Shown here piece after piece: positions 1-64,000 of a DNA stretch of 64,000 nt. This DNA comes from Deltaproteobacteria bacterium. GTDB taxonomy: Bacteria > Desulfobacterota > Desulfobulbia > Desulfobulbales > JAJRZW01. The stretch is from positions 1 through 64,000 of the forward strand of contig JAJRZW010000022.1 of NCBI GenBank assembly GCA_024275015.1, in the 5' to 3' direction. Position numbers and translations under genes: made by a program. Numbering within the stretch: the stretch's first letter is position 1; every line of letters starts with the position of its first letter. The notes beneath the pieces are model-generated. The model saw only the letters and a program-made list of their open reading frames with translations, did no database searches and had not been told where the DNA came from.

Positions 1-1004
1 AAGGGGAAAGCGGTCGTCACAAGATCACCCAGTACACCCGTTATTCTACCGTGGCTCTCAGTATTATCCAGGGACTGTTCATCGCCATCGGCCTGGAGTC
101 GATGAGTGCCCCGGTCGGCGGTGAGATGATCGTTATTGATCTGGGATGGTCGTTCAGGATCATGACCATGATCACCCTGACCAGCGGTACCGCCTTTCTC
201 ATGTGGCTTGGGGAACAGATGACCGAACGCGGCATCGGCAACGGTATCTCGCTTATCATCTTTGCCGGTATCGTTGCCAGGATGCCGGCGGCTATTGGCC
301 AGTCATTCAAAATGATAGGCAGCGGCGGCAATTTTAACCTGGTTCTGATTGTTCTGATCCTGGCGATGATGGCCGGAGTGGTGGCCTTTATTGTCTTTAT
401 GGAGACCGCTTACCGTCGTATTCCGATTCAATACGCCAAGAGGGTGGTGGGGCGGAAGATGTACGGCGGACAGCAATCGCACATGCCGCTCAAGATCAAC
501 ATGGCCAATGTTATTCCGCCGATCTTTGCCTCTTCAATCATGATGTTTCCGGCCACCATCGGCGGTTTTGTCAAGGTCGACTGGGTTCAGCGGGCCGCGA
601 GTTATCTCCAGTGGGGATCGCCGATCTACCTGGTTCTGTATGTGGTGATGATCGTTTTCTTCAGTTTCTTTTATACCGCGGTGACCTTTAATCCCGCTGA
701 CATGGCCGATAACCTGAAGAATAACGGCGGTTTTGTCCCCGGTATCCGTCCGGGCAAGAAGACAGCTGATTTTATCGACAAGGTCATGGTGCGGCTCACG
801 GTTATCGGTGCGGTTTATCTGAGTGCGGTCTGCGTTCTGCCAACGCTCCTGATCAAGGAATTACAGGTGCCGTTTTATTTTGGCGGCACCGCCCTTCTGA
901 TTGTGGTCGGGGTTGCCATTGATACCATATCGCAGATTGAATCCCATACCATCATGCGTAATTACGACGGTTTCCTTAAAGACGGTCGCATGGGGCGGCG
1001 TTGA
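1..1004 (+). CDS. secY: Preprotein translocase subunit SecY (5' truncated by window edge)
   Basis: SecY forms the protein-conducting pore of the SecYEG translocon in the inner membrane. The frame is open from base 3, and the residues before the ORF-track start ([14 protein letters not shown]) are typical SecY, so the GTG at 51 is internal and the gene runs off the left edge. About 333 residues are present of a usual 430-440. Several hydrophobic helices of about 20 residues alternate with basic cytoplasmic loops, notably [19 protein letters not shown], which matches the ribosome- and SecA-contacting loop. It is the last gene of the spc segment and is followed 18 bases later by map. No adk lies between them, although it does in many bacteria. 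Confidence 0.97.
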
Positions 1005-1022
1005 TTATCGCCGTAGTTGCTT

Positions 1023-1781
1023 ATGGGTGAGGCGATAGTTCTCAAATCGCGGCGCGAGATTGACCTGATGCGGGACGCCAACCGCATCGTCGCTGAGACC
1101 CTGGTGCTGCTGGAGGATAAAATCGCGGTGGTAATGACCACCGCCGAGCTTGATTCATTGGCGGAGAAGAACGCCGGGGCGAACGGTGCCCGCCCGGCAT
1201 TCAAGGGCTACCGGGGTTTTCCCGGCAGTCTGTGCGTATCGATAAATAAACAGGTGGTCCACGGGATTCCTGACCGCAATGTTCGTCTGCGGGACGGAGA
1301 CCTGGTAAGTATTGATTTCGGGGTCGAGTATAAAGGCTATTTTGGTGACTCGGCTATAACCGTGGCGGTGGGCAACGCCGACGCGGAAAGCCGGAACCTG
1401 TTGGCAATAACCCGTGAATCTCTTGCCCGTGGGATTGCGGCGGCGGTGATCGGTAACCGGGTTAATGATATATCCCGGGCGGTACAGGTCCATGTTGAGG
1501 CGCATGGATTTTCGGTGGTGCGTCAGTTCGTTGGTCATGGTATCGGTGCCAGTCTCCATGAACCGCCGGAGATCCCGAACTATCAGCGGTCGGGGAGGAC
1601 CCCGAAGCTCATGGACGGGATGACCCTGGCGATTGAGCCGATGGTAAATGCCGGTACCCATGAGGTCAGGGTTATGCGCGACGGCTGGACGGTTGAGACC
1701 GCCGACGGCAGACCGTCGGCTCATTTTGAGCATACGGTGGTGGTTACCGACAATGGCCCCGAGATTCTTAGCCGGGTGTGA
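1023..1781 (+). CDS. map: Type I methionine aminopeptidase
   Basis: Removes the initiator methionine from nascent proteins in the cytoplasm. The five dinuclear-metal ligands of the pita-bread fold are visible in order: the Asp of SIDFG, the Asp of GDSA, the His of GHGIG, the Glu of IEPM and the Glu of FEHT. About 252 residues is the normal length for type I enzymes without an N-terminal extension. The track starts at a TTG (1017). I prefer the ATG two codons later, although neither has a strong ribosome binding site. Its place between secY and infA is the classical one. Confidence 0.96.
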   Translation: MGEAIVLKSRREIDLMRDANRIVAETLVLLEDKIAVVMTTAELDSLAEKNAGANGARPAFKGYRGFPGSLCVSINKQVVHGIPDRNVRLRDGDLVSIDFGVEYKGYFGDSAITVAVGNADAESRNLLAITRESLARGIAAAVIGNRVNDISRAVQVHVEAHGFSVVRQFVGHGIGASLHEPPEIPNYQRSGRTPKLMDGMTLAIEPMVNAGTHEVRVMRDGWTVETADGRPSAHFEHTVVVTDNGPEILSRV

Positions 1782-1896
1782 GCAGGTCTTTTATTCTTTC
1801 GGCAAAAAAGTTTGCTAAAGTGGGAAACTGACTGTATATTCATGAATTTTTGCAGCTTGGCAAAAGGCAAAAGCTGTCATTCTGGAGCGGAATCGT

Positions 1897-2124
1897 ATGG
1901 CAAAAGAAGAGGCAATTCAGGTAGAAGGGACTATCATCGAACCCCTGCCCAATGCCATGTTCCGGGTTGAACTCGAGAACGGTCACAAGGTTCTGGCCCA
2001 TATTTCCGGGAAGATGCGGATGCATTTCATCAAGATCCTTCCCGGCGACCAGGTAACGGTCGAGCTGTCACCATATGATTTAAGCCGCGGCCGGATTACC
2101 TTCAGGTCGAGGAACAGGAAATAA
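1897..2124 (+). CDS. infA: Translation initiation factor IF-1
   Basis: A 75-residue S1/OB-fold protein that binds the ribosomal A site during initiation. The sequence shows the family core ([45 protein letters not shown]). A GGAG ribosome binding site lies about ten bases before the ATG. The gene sits in the usual map-infA-rpmJ order. The 115-base gap before it carries no obvious terminator, so co-transcription with secY-map is likely but not shown. Confidence 0.97.
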
Positions 2125-2150
2125 CATTTTAAGGATAGAAGGTCAGAGCT

Positions 2151-2264
2151 ATGAAGGTCAGAGCCTCAGTGAAAAAGATGTGCAGTGATTGCCGGGTGTT
2201 CAAACGCAACGGTGTGGTCCGGGTCACCTGCAAAATCAAGAAACATAAGCAGCGTCAGGGATGA
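2151..2264 (+). CDS. rpmJ: 50S ribosomal protein L36 (absent from the ORF track)
   Basis: A 37-residue ORF too short for the supplied track: [17 protein letters not shown], then a basic tail ending KKHKQRQG. The CSDC pair, a third Cys (VTC) and the following His make the zinc-ribbon site of the C+ form of L36, a small 50S subunit protein. An AGGATAGAAGG stretch lies upstream of the ATG. It occupies the canonical slot between infA and rpsM. Confidence 0.95.
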
Positions 2265-2322
2265 TCCTGTTGTCGTTTATGGTCTGAATTTTAAAATGTT
2301 TTATTGCCGGAGGGCATGAAAG

Positions 2323-2685
2323 TTGGCACGTATATCAGGGGTTGATCTCCCTAAAAACAAACATATTGTGATTGCGCTTACCTATATTCATGGTATCGGC
2401 CGGACTTCGGCCATCAGGATCCTGAATGAGGCCGGCATTCCACTTGACAAGAAGAGCGATGATCTCGAAGAGAGCGAGGTTACCTCCATCCGCAAGGTCA
2501 TTGACGACAAATATGTTGTCGAAGGTGACCGCCGTCGTGAGGTCGCCATGGACATCAAACGTCTGGTCGATCTTGGCTGTTATCGTGGGATCAGGCATCG
2601 GCGCGGTCTCCCCTGCCGGGGCCAGAGAACAAGTACAAATGCCAGGACCAGGAAGGGTCCCCGTCGCGTCGCCGGGCGTAAATAG
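2323..2685 (+). CDS. rpsM: 30S ribosomal protein S13 (TTG start)
   Basis: S13 sits in the head of the small subunit and contacts S19 and the 50S subunit. The 120-residue product begins [15 protein letters not shown] and ends in the basic tail [19 protein letters not shown], which reaches toward the P-site tRNA. The start is TTG. GGAGG at 2309-2313 lies nine bases upstream and no ATG in frame is better placed, so the rare start looks genuine. First gene of the alpha-operon block rpsM-rpsK-rpsD-rpoA-rplQ. Confidence 0.97.
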
Positions 2686-2704
2686 AAAATAACAGGAGCA
2701 GTTA

Positions 2705-3097
2705 ATGGCTACCCAGAGACCTAAACGTGGCAAGAAAAAGGAACGTAAAAACGTTCCCGAGGGCGTGGTCAGTATAAAGTCAACATTTAACAACACCATT
2801 GTTACCTTTGCCGACAAGCAGGGCAACGTGATCTCCTGGTGCAGCTCCGGTTGCCTCGGGTTCAAGGGGTCGCGCAAGAGTACACCGTTTGCGGCCCAGA
2901 ATGCGGTTGAGACCGCGGCCGCCAAGGCCAGGGAACACGGGATGCGTAAGGTTGAGGTCCGGGCCAAGGGGCCGGGGCCGGGTCGTGATGCCGCCATCCG
3001 TGCTCTCGATGCCGCTGGTATTGATGTGACCTATATAACCGATGTAACTCCGGTTCCCCATAACGGTTGTAAACCCCCCAAACGCCGTCGGGTGTGA
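2705..3097 (+). CDS. rpsK: 30S ribosomal protein S11
   Basis: S11 forms part of the platform of the 30S subunit near the mRNA exit. The 130-residue protein has a basic N-terminus ([10 protein letters not shown]), the core segment [20 protein letters not shown] and the conserved end [13 protein letters not shown]. It starts 19 bases after rpsM, with an AGGAGC ribosome binding site in the gap, so the two are co-transcribed. Confidence 0.98.
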
Positions 3098-3122
3098 TTG
3101 ATTCCCTATAAGGAGGAAGAAC

Positions 3123-3752
3123 TTGGGCAGAAATACGGAAGCGTCCTGCCGCCAGTGCAGGCGTGAGAGATTAAAACTGTTTCTGAAGGGCGATCGTTGC
3201 TTTTCCGATAAATGCGCCTTTGAAAGAAGATCGTTCCCGCCGGGCCAGCACGGCCAGGCTCGGAGCCGTAAGCCTTCGGATTACTTCATTCAGTTGCGTG
3301 AGAAGCAGAAGGTCAAGAGGATGTACGGGATGTATGAGGGCCAGTTCCTCAACACTTTTCATACCGCTGACCGTCAGAAAGGGGTCACCGGTGAAAATCT
3401 TCTCCGCCTTCTTGAACGTCGCCTTGACAACGTGGTCTACCGGGCCGGTTTCGCCAGTTCGAGAAATCAGGCCCGGCAGCTGGTGCGTCATAACCATGTG
3501 ACCGTTAACGGCCGTAAGGTTAATATCCCCTCGTTCAAGGTCTCGGTTAACGATGAGGTGGTTATCAAGGAGAAGAGCTGTAGTCTTACTCTGATAAACG
3601 AAAGCCTCGAGGCTGTGGCCCGGCGTGGTGTTCCTGCATGGATGGAACTTGACGCCCCGGGGTATAAGGCGACTATCAAGAGCATGCCGGAGCGCGACCA
3701 GATAACGGTTCCGATCCAGGAGCAGCTTATCGTCGAGCTTTATTCTAAGTAA
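3123..3752 (+). CDS. rpsD: 30S ribosomal protein S4, zinc-binding (C+) form, TTG start
   Basis: Primary 16S rRNA-binding protein of the 30S body. In many bacteria it also represses the alpha operon translationally. The 209 residues include four N-terminal cysteines spaced CRQC...RCFSDKC, the zinc-binding C+ form, and an S4 RNA-binding domain ([30 protein letters not shown]). The start is TTG with AAGGAGG just upstream. The 169-base gap to rpoA is longer than the others in the block and shows no terminator. Confidence 0.97.
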
Positions 3753-3921
3753 CAGGGAATATCAACCGGATGAACAGGGGCGGATCAGCGTCCCCTGCCG
3801 GACAGAAAGCCTCTGCAAACGGGAGTTTCCCGCTGCGGGGGCTGATGTTTTTCATCGACGCCGGCCAAGACGTGGTAGATCAGAATCTTTACGACTACAT
3901 CAAAATTTCAGGACTGGAATA

Positions 3922-4968
3922 ATGGCTAACGAGCAGACGGAACAAGAAAATACTCCTTTTTACCGGAACTGGCATGAGCTGATTAAACCGGAGGCCATCG
4001 AGGTTGACCACAAGACCTTGACCGACTTCTATGGCAAGTTCGTCTGTCAGCCGTTGGAGCGGGGTTTTGCCACCACCATTGGTAACTCCATGCGCCGCAT
4101 CCTTCTTTCTTCGATTCAGGGAGCGGCCATTACCAGCGTCAAGATCGAGAACGCGACCCATGAGTTTTCAACCATCAGTGGCATAGTTGAAGACGTAACC
4201 GAAATCGTCCTCAATCTTAAATGTGTTCGCCTTAAGCTGAACAGTGGCGACCGGCAGACGGTAAGGATAGAGAAGAACAAGGTCGGCGACGTCACCGCCG
4301 CCGACATCAACGGTGCGCCCTATGTCGAGGTGATGAATCCGGATCAGCATATCTGCACCATCACCGGCAAGGGTTCCTTTGTCGCCGAGCTTGAGGTTCA
4401 GTGGGGAAAGGGATATTCTCCGGCCGATAACCACAAGTCGGAAGAGCAGCCGGTGGGTACCATCGCCATTGACGCCATCTTCACCCCGATCACCAAAGTC
4501 AAGGTGGTGGTGAGTCAGGCCCGGGTCGGCCAGCAGACCGATTACGACAAGCTGAGCATTGAGATTCATACTGACGGCAGTGTCAAACCCCAGGACGCCC
4601 TGGCCTATTCCGCCAAGATCCTGAAGGAACAGATGAACATCTTCATCAATTTTGATGAGAACGAGGTCAAACCGGAACCGAAAGACAATAAGGATGCCCG
4701 CAACGAGCCGGGCAACCCTTATCTTGATCGGCCGGTGGAAGACCTGGAGCTCTCGGTGCGCTCTGCCAATTGTCTCAGGAACGCCAACATTCTTTTTATC
4801 GGCGAATTGGTACTCAAGACCGAGGCGGAGATGCTCAAGACCAAAAATTTCGGGCGTAAGTCATTAAACGAGATCAAGCAACTCCTCGCGGAAATGGATC
4901 TGTCGCTGGGCATGAGCCTGGACGGATGGGAGCCCCCGGTTGTGGTCGAGGCCACTGAAGAAGGTTAA
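3922..4968 (+). CDS. rpoA: DNA-directed RNA polymerase alpha subunit
   Basis: Scaffold for RNA polymerase assembly and contact point for activators and UP elements. The N-terminal dimerisation domain ([17 protein letters not shown] near residue 55) is followed by an acidic linker around residue 255 and a C-terminal domain with [13 protein letters not shown] and [15 protein letters not shown]. At 348 residues it is slightly longer than the usual 320-340, mostly through a longer N-terminus. Co-directional with rpsD upstream and rplQ downstream. Confidence 0.98.
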
Positions 4969-5022
4969 GTTCTTACCGGCCTGTGGCCGGTGCGGCGAAG
5001 ATTAAGAATCACAGGTGATGAT

Positions 5023-5415
5023 ATGAGACATAGAAAGGCAGGCAACAGACTGGGGCGGACCTCTTCACACCGGAAGGCAATGATGCGGAATATGGTGACC
5101 TCATTGCTTGAACATGAGAGGATTGTAACCACCACCCCCAAGGCCAAGGAATTACGCAAGCTGGCCGATAAGATGATCAGTCTCGGTAAGCGCGGTGACC
5201 TCCATGCCCGCCGTCAGGCTCTGTCGGTGATCCGGGACCGAGGTGTGGTTGCCAAGCTCTTTGATGTCCTCGGGGAGCAGTACCGTGATCGTAACGGCGG
5301 TTACACCCGGATTATTCAGACCGGACAGCGCCTGGGCGACGCCGCTTCCATGGCGGTTCTCGAGCTGGTCGATTACGGTAAGAATACGGCCGCGGTTCAT
5401 GAGGAAGAGAATTAA
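5023..5415 (+). CDS. rplQ: 50S ribosomal protein L17
   Basis: A 50S protein near the exit tunnel. Family sequence begins [20 protein letters not shown], so the ATG at 5023 is the start and the eleven residues upstream in the ORF track are not part of it. 130 residues is within the normal range. AGGTGA lies before the start. It is the last gene of the ribosomal block, and an intrinsic terminator follows about 60 bases after its stop. Confidence 0.97.
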
Positions 5416-5472
5416 GGTCGGCTGACGGCAGAATACAATGGTTTCGGGTTTTTCCGGGACATGGTTCATGAC

Positions 5473-5517
5473 AGAAGGGCAGGCGCCGATGCGGTGACTG
5501 CCCTTCTTGTCGTTTTT
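5473..5517 (+). terminator. Intrinsic terminator of the ribosomal/rpoA operon
   Basis: A ten-base perfect stem (agaagggcag / ctgcccttct) with a 15-base loop is followed by a T-rich run (tgtcgttttt). It lies about 60 bases after rplQ, where the alpha operon should end. Confidence 0.85.
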
Positions 5518-5569
5518 CGGCCATGGCTATGAAAGTGCTACCATCGAAGGCGGCGGTGGGGTATCTTTT

Positions 5570-5611
5570 GAAGGCTGAAGGCTGAAGGCTGAAGGCTGAA
5601 GGCTGAAGGCT
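5570..5611. repeat. Heptanucleotide tandem repeat (gaaggct x6)
   Basis: Six exact copies of gaaggct in a row, between the rplQ terminator and the thiF-like gene. It produces spurious repetitive ORFs on the minus strand. A slippage-prone tract of this kind could vary in length between strains. It is about 50 bases from the downstream start codon, so any effect on expression is speculative. Confidence 0.9.
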
Positions 5612-5661
5612 CAGCGGTTCTTGCGATAATCGCCACGGCACTGTTTTTTCAGGATGCGGCC

Positions 5662-6477
5662 ATGATCAGGATAAACGAAATTCCCTTTGAATATGTGGCC
5701 GGTAAAAGTGTTGCCGACCTGGCTCAGGAGCATAAACCCGGGGCCGATGTCTTTATTGTCAACGGATATCCGGTGAACGCCGACGTTCGGGTGGAAGACG
5801 GGGACCACTGCTGGCTTATCCGTAAGGGGGAAGTGCCGGAAGCGGCGGAAATGGAGCGCCTGCTCTACGCCCGTCATACTCCCGGGGTTCATGGTCGGGT
5901 CAAGGCGGCAACGGTTGGGATCATGGGCCTTGGCGGCCTTGGTTCCATGGTTGCCACCGCTCTGGCCCGGGTCGGGGTCGGTGGTCTTGTCCTTGCTGAT
6001 TACGATGTCGTGGAGCCGAGCAACCTCAATCGGCAGCAGTATTTCGTCAATCAGGTTGGAACGGCCAAGACCACGGCGATGGCCGAGAATCTGGCCCGGA
6101 TTAATCCATATATGCAGGTGACAACCAGCAGGGAATACCTGGACGCCGATAATATTCCGCAGATTTTCAAGGGGGTCGATGTCCTGGTCGAGTGTTTTGA
6201 TTCCGCCGCTGCCAAGGCCATGGCCCTGCGGGTTGTGTTGGCGGTAATGAAGGATACCCCCTTTGTCTGCGCCTCCGGTCTGGCTGGATTTTACGATAAT
6301 AATCAGATTAAAACCTTAATCCTGCGGCCGGGGGTGTATATGGTCGGCGACCAGGAACACGCCGCCCGCCCCGGTGACGGTCTCATGGCCCCCAGGGTCG
6401 GGATCGCCGCCCATCACCAGGCCAATCAGGTCCTGCGCCTTCTTCTTGCGGCTGAACCGGCGCGGGAGCGGCTTTAG
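5662..6477 (+). CDS. thiF: ThiS-like domain fused to ThiF-type adenylyltransferase (family 2)
   Basis: An E1-like enzyme expected to adenylate the C-terminus of the sulfur carrier ThiS so that it can accept sulfur for thiazole synthesis. Residues 1-57 look like a beta-grasp ThiS-like domain (VFIVNGYPVNADVRVEDGD) that lacks a C-terminal Gly-Gly, so it cannot itself be a carrier. From about residue 78 comes the ThiF fold with nucleotide loop GLGGLG (89-94) and DVVEPSNLNRQQYF. I do not see the usual pair of zinc CxxC motifs, which fits the shorter family-2 ThiF proteins. It precedes thiS-thiG-thiH, separated by a family A element. MoeB/HesA are alternatives, but the context favours ThiF. Confidence 0.85.
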   Translation: MIRINEIPFEYVAGKSVADLAQEHKPGADVFIVNGYPVNADVRVEDGDHCWLIRKGEVPEAAEMERLLYARHTPGVHGRVKAATVGIMGLGGLGSMVATALARVGVGGLVLADYDVVEPSNLNRQQYFVNQVGTAKTTAMAENLARINPYMQVTTSREYLDADNIPQIFKGVDVLVECFDSAAAKAMALRVVLAVMKDTPFVCASGLAGFYDNNQIKTLILRPGVYMVGDQEHAARPGDGLMAPRVGIAAHHQANQVLRLLLAAEPARERL

Positions 6478-6544
6478 CCGCAAATTTTTAATTGCGAGAG
6501 AGGCGTTTTATCGGGTAACAGGCCGTTTTCAGCCGTTTATGTTT

Positions 6545-6726
6545 GATGGTCTCGTAACAAGTCTCCGCAGAGGCGTCTTCGGCAATTTTCGGAAAAAGTG
6601 CCGGGCGGCGGGGTGGGCTAAGAAATCCCGCATGCTTGAGGGCATAGCCCGAGTTCGGGATTTCAGCAACCCGGCGCCCGGAAATAGCCGTTTTTAGCCG
6701 GAGCGGGGAGTTGTTACGAGTCCATC
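6545..6726 (+). repeat. Family A dispersed palindromic element, copy 1
   Basis: About 182 bp bounded by gatggtctcgtaacaa and ttgttacgagtccatc. Inside, the arms are complementary around an apex gggcatagccc flanked by aaatcccg / cgggattt, so the whole element can fold into one long imperfect hairpin. Related copies occur at 9154, 38788 (short), 40118 and 57535, with fragments at 27913, 48597 and 51914. It sits between thiF and thiS, genes that are normally co-transcribed. The rest of this 364-base gap holds only the small hairpin at 6778. Confidence 0.9.
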
Positions 6727-6777
6727 ATGTTTTTAAACCCGTTAAAATGCAGTGGTACATGGAATGATTCCGGCTTG

Positions 6778-6809
6778 AACCCGGATGACCATTGCTAACC
6801 ATCCGGGTT
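6778..6809 (+). other. Perfect 10-bp hairpin upstream of thiS
   Basis: aacccggatg pairs with catccgggtt across a 12-base loop, ending about 32 bases before the thiS start codon. There is no T run, so it is not a standard terminator. It could be a leader structure or an mRNA-stabilising hairpin at the thiS 5' end. I find no TPP-riboswitch core around it. Confidence 0.55.
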
Positions 6810-6841
6810 TATCAAGGCCTGGGAACAAAAATCAGGAAAAA

Positions 6842-7042
6842 ATGGAAATAATCTGCAACGGTGAAAAAAAAGAGGCGACCGTGGGGATGAGTGTCGAGGA
6901 GTTTATCATCTCTCTCAAGCTTGATCCGGAAACGGTGGTGGTGGAGTTCAACGAGGCCCTTGTCGGTCGCGATGAATATCCGGGGAAAATGCTTGAACCC
7001 GGATGCCGCCTTGAGATTATCCGTTTTGTCGGAGGGGGCTGA
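6842..7042 (+). CDS. thiS: Sulfur carrier protein ThiS
   Basis: A 66-residue ubiquitin-like carrier whose C-terminal Gly-Gly becomes a thiocarboxylate that donates sulfur to ThiG. The protein begins [12 protein letters not shown] and ends RFVGGG, giving the required terminal diglycine. The ORF track starts 19 codons earlier, but the family start is the ATG at 6842, preceded by an AGGA. It overlaps thiG by one base (TGATG), so the two are translationally coupled. Confidence 0.95.
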
Positions 7043-7812
7043 TGCTTACCATTGCCGGGCGGGATTTTCACTCAAGGCTCCTCACCGGAACCGGCAAGTT
7101 TTCCTCGTCGGCGGTCATGATAGAGGCCCTTGAAGAATCAGGGTCGGAGATCGTCACCGTTGCCCTGCGTCGGGTTGATCTTGTTGATCCGGGTGACGAC
7201 ATCATGGCCGCCCTTGACCGGGAGCGTTACCTGTTTCTTCCCAATACCTCCGGAGCCCGGAACAGCGACGAGGCGGTGCGTCTGGCGCGACTTTCCCGGG
7301 CCGCCGGCGGTGGTGACTGGCTTAAACTTGAGGTCACCCCCGACCCCCGTACCCTGTTGCCTGATCCGGTGGAGACCCTGATGGCCACCGAGGTCCTTGC
7401 GGCTGATGGTTTTCATGTCCTCCCTTATATCAACGCCGACCCGGTTCTCGCCCTTCGTCTTCAGGATGTAGGGGCAGCGGCGGTGATGCCACTTGGCGCT
7501 CCAATCGGCACTAATCTCGGCCTGGTCAACCGTTATCAGATTGAGATTATCATCGATCAGGCCCGGGTGCCGGTGGTGGTTGACGCCGGCCTGGGGGCAC
7601 CGTCGCACGCGGCCGCGGCGATGGAGATGGGGGCTGACGCGGTCCTGGTCAATACCGCCATTGCCATGGCTCCTGACCCGGTTGTCATGGCCCGGTCCTT
7701 TTCCCTGGCGGTAAAGGCCGGCCGTGACGCATTTGTTTCCGGTCTGCCTGAAACCGGCAGTCCCCGGGCTTCGTCGCCCGATGCAGGCTTGGGCTTTTTG
7801 GATAAATCCTGA
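7042..7812 (+). CDS. thiG: Thiazole synthase ThiG
   Basis: A TIM-barrel enzyme that joins 1-deoxyxylulose 5-phosphate, dehydroglycine and ThiS-thiocarboxylate to make thiazole phosphate. Visible family segments are [43 protein letters not shown] with the probable Schiff-base lysine, and the phosphate-binding [20 protein letters not shown]. 256 residues is normal. It starts inside the thiS stop codon, and a 133-base gap separates it from thiH. Confidence 0.97.
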
Positions 7813-7945
7813 ATCCGTCACCGGACGCCCCGCAGTCGTCACGTATTCAGGTAAATGGCAGAGTGGCTGAGGGATTGGGGCGGGGCTGTACTCTGATCTT
7901 ATCCTGGCCTTGAACCGTTGAACCCTTATCCCCCGGTTCCATTCC

Positions 7946-9070
7946 ATGTTATCTGAGACCGCAGAATATTTTATTCCCCCTCCAGGGGAGGAGATTGCCG
8001 CCATGCTGGCGGCGGCCACCGTGGCCGATGTTCATCGGGCTCTGGCTGCGCGTCGTCCGGCCCTTACCGATCTCGCCGCCCTTTTGTCCCCGGCGGCCGA
8101 CGGAATGCTGGCGGAGATGGCTGCCCGCTCCGCCGCCATTACCCGGCAGCGTTTCGGTCGGGTAATCCAGATTTACGCCCCACTGTATCTGTCGAATTAC
8201 TGTGTTAATAAATGTGTCTATTGTGGTTTTTCCGCCGACAATTCGGTTAAACGCCGGATCCTGACCTTTGCCGAGGCCGAGGTCGAGGCCGATATCCTCG
8301 TTCGCCGGGGTATCCAGCACCTCCTTCTGGTCAGCGGCGAGGCCCCGGCCAGGCTTGGAGTTGATTATCTCGTCGATCTCGTCGTTCGGTTGCGGAACCG
8401 TTTCGCCTCTGTGACCATTGAGGTTCAGCCTCTGGGAGAGGATGAGTATCGTAGATTGTTTGCCGCCGGGATCACCGGGGTCGCGGTCTATCAGGAAACC
8501 TATGATCGTGATCTTTATCCCCGTCTGCACCCGTCCGGGCCTAAGGCTGACATGGGTAACCGCCTCCTTGCTCCGGCCCGGGCCGCAGCTGCGGGGATGC
8601 GCGAGGTGGGGATCGGCGCTCTTTTCGGCCTTTCCGACTGGCGGATCGAGGCGATGATGATAGGGGCGCATCTGCTTTTTCTGCGGCATCAATACTGGCG
8701 CACCGGCTTTACGGTTTCTTTTCCGCGTCTGCGGCCGGCGGCAGGCGCCTTTGCTCCTCTGGTCGAGGTCAGCGAGACAGACCTGGCCCGGTTGTTGTTT
8801 GCCTTCCGGATTTTTGACCATGACCTCGGTCTGGTGCTTTCCACCCGTGAGGACGCGGCGTTTCGTGACGGAATCATGGGGCTTGCACCAACGCGTTATT
8901 CCGCTGGTTCCTGCACCGCCCCCGGGGGCTACAGTCATGAGCATGAGGCGGAGGAACAATTCGCCATTGGCGATGAACGGAGCGTGGCCGAGGTGTGCGA
9001 GGTGATTCGGTCCCATGGCTTTGATCCGGTAAAAAAAGACTGGGATCGGTGCTTTCAGGCCGTGGGCTGA
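7946..9070 (+). CDS. thiH: 2-Iminoacetate synthase ThiH (radical SAM)
   Basis: Cleaves tyrosine to dehydroglycine (2-iminoacetate) and p-cresol, supplying the glycine-derived part of the thiazole in anaerobes. The radical-SAM cluster motif appears as CVNKCVYCGF near residue 90 in the usual ThiH context NYCVNKC. Further family sequence is EVQPLGEDEYRRLFAAGITG and, near the C-terminus, SAGSCTAPGGY. 374 residues is typical. It completes the thiazole branch with ThiF, ThiS and ThiG, and thiD lies 17 kb away at 25979. Confidence 0.96.
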   Translation: MLSETAEYFIPPPGEEIAAMLAAATVADVHRALAARRPALTDLAALLSPAADGMLAEMAARSAAITRQRFGRVIQIYAPLYLSNYCVNKCVYCGFSADNSVKRRILTFAEAEVEADILVRRGIQHLLLVSGEAPARLGVDYLVDLVVRLRNRFASVTIEVQPLGEDEYRRLFAAGITGVAVYQETYDRDLYPRLHPSGPKADMGNRLLAPARAAAAGMREVGIGALFGLSDWRIEAMMIGAHLLFLRHQYWRTGFTVSFPRLRPAAGAFAPLVEVSETDLARLLFAFRIFDHDLGLVLSTREDAAFRDGIMGLAPTRYSAGSCTAPGGYSHEHEAEEQFAIGDERSVAEVCEVIRSHGFDPVKKDWDRCFQAVG

Positions 9071-9153
9071 AATGGGAGTTAAAAGTCAGAAGGAAGCGGC
9101 GCGGAAGGATCTGAGTTTAGCCGCCATGGTGCTTTTTATTTTTATCGTTCCTT

Positions 9154-9335
9154 GATGCAGTCGTAACAAGTATCCGCTCCGGATGAAAACGGCGATTTTC
9201 GGGCGGCGGGCTGCTGAAATCCCGAATTCGGGCTATGCCCTAAAACATGCGGGATTTCTTAACCCATCCCGCCGCCCGGCATTTTTTCCGGAAATCGTCG
9301 AAGACGCCTCCGCGGGGATCTGTTACGAGACCATC
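9154..9335 (-). repeat. Family A dispersed palindromic element, copy 2 (inverted)
   Basis: Bounded by gatgcagtcgtaacaa and gttacgagaccatc, with the apex gggctatgccc. It is the reverse complement of the arrangement at 6545. It fills most of the 332-base gap between thiH and the AICAR transformylase gene; nothing else is recognisable there except the GGAGGAT ribosome binding site of the next gene. Confidence 0.88.
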
Positions 9336-9402
9336 TTCATTGTCTTTGAACAAAAAATTAATTATTCAAGACACCCATTAAATATTTTCGGAGGATAAAT
9401 AA

Positions 9403-10692
9403 ATGGCTGACATGAAGAAGATGTATTCGACGATTCTCGGGGACCATTTTCCCCTGGATATGAAGATCAGTTTCGGCGACCAGACCCTGGTGTACCGTAA
9501 GCGTACCTGGAAGCTGTCCCAGGAAGACGGCAGTGTTGATGAACGCGGGATCCGCTACGGCGAAAACCCCGACCAGGAGGCGGCCCTTTATGAACTGGTC
9601 AACGGCAATCTGGTTCTGGGCGACTGCGAGTTCATCGCCCCTGGCAACGGTCTGGTCAGCGCCATATCCGAGGCCGACATGCTCCAGGTGGGCAAGCACC
9701 CGGGCAAGATCAACCTCACTGATGTCGATAACGGCCTCAATATCATTAAATACCTGGCCGCGAAACCGGCGGCGGTGATCCTCAAACATAATAACCCCTG
9801 CGGCGCCGCCTGGGCCGACAGCCTGGCCGAGGCCTGTAACCGCGCCAACCGCTGTGACCGCATTGCCGCCTTCGGTGGCGCCTTGATCATGAACCGTTCC
9901 TGCGACAAGGCCACCGCGGTACAGGTGAGCGACAATTACCTTGAGGTGGTCTGCGCCCCTGATTTTGAACCCGGGGTCCTTGATATCCTGGCGAGTCGCA
10001 AGAACCTGCGGGTGATCCGTATCAGCCGCATTGATAAATTGCAGGAGTTTGAGAAGTTTCGTTTCGTCGATTTCAAGGGCCTGATAGACGGCGGAATTAT
10101 TGTCCAGCAGTCGGCGGTTAATTCCATCCGCAGCGTCAATGACCTGAAACCGGCGGTAACCACATATAAAGGGCGGGATTATAAATGCGAGCGCGAGCCC
10201 GACGCCCGGGAGATCGACGACATGATCTTCGGATGGGCGGTGGAACACGGGGTCACATCAAATTCGGTGTTATACGTCAAGGATGGCTGCACCACCGGGG
10301 TCGGCACCGGCGAACAGGACCGGGTGGGGGTGGCCGAGATTGCGGTCCACAAGGCCTATGTCAAGTACGCCGATATCCTCTGCTTTGACAAGTTCGGTAT
10401 CCCCTACGCCGACATGGCCCTGGAAGTTGCAAACGGCAAACGCGACCGGGCCGACCAGGATGCCATTGACGCCCAGACGAAAGAAGACCGCGCCGGTCTC
10501 CCCGGTTCGGTGATGATCTCCGACGCCTTTTTCCCCTTCCGCGACGGCGCCGACGTCGGCATCCGTGAGGGGATCACCGCCATCCTCCAGGCAGGTGGTT
10601 CCATGCGCGATTTTGAGACCATCGAGGCCTGCAACGAGGCCGATCCCCAGGTGGCGATGAAGTTCACCGGCCAGCGTTCGTTCAAGCACTGA
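9403..10692 (+). CDS. Stand-alone AICAR transformylase (PurH C-terminal domain only)
   Basis: Formylates AICAR to FAICAR with 10-formyltetrahydrofolate, the penultimate step of purine synthesis. The protein contains AICAR-transformylase motifs: RYGENPDQEAALY, KHNNPCG with the catalytic Lys-His pair, FGGALI and SDAFFPFRDG. It lacks the N-terminal methylglyoxal-synthase-like IMP cyclohydrolase domain of normal PurH, so at 429 residues it is a single-activity protein. Closure to IMP must come from another gene outside this window. Strong GGAGGATAAATAA upstream of the ATG, and a terminator follows, so it appears to be monocistronic. Confidence 0.9.
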   Translation: MADMKKMYSTILGDHFPLDMKISFGDQTLVYRKRTWKLSQEDGSVDERGIRYGENPDQEAALYELVNGNLVLGDCEFIAPGNGLVSAISEADMLQVGKHPGKINLTDVDNGLNIIKYLAAKPAAVILKHNNPCGAAWADSLAEACNRANRCDRIAAFGGALIMNRSCDKATAVQVSDNYLEVVCAPDFEPGVLDILASRKNLRVIRISRIDKLQEFEKFRFVDFKGLIDGGIIVQQSAVNSIRSVNDLKPAVTTYKGRDYKCEREPDAREIDDMIFGWAVEHGVTSNSVLYVKDGCTTGVGTGEQDRVGVAEIAVHKAYVKYADILCFDKFGIPYADMALEVANGKRDRADQDAIDAQTKEDRAGLPGSVMISDAFFPFRDGADVGIREGITAILQAGGSMRDFETIEACNEADPQVAMKFTGQRSFKH

Positions 10693-10712
10693 ACCGGCTG
10701 CGGCCCGGCATT

Positions 10713-10759
10713 AAAAATCCCGATCCGGCAGAGTGATGCGCCGGGGCGGGATTTTTTTT
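10713..10759 (+). terminator. Intrinsic terminator after the AICAR transformylase gene
   Basis: aaaaatcccg pairs with cgggattttt around a GC-rich internal section, and the descending arm runs into eight consecutive Ts. It begins about 20 bases after the stop codon. Confidence 0.85.
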
Positions 10760-10794
10760 ATGGATCCGGGCGCTGTCGGTCCGGTCGGGAGTCA

Positions 10795-10925
10795 AATCCG
10801 GTTGGCCAAAATAAATTTCGGCCAACCTTTTTATTTCACCTTCACCGGTTTTTCAATCCGGCAAAATCGGCGGCGCGGACATCAGCCGCGACCAGGCCGT
10901 TTTTTCAACGGACTGGTAAGGGTTT
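10795..10925 (+). repeat. Family B multi-hairpin element, copy 1 (lacks first hairpin)
   Basis: Starts at hairpin 2 (ggttggcc ... ggccaacc) and continues through caccggtttttcaatccgg, gcggcgcggacatcagccgc and the end ttttcaacggactg. The first hairpin is absent here, but a separate, inverted first-hairpin fragment lies about 200 bases downstream (11128). The remaining bases up to the reductase gene at 11226 are AT-rich around 11030-11095 and may hold its promoter, which I cannot define further. Confidence 0.85.
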
Positions 10926-11127
10926 CTGGTGGTTTCCTCCCCAGGCGGTTAACGCTGATACATCGTGGCATATTCTTTAATAATTTTAAGCGTATGCGAC
11001 ATTGTGGCAGTTGACGGAGTACTACATTTGGGAGTAAAAGAAATAGATATGGAAAATTAAAAATTTAATTAATTGCTTAATGATCCGTTTTAAAATGGAC
11101 TGTTTGTGGCGCATGAACGCGCCGGAG

Positions 11128-11164
11128 TTGAAAAGCCATGGACGGTTTTTTCAACGCTCTGTTT
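11128..11164 (-). repeat. Family B first-hairpin fragment
   Basis: gttgaaaagccatggacggttttttcaac with the flank gctctgttta corresponds to the inverted terminal hairpin of family B. It lies about 60 bases before the start codon of the molybdopterin reductase, inside the likely 5' leader. Confidence 0.7.
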
Positions 11165-11225
11165 AAGGACAGCGATGGCCGGGTCGTTTGACCGGTTCTG
11201 GATTTCTTCAACCAAGGAGGATGTC

Positions 11226-13418
11226 ATGGCTTTTTCGAGGAGAAATTTTCTCAAATACGCCGCCATGTCCGCCGGGGGCACTCTGCTTGCTGAAACCCCG
11301 TTTCTCTCGGCCCGTGCCAGGGAGAAGGCCGAGGGCGGCAATGTGCGGTATGTGCCCACTACCTGCGAGATGTGCTTCTGGAAGTGCGGGGTGATCGCAA
11401 AGGTGGTTGGTGGCGAGGTGGTGAAGCTTGAGGGCAATCCGCTTCATCCCCAGAGCCGGGGGCGTTTATGCGCTCGCGGCCAGGCTGGTATCGGTCTGCT
11501 TTACGACAAGGACCGGCTAAAGGTCCCGATGATCCGCACCGGGCCCCGGGGCGAGAATCGTTATAAGCAGGCGAGCTGGGATGAGGCCCTGGGATATGTG
11601 GCGGATAAACTCAAGGGGGTTGAGGACAAATACGGCCCTGAGGCCGTGGCCCTGTTCGCCCACGGTTCTCCCGGCACCTATTTTAACAATGTCGTTCGGG
11701 GCATGGGTTCGGCCAATGTCGCCTACCCCTCTTTCGCCCAGTGTCTCGGCGCCCGTGAGGTTGCCTGGGAACTGACCTATGGCCAGGGGCCTAATTCAAC
11801 CTGTGAACGGGTCGATCTCGCCAACAGCCGGGTAATTGTCCTCTTCGGTACTCATCTCGGCGAGAACATGCATAATTCCCAGACCCAGGAATTCGCCGAG
11901 GCCGTGGGCCGCGGGGCCAAGATTATCTCGGTTGATCCGCGTTATTCAACCGCTGCCTCCAAGGCCTCCATGTGGCTGCCGATTAAGCCCGGCACTGACC
12001 TCGCCCTTCTTCTGACCTGGATCAATATCATCATTTCCGAGGGCTGGTACGACAAGGAGTATGTCGAAAAGTACACCACCGGCTTTGAAGAACTTAAAAA
12101 AGAGGTCAAGAGCTATACCCCTGCGTGGGCGGCACAGGAGACTGATCTCCCCATGCGCCAGATCGTCGAGTCGGTGCGTGATCTCGGTCGTTATGCCCCC
12201 AATGTCATGCTTCATCCCGGGCGGCATTTTTCCTGGCACGGCAATGATGTCCAGCGGGGGCGGGCGATGGCGATTGTCAACGCCCTGCTCGGGACCTGGG
12301 GTCGTCCTGGCGGTATCTGGTTGCCGCCCAAGGTCAACCTCGCCGGTTTCAGTGAGAATCCGGAACATCCCAAGGCCAATAAGGACGCGGTGGTGTTCGG
12401 CGATTATCCCTTTGCCGGCGGCGAGGGCCTGACCCAGGTATTGCGGGAGACGACGATCAAGGGTGATCCTTACCCGATCAAGGCCTGGATCGTCGCCGGC
12501 ACCAACCTGATCAAGACCATGCCTAAACCTGATTTGACCCGCAGGGCCATCGACAACCTCGATCTTCTGGTCGCGGTGGACGTAATGCCCACCGACACGG
12601 TGATGATGGCCGATGTCATCCTCCCCGAGGCTACTTACCTTGAGCGTCACGACGGTCTTTTTACCATCACCACCCGCGAGGCCGGGATCGCGCTCAGACA
12701 GCCGGCTGTCGCCCCCATGTACCAGTCGAAACCGGCCTGGTGGATCGGCAGTGAACTGTGCAAGAAGATGGGCCTTGAACAATACGCGGTCAAGGATACC
12801 TGGGAGGGGCGGATGCGTCGTCAGGCAAAGAAGTGGGGGATAGGTTTCGACGAGCTTGCCGACACCGGCTATGTCGCCATCCCTGGCAGTGCCGCCCCTT
12901 ATATCACCGCCACTAATCAGCCAGTGTTCAAGACCCCGTCGAAGAAGATCGAGCTGGTCAGCTCCGAGCTTGAGGAAGAGGATTTTGACGTCATCCCCAA
13001 ATACGAGCCCATCGAACAGCCGAAAAAAGGGGAGTATCGGCTTCTTTACGGTCGCAGTCCGGTCCATACCTTTACCCGGACGGTCAACAATCAGTGGCTG
13101 TGGGAATTAAAGAAGGAGAACGAGGTCTGGCTTAACAAGAAAGAGGCCGATCGTATTGGGGTTAAAAACGGCGAGATCGTCCGTCTTGAGAATCAGGACC
13201 GGGTCGTAAGCGAGCCGGTCAGGGTCAGGGCCACGGAAAGGATCCGCCGTGACTGTGTCTTCATGATCCACGGTTTCGGCCAGCATTCCCCGGCCATGAG
13301 CAGGGCCTACAATCGTGGCGCCGATGACCAGAAGCTTATAACCAGATACAAGGTGGACCCCATATGCGGCTCGACCGGGATGCGGGTCAACTTTGTCAAG
13401 ATAATCAAGGAGGCCTGA
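11226..13418 (+). CDS. Tat-exported molybdopterin oxidoreductase, Psr/Phs-like catalytic subunit
   Basis: A 730-residue DMSO-reductase-superfamily catalytic subunit, probably reducing (or oxidising) an inorganic sulfur compound such as polysulfide, thiosulfate or tetrathionate at the outer face of the membrane. The N-terminus SRRNFLK plus a hydrophobic stretch is a Tat signal. A [4Fe-4S] motif CX2CX3CX27C (C47, C50, C54, C82) follows. C173 in AQCLGA is a candidate molybdenum ligand. The C-terminal molydopterin-dinucleotide domain includes GRSPVHTFTRT. The start at 11226 is fixed by AAGGAGG five bases upstream; the longer ORF is spurious. It heads a three-gene operon with PsrB- and NrfD-like subunits. 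The substrate cannot be read from the sequence; arsenate or selenate are less likely alternatives. Confidence 0.85.
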   Translation: MAFSRRNFLKYAAMSAGGTLLAETPFLSARAREKAEGGNVRYVPTTCEMCFWKCGVIAKVVGGEVVKLEGNPLHPQSRGRLCARGQAGIGLLYDKDRLKVPMIRTGPRGENRYKQASWDEALGYVADKLKGVEDKYGPEAVALFAHGSPGTYFNNVVRGMGSANVAYPSFAQCLGAREVAWELTYGQGPNSTCERVDLANSRVIVLFGTHLGENMHNSQTQEFAEAVGRGAKIISVDPRYSTAASKASMWLPIKPGTDLALLLTWINIIISEGWYDKEYVEKYTTGFEELKKEVKSYTPAWAAQETDLPMRQIVESVRDLGRYAPNVMLHPGRHFSWHGNDVQRGRAMAIVNALLGTWGRPGGIWLPPKVNLAGFSENPEHPKANKDAVVFGDYPFAGGEGLTQVLRETTIKGDPYPIKAWIVAGTNLIKTMPKPDLTRRAIDNLDLLVAVDVMPTDTVMMADVILPEATYLERHDGLFTITTREAGIALRQPAVAPMYQSKPAWWIGSELCKKMGLEQYAVKDTWEGRMRRQAKKWGIGFDELADTGYVAIPGSAAPYITATNQPVFKTPSKKIELVSSELEEEDFDVIPKYEPIEQPKKGEYRLLYGRSPVHTFTRTVNNQWLWELKKENEVWLNKKEADRIGVKNGEIVRLENQDRVVSEPVRVRATERIRRDCVFMIHGFGQHSPAMSRAYNRGADDQKLITRYKVDPICGSTGMRVNFVKIIKEA

Positions 13419-13419
13419 T

Positions 13420-13977
13420 ATGCCCAAATACGCCATGGTCATTGACCAGTCAAGATGTGTCGGCTGCATGGCATGTGTGGTGGCGTGCAAGCGTGAAAAC
13501 CATGTGCCGCCGGAACAATACCGTACTCGGGTACTCGAGATGGTGAACGGCGAGTTCCCCAGACTCAAGAGTGAGATGCGTTCGGAATTATGCAATCATT
13601 GCGACCACGCCCCATGTGTAACCGTCTGTCCCACCGGCGCTTCCCATAAGGAGGATGACGGCACGGTCCAGATCGACCGCAGGAAATGTGTCGGCTGCAA
13701 GGCCTGTATTGCCGCCTGCCCCTATAACGCCCGTTATATCAACGAGGAACACGGTTACGCTGACAAATGTTCCTTCTGTCAGCACCGGCTCCGGGCCGGT
13801 AAAAAACCCGCCTGTGTTGCCACCTGTATCGGGCAATCAAGGATATTCGGCGATATCGACGACCCCAACAGCGAGGTCAGTCGGATGTTGCGGGACAACA
13901 GTTACCGGGTATTGAAGAAGGCGGCCGGAACCCGGCCCAATGTCTATTACATCAATCAATTTCCCAAAAAATCATAA
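13420..13977 (+). CDS. PsrB-like 4x[4Fe-4S] ferredoxin subunit
   Basis: Electron-transfer subunit linking the molybdenum subunit to the membrane quinone-reactive subunit. The 185-residue protein has four cysteine groups in the PsrB/DmsB arrangement: CVGCMACVVAC (residues about 13-23), CNHCDHAPCVTVC, CVGCKACIAAC and CSFCQHRL...CVATC. No signal peptide is seen, as expected for a protein carried through Tat with its catalytic partner. It starts one base after the stop of the catalytic gene, with AAGGAGG ahead of it. Confidence 0.93.
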   Translation: MPKYAMVIDQSRCVGCMACVVACKRENHVPPEQYRTRVLEMVNGEFPRLKSEMRSELCNHCDHAPCVTVCPTGASHKEDDGTVQIDRRKCVGCKACIAACPYNARYINEEHGYADKCSFCQHRLRAGKKPACVATCIGQSRIFGDIDDPNSEVSRMLRDNSYRVLKKAAGTRPNVYYINQFPKKS

Positions 13978-13989
13978 GGAGGAAGGACC

Positions 13990-14967
13990 ATGGAATTGAC
14001 CATTACCGGCGCCAACGCCATCACCTTCCCGATCCTGCACATCTGGGACTGGCGGGTGGCCATTTATTTATTCCTGGGCGGTCTGACCGGCGGGCTCATG
14101 ACCATGAGCGCGGTGGCCAACCTCCGCCCCGGCAAGGTGGTCCCCAGGGATCAGCCATGCTGCTGGCGGATTCCGCTCATCGCCCCGATTCTGCTGTCGC
14201 TCGGGATGTTTTTCCTCTTTCTTGACCTTGAGCTGAAAAGCCACATGTTCTGGTTCTACCTGACCTTCCAGCCCCTTTCGCCCATGAGCTGGGGGTCGTG
14301 GCTCCTTATCCTTATCTATCCCCCGATGATTCTCTACGCCTTCGCGGTTCTTCCCGATGAGCTGAAGTCAGGGATGGCTGACGGCTTTATCAAGAGATTT
14401 GCCGACAGGATGCGGCCGCATCTGCTGCGGCTGGCGCGGATCAACTTTGTCTGCGGGATTCTGCTGGCCATTTATACCGGCATTCTCCTGAGTACCTTTG
14501 TCGCCCGGCCCCTGTGGAACTCGGCGATCCTGCCGGTGCTGTTTCTGGTCAGCGGTATGAGTACAGGCACCGCGCTGATGATCATCATGGCCCGCAAGAA
14601 CGAGGTGAAACTCTTTTTTACCAAGGTCGATATCTGGCTGATCTTCACCGAGATCATGGTGTTGCTGCTCCTTTTTTACGGGCATTACACCTCCGACGCC
14701 GTGCACAGGCTCGCGATCATGCCCTTTTTCAACACCTCGCACCAGTTCTTTCCCTACTTTCTCAGTATTGTCTTTTTAGGGATATTTCTCCCCCTGGCGA
14801 TTGTGTTGAAGTTTCTTGAGGTCACCGGCGATCATTCGGTTGAACTGACTCCGTCGGGCAAGTTTCTGATGAACGCCAGCGCCGTCCTTGTGCTCCTCGG
14901 GGGGCTGGTGGTTCGTTTCGCACTGGTCTACGCCGGTCAGCTTTCCGGTTACGGCGGGATCATGTGA
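13990..14967 (+). CDS. NrfD/PsrC-like polytopic membrane subunit
   Basis: Quinone-interacting membrane anchor of the complex. The 325-residue protein has about eight hydrophobic helices and the NrfD-family features DWRVAIYLFLGGLTGG near the N-terminus and PLSPMSWGSW near residue 95. AAGGAGG lies upstream and the gap to the PsrB-like gene is 12 bases, so it is in the same operon. With no haem-binding quinol subunit nearby, this subunit must itself exchange electrons with the menaquinone pool. A terminator follows at 15027. Confidence 0.92.
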   Translation: MELTITGANAITFPILHIWDWRVAIYLFLGGLTGGLMTMSAVANLRPGKVVPRDQPCCWRIPLIAPILLSLGMFFLFLDLELKSHMFWFYLTFQPLSPMSWGSWLLILIYPPMILYAFAVLPDELKSGMADGFIKRFADRMRPHLLRLARINFVCGILLAIYTGILLSTFVARPLWNSAILPVLFLVSGMSTGTALMIIMARKNEVKLFFTKVDIWLIFTEIMVLLLLFYGHYTSDAVHRLAIMPFFNTSHQFFPYFLSIVFLGIFLPLAIVLKFLEVTGDHSVELTPSGKFLMNASAVLVLLGGLVVRFALVYAGQLSGYGGIM

Positions 14968-14973
14968 TATTTA

Positions 14974-15018
14974 TCTCTCGATTTCAGGATTATTTAATCC
15001 GGCAAAATCGACGGCGGT
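14974..15018 (+). repeat. Family B internal fragment
   Basis: ctctcgatttcaggatta followed by atccggcaaaatcgacggcgg matches the hairpin-3/hairpin-4 portion of family B. It directly follows the NrfD-like stop codon and abuts the terminator at 15027. Confidence 0.6.
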
Positions 15019-15026
15019 TAAAAATA

Positions 15027-15062
15027 AAAAGGGGGACTGGTTGTGAAGCCGTCCCCCCTTTT
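15027..15062 (+). terminator. Intrinsic terminator of the Psr-like operon
   Basis: aaaagggggac pairs with gtcccccctttt around a 13-base loop. The A-run and T-run on both sides make it potentially bidirectional. It ends the three-gene reductase operon. Confidence 0.85.
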
Positions 15063-15220
15063 GTATCTCCGGCAGTATTTTTTGTGGAATTTAAATGTCC
15101 TTTGAATTTGACAGTTGTAGTTTCAGGGAATATCTTGAATTCTTGAGCGTTACGAGGGGAAAATCGGTGCGACCCCTTTGATTCCGGCATATTCGCTGTT
15201 TCAAATTGCGTGACGCCTCG

Positions 15221-15330
15221 CAGGCCGTTGAAAAAGCCGTCCATGGCTTTTTCAATTCCGGTTGGCCAAAACAAGTTTCGGCCAACCTTTCGATTTCACC
15301 GGATTTTCAACCTGGCAAAATCGGCGGCGT
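15221..15330 (+). repeat. Family B multi-hairpin element, copy 2 (3' truncated)
   Basis: Clean first hairpin gttgaaaaagcc/ggctttttcaa, second hairpin ggttggcc/ggccaacc and third hairpin gattt-ca-ccgg/ctgg-ca-aaatc, ending at gcggcg. Hairpins 4 and 5 are missing. It lies 35 bases before the MerR start. The interval 15064-15220 shows no gene or recognisable element. Confidence 0.88.
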
Positions 15331-15365
15331 ATATTGATGATTTTATTCCCGGGAGATTTATTTAT

Positions 15366-15782
15366 ATGGCAGACAGAAAAAAGAAGGTTGAATCGATTAC
15401 CTCTGAGACCCCGATTTATCCCATCGGGGTGGCGGCGAAACTATTGAACCTTCACCCCCGGACCCTGCGGATATATGAGGATGAGGGGCTGATAAAACCC
15501 GTCATCAGCGGCAAAAGGCGGCTTTTTTCCGAACATGATCTGGTCTGGATCCGTTGCGTCCGGGCCATGATTCATGTTCAGGGTATAAGTATTCCGGGGA
15601 TAAAGCGTCTCCTTGAACTGGCGCCATGCTGGGAGATCAGGGAGTGCGGTGACCAGACGGCGGAGAATTGCCGGGCCGCGGTCGGGCTTTCCCTGGGGCC
15701 GGAGCTGCGGCGGCGGCGCGAGATCGGCCGGAGAAAATCAGGTGAAAGGATGTCCGCCTCATCAGGCGGCAACCTTGGTTGA
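15366..15782 (+). CDS. MerR-family transcriptional regulator with C-terminal CW/Cys motif
   Basis: A 138-residue DNA-binding regulator. Residues about 16-85 form a MerR winged helix (YPIGVAAKLLNLHPRTLRIY, GKRRLFSEHDL). The helix after it ends in APCWEIRECGD...ENC, a compact Cys-rich motif that could bind metal or sense redox. The same CWEI..CG pattern recurs in the small protein at 30414. The ATG at 15366 is chosen because the upstream track sequence is family B element. Target genes are unknown; the Psr-like operon upstream is separated by a terminator. Confidence 0.85.
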   Translation: MADRKKKVESITSETPIYPIGVAAKLLNLHPRTLRIYEDEGLIKPVISGKRRLFSEHDLVWIRCVRAMIHVQGISIPGIKRLLELAPCWEIRECGDQTAENCRAAVGLSLGPELRRRREIGRRKSGERMSASSGGNLG

Positions 15783-15841
15783 TTGGCGTAGCCGCAGACG
15801 ATTGCAGCTGTTTTTCCACTAAGCCGTCACGGATCCAGGAG

Positions 15842-17147
15842 TCAATAAAAAGATATTTCATCCAGCCAGATGGTGCCGTTGATTCCCGGCGGATTGCCGG
15901 ATTCGTTTACCTGCCAGTCCATTTTCTCGATCCGGCCCGGATCCATTACCTGATTGGTCCCTGACCGTCGCGCTTTTCTGCGGCCGAGGGCAAGGTCTCT
16001 GAAATCGATTGCTACCTTTTGCCAATTTTTTTTCACCGATGTCCTGGCGCCAGTTCTCCTCAGCGGGACTGCCCTTTTCGCTGTCATAGAGGACGAAGCG
16101 TACTGTCAGCGGTCTTGATGCCCGGAGACGGAATTTTCTTCCCCTGAACATGGAGAGGTCCCGTTTGCGGTTGTTCCTGATCGCGACGAACATCTTTTTT
16201 TTGCGGAGGTTTTCCACCCTGTTTACCCCCAGGGTAAAGTCCATGGCCAGGGATTGCCGGCTCAGGTTCGCGCCGTTTTCAGGGTCGACATAGACCCCCA
16301 TAAAGCCTTTTTCCCCGCGGCGGCCGCCCTGTCTTTTCCCCAGGTCCCAGCCGGTGAGTTTTTCGCCGACCTCAAAGGTGGCGTTGATATCCGCGAGGTC
16401 ACGCAGCTGTTCCCGGGAGGCCTCTGCCAGGGGACCGGACTGGTTGATCGCGGTGAGAATCAGGCCGGTCTCGGTGTTGATCAGTCGCAGGTTGGCGTGC
16501 CACCTGTCGCCGGTTCGGGTGAGACTGCCGGTGAGGATAAGGTCGGCGCCGAGGAGTTTGCCCACCTTTTTTGCCCCGGCCTGGTCCACAAGGCCGCTCT
16601 GGCTCAGGCTCAGTTCCCTGAGCACCGTTTTCAGCTGTTCACGTTCCAGAACCCGGAACTGCCCTGAGCGCACCAGGACGGTGGTGACTTCTTCCTGGAC
16701 ATAACGGCTGATGTCATTATTGCCGCCGCTGTTGATCACGGTGAAATCGGTGATCGCGATGGTCTTGCGCCTGAGGTAGATCCGGACGGTTCTTCCCGGA
16801 ATAATCTCTTTGCCGCCCCTGGGGATCCGGGCGAGAACCAGGTCTCCGGCCAGGCGTTCGACGATAAGTTCACTTGTGCCGATCCGGGTGCTCTTCCCCT
16901 CGATAAGATAGGTGTCGTTGATTATTCCCCGGGCCAGTTTCAGCGCCAGCCTGCCCCGGGTGTCGAATGGCGGTTTTTGCACCCGCATGGTGACCATGGC
17001 GTTGTCCCGTTTTTCTATATCGGCGTTGAGGGAGAAGACCGTGGCGCTGAAACCCCTGGCTGTCGGCGGGGACGCGGTCGGGGTACAGGCATTGAGAATG
17101 AGAGCGATGAAGATCGCGCCTGACAGACAGGGGAACGGTCTGGGCAT
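15842..17147 (-). CDS. CsgG/FlgO-like outer-envelope lipoprotein, frameshifted near 3' end
   Basis: A putative lipoprotein: the signal sequence ends LILNAC, with the lipobox Cys at about residue 19. A domain around residues 110-215 (FTVINSGGNNDISRYVQEEV, LEREQLKTVLREL, GADLILTGSLTRTGDRW) resembles the CsgG/FlgO fold. The original frame stops at 15858 with a nonsensical tail. One frame over, to 15842, the protein continues as a plausible beta-sandwich end (KVAIDFRDLA, NGTIWLDEISFY). The switch falls at an A8 run (T8 at 16026-16033); one extra base would restore the frame. The ATG at 17147 has AGGGA upstream; the longer ORF start lies inside prmA. Function unknown beyond the fold guess. Confidence 0.7.
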
Positions 17148-17205
17148 TGGTTTTCTCCCTGAGGGGTAATTGACAAGGCGCGTGTCTGGGGTCCCGGCCG
17201 CGTCA

Positions 17206-18015
17206 TCAGTTTTTTTTCTGTAAAAGCCACAGGCACCAGCGTTCCCGGCGGCGGCGGGCAATGAACTTCGGCGTCGGCGTCGGCAGGGTGGCCATGAGTT
17301 CCTCTTCCATCGCCGGGATGAAACCGGCGAGGAGATACCAGCGTCCCTGCCAGAATTTTCTTTCTTTGAACAGGTCGAGGAGAAGGGCGTGGTAGAGATT
17401 GGCCACCACCAGATCGAAGGTATCGGTATCCGGGGCCTCGTTCCTGAGATCGGTTTCACGGATCCTGATCGCAACCCCGTTATCGGCGGCGTTTTTTGCC
17501 GCAACCTCGCAGGCGAGGGGGTTGTTATCCATGGCGACTATATTTTTGATGCCGCGTTTTGCCGCGGCAATGGAAAGAATGCCGGTGCCGCAGCCGAGGT
17601 CGAGGACGCTGTTTATCTCCGGGGCCTGTCCGAGAAGATCGAGCATGGTCTCAAGGGCGAGACGGGTCGAGGGGTGAAAGCCGCTGCCGAAGACGACACT
17701 GGGGTCGATCTTGACATCGGCGGCGGTTTCCTCCCATACCGGGGCAAAGGTCATGTTCTCGCAGGTGAACGACTGCGCCATCAGCCCCGCCTCCCAGTCG
17801 GTAAAGCTCATGTCGGCCTGGTAGATTACCTCGGCGTTTTTCATGGCGCATAAATCCTTGATCTCCCGGTCGCGGTCATGGTGGAAAAAGAGGATGGCGG
17901 AGCCGTCCTCGATCCAGCCGCCGATATAGTCGGGATCATCGATTGTCGGCATGACCGGCAGAGTCAGGTGATAGACAAAAAGACGATGGTAACGTTTATG
18001 GGGGGGGATGAGCAT
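17206..18015 (-). CDS. prmA: Ribosomal protein L11 methyltransferase PrmA-like
   Basis: An AdoMet-dependent methyltransferase expected to trimethylate ribosomal protein L11. The 269 residues include VVFGSGFHPSTRLALETML, motif I LDLGCGTGILSIAAAKRG, an acidic motif II (AMDNN) and VANLYHALL in the motif IV position. The canonical NI/NP is here NL, so the protein substrate is not certain. Its 5' end overlaps the 3' end of the DUF748 gene by 20 bases, which fits co-transcription with it. Confidence 0.85.
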   Translation of the reverse strand: MLIPPHKRYHRLFVYHLTLPVMPTIDDPDYIGGWIEDGSAILFFHHDRDREIKDLCAMKNAEVIYQADMSFTDWEAGLMAQSFTCENMTFAPVWEETAADVKIDPSVVFGSGFHPSTRLALETMLDLLGQAPEINSVLDLGCGTGILSIAAAKRGIKNIVAMDNNPLACEVAAKNAADNGVAIRIRETDLRNEAPDTDTFDLVVANLYHALLLDLFKERKFWQGRWYLLAGFIPAMEEELMATLPTPTPKFIARRRRERWCLWLLQKKN

Positions 18016-21000
18016 CGGTTATTGCCTGTATCGGGGGATCATGGGGCGTTGTTTTCAGGGCGAAGAGGTTTAGATCAACCCGGTCGCCGGGGCGGTCGAG
18101 GACCTCTTCATCAATGTCGGCGTCGGATTCCTTGAGGCGCAGACGTGAATCATTTATACCCCGGTTACGGAGAAATTGCATTACCCGCAGGCCCCGTTCC
18201 CGGCCCAGGTCCACGGTTCGGGTTTTCGTGGCCCGGCCCTGGCCGTCGGTCAGCGTGACTTCCATCAGGGGGCCGCTGCCGCTGAGTCTGATCCCCAGGC
18301 CCGGGCGGCGGTTAAGGGCGTCGGCGATCAGGACGAGGTTTTTCGCTGCTTCAGGGGAGATGGTGTTGTCCATTGAGGCGAAGCGGATAAATTCGTCCGG
18401 GATGCGGCCGCGGTCATCGACAAGGGTTGAGAACGGCACCACCGAGCTACGCAGGAGGAGGGTGCGGATTTTTTTGCCGACAAGCGGGTAGAGGCGGAAT
18501 CCATCGTGATTCACATTGGCGCTGAAGGGAAAGTCGATGTTGATGTCACCGGCGGGGTCGGTGAGCAGGGCCAGGGCGAACTTGAGGTCAAAGCGGCAGT
18601 CGGGATCGGAGACGGGGTCGAGGTCGCGGAGGGTCATCTGGGTGTCGGCGACCAATTGTCCCCGGCGCAGGCTGATTTTGCCCTGCCAGTCGCCTTCTCC
18701 GCTTCGGAGACTGAAGGCGGCCAGGCGGCAAAGCCACGGGGACACGGGGGCGAGGTCAAGGTCTTTCAAGGCAAAGGAGATATTGAATTCATCCTCGCCG
18801 TTGTTTCTGATCCCGGTCAGTCTGATATGGGTCGCGCCGCTGTTGCCGGAAAGGGGGCCGGCGCTGATCGCGGTCCGGCCGCTGAGGTCAATGGCGGTCA
18901 TCGCGCCCAGGTTTGAGATTTCACCGCGCTCCACCTCAAGGGCGAGATTGAGAGGGGGGGCGGGGGACCGGTCCTCCAATAACAGGCGGCTCGTCCCCAG
19001 ACGGAGACGGTCGATTTTCACCGTCGGCCTGTTATTGTTTTGGGCTCGCCATGGTCGCCGGCCGCTTTTTTTCCCTTCGCTCTCGCGGATGCGCATGGCG
19101 GCGCCGCTGACGCTGCCGTTTTTGATCCACAGGGCCGCGGGCGCGGCCGTGAGGCGGAAGTCGGTAAGGTTGAGATCCTTTATCGTCAGGGAGGTGGAGG
19201 ACGCGGGATCGCCGATCCTGATATCCCTTATCTCGGCCCGGCCGGTAAACCCCGGCGGAGAAAGGCTGACGCTGCCGATGGCGGAGAAATGCCCCGCTTC
19301 CGGGACGCGTGGGAACAGTTTTGTGGTAACGGCGGCAAGGATGCTCAGTGGCAGTTTTTTTACCTCGCAGGCGAAGGTGCCTTTTTTTGCCAGGAGTTTT
19401 TTTGTTTCCCCGGAGATATGGATCGTTCCCCCGTCCCCGGCGGTAGCGCTGATGTTTATCCGGGCCGGACCGGATGCGTCAGGGCCATTGGCCCGTATTT
19501 GTACCCGGTTCCAGGTGCCAAGGTCCGGATGTTGGCGCAGGGCCAGTTTTCCCCCGGCAAGGTCAATGTTGTGAAAAGTTAGCCCTTCCGCGGCGGTGAA
19601 GGTTGTTATTTCGTAGTCGGCAAGGTCAAGGGAGAATGCCGGGGCGCTGATATCGCCTAAGACTATCTCCCCCGCGCCGGGAGGATTACCGCTCCTGATA
19701 ATTCTCATGGCGGGGAAAATGAGGGTGGAACCGGCCGGGGTCGTGAGCTCAAGGCCGTTGATCGCGGCCGCGGTTATCGCGAGACCCGGCGTTGTTCCGG
19801 CGGCGTTTATTATGGTCGCGCTGATGCTGCGGGCGCGGCCGCGTTTCAGGATCAATCTTCCCGGCAGGGCGGGAATGTCGGCAAGATCAAGTCCCTGGCA
19901 TTCAAGTTCGGCGGTGAGTCCGCCCGCGGTCGGGATTGCGCCCTTGATCCGGATGGTCGTATGGCGGTTGAGGATCGCGGTGGCGGCGAATGGCGCCGGG
20001 TTCAGGCCGTGGCCGGGATATGAGATCAGGCTGAGATCAATGCCGGTAAAAGACAATTCCCCGTCTCCGGTTGCAAGTTTCCCCTGGTTGACGAGCAGGG
20101 TTCCGATCCGTACCGGAGGGGTGGCCGGGTGAAGGAGGAACTGTTTGATCCTTGCCCGGGTAAGAGTCACCTGGGGGCGGTTGATGATTATTTCGCTGAA
20201 ATTATAGCTCCGGGTCAGGGGGGAAAAAATGCCGCGGAAGCGGACTCCGGGAATATCTGTCCGGCCCTCCGCCCCTTCAAGGGCCAGGCCTTTTATTCGC
20301 CCGCCGCCGTTCAAACTCATGGTGGCGGCGTGGCCCCGGCGGATGCGGAACACGGTGTCGAAGTCGAGGTCGGCGATACCTCCGCTGATTTTTGTCCCCG
20401 GCAGCATTGGCAGGGAGGTGAGATGACGGACAAGGTCAAGGTGGGGGAGGCGGAGACGGAGGCGGGCCTCGATGCCGTCGCTGAGAATGATGCTTCTGCC
20501 TTTAAAATTTACCGGGGTCGAGTTAATGGTCGCGGCAAAGGTGGGGGTCAGCCATTCGCGGTTGTCGTTGTCGGCCGTGGTTCGGGTGTTGCTGAACAGG
20601 GGCAAGGTCAGGTTGATTTTTTCTATTCGTTTGACCGCCCGTTGAAAAACGGAGTGTTCGCGGGGTATGGACGGATTGGTCAACGGTCTGTTGAAATCAC
20701 GTCTCCGGCCGCTGTTGCCTGATTTCGGCCCCGGCCCGGCGGATATGATCAGGCCGTCGTGAATACTGATGTTTCTGAATATGTATGGCAGACGGGGATT
20801 TGCCGCGTTCAGACTGAGGAGGAATGAGAGCGGCGGCAGAGACGGGGGCAGGATCAGGCGGGGCTGATTGAGGCTGATCATTCTGAGGGCGAGGATCCCG
20901 CGGGCGATTCCCACCGGATCGGGAATGATATCAATCCGGTCGCAGCTGAAGTCCGGCATTCCGGTTCCCCGGATCTCAAGGCCTTTTATTCTTATTGATC

Positions 21001-21277
21001 CCGGTTTGAGACCAAAACCGACCCCGTTGATCATGACTTCGGCGTTCAGGCGTGCGGCCAGAAAGTGGGGCAGGACAATTTTCACCGAAAAATTCAGCAC
21101 GGCAACGGCGATTATGGCAATTCCGCTGACAAGGATCGCGGCCGCAAAGGCGAAGCGCAGCAGACGGCGCCAGGGGAATATGCCCCGTGACTTTTTTTTG
21201 GGTTTACGGGGCAGCAGCGGCGGACTGTCTGTCTTCGGCTGTCCTTCGGATGACGGGATTCCCCGACGTTTGCTCAT
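17996..21277 (-). CDS. DUF748/AsmA-like giant inner-membrane-anchored protein
   Basis: 1093 residues. A Pro/Lys-rich cytoplasmic N-terminus is followed by one transmembrane helix (FAFAAAILVSGIAIIAVAVL, about residues 43-62) and then a very long periplasmic region of repetitive beta segments typical of AsmA/DUF748 proteins. Near the C-terminus, TISPEAAKNLVLIADALNRR and an OmpA-like-looking segment (LRVMQFLRNRGINDSRL) match DUF748 ends. AsmA-clan proteins act in envelope lipid transport between membranes; that role here is inferred from the family only. It is followed by prmA with a small overlap. Several long antisense ORFs in the track are shadows of this high-GC gene. Confidence 0.82.
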   Translation of the reverse strand: MSKRRGIPSSEGQPKTDSPPLLPRKPKKKSRGIFPWRRLLRFAFAAAILVSGIAIIAVAVLNFSVKIVLPHFLAARLNAEVMINGVGFGLKPGSIRIKGLEIRGTGMPDFSCDRIDIIPDPVGIARGILALRMISLNQPRLILPPSLPPLSFLLSLNAANPRLPYIFRNISIHDGLIISAGPGPKSGNSGRRRDFNRPLTNPSIPREHSVFQRAVKRIEKINLTLPLFSNTRTTADNDNREWLTPTFAATINSTPVNFKGRSIILSDGIEARLRLRLPHLDLVRHLTSLPMLPGTKISGGIADLDFDTVFRIRRGHAATMSLNGGGRIKGLALEGAEGRTDIPGVRFRGIFSPLTRSYNFSEIIINRPQVTLTRARIKQFLLHPATPPVRIGTLLVNQGKLATGDGELSFTGIDLSLISYPGHGLNPAPFAATAILNRHTTIRIKGAIPTAGGLTAELECQGLDLADIPALPGRLILKRGRARSISATIINAAGTTPGLAITAAAINGLELTTPAGSTLIFPAMRIIRSGNPPGAGEIVLGDISAPAFSLDLADYEITTFTAAEGLTFHNIDLAGGKLALRQHPDLGTWNRVQIRANGPDASGPARINISATAGDGGTIHISGETKKLLAKKGTFACEVKKLPLSILAAVTTKLFPRVPEAGHFSAIGSVSLSPPGFTGRAEIRDIRIGDPASSTSLTIKDLNLTDFRLTAAPAALWIKNGSVSGAAMRIRESEGKKSGRRPWRAQNNNRPTVKIDRLRLGTSRLLLEDRSPAPPLNLALEVERGEISNLGAMTAIDLSGRTAISAGPLSGNSGATHIRLTGIRNNGEDEFNISFALKDLDLAPVSPWLCRLAAFSLRSGEGDWQGKISLRRGQLVADTQMTLRDLDPVSDPDCRFDLKFALALLTDPAGDINIDFPFSANVNHDGFRLYPLVGKKIRTLLLRSSVVPFSTLVDDRGRIPDEFIRFASMDNTISPEAAKNLVLIADALNRRPGLGIRLSGSGPLMEVTLTDGQGRATKTRTVDLGRERGLRVMQFLRNRGINDSRLRLKESDADIDEEVLDRPGDRVDLNLFALKTTPHDPPIQAITDAHPPP

Positions 21278-21374
21278 GGGTTAAATCGCTTTCGCAATGG
21301 TTCGTGGATATGGAGACCCCAGAATCCGTGACGGATTCGAGATCCTTGATGAAACATCAGGTTTAATCACGCTA

Positions 21375-21436
21375 TGTATGGTCTCGCTCACAAAAACACC
21401 CTGCTCCTTGTATATCGAAATTCTTACTTAGCCATC
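21375..21436 (-). repeat. Family C element fragment
   Basis: The reverse complement of the left half of the copy at 32991: ggtctcgctcacaaaaacaccctgc, then tatatcgaaattcttacttagccatc. It is in the 448-base gap upstream of the DUF748 gene and the acyltransferase gene. A single family-A-like end (attatgagtccatc) follows at about 21443. Confidence 0.7.
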
Positions 21437-21477
21437 CAGTGAATTATGAGTCCATCAAGTATAATCTGATGTCGTTG

Positions 21478-21523
21478 CATCCTTGCATACAGTCCGTTGA
21501 AAAACGGACTGTATGCAAGGATG
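21478..21523. other. Perfect 20-bp inverted repeat
   Basis: catccttgcatacagtccgt and its exact reverse complement are separated by a six-base loop, tgaaaa. The inner half is the family B terminus (cagtccgttgaaaaacggactg); the outer half is specific to this copy. There is no T run after it. Confidence 0.9.
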
Positions 21524-21544
21524 GACGGCTTTTTCAACGGTCTG
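21490..21544 (-). repeat. Family B internal-deletion derivative
   Basis: Contains the two ends of family B joined directly: cagtccgttgaaaaacggactg, then gatggacggctttttcaacggtctg. The middle hairpins are missing. The remaining gap up to 21725 contains nothing I recognise. Confidence 0.8.
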
Positions 21545-21725
21545 ATATGATCCGACCTCAGACGCTCACGAATTCAGGTGACAGAGAAAATATCTGCTTT
21601 TCCGGATCTTGGTGATATGTTAACTTCCACCTTTCGGCAAGGCAATATCTATTAAATGTCAGGGGTTCAGTCTGCCTTTGGGGCGGGCTGTAAATTGGTC
21701 TGGTTTACCGGGGTGAGTTTATAAA

Positions 21726-22447
21726 ATGTTTGCGCGTCTGCGGGGGCTTGTCTTTCTTGTCTTTTTTCCTCCCCTTACCATGGCCTGTAGTCTCGCGACT
21801 CTGGTCACGGCATTATTATTTCGCCTGTCAGCGGAAAGATGCGCTGTTATTCCCCGGATATGGGGGCGGATTGGGCTCCTGATTTCCGGGGTCCGGGTTT
21901 TTGTCAGGGGGGGGAGAATGTCGTCCCTGGTCGTTCCTGTATCTTTGCCGCCAACCATCAGAGTCAATTTGATATCTTTGCCCTTCAGGGATATTTTCCT
22001 TTTGATTTTCGCTGGCTTGCGAAAAAGGAGTTGTTCCGGATTCCTTTTTTTGGTCCGGCGATGATCAGGGCCGGACATATCCCGGTGGACCGGGCTCACG
22101 GCCGCAAGGCCTTGAAGAGTCTTGATGCCGCCGCCGAGCGGATCAGCACCGGGACCTCGGTGATTATCTTTCCCGAGGGAACCCGCAGTGTTGACGGCCG
22201 CCTCGGCGAATTCAAGACCGGGGCGATGATTCTTGCGATTAAGGCCGGAGTCCCCTTGGTTCCGGTCGCTATCTGCGGCAGTCATGAGATCCTGCCCAAA
22301 GGCGCCTTTCTCGCCCGTCCCGGGCGGGTGGCCATAAGGATTGGTCGTCCCATTGAAACCGTGGGGATGAAGCTGAAGGACAAGACCGCCCTGGCCGCGG
22401 AACTGCATGCCGCGGTTGAGTCCCTTCTGGATCAGGGGGTGGGGTAA
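21726..22447 (+). CDS. 1-Acylglycerol-3-phosphate acyltransferase (PlsC-like), frameshifted
   Basis: A membrane acyltransferase converting lysophosphatidic to phosphatidic acid. The N-terminal hydrophobic part is in one frame (MFARLRGLVFLVFFPPL to GVRVFVRGG). The catalytic part is in the next (ENVVPGRSC, then FAANHQSQFD with the HX4D motif, FPEGTRS and VPLVPVAICGS). The switch is at a G8 run (21907-21914); nine Gs would give one continuous protein of about 240 residues, the normal PlsC length. Two separate ORFs appear in the track for this reason. It converges with ldcA and overlaps its 3' end by 16 bases. Confidence 0.8.
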
Positions 22448-23349
22448 AGAAAGCTCACGCGGCCGTTGTCGTCTATCCCGCATTCACACCCCACCGGCAG
22501 CGGCAGGTTCCGCTGACCGTGACCGCAGGCAAGGCCGGTGAAGATGGCGCATTTGCCCGCCGTGGCCTCGGCGGCCAGACCTGCGGTTATCTCCGGGTCC
22601 ATGACTTCCCCGTTCAGGATGAAATCGCCGAGAACCACGGCGGCGGCCGTTGCAAGCGCCCCTGACTGTCTGAGTTGTTGAAACATGCGGTCGAGGCGGT
22701 ATGGCGGTTCGTTTACGTCCTCGAAAAAGACGATGGCGCCGCTGAAGTCAACCGCGTGGGGGGTGCCCAGGAGATGGGTCATGACACTGAGGTTGCCGCC
22801 CAGTAATTGTCCCCGCGCCGTTTTGCCGTGTAAGGCGTTAAGCGGCGGTGGCGGTGGTGGCGGCGTGCCCTGGAGGAGGGCGAGGGTCCATTTCCGGCTC
22901 AGGGGGTCGACCATGGCGATATTTGTCGCCATGGGAGCGTGAAAGGTGATCATTCCGGTACGGGTTGAGATGAGGTTGAGGAGGATGGAGACATCGCTTG
23001 CGCCGCAGATGATCCTGGGGTTAGCGCGGAATATCTCCGGGTCGATACCGGGCAGGAGCCTTTGACAGCCATAACCGCCCCGGGCCGCGAGTATGGCGCT
23101 GTTATCGGCGGCGGATGCCGCGGCCATGAGTTCCGCCAGACGCTCATCATCGTCACCGGCAAGGTATCCCCATTTGCTCCGGCGTATTTGCGGGGGGATG
23201 ATGCTCAGCCCCCCCCGGCGCATGATCTCACGGCCTTTATCAAGGGCGTCCCGGTCAACGATCGGCCCGGCCGGACTTATGATTCGCACTCCGCCGCCGG
23301 CGGACATCGGCGGCATGAAGGGACGCGGGCGCTCAGGCGTTTCTTGCAT
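22432..23349 (-). CDS. ldcA: LD-carboxypeptidase (muramoyltetrapeptide carboxypeptidase, S66)
   Basis: Cytoplasmic serine peptidase that trims the terminal D-Ala from recycled murein tetrapeptides. The S66 triad is visible: Ser in CGASDVS, Glu in FFEDVNEPPYR and His in ACGHGQRN. Other family segments are RIISPAGP near the N-terminus and ARGGYGCQRLLPGID. 305 residues is normal; the true start may be an internal Met near residue 12, since the first residues overlap coaX. Part of a minus-strand run with coaX. Confidence 0.9.
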   Translation of the reverse strand: MQETPERPRPFMPPMSAGGGVRIISPAGPIVDRDALDKGREIMRRGGLSIIPPQIRRSKWGYLAGDDDERLAELMAAASAADNSAILAARGGYGCQRLLPGIDPEIFRANPRIICGASDVSILLNLISTRTGMITFHAPMATNIAMVDPLSRKWTLALLQGTPPPPPPPLNALHGKTARGQLLGGNLSVMTHLLGTPHAVDFSGAIVFFEDVNEPPYRLDRMFQQLRQSGALATAAAVVLGDFILNGEVMDPEITAGLAAEATAGKCAIFTGLACGHGQRNLPLPVGCECGIDDNGRVSFLYPTP

Positions 23350-24100
23350 GGATTGTCCTCAGACCTTCAAGGGTAAGCAGGGGATCAACCTCTTCTATTT
23401 CAGGGACGTGGGCGGCGATGATCGCGGCCATGCCGCCGGTGGCGATTACCTTCGGGGCCTGTTCCATCTCCCGGCTCAATCTCCGCAGCAGCCCCTGGAC
23501 CAGACCGGCGTATCCGTAAATTACCCCGGACGCCATCGCGGTTTCGGTGTTGCGGCCGAGGGCGGTTGTCGGCGGTCGGCTGATATCTACCCGGGGGAGT
23601 TTCGCGGTTTTATTTCGCAGGGCCTCAAGGGAGATGGCAAGCCCGGGTGCAATGGCCCCACCGAGATATTCTCCGGCAGCGGAGACGCAGTCAAAGGTGG
23701 TGGCGGTGCCGAAATCCACCACGATCAGTTCTCTCCGGTAGCGGGTGAAGGCGGCGGCGCTGTTCACCAGTCGGTCGGCCCCGACTTCGGCCGGGTTGTC
23801 GGTTGCGATTGTGATTCCGGTATCGGTGTCCGCGTCCACCAGCATCGGGGGGCGGGCAAACAGGATCTCGAGGCATGATGCCATCGCCGGATTAAGCTGC
23901 GGCACCACACTGGCCATGGCAATACCGGAAATATCATCAGTGGCGATGGCGGCCAGGGTAAGGAGATGATGGAAAAGGCAGGAAAGCTCGTCGGCGGTGG
24001 CCCGGGCTTCAGTCCGCCAGCGCCAGCTTTTGCGGATTTCTGTGGCGGCGAATATTCCCGCGACCGTGTGGGAGTTGCCGATGTCGACGGTCAGGAGCAT
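23333..24100 (-). CDS. coaX: Type III pantothenate kinase
   Basis: Phosphorylates pantothenate in the first step of coenzyme A synthesis. The ASKHA-fold signatures are present: TVDIGNSHTVAGIF at the N-terminus, VGADRLVNSAAAF around residue 105 and VDFGTATTFDCV around residue 130, followed by the GGAIAPGL glycine-rich segment. 255 residues is typical. Its 3' end overlaps the annotated start of ldcA, which points to one transcript. Confidence 0.95.
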   Translation of the reverse strand: MLLTVDIGNSHTVAGIFAATEIRKSWRWRTEARATADELSCLFHHLLTLAAIATDDISGIAMASVVPQLNPAMASCLEILFARPPMLVDADTDTGITIATDNPAEVGADRLVNSAAAFTRYRRELIVVDFGTATTFDCVSAAGEYLGGAIAPGLAISLEALRNKTAKLPRVDISRPPTTALGRNTETAMASGVIYGYAGLVQGLLRRLSREMEQAPKVIATGGMAAIIAAHVPEIEEVDPLLTLEGLRTIHARNA

Positions 24101-24124
24101 GGTCGTTGTCCCGGATGCGGCTTT

Positions 24125-24904
24125 TCAGGATATTATTTCAACCCTCATTATTATCAGTGGATCGACCCCGTCGGTCCAGTGAAATTCGAGACTGTAGGCT
24201 CCCGGGGCCTTCAGGTAGTCGGAGATGTCTACGGTGACCGGTCTCAGGCGTGACCAGGTAGAGACATCACGGGTCGCTTCTCTGAAAAAGCTTTTTTTCC
24301 ATTTCGCGATTTTTCGTCTGCGGCCATCAGGGGATGTCAGCCATATCTCACCGTAAGTATCGGTAGAATTCCGGCCGCCGGCCCAATAGATAAGAGTGCC
24401 TTTTTTGCTGGTCGCCGTCAGGGTGAAGTTGTATATGTTCCCCTTGGAAAAGTCCGGGGTTCCGGCTGTCCCTCTGTGGTTGATGACGATGGTCCGGGGG
24501 ATATGCTTTTTTATTGCCGCCGCCGGGGCGGTGACCGGATCGACGACGGCCGCGGGCTCAGGGGAGGAAACCGCTCCCGTGGCCCTGGTCGCCGCGTCGC
24601 TTGCTATTTCTCCTTCGCCAAGGACGGCGTCGTTGGCCCGGCGGAGTTCCTTTCTGACCGCGTTTATGCTCGTCCGGTCACGGCCGTTGCCGCGCATGTA
24701 ATACTCAAGCGAGGTCAGGTTTTTGATGTAATCATTTAATAATTCCCGGCGCCGGGCGCTGTTGGTCGCGCCTTGCCATTTGCCGGTAAATACCTGTCGC
24801 ATTTCCCGGAGCTCGGGAGGGGGCGCGGCGACACTGTTACCGACAAAGGGAATCGTGGCAATCAGAGATAATAATGCCAGGACGGTAAGGGTTCTTTTAA
24901 ACAT
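24125..24904 (-). CDS. Secreted protein of unknown function
   Basis: I do not recognise this 259-residue protein. It has a Sec signal peptide (KRTLTVLALLSLIATIPFV ... SVAA). A helical, basic region follows at about 30-95 (REMRQVFTGKWQGATNSARR), then an Ala/Pro/Val-rich linker at about 100-135. The predicted beta-rich C-terminal half (IYNFTLTATSKKGTLIYWAG, SLEFHWTDGVDPLIIMRVEI) looks like a small beta-sandwich. It is 24 bases upstream of coaX on the same strand and may be co-transcribed, although no functional link is evident. Confidence 0.7.
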   Translation of the reverse strand: MFKRTLTVLALLSLIATIPFVGNSVAAPPPELREMRQVFTGKWQGATNSARRRELLNDYIKNLTSLEYYMRGNGRDRTSINAVRKELRRANDAVLGEGEIASDAATRATGAVSSPEPAAVVDPVTAPAAAIKKHIPRTIVINHRGTAGTPDFSKGNIYNFTLTATSKKGTLIYWAGGRNSTDTYGEIWLTSPDGRRRKIAKWKKSFFREATRDVSTWSRLRPVTVDISDYLKAPGAYSLEFHWTDGVDPLIIMRVEIIS

Positions 24905-25028
24905 GAATAACGGGACCTTAATATACGAATAGTGATGATTTGGTTAAATCCAACAGGTAATGTTAATAATCTATTAACCTGTCTCTGTCCAGAATATGGT
25001 CTTTTTGCCCGCCCGTCCGTGAGTCTTG

Positions 25029-25781
25029 TCAATGTTTTCGCTTCCGTTTTCCGGCCGGGTTTTTATTGGCGGCCTGTCGCGGCGCGCTGCCCCCCGGGGG
25101 GAGGACGTCTTTGTCCCGGGCGGCGACAAAGATGAAACGGGATTGGGCTTTGTTGCCCTTATGGGCCGGGACCCGGAAACGGCGGACGTGGAAGCCGCAA
25201 CTCGTCAGACTTTCCTCAAAGTCTTTGTTCGGTCCTGACGACCATACCGCGAGGCATCCACTCTTGCCCAGAGCCTGGCTGCAGGCTATGATCCCTTTAT
25301 AACCGTATAGACGGTTGTTGCCGCCATAGGTCAGGGCCTCGGGGCCGTTGTCGATATCGAGCAGGATCGCGTCAAAGCTGTTTTTCTCCTGTGAGAGGAT
25401 ATTGACTATATCGTCGATTTTCAGTTCGACCCGGGGGTCGGCAAGGGGGTGACGGTTTAACGCTCCGATGAATTCACGGTTCCAGTCGGCCACCGCGGCC
25501 ATGAGTTCGGCGACGACGATGGTGGCGTCAGGCTCGAGAAGGTCAAGGGTCTGACGCAGGGTATAACCCATCCCGAGACCGCCGATCAGGACGCGGCGAT
25601 TTTTACCTTCGGCCAGATGTCTGCAGCCAAGTCGCGCCAGTTCAAGCTCTGATTCATGCCGGCGGCTGTGCATCAGGTCGTGACCGTTGATCTTTATAAA
25701 GAAGTCACGGTCGTGACGGTACAGTTCCATTCTGCCCCCGTCCGGGGTGGTGGCGGAGGCCAGTTTTGTTTGTGGTTTCAT
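25029..25781 (-). CDS. SpeE-like (spermidine synthase-fold) methyltransferase-type protein
   Basis: A Rossmann-fold protein of the spermidine-synthase family. The AdoMet/dcAdoMet-binding loop appears as VLIGGLGMGYTLRQTLDLL near residue 65, followed by VVAELMAAVADWNREFI and the catalytic-position acidic segment DAILLDIDNGPE. It lacks a clear aminopropyl-acceptor signature, so a polyamine role is only a possibility; many bacterial paralogues of unknown function look like this. The last 25 residues are a basic, Pro/Lys-rich tail. It is divergent from the small Cys-rich gene at 25816. Confidence 0.75.
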   Translation of the reverse strand: MKPQTKLASATTPDGGRMELYRHDRDFFIKINGHDLMHSRRHESELELARLGCRHLAEGKNRRVLIGGLGMGYTLRQTLDLLEPDATIVVAELMAAVADWNREFIGALNRHPLADPRVELKIDDIVNILSQEKNSFDAILLDIDNGPEALTYGGNNRLYGYKGIIACSQALGKSGCLAVWSSGPNKDFEESLTSCGFHVRRFRVPAHKGNKAQSRFIFVAARDKDVLPPGGSAPRQAANKNPAGKRKRKH

Positions 25782-25815
25782 GGGCTAAGACTCATTAAGA
25801 TACGGAACGAATTTC

Positions 25816-26022
25816 ATGGGTGATAAGGAAAAGAAATCATACTCCCGCCGCCGTCGGGGCGGGGAGTTCCAATGTCATTGCTGTAAAAAGGTGCTGCCGT
25901 TCTGCTGGAATTGTCTCTGCGGTTTTCAGATCTGCGACGACTGTTTTCGTGAGAACCGCTGGGGCCTGAGCAACGGACCTACCTGGGTGTGTCCGGACTG
26001 TGGCCGGGTAAGAATGACATGA
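25816..26022 (+). CDS. Small zinc-finger-like Cys-rich protein
   Basis: A 68-residue protein with ten cysteines: a basic N-terminus (SYSRRRRGGEF), then CHCC (20-23), FCWNCLCGFQICDDC (29-43) and a terminal CPDCG (59-63). The CxxC pairs suggest two zinc sites. I know of no assigned function; a nucleic-acid or protein adaptor is possible. It has no strong ribosome binding site. It is read toward thiD, and the two coding regions overlap by 44 bases at their 3' ends. The coherent Cys pattern argues that it is a real gene and not a shadow of thiD, as most of it lies outside thiD. Confidence 0.7.
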   Translation: MGDKEKKSYSRRRRGGEFQCHCCKKVLPFCWNCLCGFQICDDCFRENRWGLSNGPTWVCPDCGRVRMT

Positions 26023-26812
26023 GCGCCGTTCCGGTTGACGGGGTGAAGGTATTGGCTAAAAGGTGGTCCATCAGGCGGGATGCCTCTCCGAAGGCGGGAA
26101 CAATGCCGTAATCCCGGGCTGAAAATCCGGCGATGAGCGCGGCGAAAACACAGCCGGTGCCGTGCGGTGATGATTGTCGCCGGGGGCGGGTGGCGCGGAC
26201 ACCCTCAATCGCATGACCGTTCTCGTTCTTTAAAAAAAGGCGGTCGCAGACGGTCTCTTTGTGTTCACGGAAATGGCCGCCTTTAAGGACAACTCCGCTG
26301 AGCCGGGGATTATCAGCGAACAGACCTGAGATCAGGGCAACGGCCGCGGCCGGGGTCTCCGCCTTCCCGTCGGTTAAGAGTTCAAGCTCCATGCGGTTCG
26401 GGGTGACGACCGTTGCCCGGGCGATTAATTCCCGGGTGGCGTCAAGGTCGGGATCGCGGCAGAGGTCGGTTTTGTCGGAGGCCCGGATTACCGGATCGCA
26501 GACTATTTCGCCGGGAAAATCATCAAGGATGGCGGTCATGGCCCGGGCATTGGCGGCGCTGCCCATCATTCCGGTCTTGATTACTCCGACATTGAGGTCA
26601 GTCAATACCGCTCTGACCTGTTCGGTAAGCAATTGCGGCTCAAGGGGAAAAACCCGGCTGACTCCGAGGCTGTTCTGGACCGTGATCGCGGTCGCGGCCG
26701 TGGCCCCGTAGACCCCTGTCATAGTAAGGGCCTTGAGATCGGCCTGAAGACCGGCGCCGCCGCAGGGGTCGGAACCGGCGACACTGAGAACAATGGGAAC
26801 GGTGGCGGACAT
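25979..26812 (-). CDS. thiD: Hydroxymethylpyrimidine (phosphate) kinase ThiD
   Basis: Phosphorylates HMP and HMP-P to the pyrophosphate used in thiamine phosphate synthesis. Ribokinase-fold motifs are present: LSVAGSDPCGGAGLQADLKA at the N-terminus, KTGMMGS, CDPVIRAS, VVTPNRMELELL and the anion-hole SSPHGTGCVFAALIA. 277 residues is normal. It supplies the pyrimidine branch that complements the thiazole genes at 5.7-9.1 kb. No thiE is visible in the window or fused here. Confidence 0.94.
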   Translation of the reverse strand: MSATVPIVLSVAGSDPCGGAGLQADLKALTMTGVYGATAATAITVQNSLGVSRVFPLEPQLLTEQVRAVLTDLNVGVIKTGMMGSAANARAMTAILDDFPGEIVCDPVIRASDKTDLCRDPDLDATRELIARATVVTPNRMELELLTDGKAETPAAAVALISGLFADNPRLSGVVLKGGHFREHKETVCDRLFLKNENGHAIEGVRATRPRRQSSPHGTGCVFAALIAGFSARDYGIVPAFGEASRLMDHLLANTFTPSTGTALMSFLPGHSPDTPR

Positions 26813-26866
26813 TTTTAAACCATCCCGGGGTGACGGCGGTTTTTTCCGAAGCCCAGGTTTTATATT

Positions 26867-27367
26867 TCAGCAGCCGCAGTCGGAGTCGCCGGAACAACCG
26901 CAGCCACAACCGGCCGGGGGGAGTTGTCCGGGTCTGACCTCTTTCAGGGTCAGTTTGAAGCGCAGGTCCTTGCCGGCCAGGGGATGATTGAAATCCATGG
27001 TGACCTTATCGCCATTAATCGCCGTTACCATGGCCGGGAATTTATGGCTCTGTCCCTCTTTCTCCATGGTCATCGCCAGGACCATGCCCGGTTCCGGGTC
27101 GATATCGTCGCCAAGGTTATTGCGGTCGAGATCAAAGATCATCTCCTCGTTCCTTTCGCCGTAGGCATTGGCCGCCGGGATGTTGATCTCGGTACTGCCG
27201 CCCACCGTCAGAGCCACTACCGCTTCCTCAAAGGCCGGCAGTACCGCCTCGGTGCCGATCTGAAATTCCAGGGGACCGTTGTCGCGGGTGGTGTCGAATA
27301 TTTCCCCGTTATCAAGGAAACCTTCATATTCCACTACTACCAGATCATTGGCGTTTATTTTGTCCAT
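26867..27367 (-). CDS. slyD: FKBP-type peptidyl-prolyl isomerase, SlyD-like
   Basis: A cytoplasmic proline isomerase and chaperone. FKBP segments flank the inserted IF chaperone domain: VVVEYEGFLDNGEIFDTT, then GDKVTMDFNHPLAGKDLRF. The C-terminal tail CGCGCSGDSDCGC is a compact metal-binding sequence, which in SlyD serves nickel binding for hydrogenase maturation. 166 residues is slightly shorter than the E. coli protein because the tail is shorter. Upstream on its 5' side lies a full family B element. Confidence 0.92.
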   Translation of the reverse strand: MDKINANDLVVVEYEGFLDNGEIFDTTRDNGPLEFQIGTEAVLPAFEEAVVALTVGGSTEINIPAANAYGERNEEMIFDLDRNNLGDDIDPEPGMVLAMTMEKEGQSHKFPAMVTAINGDKVTMDFNHPLAGKDLRFKLTLKEVRPGQLPPAGCGCGCSGDSDCGC

Positions 27368-27417
27368 TTTGTTTCTCCTGTGAATTCTATCGGGTTTCCA
27401 TCCCCGGACGATTACCA

Positions 27418-27566
27418 GTTCGTTGAAAAAACTGACTGTACGCGGCTGATGTCCGCGCCGTCGATTTTGCCGGGTTGAAAACTCCGGTGAAATCGAGAGA
27501 TTGGCCAGGACTTGTTTTGGTCAACCGGAGTTGGAAAAGTCATGGACGACTTTTTCAACGGACCTG
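27418..27566 (-). repeat. Family B multi-hairpin element, copy 3 (full length, inverted)
   Basis: Read on the minus strand it gives the whole chain: gttgaaaaagtcgtccatgactttt, ggttgacc...tggccaat, gattt-ca-ccgg...ccgg-ca-aaatc, the gcggac segment and the end with ttttttcaacg. It begins about 50 bases upstream of the slyD start codon. Confidence 0.88.
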
Positions 27567-28359
27567 TTGCGAAAACATAAGTGGTAAGAAATAACCAAGA
27601 CGGCATAAAAACGTTATTTTCTCCGTTTGTCAACCGGGGATGTCTTTCCCCAGGGCTGTTGTTCCTTTTTCAAACAGTGTCACCGGCACCCCTGATTTCG
27701 GCCCGGGTTAATTGTCCGGGTGGAGCAGGGGGTCGATTTCGTCATGGCCGCGGTGCTGTCTGCGGCGTCGATGATTCTATTGATCAGGTGGTCAAACACC
27801 CGGGCCGCGAGGCCGGGAAGTTCTGGGGTGGCCAGGGAAGAAATACGATTAAATTGATATCTTATCGTATAGCCGGTTCAGGTTGGGGGTGTCGTTGATA
27901 CTGTTCATTATTGATGAAGTCGCGACAAGTCCCCGCTCCGGTTGAAAACGACGATTTTCGGGCGCCGGACTGTCGAAATGCCACAACGCCGGGTATGCAA
28001 GCGATCAATTAACCCCCATCTGATGCAAAATAAATCGCATTCTGTAATGGTTTCAGGAACGCCGCCGTCAATAATAAAATGGATGATGGTCCGTACAAGC
28101 TTTTGACTAAGTTTCTGTCTGGTTGTATATTAACCGACTTCAGTAGCTGGCTTGTGGTCGTTTCTTCCCCTGTTTTATCTTGATTATTATGGATTTTGTC
28201 TGTGAAAAGTACAAAAAAAAGGTGAGGGGTGAAAATTCCGGCTGTGAACATCCGGGGGAGCATTGCAAGTTTCGTGATGGGTGCATGATTAATTTTATTG
28301 CCCGGGAAAACCGCCGCGAGGAGAGAACCGGCAACAGGGGCAGGGCAAAGACAGGGAAG
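27567..28359. other. Gene-poor interval before hisI
   Basis: About 790 bases without a convincing gene. The 105-residue ORF at 27581 has no recognisable domain and no coding character. The interval holds a degraded family A copy (27913-28004), an AT-rich stretch around 28015-28180 likely to contain the his promoter, and an in-frame Cys-rich reading upstream of hisI discussed under findings. Confidence 0.6.
27913..28004 (-). repeat. Family A element, degraded fragment
   Basis: gatgaagtcgcgacaagt and ccccgctccggttgaaaacg match one arm of family A. The centre is mutated (cgccgggtatgc replaces the gggctatgccc apex) and the other arm is lost. Confidence 0.65.
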
Positions 28360-28737
28360 ATGGAAGAGCTTAACTTTGCTAAATCAGGCGGGCTTCTGCC
28401 GGCCATTGCTCAGGATCACAAGACCGGCGAGATCCTGATGCTGGCCTATATAAACCCCGAGTCATGGGCGGCGACGCTTGCCACCGGCAAGGCCTATTAC
28501 TGGAGTCGCAGCCGCAAGAAACTGTGGTTCAAGGGCGAAAGTTCGGGGCATGTGCAGATTGTTCACGAGATCCTGGTGGACTGTGATAATGATACCGTGG
28601 TGTTCAAGGTGGAACAGATTGGCGGCGCCGCCCGTCACACCGGCCACCGCAGTTGTTTTTTTCGTCGTCATCAGGACGGCGGTCTGAAGGTAATCAGCGA
28701 ACCGGTATTTGATCCGAAAGAGGTTTACGGTAAATGA
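28360..28737 (+). CDS. hisI: Phosphoribosyl-AMP cyclohydrolase
   Basis: Opens the adenine ring of phosphoribosyl-AMP in histidine synthesis. The core is clear: [42 protein letters not shown] with the metal-binding Asp residues and [12 protein letters not shown] start at the ATG that gives [11 protein letters not shown] (125 residues), the usual family N-terminus. An upstream in-frame extension of 60 residues with four to five cysteines is open and could be translated. There is no fused HisE domain. It overlaps hisG by four bases (ATGA). Confidence 0.92.
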
Positions 28738-29606
28738 AGATTTTAAAACTCGGGCTGCCCAAGGGTAGTCTTGAAAAGGCGACCATTGAACTTTTTGCCA
28801 AGTCCGGCTGGCAGATAAAACTGGCCAGCCGCAATTATTTCCCCGAGGTCGACGACCCGGAGCTGTCTTGCTCCATCTGCCGTCCCCAGGAGATGAGCCG
28901 TTATGTGGAGCAGGGTATTCTCGACACCGGGATCACAGGTCACGACTGGATCCTTGAAAACGACTCAGACGTGGTGGTGGTTGATGATCTGGTCTATTCC
29001 AAGGTCAGCCGCAAGCCGACCCGCTGGGTCGTTGCCGTGCCCGGTGATTCCGACATCACCTGCATCAAAGACCTTGAGGGGAAAAAGATTTCAACCGAGC
29101 TCGTCGGCTATACCCGGAGATTCTTCAAGGAACAGGGGGTAAACGTCGAAATTGAGTTTTCCTGGGGGGCGACCGAGGCCAAGGTGGTAAGCGGCCTTGC
29201 CGACGCCATCGTCGAGGTCACCGAGACCGAAAGCACTATTCGCGCCCACGGTCTGCGAATTATCCACGAACTAATGACCTCAAACGCCCGGATCATTGCC
29301 AACCGCGTGGCCTGGAAAGATCCCTGGAAGCGGGAGAAGATTGAAAATATCGCTCTCCTTCTTCAGGCGGCACTCAGGGCCGACTGTATTGTCGGACTCA
29401 AGATGAACGTCTCCGCCGCCGGCCTTGACAAGGTTATAGAACTTCTGCCGAGCATGAACGCCCCCACTGTTTCTCCCCTTTACCAGAAAGATTGGTTTTC
29501 GGTGGAGACGGTTATCAGTGAGCACCAGGTGCGTGATCTGATCCCCAGGCTCATCAAGCGTGGCGCAGAGGGGATTGTCGAGTATTCCCTTAATAAGGTT
29601 ATCTGA
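28734..29606 (+). CDS. hisG: ATP phosphoribosyltransferase, long form
   Basis: Catalyses the committed step of histidine synthesis and is the usual target of histidine feedback inhibition. 290 residues with the catalytic part ([40 protein letters not shown]) and a C-terminal ACT-like regulatory domain (about residues 215-290) identify the long, HisZ-independent form. Start and stop overlap with hisI by four bases indicates coupling. No other his genes are nearby. Confidence 0.95.
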
Positions 29607-29608
29607 AG

Positions 29609-30217
29609 ATGGACGTAACCCCGGCCGCGGCCGCCCTTGATCCTCCGAATAACTGCCGTTTTGTCAAGAGCGTGGTCAGCCTCTCCGGCCTTCCCCTTGA
29701 TGGCTGGCCCGAGATTGCCTTTGCCGGACGCTCGAATGTGGGCAAGTCAAGCCTGATGAACCGCCTTTTGAACCGCCGCAACCTGGTCAAGGTCAGCGGT
29801 CGACCGGGATGCACCCGTTGTCTTAATTATTTTGCCGTTGACGACAGTCTGTATCTGGTGGATTTGCCTGGCTACGGTTTTGCCCGGGTGTCGGCGCGGA
29901 TGAAGCGGGAATGGCAGGAGCTGGTCAGTGCTTATCTTGAGAGCAGACGTGAGCTTGCCGGGGTGGTGCTGATTGTTGACATCCGCCATGAGGCCAAGGC
30001 CAGCGATCGGCAGATGGTTGTCTGGTTCAGGGAGCAGGGGGCGTCTTTTCTGGTGGTATACACCAAGGCCGACAAACTCTCGGGTAACAAGGTTTCCCGC
30101 CAGGCCGCCATCCTTGACGAAGGGCTTGCGATCACCGCCGCTGACCGTCTTGTCTTTTCCGCCAAGAGCGGTCATGGACGGGAGGAACTTCTTTACAAGC
30201 TGCGGTCATTTTTGTAA
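29609..30217 (+). CDS. engB: Ribosome-biogenesis GTP-binding protein EngB/YsxC
   Basis: An essential GTPase in 50S subunit assembly. The G motifs are in order: G1 GRSNVGKSSLMNRL (about residue 34), G3 DLPGYGFARV, G4 TKADKL and G5 SAKSG. 202 residues is typical. The G2 region reads SGRPGCTRCLNYF, where many homologues have PGKTQ. It begins two bases after hisG, so it shares the his transcript. Family B copy 4 follows 24 bases after its stop. Confidence 0.95.
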   Translation: MDVTPAAAALDPPNNCRFVKSVVSLSGLPLDGWPEIAFAGRSNVGKSSLMNRLLNRRNLVKVSGRPGCTRCLNYFAVDDSLYLVDLPGYGFARVSARMKREWQELVSAYLESRRELAGVVLIVDIRHEAKASDRQMVVWFREQGASFLVVYTKADKLSGNKVSRQAAILDEGLAITAADRLVFSAKSGHGREELLYKLRSFL

Positions 30218-30240
30218 CAATATTGTTTTTCCGGGATAAT

Positions 30241-30391
30241 AGAGTGTTGAAAAAGCCGTCCTGGCTTTTTCAATCGCCGGTTGGATAAAACAAGTTTCAT
30301 TCAACCTCTCGATTCCATCGGTTTTTTCAACCCGGCAAAATCGGCGGCGCGGACATCTGCCGCGACCAGCCCGTTTTTCAACGGGCTGATA
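30241..30391 (+). repeat. Family B multi-hairpin element, copy 4 (full length)
   Basis: All five hairpins: gttgaaaaagcc/ggctttttcaa; ggttggat/attcaacc; ccgg-containing stem; gcggc/gccgc; agcccg/cgggct. In hairpin 2 the consensus ggttggcc/ggccaacc is changed on both sides so that pairing is kept. It directly follows engB and may end that transcript. Confidence 0.92.
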
Positions 30392-30413
30392 AAGGCGATA
30401 CCTTGATGAGGCG

Positions 30414-30668
30414 ATGACAATGGTTAAGGAAATTCTCTGCTGGGAGATCATGGGTTGCGGCAAGAAGGGTGTCTGTCCCGCGACCATTGACCATAGCCGT
30501 CCATGCTGGGAGGTGGCCCGGACGATGAATGATTATCGCAGCGCCATGAACGTCTGTTGTGATTGTCTGGTGTTCATGATGAGCCACGATGCCCTTTCCG
30601 CACCCGAGATATCAAGGATCATGGAAAACAGGGGGCTTGGCGAGTCTACCTGTCCCCTTTCAGACTGA
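30414..30668 (+). CDS. Small protein with paired CW motifs
   Basis: An 84-residue protein with the cysteine pattern CWEIMGCGKKGVCPA ... CWEVART ... CCDC ... CPL. The two CWE blocks suggest a metal-binding fold found in small uncharacterised deltaproteobacterial proteins. A closely similar CWEI..CG segment ends the MerR-family regulator at 15366. A start six bases later (ATG at 30420) is equally possible. No function can be assigned. Confidence 0.7.
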   Translation: MTMVKEILCWEIMGCGKKGVCPATIDHSRPCWEVARTMNDYRSAMNVCCDCLVFMMSHDALSAPEISRIMENRGLGESTCPLSD

Positions 30669-30769
30669 GGCATCCATTTTCACGCTTTCTGTCGGCGTGG
30701 TCGTTGTCCCCTCAAACCCTGACCAAGGGACAGGTCCTTGCAATGCCCGTAAAGCTTTAACCCCGGATC

Positions 30770-31075
30770 CTATCTGCATATATCGGCGTTTTTTCTGCTT
30801 GCCGCCAGGCATCGGGCCAGGGCCTCGATTTCGTCTTTTTCCATTATCGCCCCGTGGCTGACCATTCTTTTGATCGTCGTCCGCCATTTTCTCCTGTTTC
30901 TGCGTCCCAGTTGGGCGCAGATCCTGCTCTTGTAGTGGCAGGTCTCGCATTTGTTGTTAACGACGGCGACGCAGTTGAATTTTTTCTTGTCGCTGTTTGT
31001 CTTTTTTGTTGCGCCGGTGGCTACGACAGCGGTTCCGAGGACAATAATAATCAACAGCAGGATGGTTTTTTTCAT
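30770..31075 (-). CDS. Small exported monohaem c-type cytochrome-like protein
   Basis: A 101-residue protein with a hydrophobic signal segment (KKTILLLIIIVLGTAVVATG) and one haem-c site, CETCH, at about residues 43-47. After it come GRRNRRKWRTTIKRMVSHGA and a helix, the layout of small class I cytochromes; the Met of KRMV or GAIM could be the sixth ligand. A periplasmic electron carrier is likely, with partner unknown. It lies 56 bases upstream of lepA on the same strand. Confidence 0.75.
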   Translation of the reverse strand: MKKTILLLIIIVLGTAVVATGATKKTNSDKKKFNCVAVVNNKCETCHYKSRICAQLGRRNRRKWRTTIKRMVSHGAIMEKDEIEALARCLAASRKNADICR

Positions 31076-31131
31076 GGTTTCTCCTATTGTTCCAGGCCGA
31101 TCCGGGAGGGGACGGTTATCAACTTGAAAAA

Positions 31132-32925
31132 TTATTTCTTCGAGCGCAGAACGCTTAAAAACGCCCGTTGGGGAATGTCGACATTGCCCACGGTCTTCAT
31201 TCGTTTCTTGCCCGCCTTCTGTTTTTCAAGGAGCTTGCGTTTACGTGATATGTCGCCGCCGTAACATTTGGCGGTTACGTCTTTTCTCAGGGCGCTGATG
31301 TTGGTCCGGGCGATAATCGTGCCGCCGATGGCCGCCTGGATGGCGATTTTGAACATCTGTCGCGGGATCTCCTCTTTGAGTCGTTCGCAGGCGTTAAGCC
31401 CCCGCTCCCGGGCCCGGGAACGGTTGACCAGTTGCGACAGGGCGTCAACCCGTTCGCCGTTGACGAGGATATCGACCTTGACCAGATCACTTTCGCGATA
31501 ATCCAGCATGTCATAGTCAAAGGACCCGTATCCCTGGGTGACGCTTTTCAGGCGGTCGTAGAAGTCGTAGATTACCTCGGCTAAGGGCAGTTCACAGGAA
31601 AACTCTATCCGTCCCGGGGTCGGGTAGTGGTAGTTGGTGTTTACCCCGCGTCGTTCCATACACAGGGTCATCACCGCTCCCATGTAACGCTCGGGAATGA
31701 GGATGGTGGCCTTGATAAACGGTTCTTCGACGTGGTCGATGTGTCCCGGATCGGGGAAGTGGGCCGGGTTGTCGATCTCGACCATCTTCGCGTCAACCAG
31801 GTAAAAGTGGTAGTTGACCGTGGGCACGGTGAGGATCAGCGACAGGTCGAATTCACATTCCAGTCGTTCCTGGATCACTTCAAGGTGCAACAGGCCTAAA
31901 AAACCACAGCGGAAACCGAAGCCCAGGGCGGTGGAACTGTCCTTCTGGAAAGAGAGGGATGCGTCGTTTAACTTCAGTTTTTCCAGGGCCGCGGCCAGGT
32001 CTTCGTAGTCGTCGGTGGAGATGGGATAGAGGGAGGAGAATACCACCTGCTGGACCTCGCGGAATCCTGGCAGAGGCTTTTTGCACGGGCGATCCTTATT
32101 GGTGATGGTGTCCCCCGGGCGGGTATCTTCCACCTGTTTTACCCCGGCGAGGATATAGCCCACCTGACCGGCGGATAATTTTTCTGTCGGGCTGCGCTTC
32201 AGGTGAAAAAGTCCCACCTCTTCCACCCGGTATTCGGCGTTATTGGCCATGAATATGATCGTATCCCCCGGGCGGACGCTGCCGGCGAAGAGCCGTACCG
32301 AGATGATGGTGCCGCGGTAGGGGTCGTAATTGGCGTCAAAGATCAGGGCCTCAAGCGGGGCCTCGGGGTCGCCCTCGGGCGGCGGGATTTTCGCGGCAAT
32401 GGCGGCGAGAATACGATCTACCCCTTCGCCGGTTTTGGCCGAGCAGGGGATGACCTCGGAAGCGTCAAGGCCGAGGTCTTCCTCGATCTGCAGGGACACC
32501 CCCTCGGGGTCGGCGGCCGGTAGGTCGATCTTGTTGATTACCGGGATGATTTCAAGGTCGTTTTCAAGGGCGAGATAGAGGTTGGCCAGGGTCTGGGCCT
32601 CGACCCCCTGGGAGGCGTCTATCAACAGCAGGGCGCCCTCGCAGGCGGCCAGGGCCCGGGAAACCTCGTAGCTGAAATCCACATGCCCGGGGGTATCGAC
32701 CAGGTTGAGCTGGTACTCGACTCCGTCCGCGTCTTTATAGGGCAGGCATATTGTCTGGCTTTTAATGGTAATTCCGCGTTCCCGTTCAATATCCATGCTG
32801 TCAAGGAGCTGGTCCTTAAACTCGCGGTCGGTGACCATGCCGCAGAGCTGAATCATGCGGTCTGCAAGGGTGGATTTTCCGTGGTCGATGTGGGCAATAA
32901 TACTGAAGTTTCGGATACTTTTCAT
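31132..32925 (-). CDS. lepA: Elongation factor 4 (LepA)
   Basis: A ribosome-associated GTPase acting in translation and 30S assembly. The G domain has [24 protein letters not shown] and NKIDLPAAD; LepA-specific regions include [20 protein letters not shown] and the C-terminal [19 protein letters not shown]. 597 residues is the standard length. It is preceded by a family C element at 32991. Confidence 0.98.
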
Positions 32926-32990
32926 GTCTTCCCGGAGTATGGGGGGTTAGACTTATTCAAGGTGGATGATTAACTCGTAATAAATATCTC

Positions 32991-33123
32991 GATGGCTAAA
33001 TTAAGAATTTCGATATACGAAGAAGCAGGGTATTTTTGTGGGTGAGGCCATATCCCGTCATGGCGGGATCAGACGCGCAAAAATACGCTACGACGCAGTA
33101 GATCCAATTCTTACGACGCCATC
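32991..33123 (+). repeat. Family C dispersed element (full length)
   Basis: 133 bp bounded by gatggctaaattaagaatt and aattcttacgacgccatc, an imperfect inverted terminal repeat of about 18 bases. Internally tatttttgtg and gcaaaaatac form partly inverted arms around cccgtcatggcggga. It lies between the divergent lepA and rpoH genes, in a 338-base gap where AT-rich sequence at 33160-33240 probably carries the rpoH promoter. Confidence 0.82.
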
Positions 33124-33263
33124 ATGAAAGAGGATGGTTTATTTGTCAAGGCAAGCGAGGAACGGGCTGATGAATATTATGGCGGCGCGGCTATCAATAA
33201 GGTAAAATTATCTTTTTGTCTCATATTTTGACCTTTTCAGCGTAGAAATCATAAATAGCGTCT

Positions 33264-34262
33264 ATGGCTAATAAACGTAAGAAAAAGCAGGAGCCTGCCG
33301 TTACCGCGGTAATGGTTGAACCTGATGAGATTAACCCCGTGGTCAGTCTTGAAGATTCGGAACGTCTGCCGGCCATCGGTAATCCGGGGCTGCATCGCTA
33401 TCTTCAGGAGATCAACCAGTATCGCCGCCTGACCCGGGAGGAAACCGAGGCCCTGGCCCGGGAATATCAGGCGACCGGTGACCGTGACGCCGCTTACCGG
33501 CTGGTGACCGCCAATCTTCGTCTGGTGGTCAAGGTGGCGATGGACTTCCAGAAGTACTGGATGCAGAATTTTCTTGATCTGATTCAGGAGGGAAATGTCG
33601 GTCTGGTCCAGGCGGTAAAAAAGTTTGATCCCTTTCGCGGGGTCAAGTTCTCCTATTATGCCGCCTTCTGGATTCGGGCCTATATCCTGAAGTACATCAT
33701 GGATAATTGGCGTCTGGTAAAGATCGGCACCACCCAGGCGCAGCGTAAGCTTTTTTTCAGCCTCAACAAGGAAAAACGTCTCCTTGAGGCCCAGGGCTTC
33801 AAGCCTGGGGCCAAGCTTCTTGCCCAGCGGCTTGATGTCAAGGAGAGCGAGATCATCGAGATGGGTCAGCGGATGAGCGGCAATGATGTCTCCCTTGAGA
33901 GCCCGATAAAGAATGACTCCGATGATCAGCATAAGGATTTTCTACCCTGGCAGGGGCCGGCCATCGAAGAGACTGTGGCTGATAAAGAGTTTAACGCCCG
34001 GGTTCACGAGGCCATCGACGGGATGCGCGCGCGCCTTAATGAAAAAGAGTCAGCTATCCTTGATCTCCGCCTCCTGAGTGATTCCCCCCTCACCCTGCAG
34101 GTGATCGCCGATCGCTTCAAGGTATCGCGGGAGCGGGTGCGGCAGATAGAGGTGGCGCTTTTGAAGAAGATGCGGACTGTTTTTGAGCACGATATTCCTG
34201 ATATAAGGGATTTCCTTGATGAAATAATAGAGGGGTGGCGGAAGGGTTCTTCCGGACGATGA
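33264..34262 (+). CDS. rpoH: RNA polymerase sigma-32 family factor RpoH
   Basis: Heat-shock-type alternative sigma factor. Region 2 is clear (TANLRLVVKVAMDFQKYW, DLIQEGNVGLVQAVKKFDP, YYAAFWIRAYI). The RpoH box follows as QRKLFFSLNKEK, the feature separating it from RpoD and RpoS. Region 4 ends with the helix-turn-helix LQVIADRFKVSRERVRQIEV. 332 residues, with a 40-residue N-terminal extension. A DegT-type aminotransferase gene follows closely. Confidence 0.93.
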   Translation: MANKRKKKQEPAVTAVMVEPDEINPVVSLEDSERLPAIGNPGLHRYLQEINQYRRLTREETEALAREYQATGDRDAAYRLVTANLRLVVKVAMDFQKYWMQNFLDLIQEGNVGLVQAVKKFDPFRGVKFSYYAAFWIRAYILKYIMDNWRLVKIGTTQAQRKLFFSLNKEKRLLEAQGFKPGAKLLAQRLDVKESEIIEMGQRMSGNDVSLESPIKNDSDDQHKDFLPWQGPAIEETVADKEFNARVHEAIDGMRARLNEKESAILDLRLLSDSPLTLQVIADRFKVSRERVRQIEVALLKKMRTVFEHDIPDIRDFLDEIIEGWRKGSSGR

Positions 34263-34279
34263 AGGCCCAGGGTGAAATT

Positions 34280-35485
34280 ATGCGGGTTCCATTACTTGAT
34301 TTACAGAAAAATCTTGCCCCGATGCGCGATGATATCGTTGCCGCGGTCACCGGGGTTATTGATTCAAGCCGATATATCCTCGGTCCCCGGGTCGAAGAGT
34401 TCGAGCAGAAGGTGGCGGCTTACAGCGGTGCCGGTTTTGGGGTTGGGGTATCAAGCGGTACCGACGCCCTTCTCGTTGCCCTGATGGCTCTGGGGATCGG
34501 CCCCGGGGATATGGTCGCGACCACCCCCTATAGTTTTTTTGCCACCATGGGCAGCATTCTCCGGGTGGGGGCGCGACCATGTTTTATCGACATCGAGCCT
34601 GGCGGTTTCAATATCGACACCGTAAAATTGGCCGAGGTCCTGGCTGATTGCGCTGAACGAGAGCGGATCAAGGCGATAATGCCGGTACACCTTTACGGCC
34701 AGTGCGCTGACATGAACGCGGTCATGGCCCTTGCCGGCCGTTACGGGATCGCGGTTATCGAGGACGCGGCCCAGGCCATCGGCGCCGTCTGCCCGGTGGA
34801 AAGCGGTGACGAGGTGTCGTGGCTGCGGGCCGGGACCATGGGGGATGCCGGTTGTTTTTCTTTTTTCCCCAGCAAAAACCTTGGTGGTATCGGTGACGGC
34901 GGCATGGTGGTCACCGATGACGATGAGTTGGCCCGGCTGATGCGGCAGATGCGGATGCACGGCGAGACCAGCCGTTATCATCATGCCTTTGTCGGCGGTA
35001 ATTTCCGTCTTGATCCTGTTCAGGCCGCGGTCTTGAGCGTCAAACTTGATTATCTTGAGTCCTGGCATACGGCCCGGCGCGCCAACGCCGATCTCTACGA
35101 CCGTCTTTTTGTTGAAGCCGGGCTTGTTGACGCGGCCCTGGTTGTCCCGCCGCCCCGGGTTTACGCCCACACGGCGCAGAAGGAAGATCCGGCCGGGGTG
35201 AATAATCATATCTTTAATCAATATGTTATCCGGGTCCGTAATCGTGATCAGCTGGCACGATTTTTAACCGAAAACGAGATCGGCTGCGCCATCTATTATC
35301 CCCTGACCCTGCCCCGGCAGGAATGTGTCGCCGGTCTTGGTTATGATGATTTCAGTTTTCCCGAGGCCCAGAGGGCGGCGGAGGAGACCCTTGCCCTTCC
35401 CATCTATCCCGAGCTCGGCAACGCGGCGCAGCAATATGTGGTTGAGAAAATAGTCGCCTTTTATCGGGATAATGGTCTTCTTTAA
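34280..35485 (+). CDS. DegT/DnrJ/EryC1/StrS-type sugar aminotransferase
   Basis: A PLP enzyme that normally aminates nucleotide-linked keto-sugars for surface polysaccharide or lipid A. Motifs: VPLLDLQ at the N-terminus, VSSGTDALLVAL, IEDAAQAIGA, FFPSKNLGGIGDGG with the PLP lysine, and the late YYPLTLPRQECV. I choose the ATG at 34280, which has AGGG seven bases upstream; an ATG at 34259 overlapping the rpoH stop is an alternative. 401 residues. No other sugar-biosynthesis genes adjoin it, so the substrate is unknown. It overlaps the TPR gene by 14 bases. Confidence 0.88.
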   Translation: MRVPLLDLQKNLAPMRDDIVAAVTGVIDSSRYILGPRVEEFEQKVAAYSGAGFGVGVSSGTDALLVALMALGIGPGDMVATTPYSFFATMGSILRVGARPCFIDIEPGGFNIDTVKLAEVLADCAERERIKAIMPVHLYGQCADMNAVMALAGRYGIAVIEDAAQAIGAVCPVESGDEVSWLRAGTMGDAGCFSFFPSKNLGGIGDGGMVVTDDDELARLMRQMRMHGETSRYHHAFVGGNFRLDPVQAAVLSVKLDYLESWHTARRANADLYDRLFVEAGLVDAALVVPPPRVYAHTAQKEDPAGVNNHIFNQYVIRVRNRDQLARFLTENEIGCAIYYPLTLPRQECVAGLGYDDFSFPEAQRAAEETLALPIYPELGNAAQQYVVEKIVAFYRDNGLL

Positions 35486-38360
35486 GAAAGAAAAAATTAT
35501 CGGAACCATTCTGTTCCTGGCGATCCTGTTTTTGCCGGGGACGGCGTGGTCCCTGAACCTGAAGACCTTTTTCCCGTTCAGGGATTTCCTGCCATCGGTC
35601 GACGTTGTTCTCAGTGGCAGTGATGTCCCGCTCTGGAAGGGGATCTGGGATGAGGCCCGCGATCTTGCCCGTAAAGATGAATTAAGCAAGTCCGCCATAC
35701 AATACGCCGCCGCGGTAAAGATTGCCGGGCCCAGGCGTCAGCTTCTCTGGGAAAATGCCTGTGTCCTGGTAGCTCTCGGTAAATGGCAGGCGGCCGCAGA
35801 CCTTCTTGAACCCCTGGTGGAGCAGGCCCCGGCCGAGGTTGATTTTATTACCAGTCTCGGGCTGGTGATGTTTGAGCGCAGTCGCTTCAAGCGGGCCCTG
35901 GCCCTTTTTGAGCGGGCGGCGAAGCTCTCACCCGGCGATATCCGGGCCCTTGCCGGCAGGGTGCAATGCCTGATTGCGGTTGACCGTAAGAACGAGGCCC
36001 TGCCCCTTTTACAAAAGCTTTCCCGGCGGCGGCGTGGCAACCGGCAGGTGAAAAAGGCATTGGCGTTGCTGGCTTTTGAACTCAAGCGTTATTCCCTGGC
36101 GCGGCGCTATCTGGTATCCCTGGCCCGTGGTCCTAAGGCTGATCTTGCGATTCTGCAGCTCGCGGCCCGGGTTCATGAGCGTCTGCGGCTGGTTAAGGCC
36201 GCCTCCGGGTATTGGCGTCGGATTCTGGCCCTTGACCGGGATAACCGTGAGGCCCATGGCCGTCTGGCCCTTTATTATGAGAACAGCGGCCGGTTTGATA
36301 AAGCCCTGGGCCATCTGCGTCAACTTCTTGCCGGTGACAGGAACAATGCCTCCCTCCTGCAGCGGATATGCCGTCTTCTTGTCCAGCAGGACCGTTTCCC
36401 CGAGGCCCTGCCTTATTTTGAACGTTACGTCATCCTTCGTCCCGATGATCACAAGGCCCTGCGGACAATCATAAATCTTAATGTCGCCCTTGGCGCCAAC
36501 GCCCTTGATTTTTATCGCCGCATCCTTTCCATCCGCCCCGATGACCCGGCCCTGGTCGATCGTCTGGTCACCGACCTTCTTGATGCCGGTGACGGCGACG
36601 GCGCTATCTTTGTCTATGAACATTTGCTCCGGATTTCCGCTGACAAGGCCGGGGTCATCAGGCGTATGCTCCCCCTGCTTACCCGCCTCTCGCGGCGCGA
36701 TAAACTGCGTAAGGCCCTTGAAACCCTGGTAAAACTGGATCCTGATGATCACGCCAGCTCCCTGCGTCTTGCCGGTCTTTATCTCGATTCCGGTGATGTG
36801 GCCGCGGCCGGAAAGATTATCACCATTCTCGCGGATGATTCCGGGGTTGCGGCCCAGCCGGGATTCCTGGTTCTCCGGGGACGTTATCGTCGGGTTACGG
36901 GCAGGGATTACGGGGCCCTGGTTGATTTTTCCGCCTATCTCGACAAACAACCATTTGACGACGATACAAGGCTTGAATGCGTCGATATCGCCGGCCGCCT
37001 TGGCCTTATTGTCACCCTGCGACAGCTGGTTTCCGGCTTTAACGAGCCCGGCGACAACGAGGGGCGTCTGCGGCTGATCGCCGATGCCTTTTCCCGTGCC
37101 GGTGGCTATCGTGAGGCATTGGCCCTTTATGCCGAGCTGGTAGGCGAGATAAGTGAATCCCGGCCCGATGATGCCATGGCCCGGGCTGATGTCCTGATGG
37201 CCGAGGCCGACACCATGGCCTCAGCCGGCCTGGAGTTTGAGTCGGAAGGTCTGCTTTACCGGATCATCGGCAGCGGCGTCGGGGCCGGGGGCGCGGCGCG
37301 GATGCTTTTTGACTATTATCTTCCCCGAAACCAGGAGATTGCCGCGGCCCTGCTTACCTTTATTCAAAGGCAGGGGCAGGCGGACGATCCGTGGATTACC
37401 CTCTTTTCGGCCCGGCTGATGGCGGCCCGGGGAGATCTGGCCTCAGCCTATGAACGTTGTCTGGGGCTGTTATCCCTGGACATCTCGACCGCAGGTAACA
37501 AAGATCTGCGCCCGGAAGCGGACCTATTCGTTGCCGATATTCTTCTCCGTCAGGGGCGTCTTGAGGAGGCGGAAAGGCTGTGTCTCACCCTCATGGGAAG
37601 GGAAGAAAACCCCAGGGTAATTGCTCTGCTCTACAAGATCTATCAGGCCGCCGGCGAGGGGGCGGAGGCGGCGAAATTTCTGGCCGCGGAGGTGGAAAAG
37701 AACCGCGATGCGGCCGCGATTATAGCACTGGCCGAGGCGTTTGAACGAATGGGACTTCCCGGGGTTGCCGCATCCCTTGCGGCCAGGGTTGCCCCCGACC
37801 TTCCCGGTTCTCTCCTTGTGCCGATGTTGCGGGCCAGGAATCTTAACGCCACCGGCCGACCTCTTGACGGGGTTGAGGTTTTGCGAAAGTCGGTGCTTTT
37901 CACGGATGAGGATATCCTCCAGACCCAGGCGGCAGCCCTTTATGCCGCCGGCGGCGATATGGATTCCGCCGCGGACCTTGCGGCTAAGGTTCTGCTGTCG
38001 TGGCCGGAGAGAAGGGATATGCAGTTGCTCGGTCTCAAGTCCCGGGCGCGGACAATGGGGCGGCAGAAGGCTCTGCTTGCGGCGGCGGCGATGTTTGACG
38101 CCGACCTTGATCGTAAAATAGGTCAGGCCCTGGAACGCGGCCGGATCAGGATGAATATTTCGCTGCCGCGTCGCAGTCTATGGGATATCATAACCTTTAA
38201 TCGTGGTCACGAAGTATCAATGCTTCAACAGGTGATGAACCCGGCGATGATCGTGACCGCGATACTTGACCATAGCCGTCTTCCGGCGGCAGTGGCGCCT
38301 TTTTACGCCGAGTACCGATGGCGGCAACGATTCCGGGACGAAGTGCTCCGTTACCGTTGA
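35472..38360 (+). CDS. Large exported TPR-repeat protein
   Basis: 962 residues. An N-terminal hydrophobic segment (GTILFLAILFLPGTAWS) looks like a signal peptide or anchor. Most of the protein is a chain of tetratricopeptide-like helical pairs with the spaced Ala/Gly/Leu pattern, for example FKRALALFERAAKLSPGD near residue 140 and GRFDKALGHLRQLLAGDRNN near 275. TPR arrays of this kind commonly organise polysaccharide or envelope assembly. Its overlap with a sugar aminotransferase makes that plausible but unproven. The last 60 residues are basic and lack repeats. Confidence 0.82.
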   Translation: MVFFKKEKIIGTILFLAILFLPGTAWSLNLKTFFPFRDFLPSVDVVLSGSDVPLWKGIWDEARDLARKDELSKSAIQYAAAVKIAGPRRQLLWENACVLVALGKWQAAADLLEPLVEQAPAEVDFITSLGLVMFERSRFKRALALFERAAKLSPGDIRALAGRVQCLIAVDRKNEALPLLQKLSRRRRGNRQVKKALALLAFELKRYSLARRYLVSLARGPKADLAILQLAARVHERLRLVKAASGYWRRILALDRDNREAHGRLALYYENSGRFDKALGHLRQLLAGDRNNASLLQRICRLLVQQDRFPEALPYFERYVILRPDDHKALRTIINLNVALGANALDFYRRILSIRPDDPALVDRLVTDLLDAGDGDGAIFVYEHLLRISADKAGVIRRMLPLLTRLSRRDKLRKALETLVKLDPDDHASSLRLAGLYLDSGDVAAAGKIITILADDSGVAAQPGFLVLRGRYRRVTGRDYGALVDFSAYLDKQPFDDDTRLECVDIAGRLGLIVTLRQLVSGFNEPGDNEGRLRLIADAFSRAGGYREALALYAELVGEISESRPDDAMARADVLMAEADTMASAGLEFESEGLLYRIIGSGVGAGGAARMLFDYYLPRNQEIAAALLTFIQRQGQADDPWITLFSARLMAARGDLASAYERCLGLLSLDISTAGNKDLRPEADLFVADILLRQGRLEEAERLCLTLMGREENPRVIALLYKIYQAAGEGAEAAKFLAAEVEKNRDAAAIIALAEAFERMGLPGVAASLAARVAPDLPGSLLVPMLRARNLNATGRPLDGVEVLRKSVLFTDEDILQTQAAALYAAGGDMDSAADLAAKVLLSWPERRDMQLLGLKSRARTMGRQKALLAAAAMFDADLDRKIGQALERGRIRMNISLPRRSLWDIITFNRGHEVSMLQQVMNPAMIVTAILDHSRLPAAVAPFYAEYRWRQRFRDEVLRYR

Positions 38361-38399
38361 CTCTTTGGTGGATTTTTCATCTCATGGAGATAAAATAAA

Positions 38400-38501
38400 A
38401 TGACCGGATGGTTCGAGGTCCTTGAAATTGTTTTTTTCGTTATCTGCTGGTTTCTGGCGGTGCTGTTTCTCGTGCCCCGTTGTCGTGGAGGCTTTTCCTG
38501 A
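38400..38501 (+). CDS. Possible 33-residue single-span membrane protein
   Basis: A short ORF, MTGWFEVLEIVFFVICWFLA continuing VLFLVPRCRGGFS, forms one hydrophobic helix with a basic C-terminus. GGAGA lies about eleven bases upstream. It follows the TPR gene by 39 bases. Without conservation data this is only a candidate small protein. The rest of this 571-base gap holds a terminator (38621) and a short family A copy (38788). Confidence 0.35.
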   Translation: MTGWFEVLEIVFFVICWFLAVLFLVPRCRGGFS

Positions 38502-38620
38502 AAGGGTAATCCCGGCTGGTTCGTGAAACCGGAAAAGAATGATGTTGACCGTAAAAGAGGCACCGGCGGCAACGGGGTCCTTGACAAAGAGGAAAAAAAA
38601 TAAAATACATCTGCATGTAT

Positions 38621-38663
38621 CTCCTGCCCGGGCCATCCCGCTGGGCGGGAGTTTTCTTTTTTT
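38621..38663 (+). terminator. Intrinsic terminator downstream of the TPR gene
   Basis: ctcctgccc pairs with gggcgggag (one G-T pair) and is followed by ttttctttttttt-type sequence. It is suited to end the rpoH-aminotransferase-TPR transcript. Confidence 0.75.
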
Positions 38664-38787
38664 GAAGTAATACGATATTTGTTGGTCTCGCAATAAATTG
38701 CTGGCCAACGGCAATTGCGTTTCTAGCTTACTTTAGATCACGTGGACTCGCCTCCGTTTGAGATACTTGACGAGTCCATACATATTT

Positions 38788-38881
38788 GATGAAGTCGTAA
38801 CAGGTACCCGCTCCGGCTGAAAAGGCACTTTTTCCGGAAATCGCCGAAGACGTCTCCGTGGGGAATTGTTGTGCGACCATC
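38788..38881 (-). repeat. Family A element, internally deleted short copy
   Basis: Both ends are present (gatgaagtcgtaacagg ... attgttgtgcgaccatc), but the central gggcatagccc apex and its stem are gone, leaving 94 bp. It lies 50 bases before greA, so the ends can be recognised without the middle. Confidence 0.85.
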
Positions 38882-38931
38882 ATATTCCGAGCTCCGGCAT
38901 AGTTGTCTGGGTCGTTATGAGGAGGTTTTTT

Positions 38932-39417
38932 ATGGTAGAACGTATCCCGATGTCCAGTACCGGTCATGATCGTCTGCGGGATGAACTTGACCGGTTGCAG
39001 CGGGTTGACCGGATTGAGGTGATAAAGGCGATCGAGGTTGCCCGTGAACATGGTGATCTGAAGGAAAACGCCGAATATCATGCCGCCAAGGAGAGGCAGG
39101 GCTTTATCGAGGGCCGGATAATGGATCTGAAGGACAAACTTGGCCGTAGCGAGGTCATCGACTGCACTGAGGTCCCCTGCGACCGGGCGGTGTTCGGAAC
39201 CGTGGTCTCGGTGCTTGACCTTGACACCGATGACGAGCTTGTCTACCAGCTATTGGGTCCGGAGGAGGCGGATGTGGACAGCGGCAGTATCTCGGTGCTG
39301 TCTCCCCTGGGCCAGTCGCTTTTAGGCAAGGAGGTAGGCGATGAAGTGGTGGTTGTTACTCCCAACGGTCGCCGTGAACTTGAGATAGTTGATATCGGTC
39401 CCTCTGGTTTTGCCTGA
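38932..39417 (+). CDS. greA: Transcript cleavage factor GreA
   Basis: Rescues backtracked RNA polymerase by stimulating transcript cleavage. The coiled-coil tip carries the acidic pair in EHGDLKENAEYHAAKERQ, and the C-terminal FKBP-like domain includes LGKEVGDEVVVVTPNG. The ATG at 38932 follows a strong GAGGAGG, giving 161 residues; the longer ORF reads into the element upstream. Its TGA stop directly abuts the stop of the convergent TetR gene. Confidence 0.95.
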   Translation: MVERIPMSSTGHDRLRDELDRLQRVDRIEVIKAIEVAREHGDLKENAEYHAAKERQGFIEGRIMDLKDKLGRSEVIDCTEVPCDRAVFGTVVSVLDLDTDDELVYQLLGPEEADVDSGSISVLSPLGQSLLGKEVGDEVVVVTPNGRRELEIVDIGPSGFA

Positions 39418-40002
39418 TCAGGGCTGGTTCATCCCGGCAAGGAATATATAGCTTACCTGGGCCGCGGTTTCGTCGATGTCGTAGGTGCTGTTCGGGTTGA
39501 GGACCCAGAGGCGGGCGCATTCGTCGATGGCGCCGAAGATCATTCTTTTGGCGATTCCCGGCTTGATCTCCGGGCGGAAGATTTTCATCTTCTGGCCTTT
39601 GTGGATGATGGTGGAGATGATGTTTATATATTCGATGAATTTGGTGTTGCGGTATTCGCGCATGAATTTATTGCTCTGCCGCAGTTCCATCTGCAGGACC
39701 TCGGCCAGGCTTTTTTGTTTTTGTACCATTTCAAGGTGCTGGGCCACAAAGATTTCGAGCATCCGCCGCGGATCTTTTTCCTGGTCAAGGCGTTTCTTGA
39801 CCTTGATAATGATTTTGCCGATTTCCTTTTCAAAAAGGGAGATCAGGATGTCGTATTTATTGTTGAAATAAAGATATATGGTGCCGTCGGCCACGCCCGC
39901 CCTGCCGGCGATATCCGAGATTCGGGCTTTGAAGAAACCTTTTTCGGCAAAGACTTCTACCGCGGCGGCAATGATCTTTCGATATTTGTCTGATGTCCGC
40001 AT
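39418..40002 (-). CDS. TetR/AcrR-family transcriptional regulator
   Basis: A 194-residue repressor-type protein. The N-terminal DNA-binding domain is clear (AAAVEVFAEKGFFKARISDI, then GVADGTIYLYFNNKYDIL). The C-terminal ligand domain has the layout of regulators of fatty-acid and hydrocarbon metabolism (QMELRQSNKFMREYRNTKF), but the ligand is unknown. No target gene is adjacent: upstream is a cluster of dispersed elements and the divergent purDE gene. Confidence 0.88.
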   Translation of the reverse strand: MRTSDKYRKIIAAAVEVFAEKGFFKARISDIAGRAGVADGTIYLYFNNKYDILISLFEKEIGKIIIKVKKRLDQEKDPRRMLEIFVAQHLEMVQKQKSLAEVLQMELRQSNKFMREYRNTKFIEYINIISTIIHKGQKMKIFRPEIKPGIAKRMIFGAIDECARLWVLNPNSTYDIDETAAQVSYIFLAGMNQP

Positions 40003-40035
40003 AGGCTTGTCAGGCAGAATGGTTGAGTTTATATT

Positions 40036-40108
40036 GATGGTGTCGTAATAATTCCGATTTACCGCGTCGTGGCGTATTTTTGTATACCGAAATTCTTACT
40101 TAGCCATC
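40036..40108 (-). repeat. Family C element, short copy
   Basis: 73 bp from gatggtgtcgtaataatt to cgaaattcttacttagccatc, the same ends as the copy at 32991 but with a shorter middle. Its left end resembles family A ends (gatggactcgtaacaatt). It is the first of several elements in the 527-base gap between the TetR gene and purDE. Confidence 0.8.
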
Positions 40109-40117
40109 GTTATATTT

Positions 40118-40292
40118 GACGGATTCGTAACAATTCCTCGCTCCGGCTGAAAACGATAATTGCCGGGCGGCTGAAATCTCGAACTCGGGCTATGCCTTCA
40201 AACATGCGGGATTTTTCAATCCATCCCGCCGTCCGGCGTTTTTTCCGGAAATCGTCGAAGACGCCTCCGCGGGGATTTGTTACGAGTCCATC
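40118..40292 (-). repeat. Family A element, copy 4
   Basis: 175 bp from gacggattcgtaacaatt to gttacgagtccatc, with the central cgggctatgcc. It starts nine bases after a family C copy, so the two are nearly adjacent. Confidence 0.88.
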
Positions 40293-40431
40293 TATAATTG
40301 AGAGCCTTGTGAAATGGCCTTTCGATCCATGGCGGCATTTTTTGATCCTGAACCGAAAATTCGTATTTTTCAAGGCTTTCTGTCCGGTGACGGCATAAAA
40401 TGAATGTCGGTTCATTTTATGGTGGGGTTTC

Positions 40432-40464
40432 CCTTATGTCAACCTTATGTCAACCTTATGTCAA
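40432..40464. repeat. 11-bp tandem repeat (ccttatgtcaa x3)
   Basis: Three exact copies of ccttatgtcaa, followed at once by an isolated family A end (gatggactcgtaacaatt at 40469) and an isolated family C end (atggctaagtaaaaagttcg at 40493). All lie within 100 bases upstream of the purDE start codon. Confidence 0.85.
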
Positions 40465-40529
40465 CCTTGATGGACTCGTAACAATTCGTGGAATGGCTAA
40501 GTAAAAAGTTCGATTTCTGAGGAGAAAAA

Positions 40530-42308
40530 ATGAAGGTTCTTGTATTGGGTTCCGGCGGTCGTGAACATGCCCTGGTCTGGAAGATCGGGCAGAGCCCCAG
40601 GGTAAGTCGGGTTTATTGTGCTCCCGGTAATGCCGGTATTGCCCGTGATGCCGAGTGCGTGGCCCTGGCTGTGGATGATTTTGAGGGCCTTGTGGCCTTT
40701 GTAAAGGAAAGCGGCATCGACCTGACCGTGGTCGGGCCGGAGGTCCCCCTGACTTTGGGGGTGGTAGACTTTTTTCAGCAGCGGGGCCTGCGGATTTTCG
40801 GCCCCGCCGCCGCCGCCGCCCGTCTTGAGGGGAGCAAAATATTCACCAAGGACCTGATGCGCAAGTATAACATTCCTTCGGCCGAATACCGCACCTTTAC
40901 CGATATGGCCGATGCCGTGGCCTATATCAAGGAAAAGGGCGCTCCCCTGGTGCTCAAGGCCGACGGCCTCGCCGCCGGTAAGGGGGTTATCCTCGCCCGG
41001 ACCGATGCCGAGGCTCTGGACGCCGTAAACCGGATCATGGGGCAGCGGGAGTTCGGCGATGCCGGTGAACGCCTGCTGGTGGAGGAGTTTATTACCGGTG
41101 AGGAGGCCTCGTTTATCGCCTTTACCGATGGATATACCATCATGCCCCTGCCTTCCTCCCAGGATCATAAGGCGGTATTTGACGGCGATAAGGGACCCAA
41201 TACCGGGGGGATGGGGGCCTATTCCCCGGCTCCGGTGGTCAGCGAGCGGATTCATGATCTGGCGATGGAACAGGTAATGCGGCCGACGGTTGCGGCCATG
41301 GCGGCCGAGGGCTGTCCCTATAAGGGAATCCTCTACGCCGGGCTGATGATCGACGGCGAGCGGATCCGTGTCCTTGAGTTTAACTGCCGCCTTGGTGATC
41401 CCGAGGCCCAGCCGCTTTTGATGCGTCTTGAAAGCGATATCGTCGAGATCATGGAGGCGGTTATCGACGAACGCCTGGATCAGGTGGTTCCGGTGATTGA
41501 TCCCCGGCCGACGGTCTGCGTGGTCATGGCCTCGGGGGGGTATCCGGGCAGATACGAAAAGGGGTATGAGATCAGCGGCCTTGAAGAGGTCGAGGCCATG
41601 GATGACGTGGTTGTCTTTCATGCCGGCACCGGCGGGAAGGATGGACATCTGATAAATACCGGTGGCCGGGTCCTCGGAGTTACCGCCCGGGGGGAGAATC
41701 TCCCCAGGGCCATTGACAATGCCTACGCCGCGGTTAAAAAGATAAGCTGGGAGAACTGTTATTTCCGTAACGATATCGGCCGGAAGGCCTTGTCGCGGAT
41801 AAAGGGCTGCGCGCCCCGGGTGGCGGTGCTCATGGGCAGTGATTCCGATCTGCCGGTGATGCAGGGATGTTTTGACAACCTGGTCCGGCTTGGCCTTTCC
41901 TACGAGGTGGTCCTGGCTTCGGCCCATCGGACTCCGGAACGGGCGGTCACCTATGCTCGCGAGGCTGAGTCCCGTGGGGTTCGGGTGATTATCGCCGCCG
42001 CCGGGATGGCGGCGCATCTGGCCGGAGCAATCGCCGCCAACACCCGTCTGCCGGTGATCGGGATACCGGTTGACGCCTCGCCGTTAAACGGTCTTGACGC
42101 CCTATTGTCCACGGTGCAGATGCCTCCGGGAGTGCCGGTGGCAACGGTGGCCATCGGCAGCCCCGGGGCGAGAAACGCCGCGGTGCTGGCGGCAAGGATT
42201 ATCGCCCTTGGGGACAAGGATATAGCTGATCGTCTTGATGTCTTCACCGGCGAGATGAAGGCTGCAGTTCTGGAACGGGCGGAAAAACTTAGCGGTATGG
42301 GTTTCTGA
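40530..42308 (+). CDS. purD-purE: PurD-PurE fusion: GAR synthetase and AIR mutase
   Basis: One 592-residue reading frame joins two purine enzymes. Residues 1 to about 420 are phosphoribosylamine-glycine ligase ([56 protein letters not shown]). Residues from about 430 are N5-CAIR mutase PurE ([51 protein letters not shown]). The GSDSD and AHRTP motifs identify class I PurE. The linker is only about ten residues and contains no stop or restart signal. No purK is visible. A GAGGAG ribosome binding site precedes the ATG. Confidence 0.95.
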
Positions 42309-42321
42309 GCCCAGCACGGTC

Positions 42322-42936
42322 ATGGTGGAAATCGGTCCTGATGAAATAAACCCGGCCAGGGCGGCGGCGTTAATTCGTGTCGGGGGGGTGCTTGCTTTTC
42401 CCACCGAAACCACCTGGGGGCTTGCCGCCGATCCTGCCAATTCCGAGGCCCTGGCAGTTCTTTTCGCCCTGAAACGGCGGCCTGTCTCCAAGCCGGTTCC
42501 CTGTATTATTGGTGACATGGGTCAATTAGGGGGGCTTGCGGCCGCGATTCCCGATCTTTTTGTCCCCTTGATGCGGCGGTTCTGGACCGGTCCCCTGACC
42601 CTGTTGTTCCCCGTCCGGGAAGGCCTGCCTCCGGGGCTGAGTGACGATCGGGGCCTGGTCGGCATTCGCTTGTCATCCCATCCTCTGGCCCGCTCTCTGG
42701 CCCGGCAATTCGGGGGGGCGGTCACCGCCACCAGTGCCAATCCCGCCGGAGATCCTCCGGCCCTGACCCCGGCCGGGGTCAGGGCCGCCTTCGGTAGTGA
42801 TCTTGTCCTGCTCTCCGATGACATCTGCCCCGGCGGCTGTTCCACCATCGTAGGCGTAGACCATGGTCGACTCGTCGTTGTCCGGCCCGGCATGATCCCC
42901 GTCGATGCTCTTTCTTTCCAGGTAAAAAAAATCTAA
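42322..42936 (+). CDS. tsaC: Threonylcarbamoyl-AMP synthase (TsaC/Sua5/YrdC)
   Basis: Makes threonylcarbamoyl-AMP for the t6A modification of tRNAs. The YrdC-domain motifs are GGVLAFPTETTWGLAADP, KRRPVSKPVPC, TGPLTLLFP, GIRLSSHPLA and TATSANPAGDPP. 204 residues means the single-domain TsaC form without the Sua5 extension. It begins 13 bases after purDE and is probably on that transcript. Its partner tsaE is at 46085. Confidence 0.93.
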   Translation: MVEIGPDEINPARAAALIRVGGVLAFPTETTWGLAADPANSEALAVLFALKRRPVSKPVPCIIGDMGQLGGLAAAIPDLFVPLMRRFWTGPLTLLFPVREGLPPGLSDDRGLVGIRLSSHPLARSLARQFGGAVTATSANPAGDPPALTPAGVRAAFGSDLVLLSDDICPGGCSTIVGVDHGRLVVVRPGMIPVDALSFQVKKI

Positions 42937-42975
42937 GTCCTTGCCTTTCCCTTTATTTTTTCTCCATAATCTTTA

Positions 42976-43131
42976 ACAGGCCGTTAAAAAATCCGTCCAT
43001 GGCTTTTTTAACCCCGGTTGGTCAAGAAAAGTTTCGGTCGATCTCTTTATTTCACCGGATTTTTTTTGTCCGGTGAAATCGGCGGCGTGTTCATGTGCCG
43101 CACATAGCCCGTCTTTCAACGGGCTGTTAAC
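42976..43131 (+). repeat. Family B multi-hairpin element, copy 5 (full length)
   Basis: Five-hairpin chain following tsaC. Hairpin 3 is extended here to a perfect atttcaccgga/tccggtgaaat, because the internal ca/ca loop of other copies has become ca/tg pairs. Hairpin 5 is agcccg/cgggct. Confidence 0.9.
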
Positions 43132-43170
43132 AGATGTTTTATTTTCAATCGACGCAGGAGGAGGGGAATA

Positions 43171-43500
43171 ATGAGCGCAGATCTTGAATGGGATCGTAAT
43201 TTCGCCCTGGAACAGTCCGGCGATGATGAGGAAATGTTGGCGGAACTCCTTGATCTTTTACGGGAGACTGCGGCCGCTGATTTGAGTCGGATTCGCGAGG
43301 CCTTGGCCGCCGCCAACCCCGAGGAGCTGATGCACGCGGCCCACAGTCTGAAGGGCGCCTCCGCCAGCATGGCGGTGGAAAAGATCAGGGCGGTGGCTTA
43401 CGAACTTGAGTGCGCCGGTCGTGACGGTCGTCTTGATGTCGCCGACCAGGTGGAGACCCTGGCGGCAATGGTCAAGGGGTTGGATGAGCTGAATCCTTAA
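43171..43500 (+). CDS. Stand-alone HPt phosphotransfer protein
   Basis: A 109-residue histidine-phosphotransfer domain. The phospho-accepting histidine lies in LMHAAHSLKGASASM (about residue 58), in the standard four-helix arrangement. Strong GGAGGAGGGG upstream of the ATG. It is followed by the HDOD gene and the hybrid kinase gene, so it can pass phosphate to or from that kinase's receiver domain, acting in the cytoplasm. Confidence 0.92.
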   Translation: MSADLEWDRNFALEQSGDDEEMLAELLDLLRETAAADLSRIREALAAANPEELMHAAHSLKGASASMAVEKIRAVAYELECAGRDGRLDVADQVETLAAMVKGLDELNP

Positions 43501-43526
43501 ACAGCCTTTCATTGTGGTTTTTAATT

Positions 43527-44387
43527 ATGTTTGAACCCGAAGATATTGTCAAAAAATTCAGTGATTTAAAGACATTGCCGCACGTGGCGATCCGGGTGAC
43601 CCAGTTGATCGGCTCCGAAAACGCCACCATGCAGGATTTCGAAGAGGTGATCAAGCTTGATCCCATCCTCGTTACCCGACTCCTGCGTTTGGTTAACAGC
43701 CCATATTTTGGTCTTTCCTCCCAGGTTGACTCCATTGCCAAGGCGGTGGTTTTTGTCGGGATGAAACATCTGCGTAATCTCGTGGCGGTTGAGGCCCTGC
43801 GGGATATGTTCCGGGAAAAGGAGGATGCGGGCGGGTTTTCCCGTAAATCTCTCTGGCTTCACTGTGCCACCGTGGCCATCCTCTGTGAGATGATCGCCAA
43901 GCGGATCTTCGGGCTGCCGGGGGAGGATTTTTTTCTTGCCGGGATCATCCACGATCTCGGCCTGATCGCTGAGGATCAGGTGGCCGGCGATCTTCTGCGC
44001 AAGGCCTGCGAGGGCTTTGTCCCTGGGGAAAACAGTCTGGTTGAGGCTGAGCGCGAGCACATCGGTACAGATCACTGTCGGGTCGGGGCATCTCTGATAA
44101 GGGACTGGGGTATGCCAGACGGGGTCCTGAAGGCGGTTCGTTTCCATCACGACCGGGAACGGACGGTGGCGGTGGAGAGTAATCTAGGGGTATTGATGCT
44201 GGCCGAATACTTTGCCGGGCGGATGAAGTATTCGACCCTGTCCGGCAAGGTTGAGTCGATGCCGCCGGTCCTTGTCGGCCATGTAAAGGAGAAGATGGCT
44301 GATTACAAGGTCGTTGTCCGTGATCTGCCCGAGGAGATCGCCAAGGCGAAGGAGCTGTACAACTCCGGGGACGATGAAGATGCTTGA
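43527..44387 (+). CDS. HDOD-domain signalling protein
   Basis: 286 residues. The HDOD domain spans about 10-215 ([47 protein letters not shown]). It is related to HD hydrolases but usually lacks catalytic activity and acts in regulation of signalling, motility or cell cycle. Here an IIHDLG motif is retained, so residual metal binding cannot be excluded. ATG at 43527 gives [11 protein letters not shown]; the longer track start is a TTG in a poor context. It overlaps the kinase gene by 14 bases. Confidence 0.9.
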
Positions 44388-46095
44388 TGAAAGCTTCATG
44401 GATGAGGTGTTCGCCGAGATCGACGAGGAGGAGACCCGTGCCCGGAAGTTTTTCGAGGTCCTGGCGCCGCTGCTTCCCGTCGGCGCGGTATGGCTGCGGA
44501 TCATCGACAGTGGCGAGGTTATCGGCCCTGACTGTCCGGCCGCGGCAAATCGGTTTATGGATGAGAACCAGGGCCTCGCTCTTGACGATTTTGTCCTGTG
44601 CGGCGCGGACACTGATTGTTTTTACCTTTTCCATCTGCGGGAATATGCCGCCCTGGTGGCCATTCGGGTGCCTGAGGAGTTCCCCGCCGCCGTTGCCGCT
44701 GATTATTTTGCCGGGGTCATCGCCCTGGCCCGGGCCCGGGTTGATCTCATTGATTACGAGATCGAGGTCAGGCAGCTGAAGAAACAGTTCGCGGTCTTAA
44801 ACTCCCGGCACAATGATCTTATTGCTGATAATTATCGCCAGTACCGCCTGATTCAGGGCAAGGAGAAGGAATACGCCAGAAAACTCGAAAGCGAGATTGC
44901 CCACCAGACCGCGCAATTGCGCCGAACCAACCGTGAGCTTGAGGCGGCAAGCCGGATGAAGAGCGAGTTTCTGGCCAATATGAGCCATGAATTGCGGACG
45001 CCGATGAACGCGATCATCGGTTTTTCCGAACTTCTGGGCGAGACCGACCTTGACCGTGAGCAGGAGGATTACGCCCGTACCATCGCCAACGCTGCCGACA
45101 GTCTCCTGTCGTTGATTAACGATATCCTTGATTTTTCCAAGATCGAGGCCGGGATGCTTGAGCTTGAGGCGGTGGATTTTCGTCTGGCCGATCTCATGGA
45201 GACTGTGACATCGATGTTTGTTATTCCGGCCCGGGATCGTGGCCTTGCGCTTAAATGCGAGGTCTCGCCGCTTCTGCCGGCGGAGTTCAACGGTGATTAT
45301 AACCGCATCCGCCAGATCATCACCAATCTCCTGAGTAACGCGATGAAGTTTACCGAGCGCGGCGGGATTTATATCGAGGTCGCGCCTGAGGAGGAGATTC
45401 GCGACCGGGTTCGATTTACGGTCAGGGACACCGGGATCGGGATTCCCCCGGACCGGCAGCAGGCGATATTTGAAAAATTTGTTCAGGCCGACGGCTCAAC
45501 TACCCGCAAATACGGCGGCACCGGCCTCGGGCTTGCCATCTGTACTCAGCTGGTAAGTTTGATGCAGGGGGAGATCACGGTCAAGAGCAGCCCCGGAGGC
45601 GGCAGTGAATTCTCCTTTGTCATCCGTTTGCCTCAGGCTGAAGCAGGGGCGGTGGCGACCGCGGCCCCGGTGGAGAGTGCCGCCGTGGCCGCGGGAACAG
45701 TTCGGGTTCTGATCGTCGAGGACAATAAGGTCAACCAGAAACTTGCCGGAATCATTGTCGGCCGCGAGGGGTGCGAATTCAGGATTGCCAACGACGGGGT
45801 TGAGGCCCTTGAATTTTTGCGGCAGGAGGAATTTGATCTGGTGTTGATGGATATCCAGATGCCGAACATGGACGGCCTTGCCGCTACCCGGGAGATCCGC
45901 CGGGTCGAGGCCGAAGGCGGCGGCGATTATAAGGGGCTTGGTCACGGCCGGGCGGCAATCCCGGTTGTCGGCCTCACCGCCCACGCCCGCAAGGAGGACC
46001 GGGAAGCGGGAATGGCTTGCGGCATGAGTGATTTCCTCACTAAACCGATCGTAAAGGCCAGGCTTGTTGAGGTGTTGGGGCGTTTCAGCCGTTGA
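44374..46095 (+). CDS. Hybrid sensor histidine kinase with C-terminal receiver domain
   Basis: About 573 residues. The N-terminal 130 residues form an unassigned sensor region without membrane helices, so the kinase looks cytoplasmic. A coiled coil follows (about 135-205). Next come the H-box [20 protein letters not shown], the ATPase N-box [14 protein letters not shown] and G-boxes DTGIGIP and [10 protein letters not shown], then a receiver domain with [11 protein letters not shown] and the phospho-accepting Asp in [13 protein letters not shown]. There is no HPt domain, which the separate HPt gene upstream can supply. Start chosen at 44374, with 44380 equally possible. Confidence 0.93.
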
Positions 46096-46567
46096 CGGCG
46101 GCAACAATTCTTTCGATCCGCTGCCGCCATTGTTTTCCGGCGGCAAGTAATGCCTGTCTTGAATTAAAGTCTTTGCTGTACTTCATGGTGATGGCGAGAT
46201 GCGTTTTCGGGGTCAGGGCGCCGAGGCGGTCGGGCCACTCGATCACCGTGACCCCGCCACGTTCGAGATAATCGTCAAAACCGATTTCATACAGTTCGTC
46301 TTCGCCGCCGAGGCGGTAGAGGTCGAGGTGAAAGAGCTCAAGTCGGCCCTGGTATTCGTGGACGAGGTTAAAGGTGGGGCTGGTTACCGGGATTCTTTCG
46401 TCCACCAGAAGACCGGTGGCGATGCCACGGGTCAGAGTGGTCTTGCCACCGCCGAGTTCACCGGCAAGGAGAATAACATCGTCCCGGCGGCAGAGATTGC
46501 CGATGGCCCGGCCAAGATTGATGGTGTCGGCGGCAGTGCGAAGAAACACTGCGGCCTCAGCGGACAT
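46085..46567 (-). CDS. tsaE: tRNA threonylcarbamoyladenosine biosynthesis ATPase TsaE
   Basis: An ATPase that drives the TsaB-TsaD complex in t6A synthesis. P-loop [17 protein letters not shown] at about residue 37, then [18 protein letters not shown] and VIEWPDRLG, all family signatures. The ATG at 46567 ([10 protein letters not shown]) is preferred; the 23 residues upstream in the track overlap the next gene. Its 3' end overlaps the end of the convergent kinase gene by 11 bases. Confidence 0.93.
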
Positions 46568-46835
46568 CCTTTTTATGACAGAACAGGCAGCGGTTTTTCG
46601 GCGGGTGGCCCTTGGGGAATTTGACCTGGCGGTCATCGCCGTGGCAATCGGGGCAGAATTTTTCCGCAGCCTTTTTGCCCATGGGATAGAATTTCTGATG
46701 GATTTCGTCCCGGGGCAACCTGGCGGTGGTCTCGCCCGGGGCCTTGAGGAGAAAGATCAGAATGGCGCCGCAGACGGCGACAAAGACGATATTGTACCAG
46801 AATGGTTTTTTTTTGATTTCAGCGGCGCTGGTCAT
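46557..46835 (-). CDS. Small membrane-anchored dihaem c-type cytochrome-like protein
   Basis: A 92-residue protein with an N-terminal transmembrane helix (YNIVFVAVCGAILIFLL) and two haem-c motifs, CPDCH and CLFCH, at about residues 61-65 and 83-87. The arrangement resembles short NapB/split-Soret-like anchors. A role as periplasm-facing electron carrier is inferred. Its stop overlaps the tsaE start by 11 bases, so the two are co-translated despite unrelated functions. Confidence 0.78.
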   Translation of the reverse strand: MTSAAEIKKKPFWYNIVFVAVCGAILIFLLKAPGETTARLPRDEIHQKFYPMGKKAAEKFCPDCHGDDRQVKFPKGHPPKNRCLFCHKKDVR

Positions 46836-47030
46836 ACGGGTTCCTCTTGGTGGTTTGATGGCCCAGACGGACTCGTCATGATAATTACTATAATAATATC
46901 ATATTGTTATCCGAAAGGCGGACAGATCTTCCCAAACCTAAACCGTAAACTGTAAACCGGCAACCGTAAACTTTTGTTTTGGCTTGCCGAATTTCCTGGC
47001 CTTTTCAGGTCGTCGGGATTCTTCAGGGGG

Positions 47031-47060
47031 GTTGAAAAAGTCGTCCATGGCTTTTTATTC
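47031..47060 (+). repeat. Family B first-hairpin fragment
   Basis: gttgaaaaagtcgtccatggcttttt is the first hairpin of family B alone. It sits just after the 3' end of the GGR-family gene (minus strand), in the position of a terminator. Upstream of it (46935-46970) is an irregular repeat of the words aaaccgtaaac/aaactgtaaac. Confidence 0.7.
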
Positions 47061-47065
47061 CCCTG

Positions 47066-48082
47066 TTATTTCATTTCCAGGGTTCTGAAGTTGATAAATC
47101 CGTGTTTCATGGCAAAGACCAGGGATTCAAATATGAGGCGGTTTATCATCCGCGGGGCTGAGACGCGGAGCAGGTTCCTGTGTCGCCGCCATTTCTGCAG
47201 CAGGTGCGTCATCTCCGGGTCTTTGTCTTCCGGATTGACGATGGCCCGGGCCGCGGCCCGGCCGGAGATCACTGCCGGCAGTATGCCTTCGCCGGTGAGG
47301 GGGGAGGCGAGACCGGCGGCGTCGCCGACCAGGAAGATCCGGCCGAAGCGCCAGCCACGGTAGTCGAGGTTGATTCTTGCCGCCCGGGGCGTTTTTTGTT
47401 TGAGGTCTATATCGTTATCAGCCCCCCATTGTAACAGTGAATGTTTAAGGGCGGCGGCGGTCATGGCGCGGTAATGGCAATAGGCCCCGATTGAGGCCAG
47501 TCTTCCGTGGGGGAATATCCAGGCGTAACCGTTGCCGAAGCGGCGGGTATCAAGATGCCATTCCATGCGTTTAAATTCGCCGGGGACGCGGTAGCTGATG
47601 CCGATGCCGTAGTCAGCCGCGGTCGCGAATCCCAGATGACGGCGGACCAGGGAGGCTGAACCGTCGGCGCCGATCAGGTGGTCGAAATGGAGGGTTTCCC
47701 CGTCGACGATAACGCTTTTCCCCTCAATGCGTTCAACCCGGAGGCCGGTGATGATTTCCGCCCCGGCTTTTTCCGCCCGCGTCGCCATCCAGGCACCGAG
47801 ATCGTGCCGGGAAACGGTGGCAACTATCGGATGGGTTTCTTTTATCGTCACCTCCTGTAATGGCGTGTGGATATACTGGGCGGCGAAGGCGGCGGCGATG
47901 ATCCTTTCCGGGACTTCCTTTAACAGTCCGGACCAGGTGATGCCGCCGGCGCAGGCCTTGGAACCGATGTTCCGGTTTTTTTCAATCACCAGCACCCGGA
48001 GTCCGGCGACGGCGAGGTCGGTGGCGGCGGTAAGGCCCGCCGGCCCGGCCCCGATTATTATGGCTTCGTATCGATTGTTCAT
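47066..48082 (-). CDS. Geranylgeranyl-reductase-family FAD oxidoreductase
   Basis: A 338-residue flavoprotein of the PHBH fold. FAD binding is shown by IIIGAGPAGLTAATDLA at the N-terminus, IGADGSASLVRRHLG near residue 140 and GDAAGLASPLTGEGI near residue 255. CAGGITW near residue 45 is typical of the GGR group, which reduces prenyl chains of quinones or lipids. Saturation of menaquinone or a related isoprenoid is a reasonable guess for an anaerobe, not a demonstrated one. It ends with a helical C-terminus and is monocistronic as far as visible. Confidence 0.82.
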   Translation of the reverse strand: MNNRYEAIIIGAGPAGLTAATDLAVAGLRVLVIEKNRNIGSKACAGGITWSGLLKEVPERIIAAAFAAQYIHTPLQEVTIKETHPIVATVSRHDLGAWMATRAEKAGAEIITGLRVERIEGKSVIVDGETLHFDHLIGADGSASLVRRHLGFATAADYGIGISYRVPGEFKRMEWHLDTRRFGNGYAWIFPHGRLASIGAYCHYRAMTAAALKHSLLQWGADNDIDLKQKTPRAARINLDYRGWRFGRIFLVGDAAGLASPLTGEGILPAVISGRAAARAIVNPEDKDPEMTHLLQKWRRHRNLLRVSAPRMINRLIFESLVFAMKHGFINFRTLEMK

Positions 48083-48199
48083 GGTCGCCTGCTGAGTCTA
48101 TCAAAAACAGCCGGTAAAAAAAAGAGGTGAATCCTGCCTGGATCTGATCTACCTTTTTGTGCTGTCGCGTGTTAGTATTCTTAATCTGCGTACCGTACT

Positions 48200-48343
48200 T
48201 TGAAAAACGGACTGTATGCGGCTGATGTCCGCGCCGCCGGTTTTTCCGGGTTGAAAATGCCGGTGAAATCGAGAGGTTGGCCGGAGTTTGTCTTTGGTCA
48301 ACCGGAGAGAGAAAAAGCCATGGACGGCTTTTTCAACGGTCTG
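48200..48343 (-). repeat. Family B multi-hairpin element, copy 6 (inverted)
   Basis: Minus-strand reading gives gttgaaaaagccgtccatggcttttt, ggttgacc...ggccaacc, gatttcaccgg...cccgg, the gcggac segment and the ttttcaaag end. It lies in the 651-base divergent gap between the GGR-like gene and the M23 peptidase gene. Confidence 0.87.
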
Positions 48344-48362
48344 GTAAGCGTGTCATGAATAT

Positions 48363-48430
48363 CCTGCCGCACGCAATCAAGTCCCCTGATATACAGAGTA
48401 TTATCGGGGGACGTAATTACGCGCGGCAGG
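48363..48430 (-). ncRNA. 68-nt near-perfect hairpin, possible structured RNA
   Basis: Two 29-base arms (starting cctgccgcacgcaatcaag and ending taattacgcgcggcagg) flank a ten-base loop, tacagagtat, and match at 24 of 29 positions without gaps. Three of the differences are A-C mismatches on the plus strand but G-U pairs in a minus-strand RNA. That asymmetry hints at a minus-strand transcript. It does not match families A, B or C. Transcription is not shown, so the ncRNA label is provisional. Confidence 0.4.
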
Positions 48431-48596
48431 GTGTCCCTGAAACGCTTATATTTCGAGATGTTGTAAAGTCAAGAGTGTGATTTATTGAGCGCTTACCTTA
48501 ATTCGGTGTTTTGTTTAAAACCTGAACCCGTGACGGCCTGGTGGTAACCGGGTATGTATCTATCTGAATTTATACGTTTTTTGCCAAACTTTTGCG

Positions 48597-48675
48597 TCGG
48601 GAATTCAATCCCGCCGCCCGGCGCCCGGAACTCGTCGTTTTCTCCTCGGAGCGGGGACTTGTTATGACTTCATCT
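48597..48675 (+). repeat. Family A right-arm fragment
   Basis: cgggaattcaatcccgccgc, then the cggcgcccgg and cgtcgttttc segments and the terminal gcggggacttgttatgacttcatc match the right half of family A. The left arm is missing. It is 58 bases before the M23 peptidase start. Confidence 0.8.
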
Positions 48676-48733
48676 TGGTTAACAGCAAAAAATATTACGG
48701 ATCGCAGGAAAACGAGCGCGGAGACCCAGTGAT

Positions 48734-50110
48734 ATGGACACTCTTGATAGTTTTGAAAAGGTAAATCCCAAAAGACCGCTGATTTTTTTTATTATTCCCG
48801 TTGCCGTTCTTGTCGCCGTGGCCCTGATCCTTGTCAGTCTTTACGAAAAGGAGAGGCCGCAGATAAGTATTGTCAGCGACATGGCCCGAATCGGGGCCAC
48901 TGCCACGGCCGAGATAAGCCTGAGTGACCGGCGAAGCGGTCTGCAGTCGGTTGAGGTCTCCCTGAGTCAGGGCCGGATCACCAGGGTACTCCTGCGGAAG
49001 ACTTATCCTCGCCGGGGGGTTCTACGCCGTTATGGTCCCCGTAAGGCGGTGGAGAAGTTCACCATTAATCTCCTGCCGTTCAAGTTCAGGGACGGTAAGG
49101 CCATCCTTGAGATCGCGGTTAGGGATTATTCCTTTTCCAACTGGATGGCGGGCAATCTTTCCCGGGTTCGTTACGATGTCATCCTTGATACCCGGCCGCC
49201 GCTCATCAGCCGGGACGGGGGGTCGCGTTATATTATCAGCGGCGGCAGCGGCGCGGTCGCCTTTCATGCCAATGAACCCCTGCGCCGCTACGGGGTCGAG
49301 ATAAACGACACCTTTTTCCCCGGCATCGCCATCAGTCGTCAGGGCCGGCCCGGCTACGGGGTCATTTTCGCCGTGCCCTACGATACCAAGGCAATCACCC
49401 GCGCCCGGCTGATTGCCTTTGATTTCGCCGGCAACCGGGGTGAGCTGCCCCTGTCGCTGATTATGCGTCACAGCCGTCTGAAGACCGACCGGATCAATAT
49501 CCCTGACTCTTTCCTTGATCGTAAAATTCCCGAGTTTCGCAGTTATTACCCGGAGTTGCAGAGTATTGACGACAAGGTCAAGGCCTTTGTCGAGATCAAC
49601 AACCGTATCCGCCGGGAAAACAGTGCCAGGATCAAGGAGATTACCAGGCGGGTGAGCCCGGAACTCATGTGGCAGGGGCGTTTCCTCCGTCTGCCCCGGA
49701 GCAGCCGCCGGGCCGCGTTTGCCGAACACCGAACCTATTATTACAAGGGGAAAAAGATCGACGCCCAGGTGCATCTGGGCATGGATCTGGCATCGGTGCA
49801 GCAGGCAAAGGTCCCGGCCGCCAATAACGGGGTGGTGGCCTTTGCCGGATACATGGGGATTTACGGTAACACGGTTATTATTGATCATGGCGGCGGCGTT
49901 TTTTCCCTTTACGCCCACTTGAGCCAGATTGGGGTAGATGAAGGGAAAAAAGTGGTCCGGGGGGAGGTTATCGCCCTGAGCGGTTCCACCGGCATGGCCG
50001 GCGGTGATCATCTCCACTTTTCGATGCTGGTAAACGGAATATTTGTCAATCCCCTTGAATGGTGGGACGAGAACTGGCTCAACCTTAATATCAGCGGTTA
50101 TCTCAGATAG
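48734..50110 (+). CDS. Membrane-anchored M23-family (LytM-type) peptidase
   Basis: 458 residues. A transmembrane helix near residues 17-38 (FFIIPVAVLVAVALILVSLY) anchors a periplasmic protein. Residues about 40-270 are beta-rich, Ig-like segments. The LytM domain at about 340-445 has the zinc ligands in HLGMD (HxxxD) and HLHFSM (HxH), so it should be an active peptidoglycan endopeptidase. NNGVVAFAGYMGIYGNTVII and HLSQIGVDEG are typical of the family. It ends eight bases before mutL, so the two are co-transcribed. Confidence 0.9.
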   Translation: MDTLDSFEKVNPKRPLIFFIIPVAVLVAVALILVSLYEKERPQISIVSDMARIGATATAEISLSDRRSGLQSVEVSLSQGRITRVLLRKTYPRRGVLRRYGPRKAVEKFTINLLPFKFRDGKAILEIAVRDYSFSNWMAGNLSRVRYDVILDTRPPLISRDGGSRYIISGGSGAVAFHANEPLRRYGVEINDTFFPGIAISRQGRPGYGVIFAVPYDTKAITRARLIAFDFAGNRGELPLSLIMRHSRLKTDRINIPDSFLDRKIPEFRSYYPELQSIDDKVKAFVEINNRIRRENSARIKEITRRVSPELMWQGRFLRLPRSSRRAAFAEHRTYYYKGKKIDAQVHLGMDLASVQQAKVPAANNGVVAFAGYMGIYGNTVIIDHGGGVFSLYAHLSQIGVDEGKKVVRGEVIALSGSTGMAGGDHLHFSMLVNGIFVNPLEWWDENWLNLNISGYLR

Positions 50111-50117
50111 GAACGCC

Positions 50118-51899
50118 GTGTCTTCCATTCGTATCCTGTCGGAAAACCTTGCCAACCAGATTGCCGCCGGAGAGGTGGTGGAACGTCCGGCCTCGGTGGT
50201 CAAGGAATTGCTTGAGAATTCGGCCGATTCCGGCGCCGGCGCGGTCACGGTCCAGGTTGGCGGTTCCGGCACTGACCTGCGGGTGATCGACAACGGCGCC
50301 GGCATGGACGCCGATGATCTTCTCCTCTGTCTTGAACGTCACGCCACCAGCAAATTAGCCGACGAGGGTGATCTTCTTCGGGTCCGGACCATGGGGTTCA
50401 GGGGCGAGGCCCTGCCCAGCATTGCCTCGGTTTCACGGATGACCATGGTCTCAAGACCGGCCGGGGCGGTGCTTGGTAACCGGGTCGAGGTTCGTTTCGG
50501 GCGGGTGGTTCGGGTCGGAGAGGCCGGGTCGGCCCTGGGGACCACGGTTGAGGTCAACGACCTCTTCGGCAATGTTCCGGCCCGGAAAAAATTTCTCCGC
50601 AGTCGCCGTACCGAGCTTGCCCATGTCGAGACAGCTGTGCGTAATTTCTCCCTTGCCTGGCCGCAAATCGCGGTGATCTATCAAAATGACGGTCGTGAGC
50701 GGCTGCGTCTGGCACCGGCCTCGCCTATTGATCGTTTCCGCCATCTGTTCAAGCCCGGCCATATTACGCCATTTGACCTTGACGAGGACATCGACAGCGG
50801 CGGGGTGCGGGTCAGCGGTGGTCTTATGCCGCCGGAGGAGTGTGACGCCTCCGCCCGTCTGGTTCTCCTTGTCAACCAGCGGCCGGTGCGTGACCGGGTT
50901 TTTTTTCATGCCGTGGCCGAGGGGACGCGGGGGTTTATTCCCGCCGGGGGGAGGCCCGGCGGCATTGTCATGCTTGATTTGCCTCCGGCTGAGGTCGACG
51001 TCAACGTCCACCCGGCCAAACTGGAGGTACGGTTCAAGGCCCCGGCGCGGATTATGTCGCTTGTGACCCGGGCGGTGGCGGCAGGGATCGCGGCGATGCA
51101 GGAATCCATTCGTCCGGTCCTTGGTGCTGCGGTGGCGGTCACCCAATCTCCACCGGAGGACGACATCGCGGCAGCGGCGGCCGTTTCCGCTGTTTTTTCT
51201 ATTGATAATGATCATATTGCTTCGCCGTCTACGGATTGTGATAAAATGTTCCGCAGGCGTTATTCGCTGCCGACGACGACGACCCCGGAGTTTGCCGAGT
51301 CCGGGGATGCCGGGGCTGATCCCGCTCCCGGCGACGGTTTCGCGATAATCGGTCAGATGTTTGACACCTATATCATTGGGGAAAGCGGGGACGAACTGCT
51401 GATTATTGATCAGCACGCGGCCCAGGAACGGATGCGTTTTGAGGTCCTGAAGGCACAGTACACCGGCGGCGCCGTTGTCGCCCAGAAGCTGATGTTCCCG
51501 GAACGGGTGGAATTGTCCGCATCCGAGGTGGAGACGGTTGAGGACAATTATGATCAGCTTGCCCGTTTTGGCCTTGAGCTTGAACCATTCGGCGGCGCCA
51601 CTTTTATCGTCAAGGCGGTTCCGGCCCTGTTGTCCGGGGAGACTGCGGCAACGGTGGTTCGCGATGTCCTCGCCCGTATGCCCGGCGTTGACGGGGGGAC
51701 GGAGCTTGTTGATTCCATTCTTGCTTCCATGGCCTGCCGGTCGTCGATCATGGCCGGTCGGCGTCTCGCGGTGGCGGAGATGGCGGACCTGGTGGAAGAC
51801 ATGCGCCGGTCCGGGGTGTTTTCCCATTGTCCCCACGGGCGTCCGGTGCTCAGGAGATTTACTCGAAGCGAGATCAAGGGATGGTTCAAAAGGACCTGA
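50118..51899 (+). CDS. mutL: DNA mismatch repair protein MutL (endonuclease type, GTG start)
   Basis: Couples mismatch recognition by MutS to strand incision and removal. The GHKL ATPase domain is clear (ENLANQIAAGEVV, DNGAGM, GFRGEALPSI). The C-terminal domain keeps DQHAAQERMRFE (the DQHAX2EX4E metal motif), ACRSSIMAG and CPHGRP, so this MutL should nick DNA itself, as in organisms without MutH. The start is GTG at 50118 with AGGAA upstream; the longer ORF reads back into the peptidase gene. 593 residues. Confidence 0.96.
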   Translation: MSSIRILSENLANQIAAGEVVERPASVVKELLENSADSGAGAVTVQVGGSGTDLRVIDNGAGMDADDLLLCLERHATSKLADEGDLLRVRTMGFRGEALPSIASVSRMTMVSRPAGAVLGNRVEVRFGRVVRVGEAGSALGTTVEVNDLFGNVPARKKFLRSRRTELAHVETAVRNFSLAWPQIAVIYQNDGRERLRLAPASPIDRFRHLFKPGHITPFDLDEDIDSGGVRVSGGLMPPEECDASARLVLLVNQRPVRDRVFFHAVAEGTRGFIPAGGRPGGIVMLDLPPAEVDVNVHPAKLEVRFKAPARIMSLVTRAVAAGIAAMQESIRPVLGAAVAVTQSPPEDDIAAAAAVSAVFSIDNDHIASPSTDCDKMFRRRYSLPTTTTPEFAESGDAGADPAPGDGFAIIGQMFDTYIIGESGDELLIIDQHAAQERMRFEVLKAQYTGGAVVAQKLMFPERVELSASEVETVEDNYDQLARFGLELEPFGGATFIVKAVPALLSGETAATVVRDVLARMPGVDGGTELVDSILASMACRSSIMAGRRLAVAEMADLVEDMRRSGVFSHCPHGRPVLRRFTRSEIKGWFKRT

Positions 51900-51913
51900 G
51901 AGGATGGATGACG

Positions 51914-51942
51914 CCTGCGCGGGGAGTTGTTACGACTTCATC
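51914..51942 (+). repeat. Family A terminal fragment
   Basis: gcgcggggagttgttacgacttcatc is the right end of family A, isolated. It lies between the mutL stop and the sucrose-phosphate synthase start and is translated as CAGSCYDFI if the ATG at 51904 is used. Confidence 0.75.
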
Positions 51943-51972
51943 ATCAATGATCCGGCAAACGCGGAGGTGCAA

Positions 51973-54156
51973 GTGAGCGATAGCGACACTGACGGTCTTT
52001 ACATTCAGCTCTTCAGCATTCATGGCCTGATCCGCGGCGATGCCCCGGAACTTGGCCGCGATGCCGATACCGGCGGTCAGGTCAAGTATGTCCTTGAGTT
52101 GGCCCGGTCCCTGGCCTGCCGGGATGATGTCGTCCGGGTTGATCTCGTTACCCGGCTGATCAAGGATCGGGCCGTGTCCCCGGTTTACGCGGAAGAGATC
52201 GAACCTCTGAGTGACAAGGCCCGGATCGTCAGGATACAATGTGGTGGTCGTAAATACCTGCGCAAGGAGCTCCTCTGGCCCCACCTGGACGAATTTGTCG
52301 ACAAGACCCTCAGGTTTATCAAGCAGCAGGGGCGGGTGCCGGACATCTTTCACGGGCATTATGCCGATGCCGGTTATGTCGCCCGGGAGCTGGCAACCAT
52401 CTTCGGGATTCCCTTTATCTTTACCGGTCACTCCATGGGCCGGCACAAGAAGGATAAACTCACCGTTGAAGGCATGAGCGCCGATGATATCAATCGCCGT
52501 TACCATATCGACCGGCGGATCAGGGCCGAGGAACGGGTGATAAAGGACGCCGAGGCGATCATTACCAGCACCAGTCACGAGATTAACAAGCAGTACGGCC
52601 TGTATGATAATTTTGCCGTCGGTACCTTCCACGTTATCCCCCCGGGGATAGATTCGGTGACCTTCTATCCCTATTATAACGCCCAGCTGGATTATGACGC
52701 CGAGGACGAGATCGTAAAGCAGGCCCGGGTACTTCTGTTGCGGGAACTTTCCCGTTTCTGGGTCGCGCCGGAAAAGCCGTTTATTCTCGCCCTCTGCCGT
52801 CCGGACCAGCGTAAGAATATTTCCGGTCTCATCCGCGCCTATGGCAAGGACCCGGAATTAAAGGCGATTGCCAACCTTGCCATATTTGCCGGTATTCGTA
52901 AGGATATCAGTATGATGGAGGACAATGAACGCCAGGTCCTGACCGAGATGCTCTTGTTGATGGACCGTTATGATCTTTACGGACGCCTCGCTATTCCCAA
53001 GAAACATGATTTCACCACCGAGGTTCCGGAACTTTACCGTCTCTGCGCCGATAAGCGCGGGGTTTTTGTCAATCCCGCCCTGGTTGAGCCCTTTGGTCTG
53101 ACGATTATCGAGGCCTCTTCCTGCGGCCTGCCGATTATAGCCACCCGGGAGGGGGGGCCGGAGGATATCGTTAAAAACTGTGATAACGGTATCCTGGTCG
53201 ATCCCACCGAGGACAGTGATATCGCTACTGCCTGTCGCCGGATTCTGGTTGATCCGGAGCTGTGGGAACGCTATTCACGTAACGGCATCAACGGGGTGCG
53301 GGAACATTATTCATGGCCTTCCCATTGCCGGAAAACCATGGTGGTGATCAAGCGGGTCTGTGCGCGGGTCATGGAAGGGACCAGCGCCGGGGTCGGCCGG
53401 GAGGTGGTTTCGGTCGGTCACCGCCTCACCCGGGTCGGACGGCTGCTGATAACCGACGTTGACAATACCCTGGTCGGGGATGAGACTTCTCTCGTTCGCC
53501 TTCTTGCGATCCTTAAGGAACACGAGCATGATATTGCCTGGGGGGTGGCCACCGGCCGCAATCTTAACCGCACCCTCGGGGCCCTGGCTGAATACGGGGT
53601 GCCGATGCCGGATTTTATAATCGCCGCCGTGGGTACCGAGATATTCTACGGCCCGGATCTGATCTGCGACAACGGCTGGCAAAGGCATATCGGTTACCAG
53701 TGGAAACCCGGGGATGTTAGCGATATCCTCAGCGGCCTCTCCTTTCTCTATCCCCAGGACGATGAGGACCAGAGTCCGTTCAAGATCAGCTATCTGATGG
53801 AAGACGACCCTGCGCTCCTGGCCCGGGTCCATCACCTGCTTCAGGAAAGCAACATCCGCTATAACCTTGAGTTTTCAAACGGCCAGTTTCTTGATATCCT
53901 GCCCTACCGGGCCTCAAAGGGCAAGGCGGTGCGATACCTGAGCTATAAATGGGATACCCCCCTGAAGCGGATCATGGTCTGTGGCGATTCCGGCAACGAC
54001 GCCGAAATGCTCCGCGGTGACACCTGCGGCCTGGTGGTGGGTAATTATTCCCATGAGCTTGAAGATATGAGAGGATTAAAGCGGATGCGTTTCAGCCGGG
54101 AAGAATACGCCGCCGGGATAATCGACGGGCTTAATTATTACAAGTGGGTGCATTGA
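51973..54156 (+). CDS. Bifunctional sucrose-phosphate synthase/sucrose-phosphatase
   Basis: Makes sucrose 6-phosphate from UDP-glucose and fructose 6-phosphate and then dephosphorylates it. The GT-B part includes DTGGQVKYVLELARSL, HGHYADAGYVA, TGHSMGRHKKDKL and the EX7E region EPFGLTIIEASSCGLP. From about residue 495 a HAD-type phosphatase follows (LITDVDNTLVGDET, SKGKAVRYL, VCGDSGNDAEML). I place the start at GTG 51973, which has GGAGG just upstream; the ATG at 51904 would add residues encoded by an element remnant. First gene of a sucrose operon with sucrose synthase and fructokinase. Confidence 0.92.
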   Translation: MSDSDTDGLYIQLFSIHGLIRGDAPELGRDADTGGQVKYVLELARSLACRDDVVRVDLVTRLIKDRAVSPVYAEEIEPLSDKARIVRIQCGGRKYLRKELLWPHLDEFVDKTLRFIKQQGRVPDIFHGHYADAGYVARELATIFGIPFIFTGHSMGRHKKDKLTVEGMSADDINRRYHIDRRIRAEERVIKDAEAIITSTSHEINKQYGLYDNFAVGTFHVIPPGIDSVTFYPYYNAQLDYDAEDEIVKQARVLLLRELSRFWVAPEKPFILALCRPDQRKNISGLIRAYGKDPELKAIANLAIFAGIRKDISMMEDNERQVLTEMLLLMDRYDLYGRLAIPKKHDFTTEVPELYRLCADKRGVFVNPALVEPFGLTIIEASSCGLPIIATREGGPEDIVKNCDNGILVDPTEDSDIATACRRILVDPELWERYSRNGINGVREHYSWPSHCRKTMVVIKRVCARVMEGTSAGVGREVVSVGHRLTRVGRLLITDVDNTLVGDETSLVRLLAILKEHEHDIAWGVATGRNLNRTLGALAEYGVPMPDFIIAAVGTEIFYGPDLICDNGWQRHIGYQWKPGDVSDILSGLSFLYPQDDEDQSPFKISYLMEDDPALLARVHHLLQESNIRYNLEFSNGQFLDILPYRASKGKAVRYLSYKWDTPLKRIMVCGDSGNDAEMLRGDTCGLVVGNYSHELEDMRGLKRMRFSREEYAAGIIDGLNYYKWVH

Positions 54157-54243
54157 AACCCCGAATTTTATCTCAAGTTTATCCGCGGGATTTTCGTCGG
54201 CCGACCGCCTGACCATTAAACCTGAACCTCAATAAGACCCGTA

Positions 54244-56658
54244 ATGTCCAAAAGTCTTAAAAGTTTTATCGACGAGCCTGAGATTCCCGGGATAAAGAAA
54301 TTTTTTTTCTCCCTGACCCGGGAAGAAGAGAAAATCCTCCTCAGGAACCGGATACTGCAGCTCTTCGGTCAGTTTATCGAGTCCGAGGGCGTCAGCGGAA
54401 GGCTGTCAAGCTCATGGCGTTTTATCCGTAAGGTCCAGGAGATTATCCGTGAGGGCGAACGGTTGATCATGGTCTTCCGCCACCGCCGGGCCAGTTGTCG
54501 GATCTACGCCTTGAACGGCAAGGATGACGGCCTCGAACAACTGGCGGTAAGGGACTTTCTCTATATCAAAACCGCGCTTCTCCGTCCCGACATTCCCCCG
54601 GGCCATCGTACCCTTGAGGTCAATCTCGCTCCCTTTTACGATTATGGCCCCAATCTCCGTGATCCCCATACCATCGGTCATGGGATCAAGCATCTTAACC
54701 GTTACATGTCCGCCAACCTTTCAAATCAGCCGGAACGATGGACCCGGGCCCTGTATGAATTTCTGAAACTTCATCACCTTCACGGGGTTCAGCTCCTCCT
54801 TGACGGCAATATGATTCGTTCCACCGCCGGGCTTGAGAACGCCATTGAAGACGGGATCGACTATCTCGAGCGCGCCGCTGATGACGATGACCCCCTTGAT
54901 GTCGTCCGGGCCCGGCTTAAGGCCTTCGGCTTTCTCGACGGCTGGGGCGACAGCCGTGAGCGGATCATGGAGACCTTTCATCTCCTCCAGGACACCCTGG
55001 AACAGCCAAGTGAAGAGGCCCTGGAGGAATTTCTCTCCCGGATTCCCATGGTCTCCAAGGTGGTCATGGTTTCGGTCCATGGCTGGTTCGGCCAGGAGAA
55101 CGTCCTCGGTCGTCCCGACACCGGCGGTCAGGTGGTTTACGTTTTAAATCAGGCCCGGGCCCTGGAACGTTACCTTGAGGAAGACCTCCGCCGGTCCGGG
55201 CTGGGTATTTCCACCAAGATCATCATCGTTACCCGCCTTATTCCTGAGAACGAAGGCACTTGTTCGGACCAGCGTCTTGAGAAGGTGCGGGGGAGTAAAA
55301 ACGTCTGGATTCTCCGGGTGCCCTTTGTTGACGGTCACGGTCGGGTGTTGCCCCAATGGATCAGCCGTTTCTCGGTCTGGCCCTACCTCGAAGAGTTCGC
55401 GGTGGCGGCGGAAAAGGAGATCAGGGCCGAACTCTCCGGCCGTCCCGACCTGATCATCGGTAATTATACTGACGGCAATCTTGTTGCCACCCAGTTGTCG
55501 CGGATGATGGGGGTGATCCAGTGCAACATCGCCCATGCCCTGGAGAAGTCGAAATATCTTTTCAGCGACCTTTACTGGCAGGACTTTGAGGAGGAATACC
55601 ATTTCTCCATGCAGTTCATGGCCGATCTGATAGCCATGAACCAGGCCAATTTTATCATTACTTCCACCAGTCAGGAGATCATCGGCTCCGATCATGCCAT
55701 CGGTCAGTATGAGTCATATCAGTTTTTTACCATGCCGGGGCTTATGCAGGTGATAAGCGGCATAAATCTTTTTCATCCCCGTTTTAACGTCATCCCCCCC
55801 GGGGTCAATAACGAGGTCTTCTTTCCCTTTACCGAGAGCGAACGCCGGCTGCCGAAAAGTCATCAGGAGGAACTGGCGCGGGAGCTGTTTGAGACCTGCG
55901 GTCCCGACAGTCTCGGCGAGCTAAAAAACCCCGATCTGCCGCCGATCTTCACCATCGCCCGCCTCGACCGGATCAAAAACCTCACCGGCCTGGTCGAGGC
56001 CTACGGCAAAAGCGAACGCCTTCGCGGGTTGGCCAATATCATTCTGGTGGCAAGTGTTATCGACCCCTCGCGGTCAAAAGACGCCGAGGAAAAGGCGGAG
56101 ATCAACCGGATGCACGAATTGATCAACACCTATGACCTCGGGGGGCATATCCGCTGGATCGGCCGGATCTTAGGTAACGAAGAGGCGGGCGAGGCATACC
56201 GGATCATGGCCGACCGCTGCGGGATGTTCGTGCAGCCGGCGTTGTTCGAGGCTTTCGGCCTGACCATTCTCGAGGCCATGCACTCGGGCCTGCCGGTGCT
56301 GGCGACCCAGTTCGGCGGTCCTCATGAGATCATTGAGCACGGGGTGTCCGGCTTTCTTATCAACCCCACCGACCATGAGACCATGGTGGCGAGGATCGCG
56401 GAATTCCTTGAGAACTGCACCGCCGCCCCGGAGTATTGGCAGGGTTTCTCCGAACGGGGACTGGCGCGGGCGAGAAAACGTTTCACCTGGGACCTCCATT
56501 GTCGTGACCTGACCCGGTTGACCAAAGTCTACGGTTTCTGGCGCTACTCCATCTCCCATGATGCCAAGAGTCGCCTGAGCCAGTATTGCCACCTGCTGTA
56601 CCAGCTTTTTTTCCAGACCCGGGCCGAGAAAATTAAGATCGGCGGGGGGGGATCATGA
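54244..56658 (+). CDS. Sucrose synthase
   Basis: Reversibly splits sucrose and UDP to UDP-glucose and fructose. 804 residues, the length of plant and cyanobacterial enzymes. The N-terminal 270 residues are the SUS-specific regulatory part (LEVNLAPFYDYGPNLRDP). The glycosyltransferase part has VSVHGWFGQENVLGRPDTGG, FTIARLDRIKNLTGLVEAYG and the EX7E stretch EAFGLTILEAMHSGLP. It follows the synthase-phosphatase gene by 87 bases and overlaps the fructokinase gene by four bases (ATGA). Confidence 0.95.
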   Translation: MSKSLKSFIDEPEIPGIKKFFFSLTREEEKILLRNRILQLFGQFIESEGVSGRLSSSWRFIRKVQEIIREGERLIMVFRHRRASCRIYALNGKDDGLEQLAVRDFLYIKTALLRPDIPPGHRTLEVNLAPFYDYGPNLRDPHTIGHGIKHLNRYMSANLSNQPERWTRALYEFLKLHHLHGVQLLLDGNMIRSTAGLENAIEDGIDYLERAADDDDPLDVVRARLKAFGFLDGWGDSRERIMETFHLLQDTLEQPSEEALEEFLSRIPMVSKVVMVSVHGWFGQENVLGRPDTGGQVVYVLNQARALERYLEEDLRRSGLGISTKIIIVTRLIPENEGTCSDQRLEKVRGSKNVWILRVPFVDGHGRVLPQWISRFSVWPYLEEFAVAAEKEIRAELSGRPDLIIGNYTDGNLVATQLSRMMGVIQCNIAHALEKSKYLFSDLYWQDFEEEYHFSMQFMADLIAMNQANFIITSTSQEIIGSDHAIGQYESYQFFTMPGLMQVISGINLFHPRFNVIPPGVNNEVFFPFTESERRLPKSHQEELARELFETCGPDSLGELKNPDLPPIFTIARLDRIKNLTGLVEAYGKSERLRGLANIILVASVIDPSRSKDAEEKAEINRMHELINTYDLGGHIRWIGRILGNEEAGEAYRIMADRCGMFVQPALFEAFGLTILEAMHSGLPVLATQFGGPHEIIEHGVSGFLINPTDHETMVARIAEFLENCTAAPEYWQGFSERGLARARKRFTWDLHCRDLTRLTKVYGFWRYSISHDAKSRLSQYCHLLYQLFFQTRAEKIKIGGGGS

Positions 56659-57491
56659 TCGTATGTGCCGGCGAGGTGGTATGGGATGAGTTTCCCCGGG
56701 GTCGTATCCTTGGCGGGGCTCCGGTGAATGTCGCCTTTCATCTTGCCGTCCTGGGGTTGCCGGTGGCGGTGATTACCGCGGTGGGCGCCGACGGGCTGGG
56801 GCGGGAAACCCGGGAAAGAATCGCGGCCCTGGGGCTGCCGCTGGCCGGGGTCCAGGAAAATCGGCTTCCCACCGGCAGGGTGCGGATCACCTTTGGCGAG
56901 AATGGCGAACCAGATTTTGATATCGTTGCCCCGGCCGCCTGGGACGAAATCGATTCGGCTCCGGCGATGGCGGTGGCCGGGGATAATTTCAATCTTGTTT
57001 TCGGCACTCTGGGGCAGCGGGCGTCCGTAAGCCGCGGGACGATCCGGGAACTCGCGGTCGCGGCCGGGGTCTGTTTTTACGATGTCAATCTCCGGCCGCC
57101 GTTCACCACCTTTGATCTGGTGCGGGATTCTCTGGCCCTGGCTGATATCGTCAAGCTCAATCGTGGGGAATTGCTTGACCTCGGGGCCGAACTTGATCTC
57201 GGCCGCCGGGAAGAAGGTATTGCGTCCTCACTGATCAACCGGTATAAATTGGTGGCCCTGATTGTAACCTGCGATAAGGACGGGGCCTGGCTTGCGGTGG
57301 GGGAAAAGATCTTCCGCGTCCCCGGCAAAGAGGTAAAATCGGTCGATCCGGTCGGTGCCGGCGACGCCTTTTTTGCCGCCTTTATCGAGGGATATGTCAA
57401 TGGTCGTGACTGGCAGGACTGCCTTGATATGGCCAATGACCGCGGGGCCATGGTGGCCGCCCTTCCCGGTGCGACTCCGGTGCTTGAGTGA
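56655..57491 (+). CDS. PfkB-family carbohydrate kinase, probable fructokinase
   Basis: Phosphorylates the fructose released by sucrose synthase, closing the cycle to fructose 6-phosphate. PfkB motifs: GRILGGAPVNVAFHLAVLG near the N-terminus and the catalytic DPVGAGDAFFAAFIEG at about residue 232. 278 residues is slightly short for the family. The four-base overlap with the sucrose synthase gene makes fructose the likely substrate. A family A element follows 44 bases after its stop. Confidence 0.88.
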   Translation: MIVCAGEVVWDEFPRGRILGGAPVNVAFHLAVLGLPVAVITAVGADGLGRETRERIAALGLPLAGVQENRLPTGRVRITFGENGEPDFDIVAPAAWDEIDSAPAMAVAGDNFNLVFGTLGQRASVSRGTIRELAVAAGVCFYDVNLRPPFTTFDLVRDSLALADIVKLNRGELLDLGAELDLGRREEGIASSLINRYKLVALIVTCDKDGAWLAVGEKIFRVPGKEVKSVDPVGAGDAFFAAFIEGYVNGRDWQDCLDMANDRGAMVAALPGATPVLE

Positions 57492-57534
57492 CAAGAAGTG
57501 GCAGGGTCTCCGGTTGTGCCGGATACACAAGAAT

Positions 57535-57722
57535 GACGGTCTCGTAACAGTTCCCGCGGAGGCGTCTTCGGCGATTTTCGGAAAAAGCACCGGGTGGGGG
57601 GATGCGTTAAAAAATCCCGCATGTTTGAGGGCATAGCCCGAGTTCGGGATTTTAGCAGCCCGCCGCCCGGTGCCCGAAAATCGTCGTTTTCAGCCGGAGC
57701 GGGGAATTGTTACGACTTCATC
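57535..57722 (+). repeat. Family A dispersed palindromic element, copy 5
   Basis: 188 bp from gacggtctcgtaacag to ttgttacgacttcatc, with aaatcccgc...agggcatagcccgag...cgggattt at the centre. It fills most of the 347-base gap between the fructokinase and purC genes and is the source of several 60-90-residue ORFs in the track. Confidence 0.9.
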
Positions 57723-57838
57723 AAGAATAAAAAGACAAAAGAGAATGGTAAGTATACTTGGACGCGGTCGGCTTGAACCGCCGTATCCGTATCCTTGCCC
57801 CCGGATTATCGCCGTCAACCTTCAGCCCCCTGAAAAAA

Positions 57839-58717
57839 ATGCTTATCACCCAGACCGATTTTCCCGAACTTAAACTCCTCAACCGTGGCAAGGTTCGTGA
57901 CCTTTACGAGGTCGAAGACATGCTCCTCATGGTCACAACCGACCGTATCAGTGCCTTTGACGTGGTCATGGCCGACCCCGTGCCCGGTAAGGGCAAGGTC
58001 CTTACCGCCCTTTCCCTGTTCTGGTTTGATTTTTTACAGGACATTGTCAAAAACCACCTGATAAGCGCCGATGTCGCGGAATATCCCGCCGTCTGCGCCC
58101 CTTACGCCGAAGAACTCAGGGGCCGGAGCATGCTGGTGAAAAAGGCTGACCCCCTGCCGGTGGAGTGTATTGTCCGCGGTTATATCTCCGGCTCTTTCTG
58201 GAAGGCTTACCAGAAGTCGACAACCGTCTGCGGCTTTGACCTGCCGCCGGGGATGCGGGAGTCGGAACCATTCCCCGAGGTTCTTTTTACCCCCTCGACC
58301 AAGGCCGAATCAGGTCTGCATGATGAGAATATATCCTATGCCCGGATGGAGGAGATTCTCGGGGGTGATGTCGCCGTCCGGGTGCGGGAGATATGCATAA
58401 ATATCTATGAGAAGGCGGCCTCCTATGCCCGCGGGCGCGGGATCATCATTGCCGATACCAAGTTTGAGCTTGGTTTTCATGACAACGAGCTGATTCTGAT
58501 CGACGAGGTCATGACCCCGGATTCCTCCCGCTTCTGGCCGGTGGATCAATACGCCCCCGGCGGGGCGCAGCCGAGTTTTGATAAACAATTCCTCCGCGAC
58601 TACCTGAGTTCACTCGAATGGGACAAGAACCCGCCGCCGCCGCCGCTGCCGGCGGAGATCCTTGAAAAAACCGGGGCCAGGTACCGGGAAGCGGTACAGC
58701 AACTGACCGGGAGATGA
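57839..58717 (+). CDS. purC: SAICAR synthetase (PurC)
   Basis: Condenses CAIR with aspartate to SAICAR, the step after PurE. 292 residues, the longer bacterial/yeast-type PurC. Motifs: [61 protein letters not shown] and [15 protein letters not shown]. The family N-terminus fits the ATG at 57839, although the ribosome binding site is weak; the earlier start reads element sequence. It is followed three bases later by the yceH gene. Confidence 0.95.
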
Positions 58718-58720
58718 ACC

Positions 58721-59341
58721 ATGGCCGATTTCGAGGCGTTGCGACCGGAAGAGCTGCGGGTAATCGGGGCCCTGATGGAAAAGGAGGTGACAACTCCCGA
58801 TTATTATCCCCTGTCGTTGAACAGCCTTGTGGCCGCCTGTAATCAGAAGTCAAGCCGTGATCCGGTGGTGGCCTACAGTGAAGAACTGGTGGTGGATACC
58901 CTGCGGGGACTCAAATCCAAGCAGCTTGTGGTCCAGAGTGACGCCTCCAGGGTCCCCCGTTACGGTGAGAATTTTGTCGGTAAATTCGGCCTTATTCCCT
59001 CGGAGGCCGCTATCCTCTGTCTCCTGATCCTGCGCGGCCCCCAGACCGTTGGAGAGCTGAAATCCCGCGCCGCGCGGATGTATGAATTTCCGGATCTTTC
59101 CGCGGTGCGGGAATCATTTGCGACCCTGATTGACATGGGACTGGTAGCAAAACTCCCGCGTCAGCCGGGGCGCAAGGAGTCACGCTACGCCCATCTTTTA
59201 GCCGGTGATTGTCACGAAGAGCCATCCGTCCCGGGGTGCCCGGAGGAGACGGGGTCATCAGTGGACGCGCTGGCGGAATTACGCTCCAGAATCGACGCCC
59301 TTGAACAGGAGTTCCATGAGTTCAAACGCCAGTTTGAGTGA
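58721..59341 (+). CDS. yceH: YceH-family (DUF480) protein
   Basis: 206 residues, clearly the YceH/UPF0502 family: EELRVIGALMEKEVTTPDYY PLS near the N-terminus, NQKSSRDPVV and LLILRGPQTVGELKSRA. The fold is two winged-helix domains, and the last 25 residues form a short coiled coil (ELRSRIDALEQEFHEF). The function is not established; DNA binding is suggested by the fold. It starts three bases after the purC stop with the GGGAGATGAACC region as ribosome binding site, so it is co-transcribed with purC. Confidence 0.93.
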   Translation: MADFEALRPEELRVIGALMEKEVTTPDYYPLSLNSLVAACNQKSSRDPVVAYSEELVVDTLRGLKSKQLVVQSDASRVPRYGENFVGKFGLIPSEAAILCLLILRGPQTVGELKSRAARMYEFPDLSAVRESFATLIDMGLVAKLPRQPGRKESRYAHLLAGDCHEEPSVPGCPEETGSSVDALAELRSRIDALEQEFHEFKRQFE

Positions 59342-59455
59342 CGCTCTTCCGTCCCGATTTCCGCTTTTTCTTGACTTGCCTCCGGCCTTTATAAGAACAT
59401 GGTTGTACATGGCTTGGGGAAGGTTGTATCCAAATCTGGATGGGGGAGATCCGGT

Positions 59456-61903
59456 TTGTCATTGTCTGACTACAAGTTCATTGATCTGGTCGATATCGAT
59501 GTCCTGGGGGGTATGCTTGCCGATCTTTACGCCGCCGTCCGTATTCCCTCGGCTGTTATCGACATGGAGGGGAATTTTCTTACCGGAGTCGGCTGGCAGC
59601 GGATCTGTCTGGATTTTCACCGCAAAAACCCCGCAGCCGAGAAGATCTGTATCAAGAGCGACACCTATATCCGGGATGAAATAAACGCCGGCAAACCCTA
59701 TGCCATTTATCAATGTCCCCACGGACTGGTCGATTCCTGCTGCCCGATAATAATTGAGGGCCGGCATATGGCCAGTGTCTTTACCGGTCAGTTTCTTCAT
59801 GCCCAGCTTACCGATGAGGTTATTGAGCGTTTCCGGGGCCAGGCCCGGCGTTTTGGTTTTGATGAAAAGGATTATCTCGGCGCCCTGGCCGAGGTCCCGG
59901 TGTTTTCCCTTGAAAAACATCAGGCTATCCTTGCCTTTCTCTCGCAGCTCGCGACCCAGATCGCCCATATGGGGCTTAATAATCTGCGGATAATAGAGCA
60001 GAAAAAGGTGGTCGAGGAGAGTGAAAAACTATACCGCGGTATGTTCCAGGTTAACCGGTCGATTATGCTTCTGATCGATCCCGCCTCCGGCGCTATCGTT
60101 GACGCCAACCCCGCCGCCTGCGCCTTTTACGGCTATGACCACGACGGGATATGTCGCATGAGGATAGGCGATATCAACGTCCTGCCGGAAGCGGAACTCC
60201 GGCGGGAGCTTGACGCGGCCAGGATCGCGAAGCGGCATCATTTTTGTTTCACCCATCGCCTGGCCGACGGATCGCTTCGTGAGGTCGAGGTATACAGCAG
60301 CCCGATTATTCGTCAGGGCCGTAAACTTCTTTACTCCATCATCCACGATATCAGCGACAAGGCCCGGCTTGACAGGGCTCTGGCCGAGAGCGAGAAACGT
60401 TTGCAGGCCTTTCTTGATCACGCCAGTATCGCCATTTATCTGAAAGACCGGGAGCATAGATACCTTCAGGTCAACCGGAAGTTTGAAGAGCTGACCCATA
60501 TTCCCAGAGACAGCTTCATCGGCGGAGATGATTATGATTTCTTTCCCCGGGAGCTCGCCGAGATTTTTCAGGCCCAGGACAATAAGGTCATTGCCCGGGG
60601 GCGGCCCCTGGAGTTTGAGGAAACCATTACCCTGCCTGACGGGGAATATACCTTTATCACCGCCAAATTTCCTCTTCTCGATGCTGCGGGCGAGGTCTAC
60701 GCGGTGGGCGGTATCTGTACCGATATCAGCCATATTCGCCGTATGGAGGGGGAATTGTTTCAGGCCCATAAGATGGAGGCCATCGGTACCCTGGCCGGCG
60801 GTATTGCCCATGACTTCAATAATATGCTGGCGGCTATTCTTGGTTATGCTGAATTGGCGAAACTTGACCTGCCCGTTGACAGTCAGGCCGCGGAATATCT
60901 CGATCAGGTGCTGACGGCCGGCAACCGCGCCCGCGATCTGGTCCGGCAGATCCTTACCTTCAGCCGCAAGGGCCAGGACACCATGCGGCCGCTCAACCCC
61001 GCTCCGGTGATCAAGGAGGCTGTTAAAATGCTTAATTCCTCCCTGCCGTCAACGGTGACCATAGAGGCGGAGTTCGATTCTGAATGCGGCGTTATTTTAG
61101 CCAATCCGGTAAACGTCCATCAGGTATTGCTCAATCTCTGCGCCAACTCCCTTCATGCGATGGAAAAGGAAAAGGGGACTCTTGCGATCAGGCTGACGCA
61201 GGTGGAGATCAGCCCCGGAGAGATCAGCCCGGGTGATGATGTTTCTCCGGGAACGTTTGTTGAATTGATGGTCAGTGATACCGGCGAGGGGATGGCCCCT
61301 GCGGTCATAAAGCGGATATTCGAACCCTATTTCACCACCAAGGGGGTGGGCAAGGGCAGCGGCATGGGCCTGGCCCTGGTCATGGGGATCGTCAAGAGTA
61401 GTAACGGTTTCATTACTGTTAAAAGCGTTCCGGGGCAGGGAAGCACCTTCAGAGTCTTATGGCCGGTGCTGGAAGAGGATGCCCAGGGGAGCGACCCGGA
61501 GGAGGATGAGCATGACCTGCCGCGGGGGGACGAACGGATTCTGGCGGTTGACGACGACGAAAACATCGTCGCCATGTACGCCGACACCCTCGGCCGTCTT
61601 GGTTATCAGGTGACCGCCCATGCCGACAGCGGCAAGGCCCTTACCGCTTTTGAAGATGACCCCGCCGCCTTTGATCTCATTATCACCGACCAGACCATGC
61701 CGGGCCTGACCGGAGTGGAGCTTGCCGCCGGGGGTTTTCGTCTCAGGCCGGAGATGCCGGTTGTCCTCTGCACCGGGTATAGCTCGATTATCCCCCGGGA
61801 AGAGGTGGCAAGAGAGGCGGGAATCCGGCGGTTTCTGATGAAACCGGTCAGTCGCGGCCGTCTGGCCCGGACGGTGCGGGAGGTACTGGACAAAGGGGAT
61901 TAG
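59456..61903 (+). CDS. PocR-PAS-PAS hybrid sensor histidine kinase with receiver domain
   Basis: About 815 residues, no transmembrane helices. A PocR sensor domain comes first (about residues 1-175: IYQCPHGLVDSCCPIIIEGR, FTGQFLH); it is known for binding small ligands and has conserved cysteines. Two PAS domains follow (about 190-330 and 335-460). The kinase core has the H-box AGGIAHDFNNMLAAILGYAE and GSGMGLALVMG. The receiver has the Asp in LIITDQTMPGLTG. I start at TTG 59456, which has GGGGGAG eight bases upstream; the ATG at 59399 has no ribosome binding site. No response regulator gene follows. Confidence 0.9.
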   Translation: MSLSDYKFIDLVDIDVLGGMLADLYAAVRIPSAVIDMEGNFLTGVGWQRICLDFHRKNPAAEKICIKSDTYIRDEINAGKPYAIYQCPHGLVDSCCPIIIEGRHMASVFTGQFLHAQLTDEVIERFRGQARRFGFDEKDYLGALAEVPVFSLEKHQAILAFLSQLATQIAHMGLNNLRIIEQKKVVEESEKLYRGMFQVNRSIMLLIDPASGAIVDANPAACAFYGYDHDGICRMRIGDINVLPEAELRRELDAARIAKRHHFCFTHRLADGSLREVEVYSSPIIRQGRKLLYSIIHDISDKARLDRALAESEKRLQAFLDHASIAIYLKDREHRYLQVNRKFEELTHIPRDSFIGGDDYDFFPRELAEIFQAQDNKVIARGRPLEFEETITLPDGEYTFITAKFPLLDAAGEVYAVGGICTDISHIRRMEGELFQAHKMEAIGTLAGGIAHDFNNMLAAILGYAELAKLDLPVDSQAAEYLDQVLTAGNRARDLVRQILTFSRKGQDTMRPLNPAPVIKEAVKMLNSSLPSTVTIEAEFDSECGVILANPVNVHQVLLNLCANSLHAMEKEKGTLAIRLTQVEISPGEISPGDDVSPGTFVELMVSDTGEGMAPAVIKRIFEPYFTTKGVGKGSGMGLALVMGIVKSSNGFITVKSVPGQGSTFRVLWPVLEEDAQGSDPEEDEHDLPRGDERILAVDDDENIVAMYADTLGRLGYQVTAHADSGKALTAFEDDPAAFDLIITDQTMPGLTGVELAAGGFRLRPEMPVVLCTGYSSIIPREEVAREAGIRRFLMKPVSRGRLARTVREVLDKGD

Positions 61904-62007
61904 CGGCGCGGGGACGCTCCGCCGAAGTGAAAATCAGGCAAAAAACGCATGAATTCATATAGATACATGCTCGGGTGTCACTAAGCCGTCACTGGTTCAG
62001 GGGCCTG

Positions 62008-62934
62008 CTAAAGACCGGCGTCGGCCAGTTTCTTCAGAATTTTTTTCTGTTCCGGGGTCAGGTCCTTGGGCACCCGGGGACGGAGTTTGATGTAAAGATT
62101 GCCGTGGCCGCCGTGGGCCTTTTTGAGACCACGGTTTTTTATCCGCATTCTGGCGCCGTTTTTACTCCCGGCCGGGACTTTGAGTTTCAGGACTCTGCCG
62201 TCGAGATCCTTGACCTCCAAGGTACCACCGAGGGCGGCGGTGGAGAATGGGATCTCTCCGACGGCGACAAGGTCGTCGCCGTTGCGTTCAAACACGGGAT
62301 GGGGTCTGGTTTTGATCCGCAGATAGAGATTGCCGGGGCGACCGCCGTAGGGGGAGGGATTGCCCTTGCCGGAAAGCCGCAGTTTTTTGCCGTCGGCGAT
62401 CCCCGCCGGTATCTTTACCGCGACCCGGTCCTGGCCGGTGGGCCGTCTGAGGGAAATGGTCTTCTCGCAGCCGCCGGCGATTTCCTCAAGGCTGAGCTGT
62501 AGTTCCATCTCCAGGTCTTCACCCGGCGGGGCCTGGGCTGGTCTTTGGTGACAGCCCGGTCCCGGTCCGCCGGCGCTGTGGAAGAATGAATCAAAGGGGC
62601 TCGCGTCGCCACCACCGAAGGAAAAGCTTCGGCCCCCGCCGAAATTGATCCCGAATTCACGGAGGATATCGCCAAGATCGGCGTTGCGGAAGATGTCCTC
62701 CTGGCTGAAACGCTGTTGGAAACCCTCGGCGCCGAAGGTGTCGTATTGTTGCCTCTTTTCCGGATCGGAGAGGACGGCGTAGGCCTCGCTTATCTGCTTG
62801 AACTTTTCCTCCGCCTCCTTGTTGTCCTTATTGCGGTCGGGGTGATATTTGAGCGCAAGTTTTCGGTAGGCCTTCTTGATTTCGTCTTTGGAGGCGTCCT
62901 TCTTTACCCCTAATAATTTATAGTAATCCGCCAC
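62008..62934 (-). CDS. DnaJ-family co-chaperone without zinc domain (CbpA-like)
   Basis: 308 residues. J domain at 1-70 with the HPD motif in YHPDRNKDN, then a Gly/Phe-rich linker ([15 protein letters not shown]). Two C-terminal substrate-binding domains follow directly ([37 protein letters not shown]). The CxxCxGxG zinc repeats are absent, so it is a class B (CbpA-like) protein that stimulates DnaK. It is 18 bases downstream of ssb on the same strand. Confidence 0.92.
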
Positions 62935-62952
62935 TTTTTTTTCCTGTTGCGA

Positions 62953-63372
62953 TTAAAACGGTACGTCGTCTTCACCCACCGGGGCGCCCAGAGGTTCGGA
63001 AACCGGTTCCACCTCATCGTAGGATACCTTCTGGCTGCCGTCGCTTGCGCCCTTGGGTGAGAGCATCTGCATCTCGCGGGCGACGACCTCGGTGGTGTAG
63101 CGCTTGTTGCCGCTCTTGTCTTCCCAGCTTCTGGTCTGAATTTTGCCTTCGATATATATTTTTGATCCTTTATTAAGGTAGTCGCGGCAGATTTCGGCCA
63201 GGCGGTTGAAGGCCACTACCCGGTGCCATTCGGTGCGCTCCTGTTTATGCCCGTCCTTGGTCCAGCGTTCGGTGGTTGCCAGACGCAGGTTGGCCACCGC
63301 GCTACCGCTGGCGGTGAAACGGATTTCCGGGTCAGCGCCGAGATTGCCGATGAGGATTACTTTGTTGACCAT
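62953..63372 (-). CDS. ssb: Single-stranded DNA-binding protein
   Basis: 139 residues. OB fold with [35 protein letters not shown] and [18 protein letters not shown], then a short linker and the acidic tip EDDVPF that recruits partner proteins. Acts in replication, recombination and repair. The short linker gives a smaller protein than E. coli SSB. The 5' gap contains a full family B copy at 63561. Confidence 0.97.
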
Positions 63373-63560
63373 TTCAAGACTCCCTTAATTAGTTGTGGAA
63401 AACAGTCCGTTTAAGGGTGTCTTGAAAATGAGAATTTTTGTCCGAGGCCAAGAAATGAGCAAAATTAAAAAAGCGCAGCATATCAGGCATATGTGAACAT
63501 TTTTAATTTTGTTCATGACGCCGGGATCGGGCGAAAAGACCATTTTTCAAGCTACCCTTA

Positions 63561-63713
63561 ACAGACTGTTGAAAAAGCCGTCCTGGCTTTTTCAACACCC
63601 GGCTGGCCAAAACAAGTTCCGGCCAACCTCTCGATTTTATTGGATTTTTTAAAACCCAATAAAATCGGCGGTGCGTCCATGCACCGCGACCAGTCCATTT
63701 TTCAACGGACTGT
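63561..63713 (+). repeat. Family B multi-hairpin element, copy 7 (full length, most divergent stems)
   Basis: From acagactgttgaaaaa to tttttcaacggactgt. Hairpin 3 is gattttattgg/ccaataaaatc, hairpin 4 gcggtgc/gcaccgc and hairpin 5 agtcc/ggact. All differ from the consensus on both sides of the stem yet remain paired. It separates ssb from the gene at 63763. The interval 63373-63560 holds no gene that I can support. Confidence 0.92.
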
Positions 63714-63762
63714 CAAACCTACATCAATATAAGACCAGAGTCGGCAAAAGAAAGACCCTTTT

Positions 63763-64000
63763 TTATTTTCTTGCTTTTTCTCCGGTCAGGGCGCCGGCGG
63801 CGGCGCGATCCAGCATCGCCGGAACCCCGCCTTGTTCCTCCGGGGTAAAGCCCATGACCCGCTGCCAGATTTCATCACTCTCCATGCAGAAGTATATGCA
63901 GGTGCCGGGATGGGCGTGTTCTTTGAGCCCGTTGACCACGGTGGCGTAAAGGTCTTCCCGCATGGTACGGAAATAACGGTACTTATTGTCAAGGCCGGTG
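63763..64000 (-). CDS. splB: Spore photoproduct lyase-like radical SAM protein (C-terminal end, truncated)
   Basis: The last 78 residues of a gene whose frame stays open to the right edge (TGLDNKYRYFRTMREDLY and onward). The segment TCIYFCMESDEIWQRVMGF is characteristic of the C-terminus of SplB-type proteins, which in spore formers repair the thymine dimer spore photoproduct by radical-SAM chemistry. Homologues of unclear role occur in non-sporulating deltaproteobacteria. The radical-SAM CxxxCxxC motif would lie outside the window, so the call rests on the tail alone. Confidence 0.6.
   Translation of the reverse strand, partial: TGLDNKYRYFRTMREDLYATVVNGLKEHAHPGTCIYFCMESDEIWQRVMGFTPEEQGGVPAMLDRAAAGALTGEKARK

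Follow-up and report, generated by a model that had tools for sequence, protein, structure and literature searches.

The 64,000-nucleotide stretch analysed here (the window; positions 1 to 64,000 of contig JAJRZW010000022.1 in the Desulfobulbales assembly GCA_024275015.1) carries near its right end a small repeat folded into five hairpins, whose relatives elsewhere differ in the sequence of their stems while retaining the pairing, and this raises the question of what keeps the arms of these hairpins matched. Compensatory base-pair changes normally serve as proof that an RNA is functional, and a preliminary description of the window had read them as selection on a folded single strand, either RNA or single-stranded DNA during transposition, with near-constant loops as possible binding sites. 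Paired changes can also be produced by template switching without selection (Monttinen and Loytynoja 2022, PMC8794818), and therefore paired change alone is no proof of selection.

The reference full-length copy of this element, here termed family B, occupies 63562..63712 on the forward strand, as placed from its sequence and a genome search, and runs for about 150 bp from CAG to CTG, borders that were set in the target-duplication analysis from copies aligned with their flanks. On its left lies TTAA (63558..63561) and on its right TCAA (63713..63716), with one mismatch to TTAA, the sequence and the family-wide duplication statistics marking these as the two copies of the target duplication. 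Hairpin 1 (63568..63596, forward, as are the other four) is a 12-bp stem of GTTGAAAAAGCC and GGCTTTTTCAAC closed by the loop GTCCT, its arms holding the terminal-repeat motif GTTGAAAAAG in both orientations; hairpin 2 (63601..63628) pairs GGCTGGCC with GGCCAACC around AAAACAAGTTCC, within which a partial upper stem is possible; hairpin 3 lies at 63632..63667; hairpin 4 (63668..63687) pairs GCGGTGC with GCACCGC around GTCCAT; and hairpin 5 (63691..63712), which includes the right terminal inverted repeat, pairs CAGTCCATT with AACGGACTG around TTTC. The stems quoted previously are essentially right, with small corrections in hairpins 2 and 3: the perfect stem of hairpin 3 in this copy is CGATTTTATTGG/CCAATAAAATCG and measures 12 rather than 11 bp, and the 30-kb copy has GGTTGGAT/ATTCAACC as its hairpin 2, including a single G-T pair, the subfamily consensus ATCCAACC pairing perfectly. 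The 63-kb copy is itself not a perfect exemplar, since it holds unpaired changes in hairpin 2 (GGCTGGCC/GGCCAACC) and in hairpin 5 (CAGTCCA versus CGGACTG).

All seven copies attributed to the window are present where they had been placed. Besides the reference element, full copies are found at 30240..30388 (forward, of the GGTTGGAT/ATCCAACC subfamily, with ATAA flanks), at 42977..43126 (forward, with TTAA on both flanks and a perfect hairpin 3), and at 27416..27563 and 48193..48344 (both reverse, of an older subfamily); the copy at 10793..10915 (forward) lacks hairpin 1, and the one at 15221..15331 (forward) is truncated in hairpin 4 and lacks hairpin 5. A short derivative of about 79 bp (11084..11162, reverse) matches only the two element ends, and a tiny one at 21489-21544, likewise made of two element ends, has at its left a 30-bp perfect palindrome, CATACAGTCCGTTGAAAAACGGACTGTATG. 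A second repeat family adjoins the left side of the 63-kb element, in the form of an imperfect 181-bp inverted repeat (63402-63582) that is about 70% self-complementary over its length and has the TTAA target inside its ACCCTTAACAG end. CCC often precedes TTAA at family B targets, and one of the two repeats may be the landing site for the other.

Beyond the window, a genome-wide search of the 2.45-Mb assembly (76 contigs) recovers at least 150 near-full copies scoring above 100 bits, with matches to the 63-kb copy reaching 1.5e-75, far above chance; 150 full-length and 46 partial sequences were extracted. Several contigs of this assembly end inside family B copies (C70:1, C12:1, C33:1, C4:1 and C62:1, and the ends of C62, C19 and C55), so that the assembly breaks on the element, and its copies are more numerous than counted; insertion sequences that occur in many copies may likewise be absent because of such breaks. 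The copies are discrete, dispersed and non-coding, with ends of the form CAGNCYGTTGAAAAAG that constitute terminal inverted repeats (CAGACTGTTGAAAAA... and ...TTTTTCAACGGACTG). They are bordered by NTAN duplications, the target consensus from aligned flanks being mostly TTAA and C-rich on the left side. An exact 4-bp duplication is present at 69 of 123 own copies, where 13% would be expected if left and right flanks were unrelated; among the same 123, three have a duplication of 2 bp and none one of 3 or 5–9 bp. An exact 4-bp duplication also borders 27 of 33 elements in related genomes. Given this duplication, the terminal inverted repeats and the absence of a gene, family B has the anatomy of a MITE and is a MITE-type DNA transposon. 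The window as a whole matched no RNA family in Rfam at gathering level, no match to family B was found in viral contigs or, by distant blastn, in plasmids, and literature searches returned no description of it.

The precise 4-bp duplication, in the own and in other genomes, contradicts the single-stranded-DNA part of the earlier proposal, which corresponds to transposition of the HUH kind. REPIN/RAYT and IS200/IS605 palindromic elements resemble family B in their short palindromic units and high copy number, and a multi-hairpin anatomy would suit a single-strand (HUH/IS200-IS605 or REPIN-like) transposon with hairpins serving as transposase recognition structures. IS200/IS605 transposition, however, is not known to make a target duplication, whereas family B has one of precisely 4 bp and ends that are terminal inverted repeats, so this origin is scarcely credible. 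The duplication instead points to a cut-and-paste (DDE-type) transposase as the mover. IS5-type and other DDE insertion sequences generate 4-bp YTAR/TTAA duplications, a TA-centred form that family B shares, and they are a possible source of the mobilising transposase, to be taken only as a lead; a transposase with family B ends was absent from the DDE_Tnp_1, DDE_Tnp_1_6 and DDE_5 matches in five genomes, own and related, and 20 further stretches around terminal repeats, beyond the listed copies, held only shorter derivatives and no transposase. A MITE can outlive its autonomous partner. At one own locus (L152, G000:C73:32949-34701), a 42-bp palindrome of the terminal repeat stands just before a fragment of a DDE_Tnp_1-like transposase that the contig end truncates, and it may be linked to a mobilising element. 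A pair of terminal repeats spanning 574 bp (L079:9292-9865) around a putative CBS-domain-like gene was put down to two fragments that lie together by chance.

The elements fall into size classes that bear on which parts are needed for movement. Among the sequences examined, about 130 measure 140–159 bp, 15 measure 90–99 bp and 17 measure 40–49 bp, with exact target duplications at 7 of the 15 and 2 of the 17, respectively. In a 92-bp form, hairpin 2 is missing together with the left arm of hairpin 3, and in a 98-bp form the sequence running from the loop of hairpin 3 to that of hairpin 5 is absent; the joints of both lie at the repeated motif TTTTTCAAC. Near-identical 92-bp copies occupy at least three sites with different targets (CTAA, TTAT and ATAA); thus, the short form moves, and the parts that it lacks are not needed for movement.

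The claim of paired, stem-preserving substitutions proves to be not only real but stronger than the window had shown, as they also separate genomes. Homologues with five hairpins and matched different stems are found in G001 of the same genus (9 copies) and in G010 (at least 150), G027 (10) and G044 (5), which belong to other families of the same order; G035 has one weak copy. Between genomes, hairpin 2 takes forms such as GGTTGGCC/GGCCAACC, GGTTGGGC/GCCCAACC, GGTTGGAT/ATCCAACC and GGAAAGCC/GGCTTTCC, and hairpin 4 forms such as GCGGCGC/GCGCCGC, GCGGCAC/GTGCCGC, GCGGCCC/GGGCCGC, GCGCCGC/GCGGCGC and GCGATCC/GGATCGC; though the stems differ, most lineages have the same five hairpins as their minimum-energy fold. 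Of the cells in a 39-element alignment, 89.4% are paired, and 28 of 41 tested pairs show two-sided change, as against a mean of 15.4 in shuffled and 11–19 in slid controls, the structure having been taken from one of the aligned sequences, which inflates the contrast with slid versions somewhat. Cells changed on both sides number 172 (48.7 shuffled, at most 55 slid), the covariation score is 0.319 versus 0.127, and at several pairs three or four Watson-Crick types occur. Hairpin 1 is excluded from these figures, as the aligner displaces its right arm by one base in some of the lineages. Covariation across lineages thus exceeds the controls, which leave phylogeny partly in. The loops, in contrast, are not generally near constant as had been supposed: between lineages they differ at 0.30–0.39 of positions and stems at 0.22. 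Of the suggested binding sites, only short conserved motifs survive, namely TCC in the tips of hairpins 1 and 4 and a CTC linker between hairpins 2 and 3, and not the loops in general. Two further variants may be recorded here. In G001 (L178:1497-1646 and L181), a five-hairpin homologue has different ends (GATGGMCTCGTAAAAAC): both arms of hairpin 1 and both of hairpin 5 have changed in concert, no target duplication is recognisable, and the sequence suggests a switch in transposase specificity. In G010 (L149–L151), many copies match model positions 1–90 only and have hairpin 3 enlarged by dozens of bases, so that the element exists there in a second size class.

Within the own genome, the matched changes first seen distinguish subfamilies (CC/GG to AT/AT in hairpin 2, CC/GG to TT/AA in hairpin 3, and C-G to T-A in hairpins 4 and 5), and many copies share them by descent. 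Single copies compared with their nearest relatives tell of a different regime, with 438 one-sided changes of Watson-Crick pairs against 41 two-sided changes that keep the pairing, and with mutation rates of 4.5% at paired and 5.6% at unpaired positions. As the stem rate is close to the unpaired rate and one-sided changes greatly outnumber two-sided ones, landed copies largely decay with little or no protection of their stems; nor do they show a strand preference, the one-sided changes comprising 155 to G-U, 138 to A-C and 145 others. The original reading of selection on a folded strand is thus only partly supported: the paired change is real, between genomes as well, but individual copies decay almost independently of pairing. 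Some two-sided change is nevertheless in excess of controls: 42 instances in own copies versus 5–19 in slid controls, and 18 private Watson-Crick doubles (present in at most four copies) versus 2–6. Of the private changes from one Watson-Crick pair to another, 13 of 17 are double transversions, a ratio biased by the rare-state filter, which favours unusual types. Double transversions allow no G-U intermediate, and they fit template switching or compensation before insertion. Per-site tests of independent pairs on the phylogeny of own copies had too few informative pairs and low power.

If a single strand is folded, it is more likely the one opposite to that first described, judging from models in which this strand is predicted to fold more stably as RNA in every lineage consensus. 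The mismatches in these consensi, read on the strand first described, include 63 A-C (G-U on the other strand) versus 22 G-U, which by distinct positions reduce to about 11 versus 4 (binomial p ~0.12), with few independent events, and the strand preference is suggestive. On the opposite strand, most lineages have the hairpin tips AGGAC, AUGGAC and AGGGAC, with GGA usual in hairpins 1 and 4. Such tips would suit a mobile CsrA/RsmA sponge, in which an opposite-strand small RNA sequesters CsrA through hairpins 1 and 4, and the likeness to CsrA-binding RNAs of the RsmW/CsrB type extends to the chain of hairpins. Consistent with it, Rfam RsmW (RF02809) matches the opposite strand over its full length at 10 of 16 G010 loci, the best match scoring 44.1 bits (E = 1.2e-4); in-vitro binding of RsmW to RsmA is documented (PMC4950607); and csrA is present in 6 of 6 genomes. 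Nevertheless, every RsmW score is below the gathering cut-off of 52 bits, making the match only a lead, and none is found in the own, G001, G027 or G044 elements; two own subfamilies have lost GGA from hairpin 4 (GCGGACATCAGCC); csrA is too common to be diagnostic; and, unlike these RNAs, family B is a repeated mobile element. A sponge is accordingly very improbable. There is an equally faint chance that the transposon owes its spread, or its toleration, to a transcript that folds as a regulatory-type RNA, such as a CsrA-titrating hairpin chain; if true, a DNA transposase would have multiplied a structured RNA and taken it from one bacterial family to others.

The genic context allows another reading, in which copies are kept as cis-acting RNA elements that terminate transcription or stabilise the mRNA of neighbouring genes. 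By simple ORF-based gene calls, nearly all copies are intergenic, at a median of 45–56 bp from a gene end; by inspection, hairpin 1 resembles a bidirectional terminator (AAAAAGCC...GGCTTTTT); and processing within mRNA is known for MITEs such as Correia and ERIC (reviewed in PMC10969869). Against this stand the unbiased orientation relative to genes (++ 12, -- 11, -+ 13, +- 12; background 63, 46, 56, 55) and the scant stem protection and missing G-U preference of landed copies, which render such a role improbable, if slightly less so than a sponge.

What keeps the arms matched is then chiefly a matter between mutation and selection. The same MITE might owe its paired changes purely to template switching between the arms of imperfect palindromes, its fold being without function. 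The precedent cited at the outset, the private two-sided changes of single copies with their prevailing double transversions, and copies in which the palindrome extends past the consensus stem (in L009 and L010 hairpin 1 is palindromic out to the element end, and L064 776-925 has a G-to-T/C-to-A pair in hairpin 3) all accord with this, as do the dispensability of hairpins 2–3 for movement and the loops, which are no more conserved than the stems and so argue against loop recognition. These last two are also the strongest points against a selective component. On the other hand, landed copies accumulate about ten one-sided changes per two-sided one, so that homogenisation alone must be slow, yet the lineage consensi are near-perfect; the same five hairpins recur in the same order across bacterial families; and the apparent strand asymmetry is not predicted. 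A purely mutational origin is consequently possible but rather unlikely, and we lean towards selection acting on active elements, much of the matched change arising by template switching. Under this preferred account, which we regard as on balance probable, a transposase acting in trans on the ends would move family B and leave the 4-bp duplication; the five hairpins would be old and belong to the propagating lineages, each rewriting its stems in matched pairs; and a landed copy would then decay with its stems little or not protected. Active elements would be favoured when a single strand, most likely the opposite-strand transcript, folds into a stable chain of stem-loops, and template switching in the palindromes probably supplies many of the matched changes.

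Family B thus takes its place beside prokaryotic MITEs such as Correia/NEMIS, ERIC/IRU, RUP, BOX and the Coxiella QMITEs, which are similarly gene-less elements of 100–200 bp with terminal inverted repeats, target duplications, many, mostly intergenic copies and stable predicted stem-loops (PMC10969869). It differs from them in an interior that is a fixed chain of five separate hairpins, with stems rewritten pairwise between genera and families. Within one bacterial order, the fold is handed down through the transposon lineages that propagate, and it is not protected in every copy. Genomes hold hundreds of copies each, both young and old, several lineages are independent, and copies once landed go largely unprotected; this system can therefore separate selection on a fold from the homogenisation of palindromes by template switching, a question raised in 2022 (PMC8794818). 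More generally, family B is a case of a mobile element that, across the families of one order, keeps its shape for longer than its sequence.
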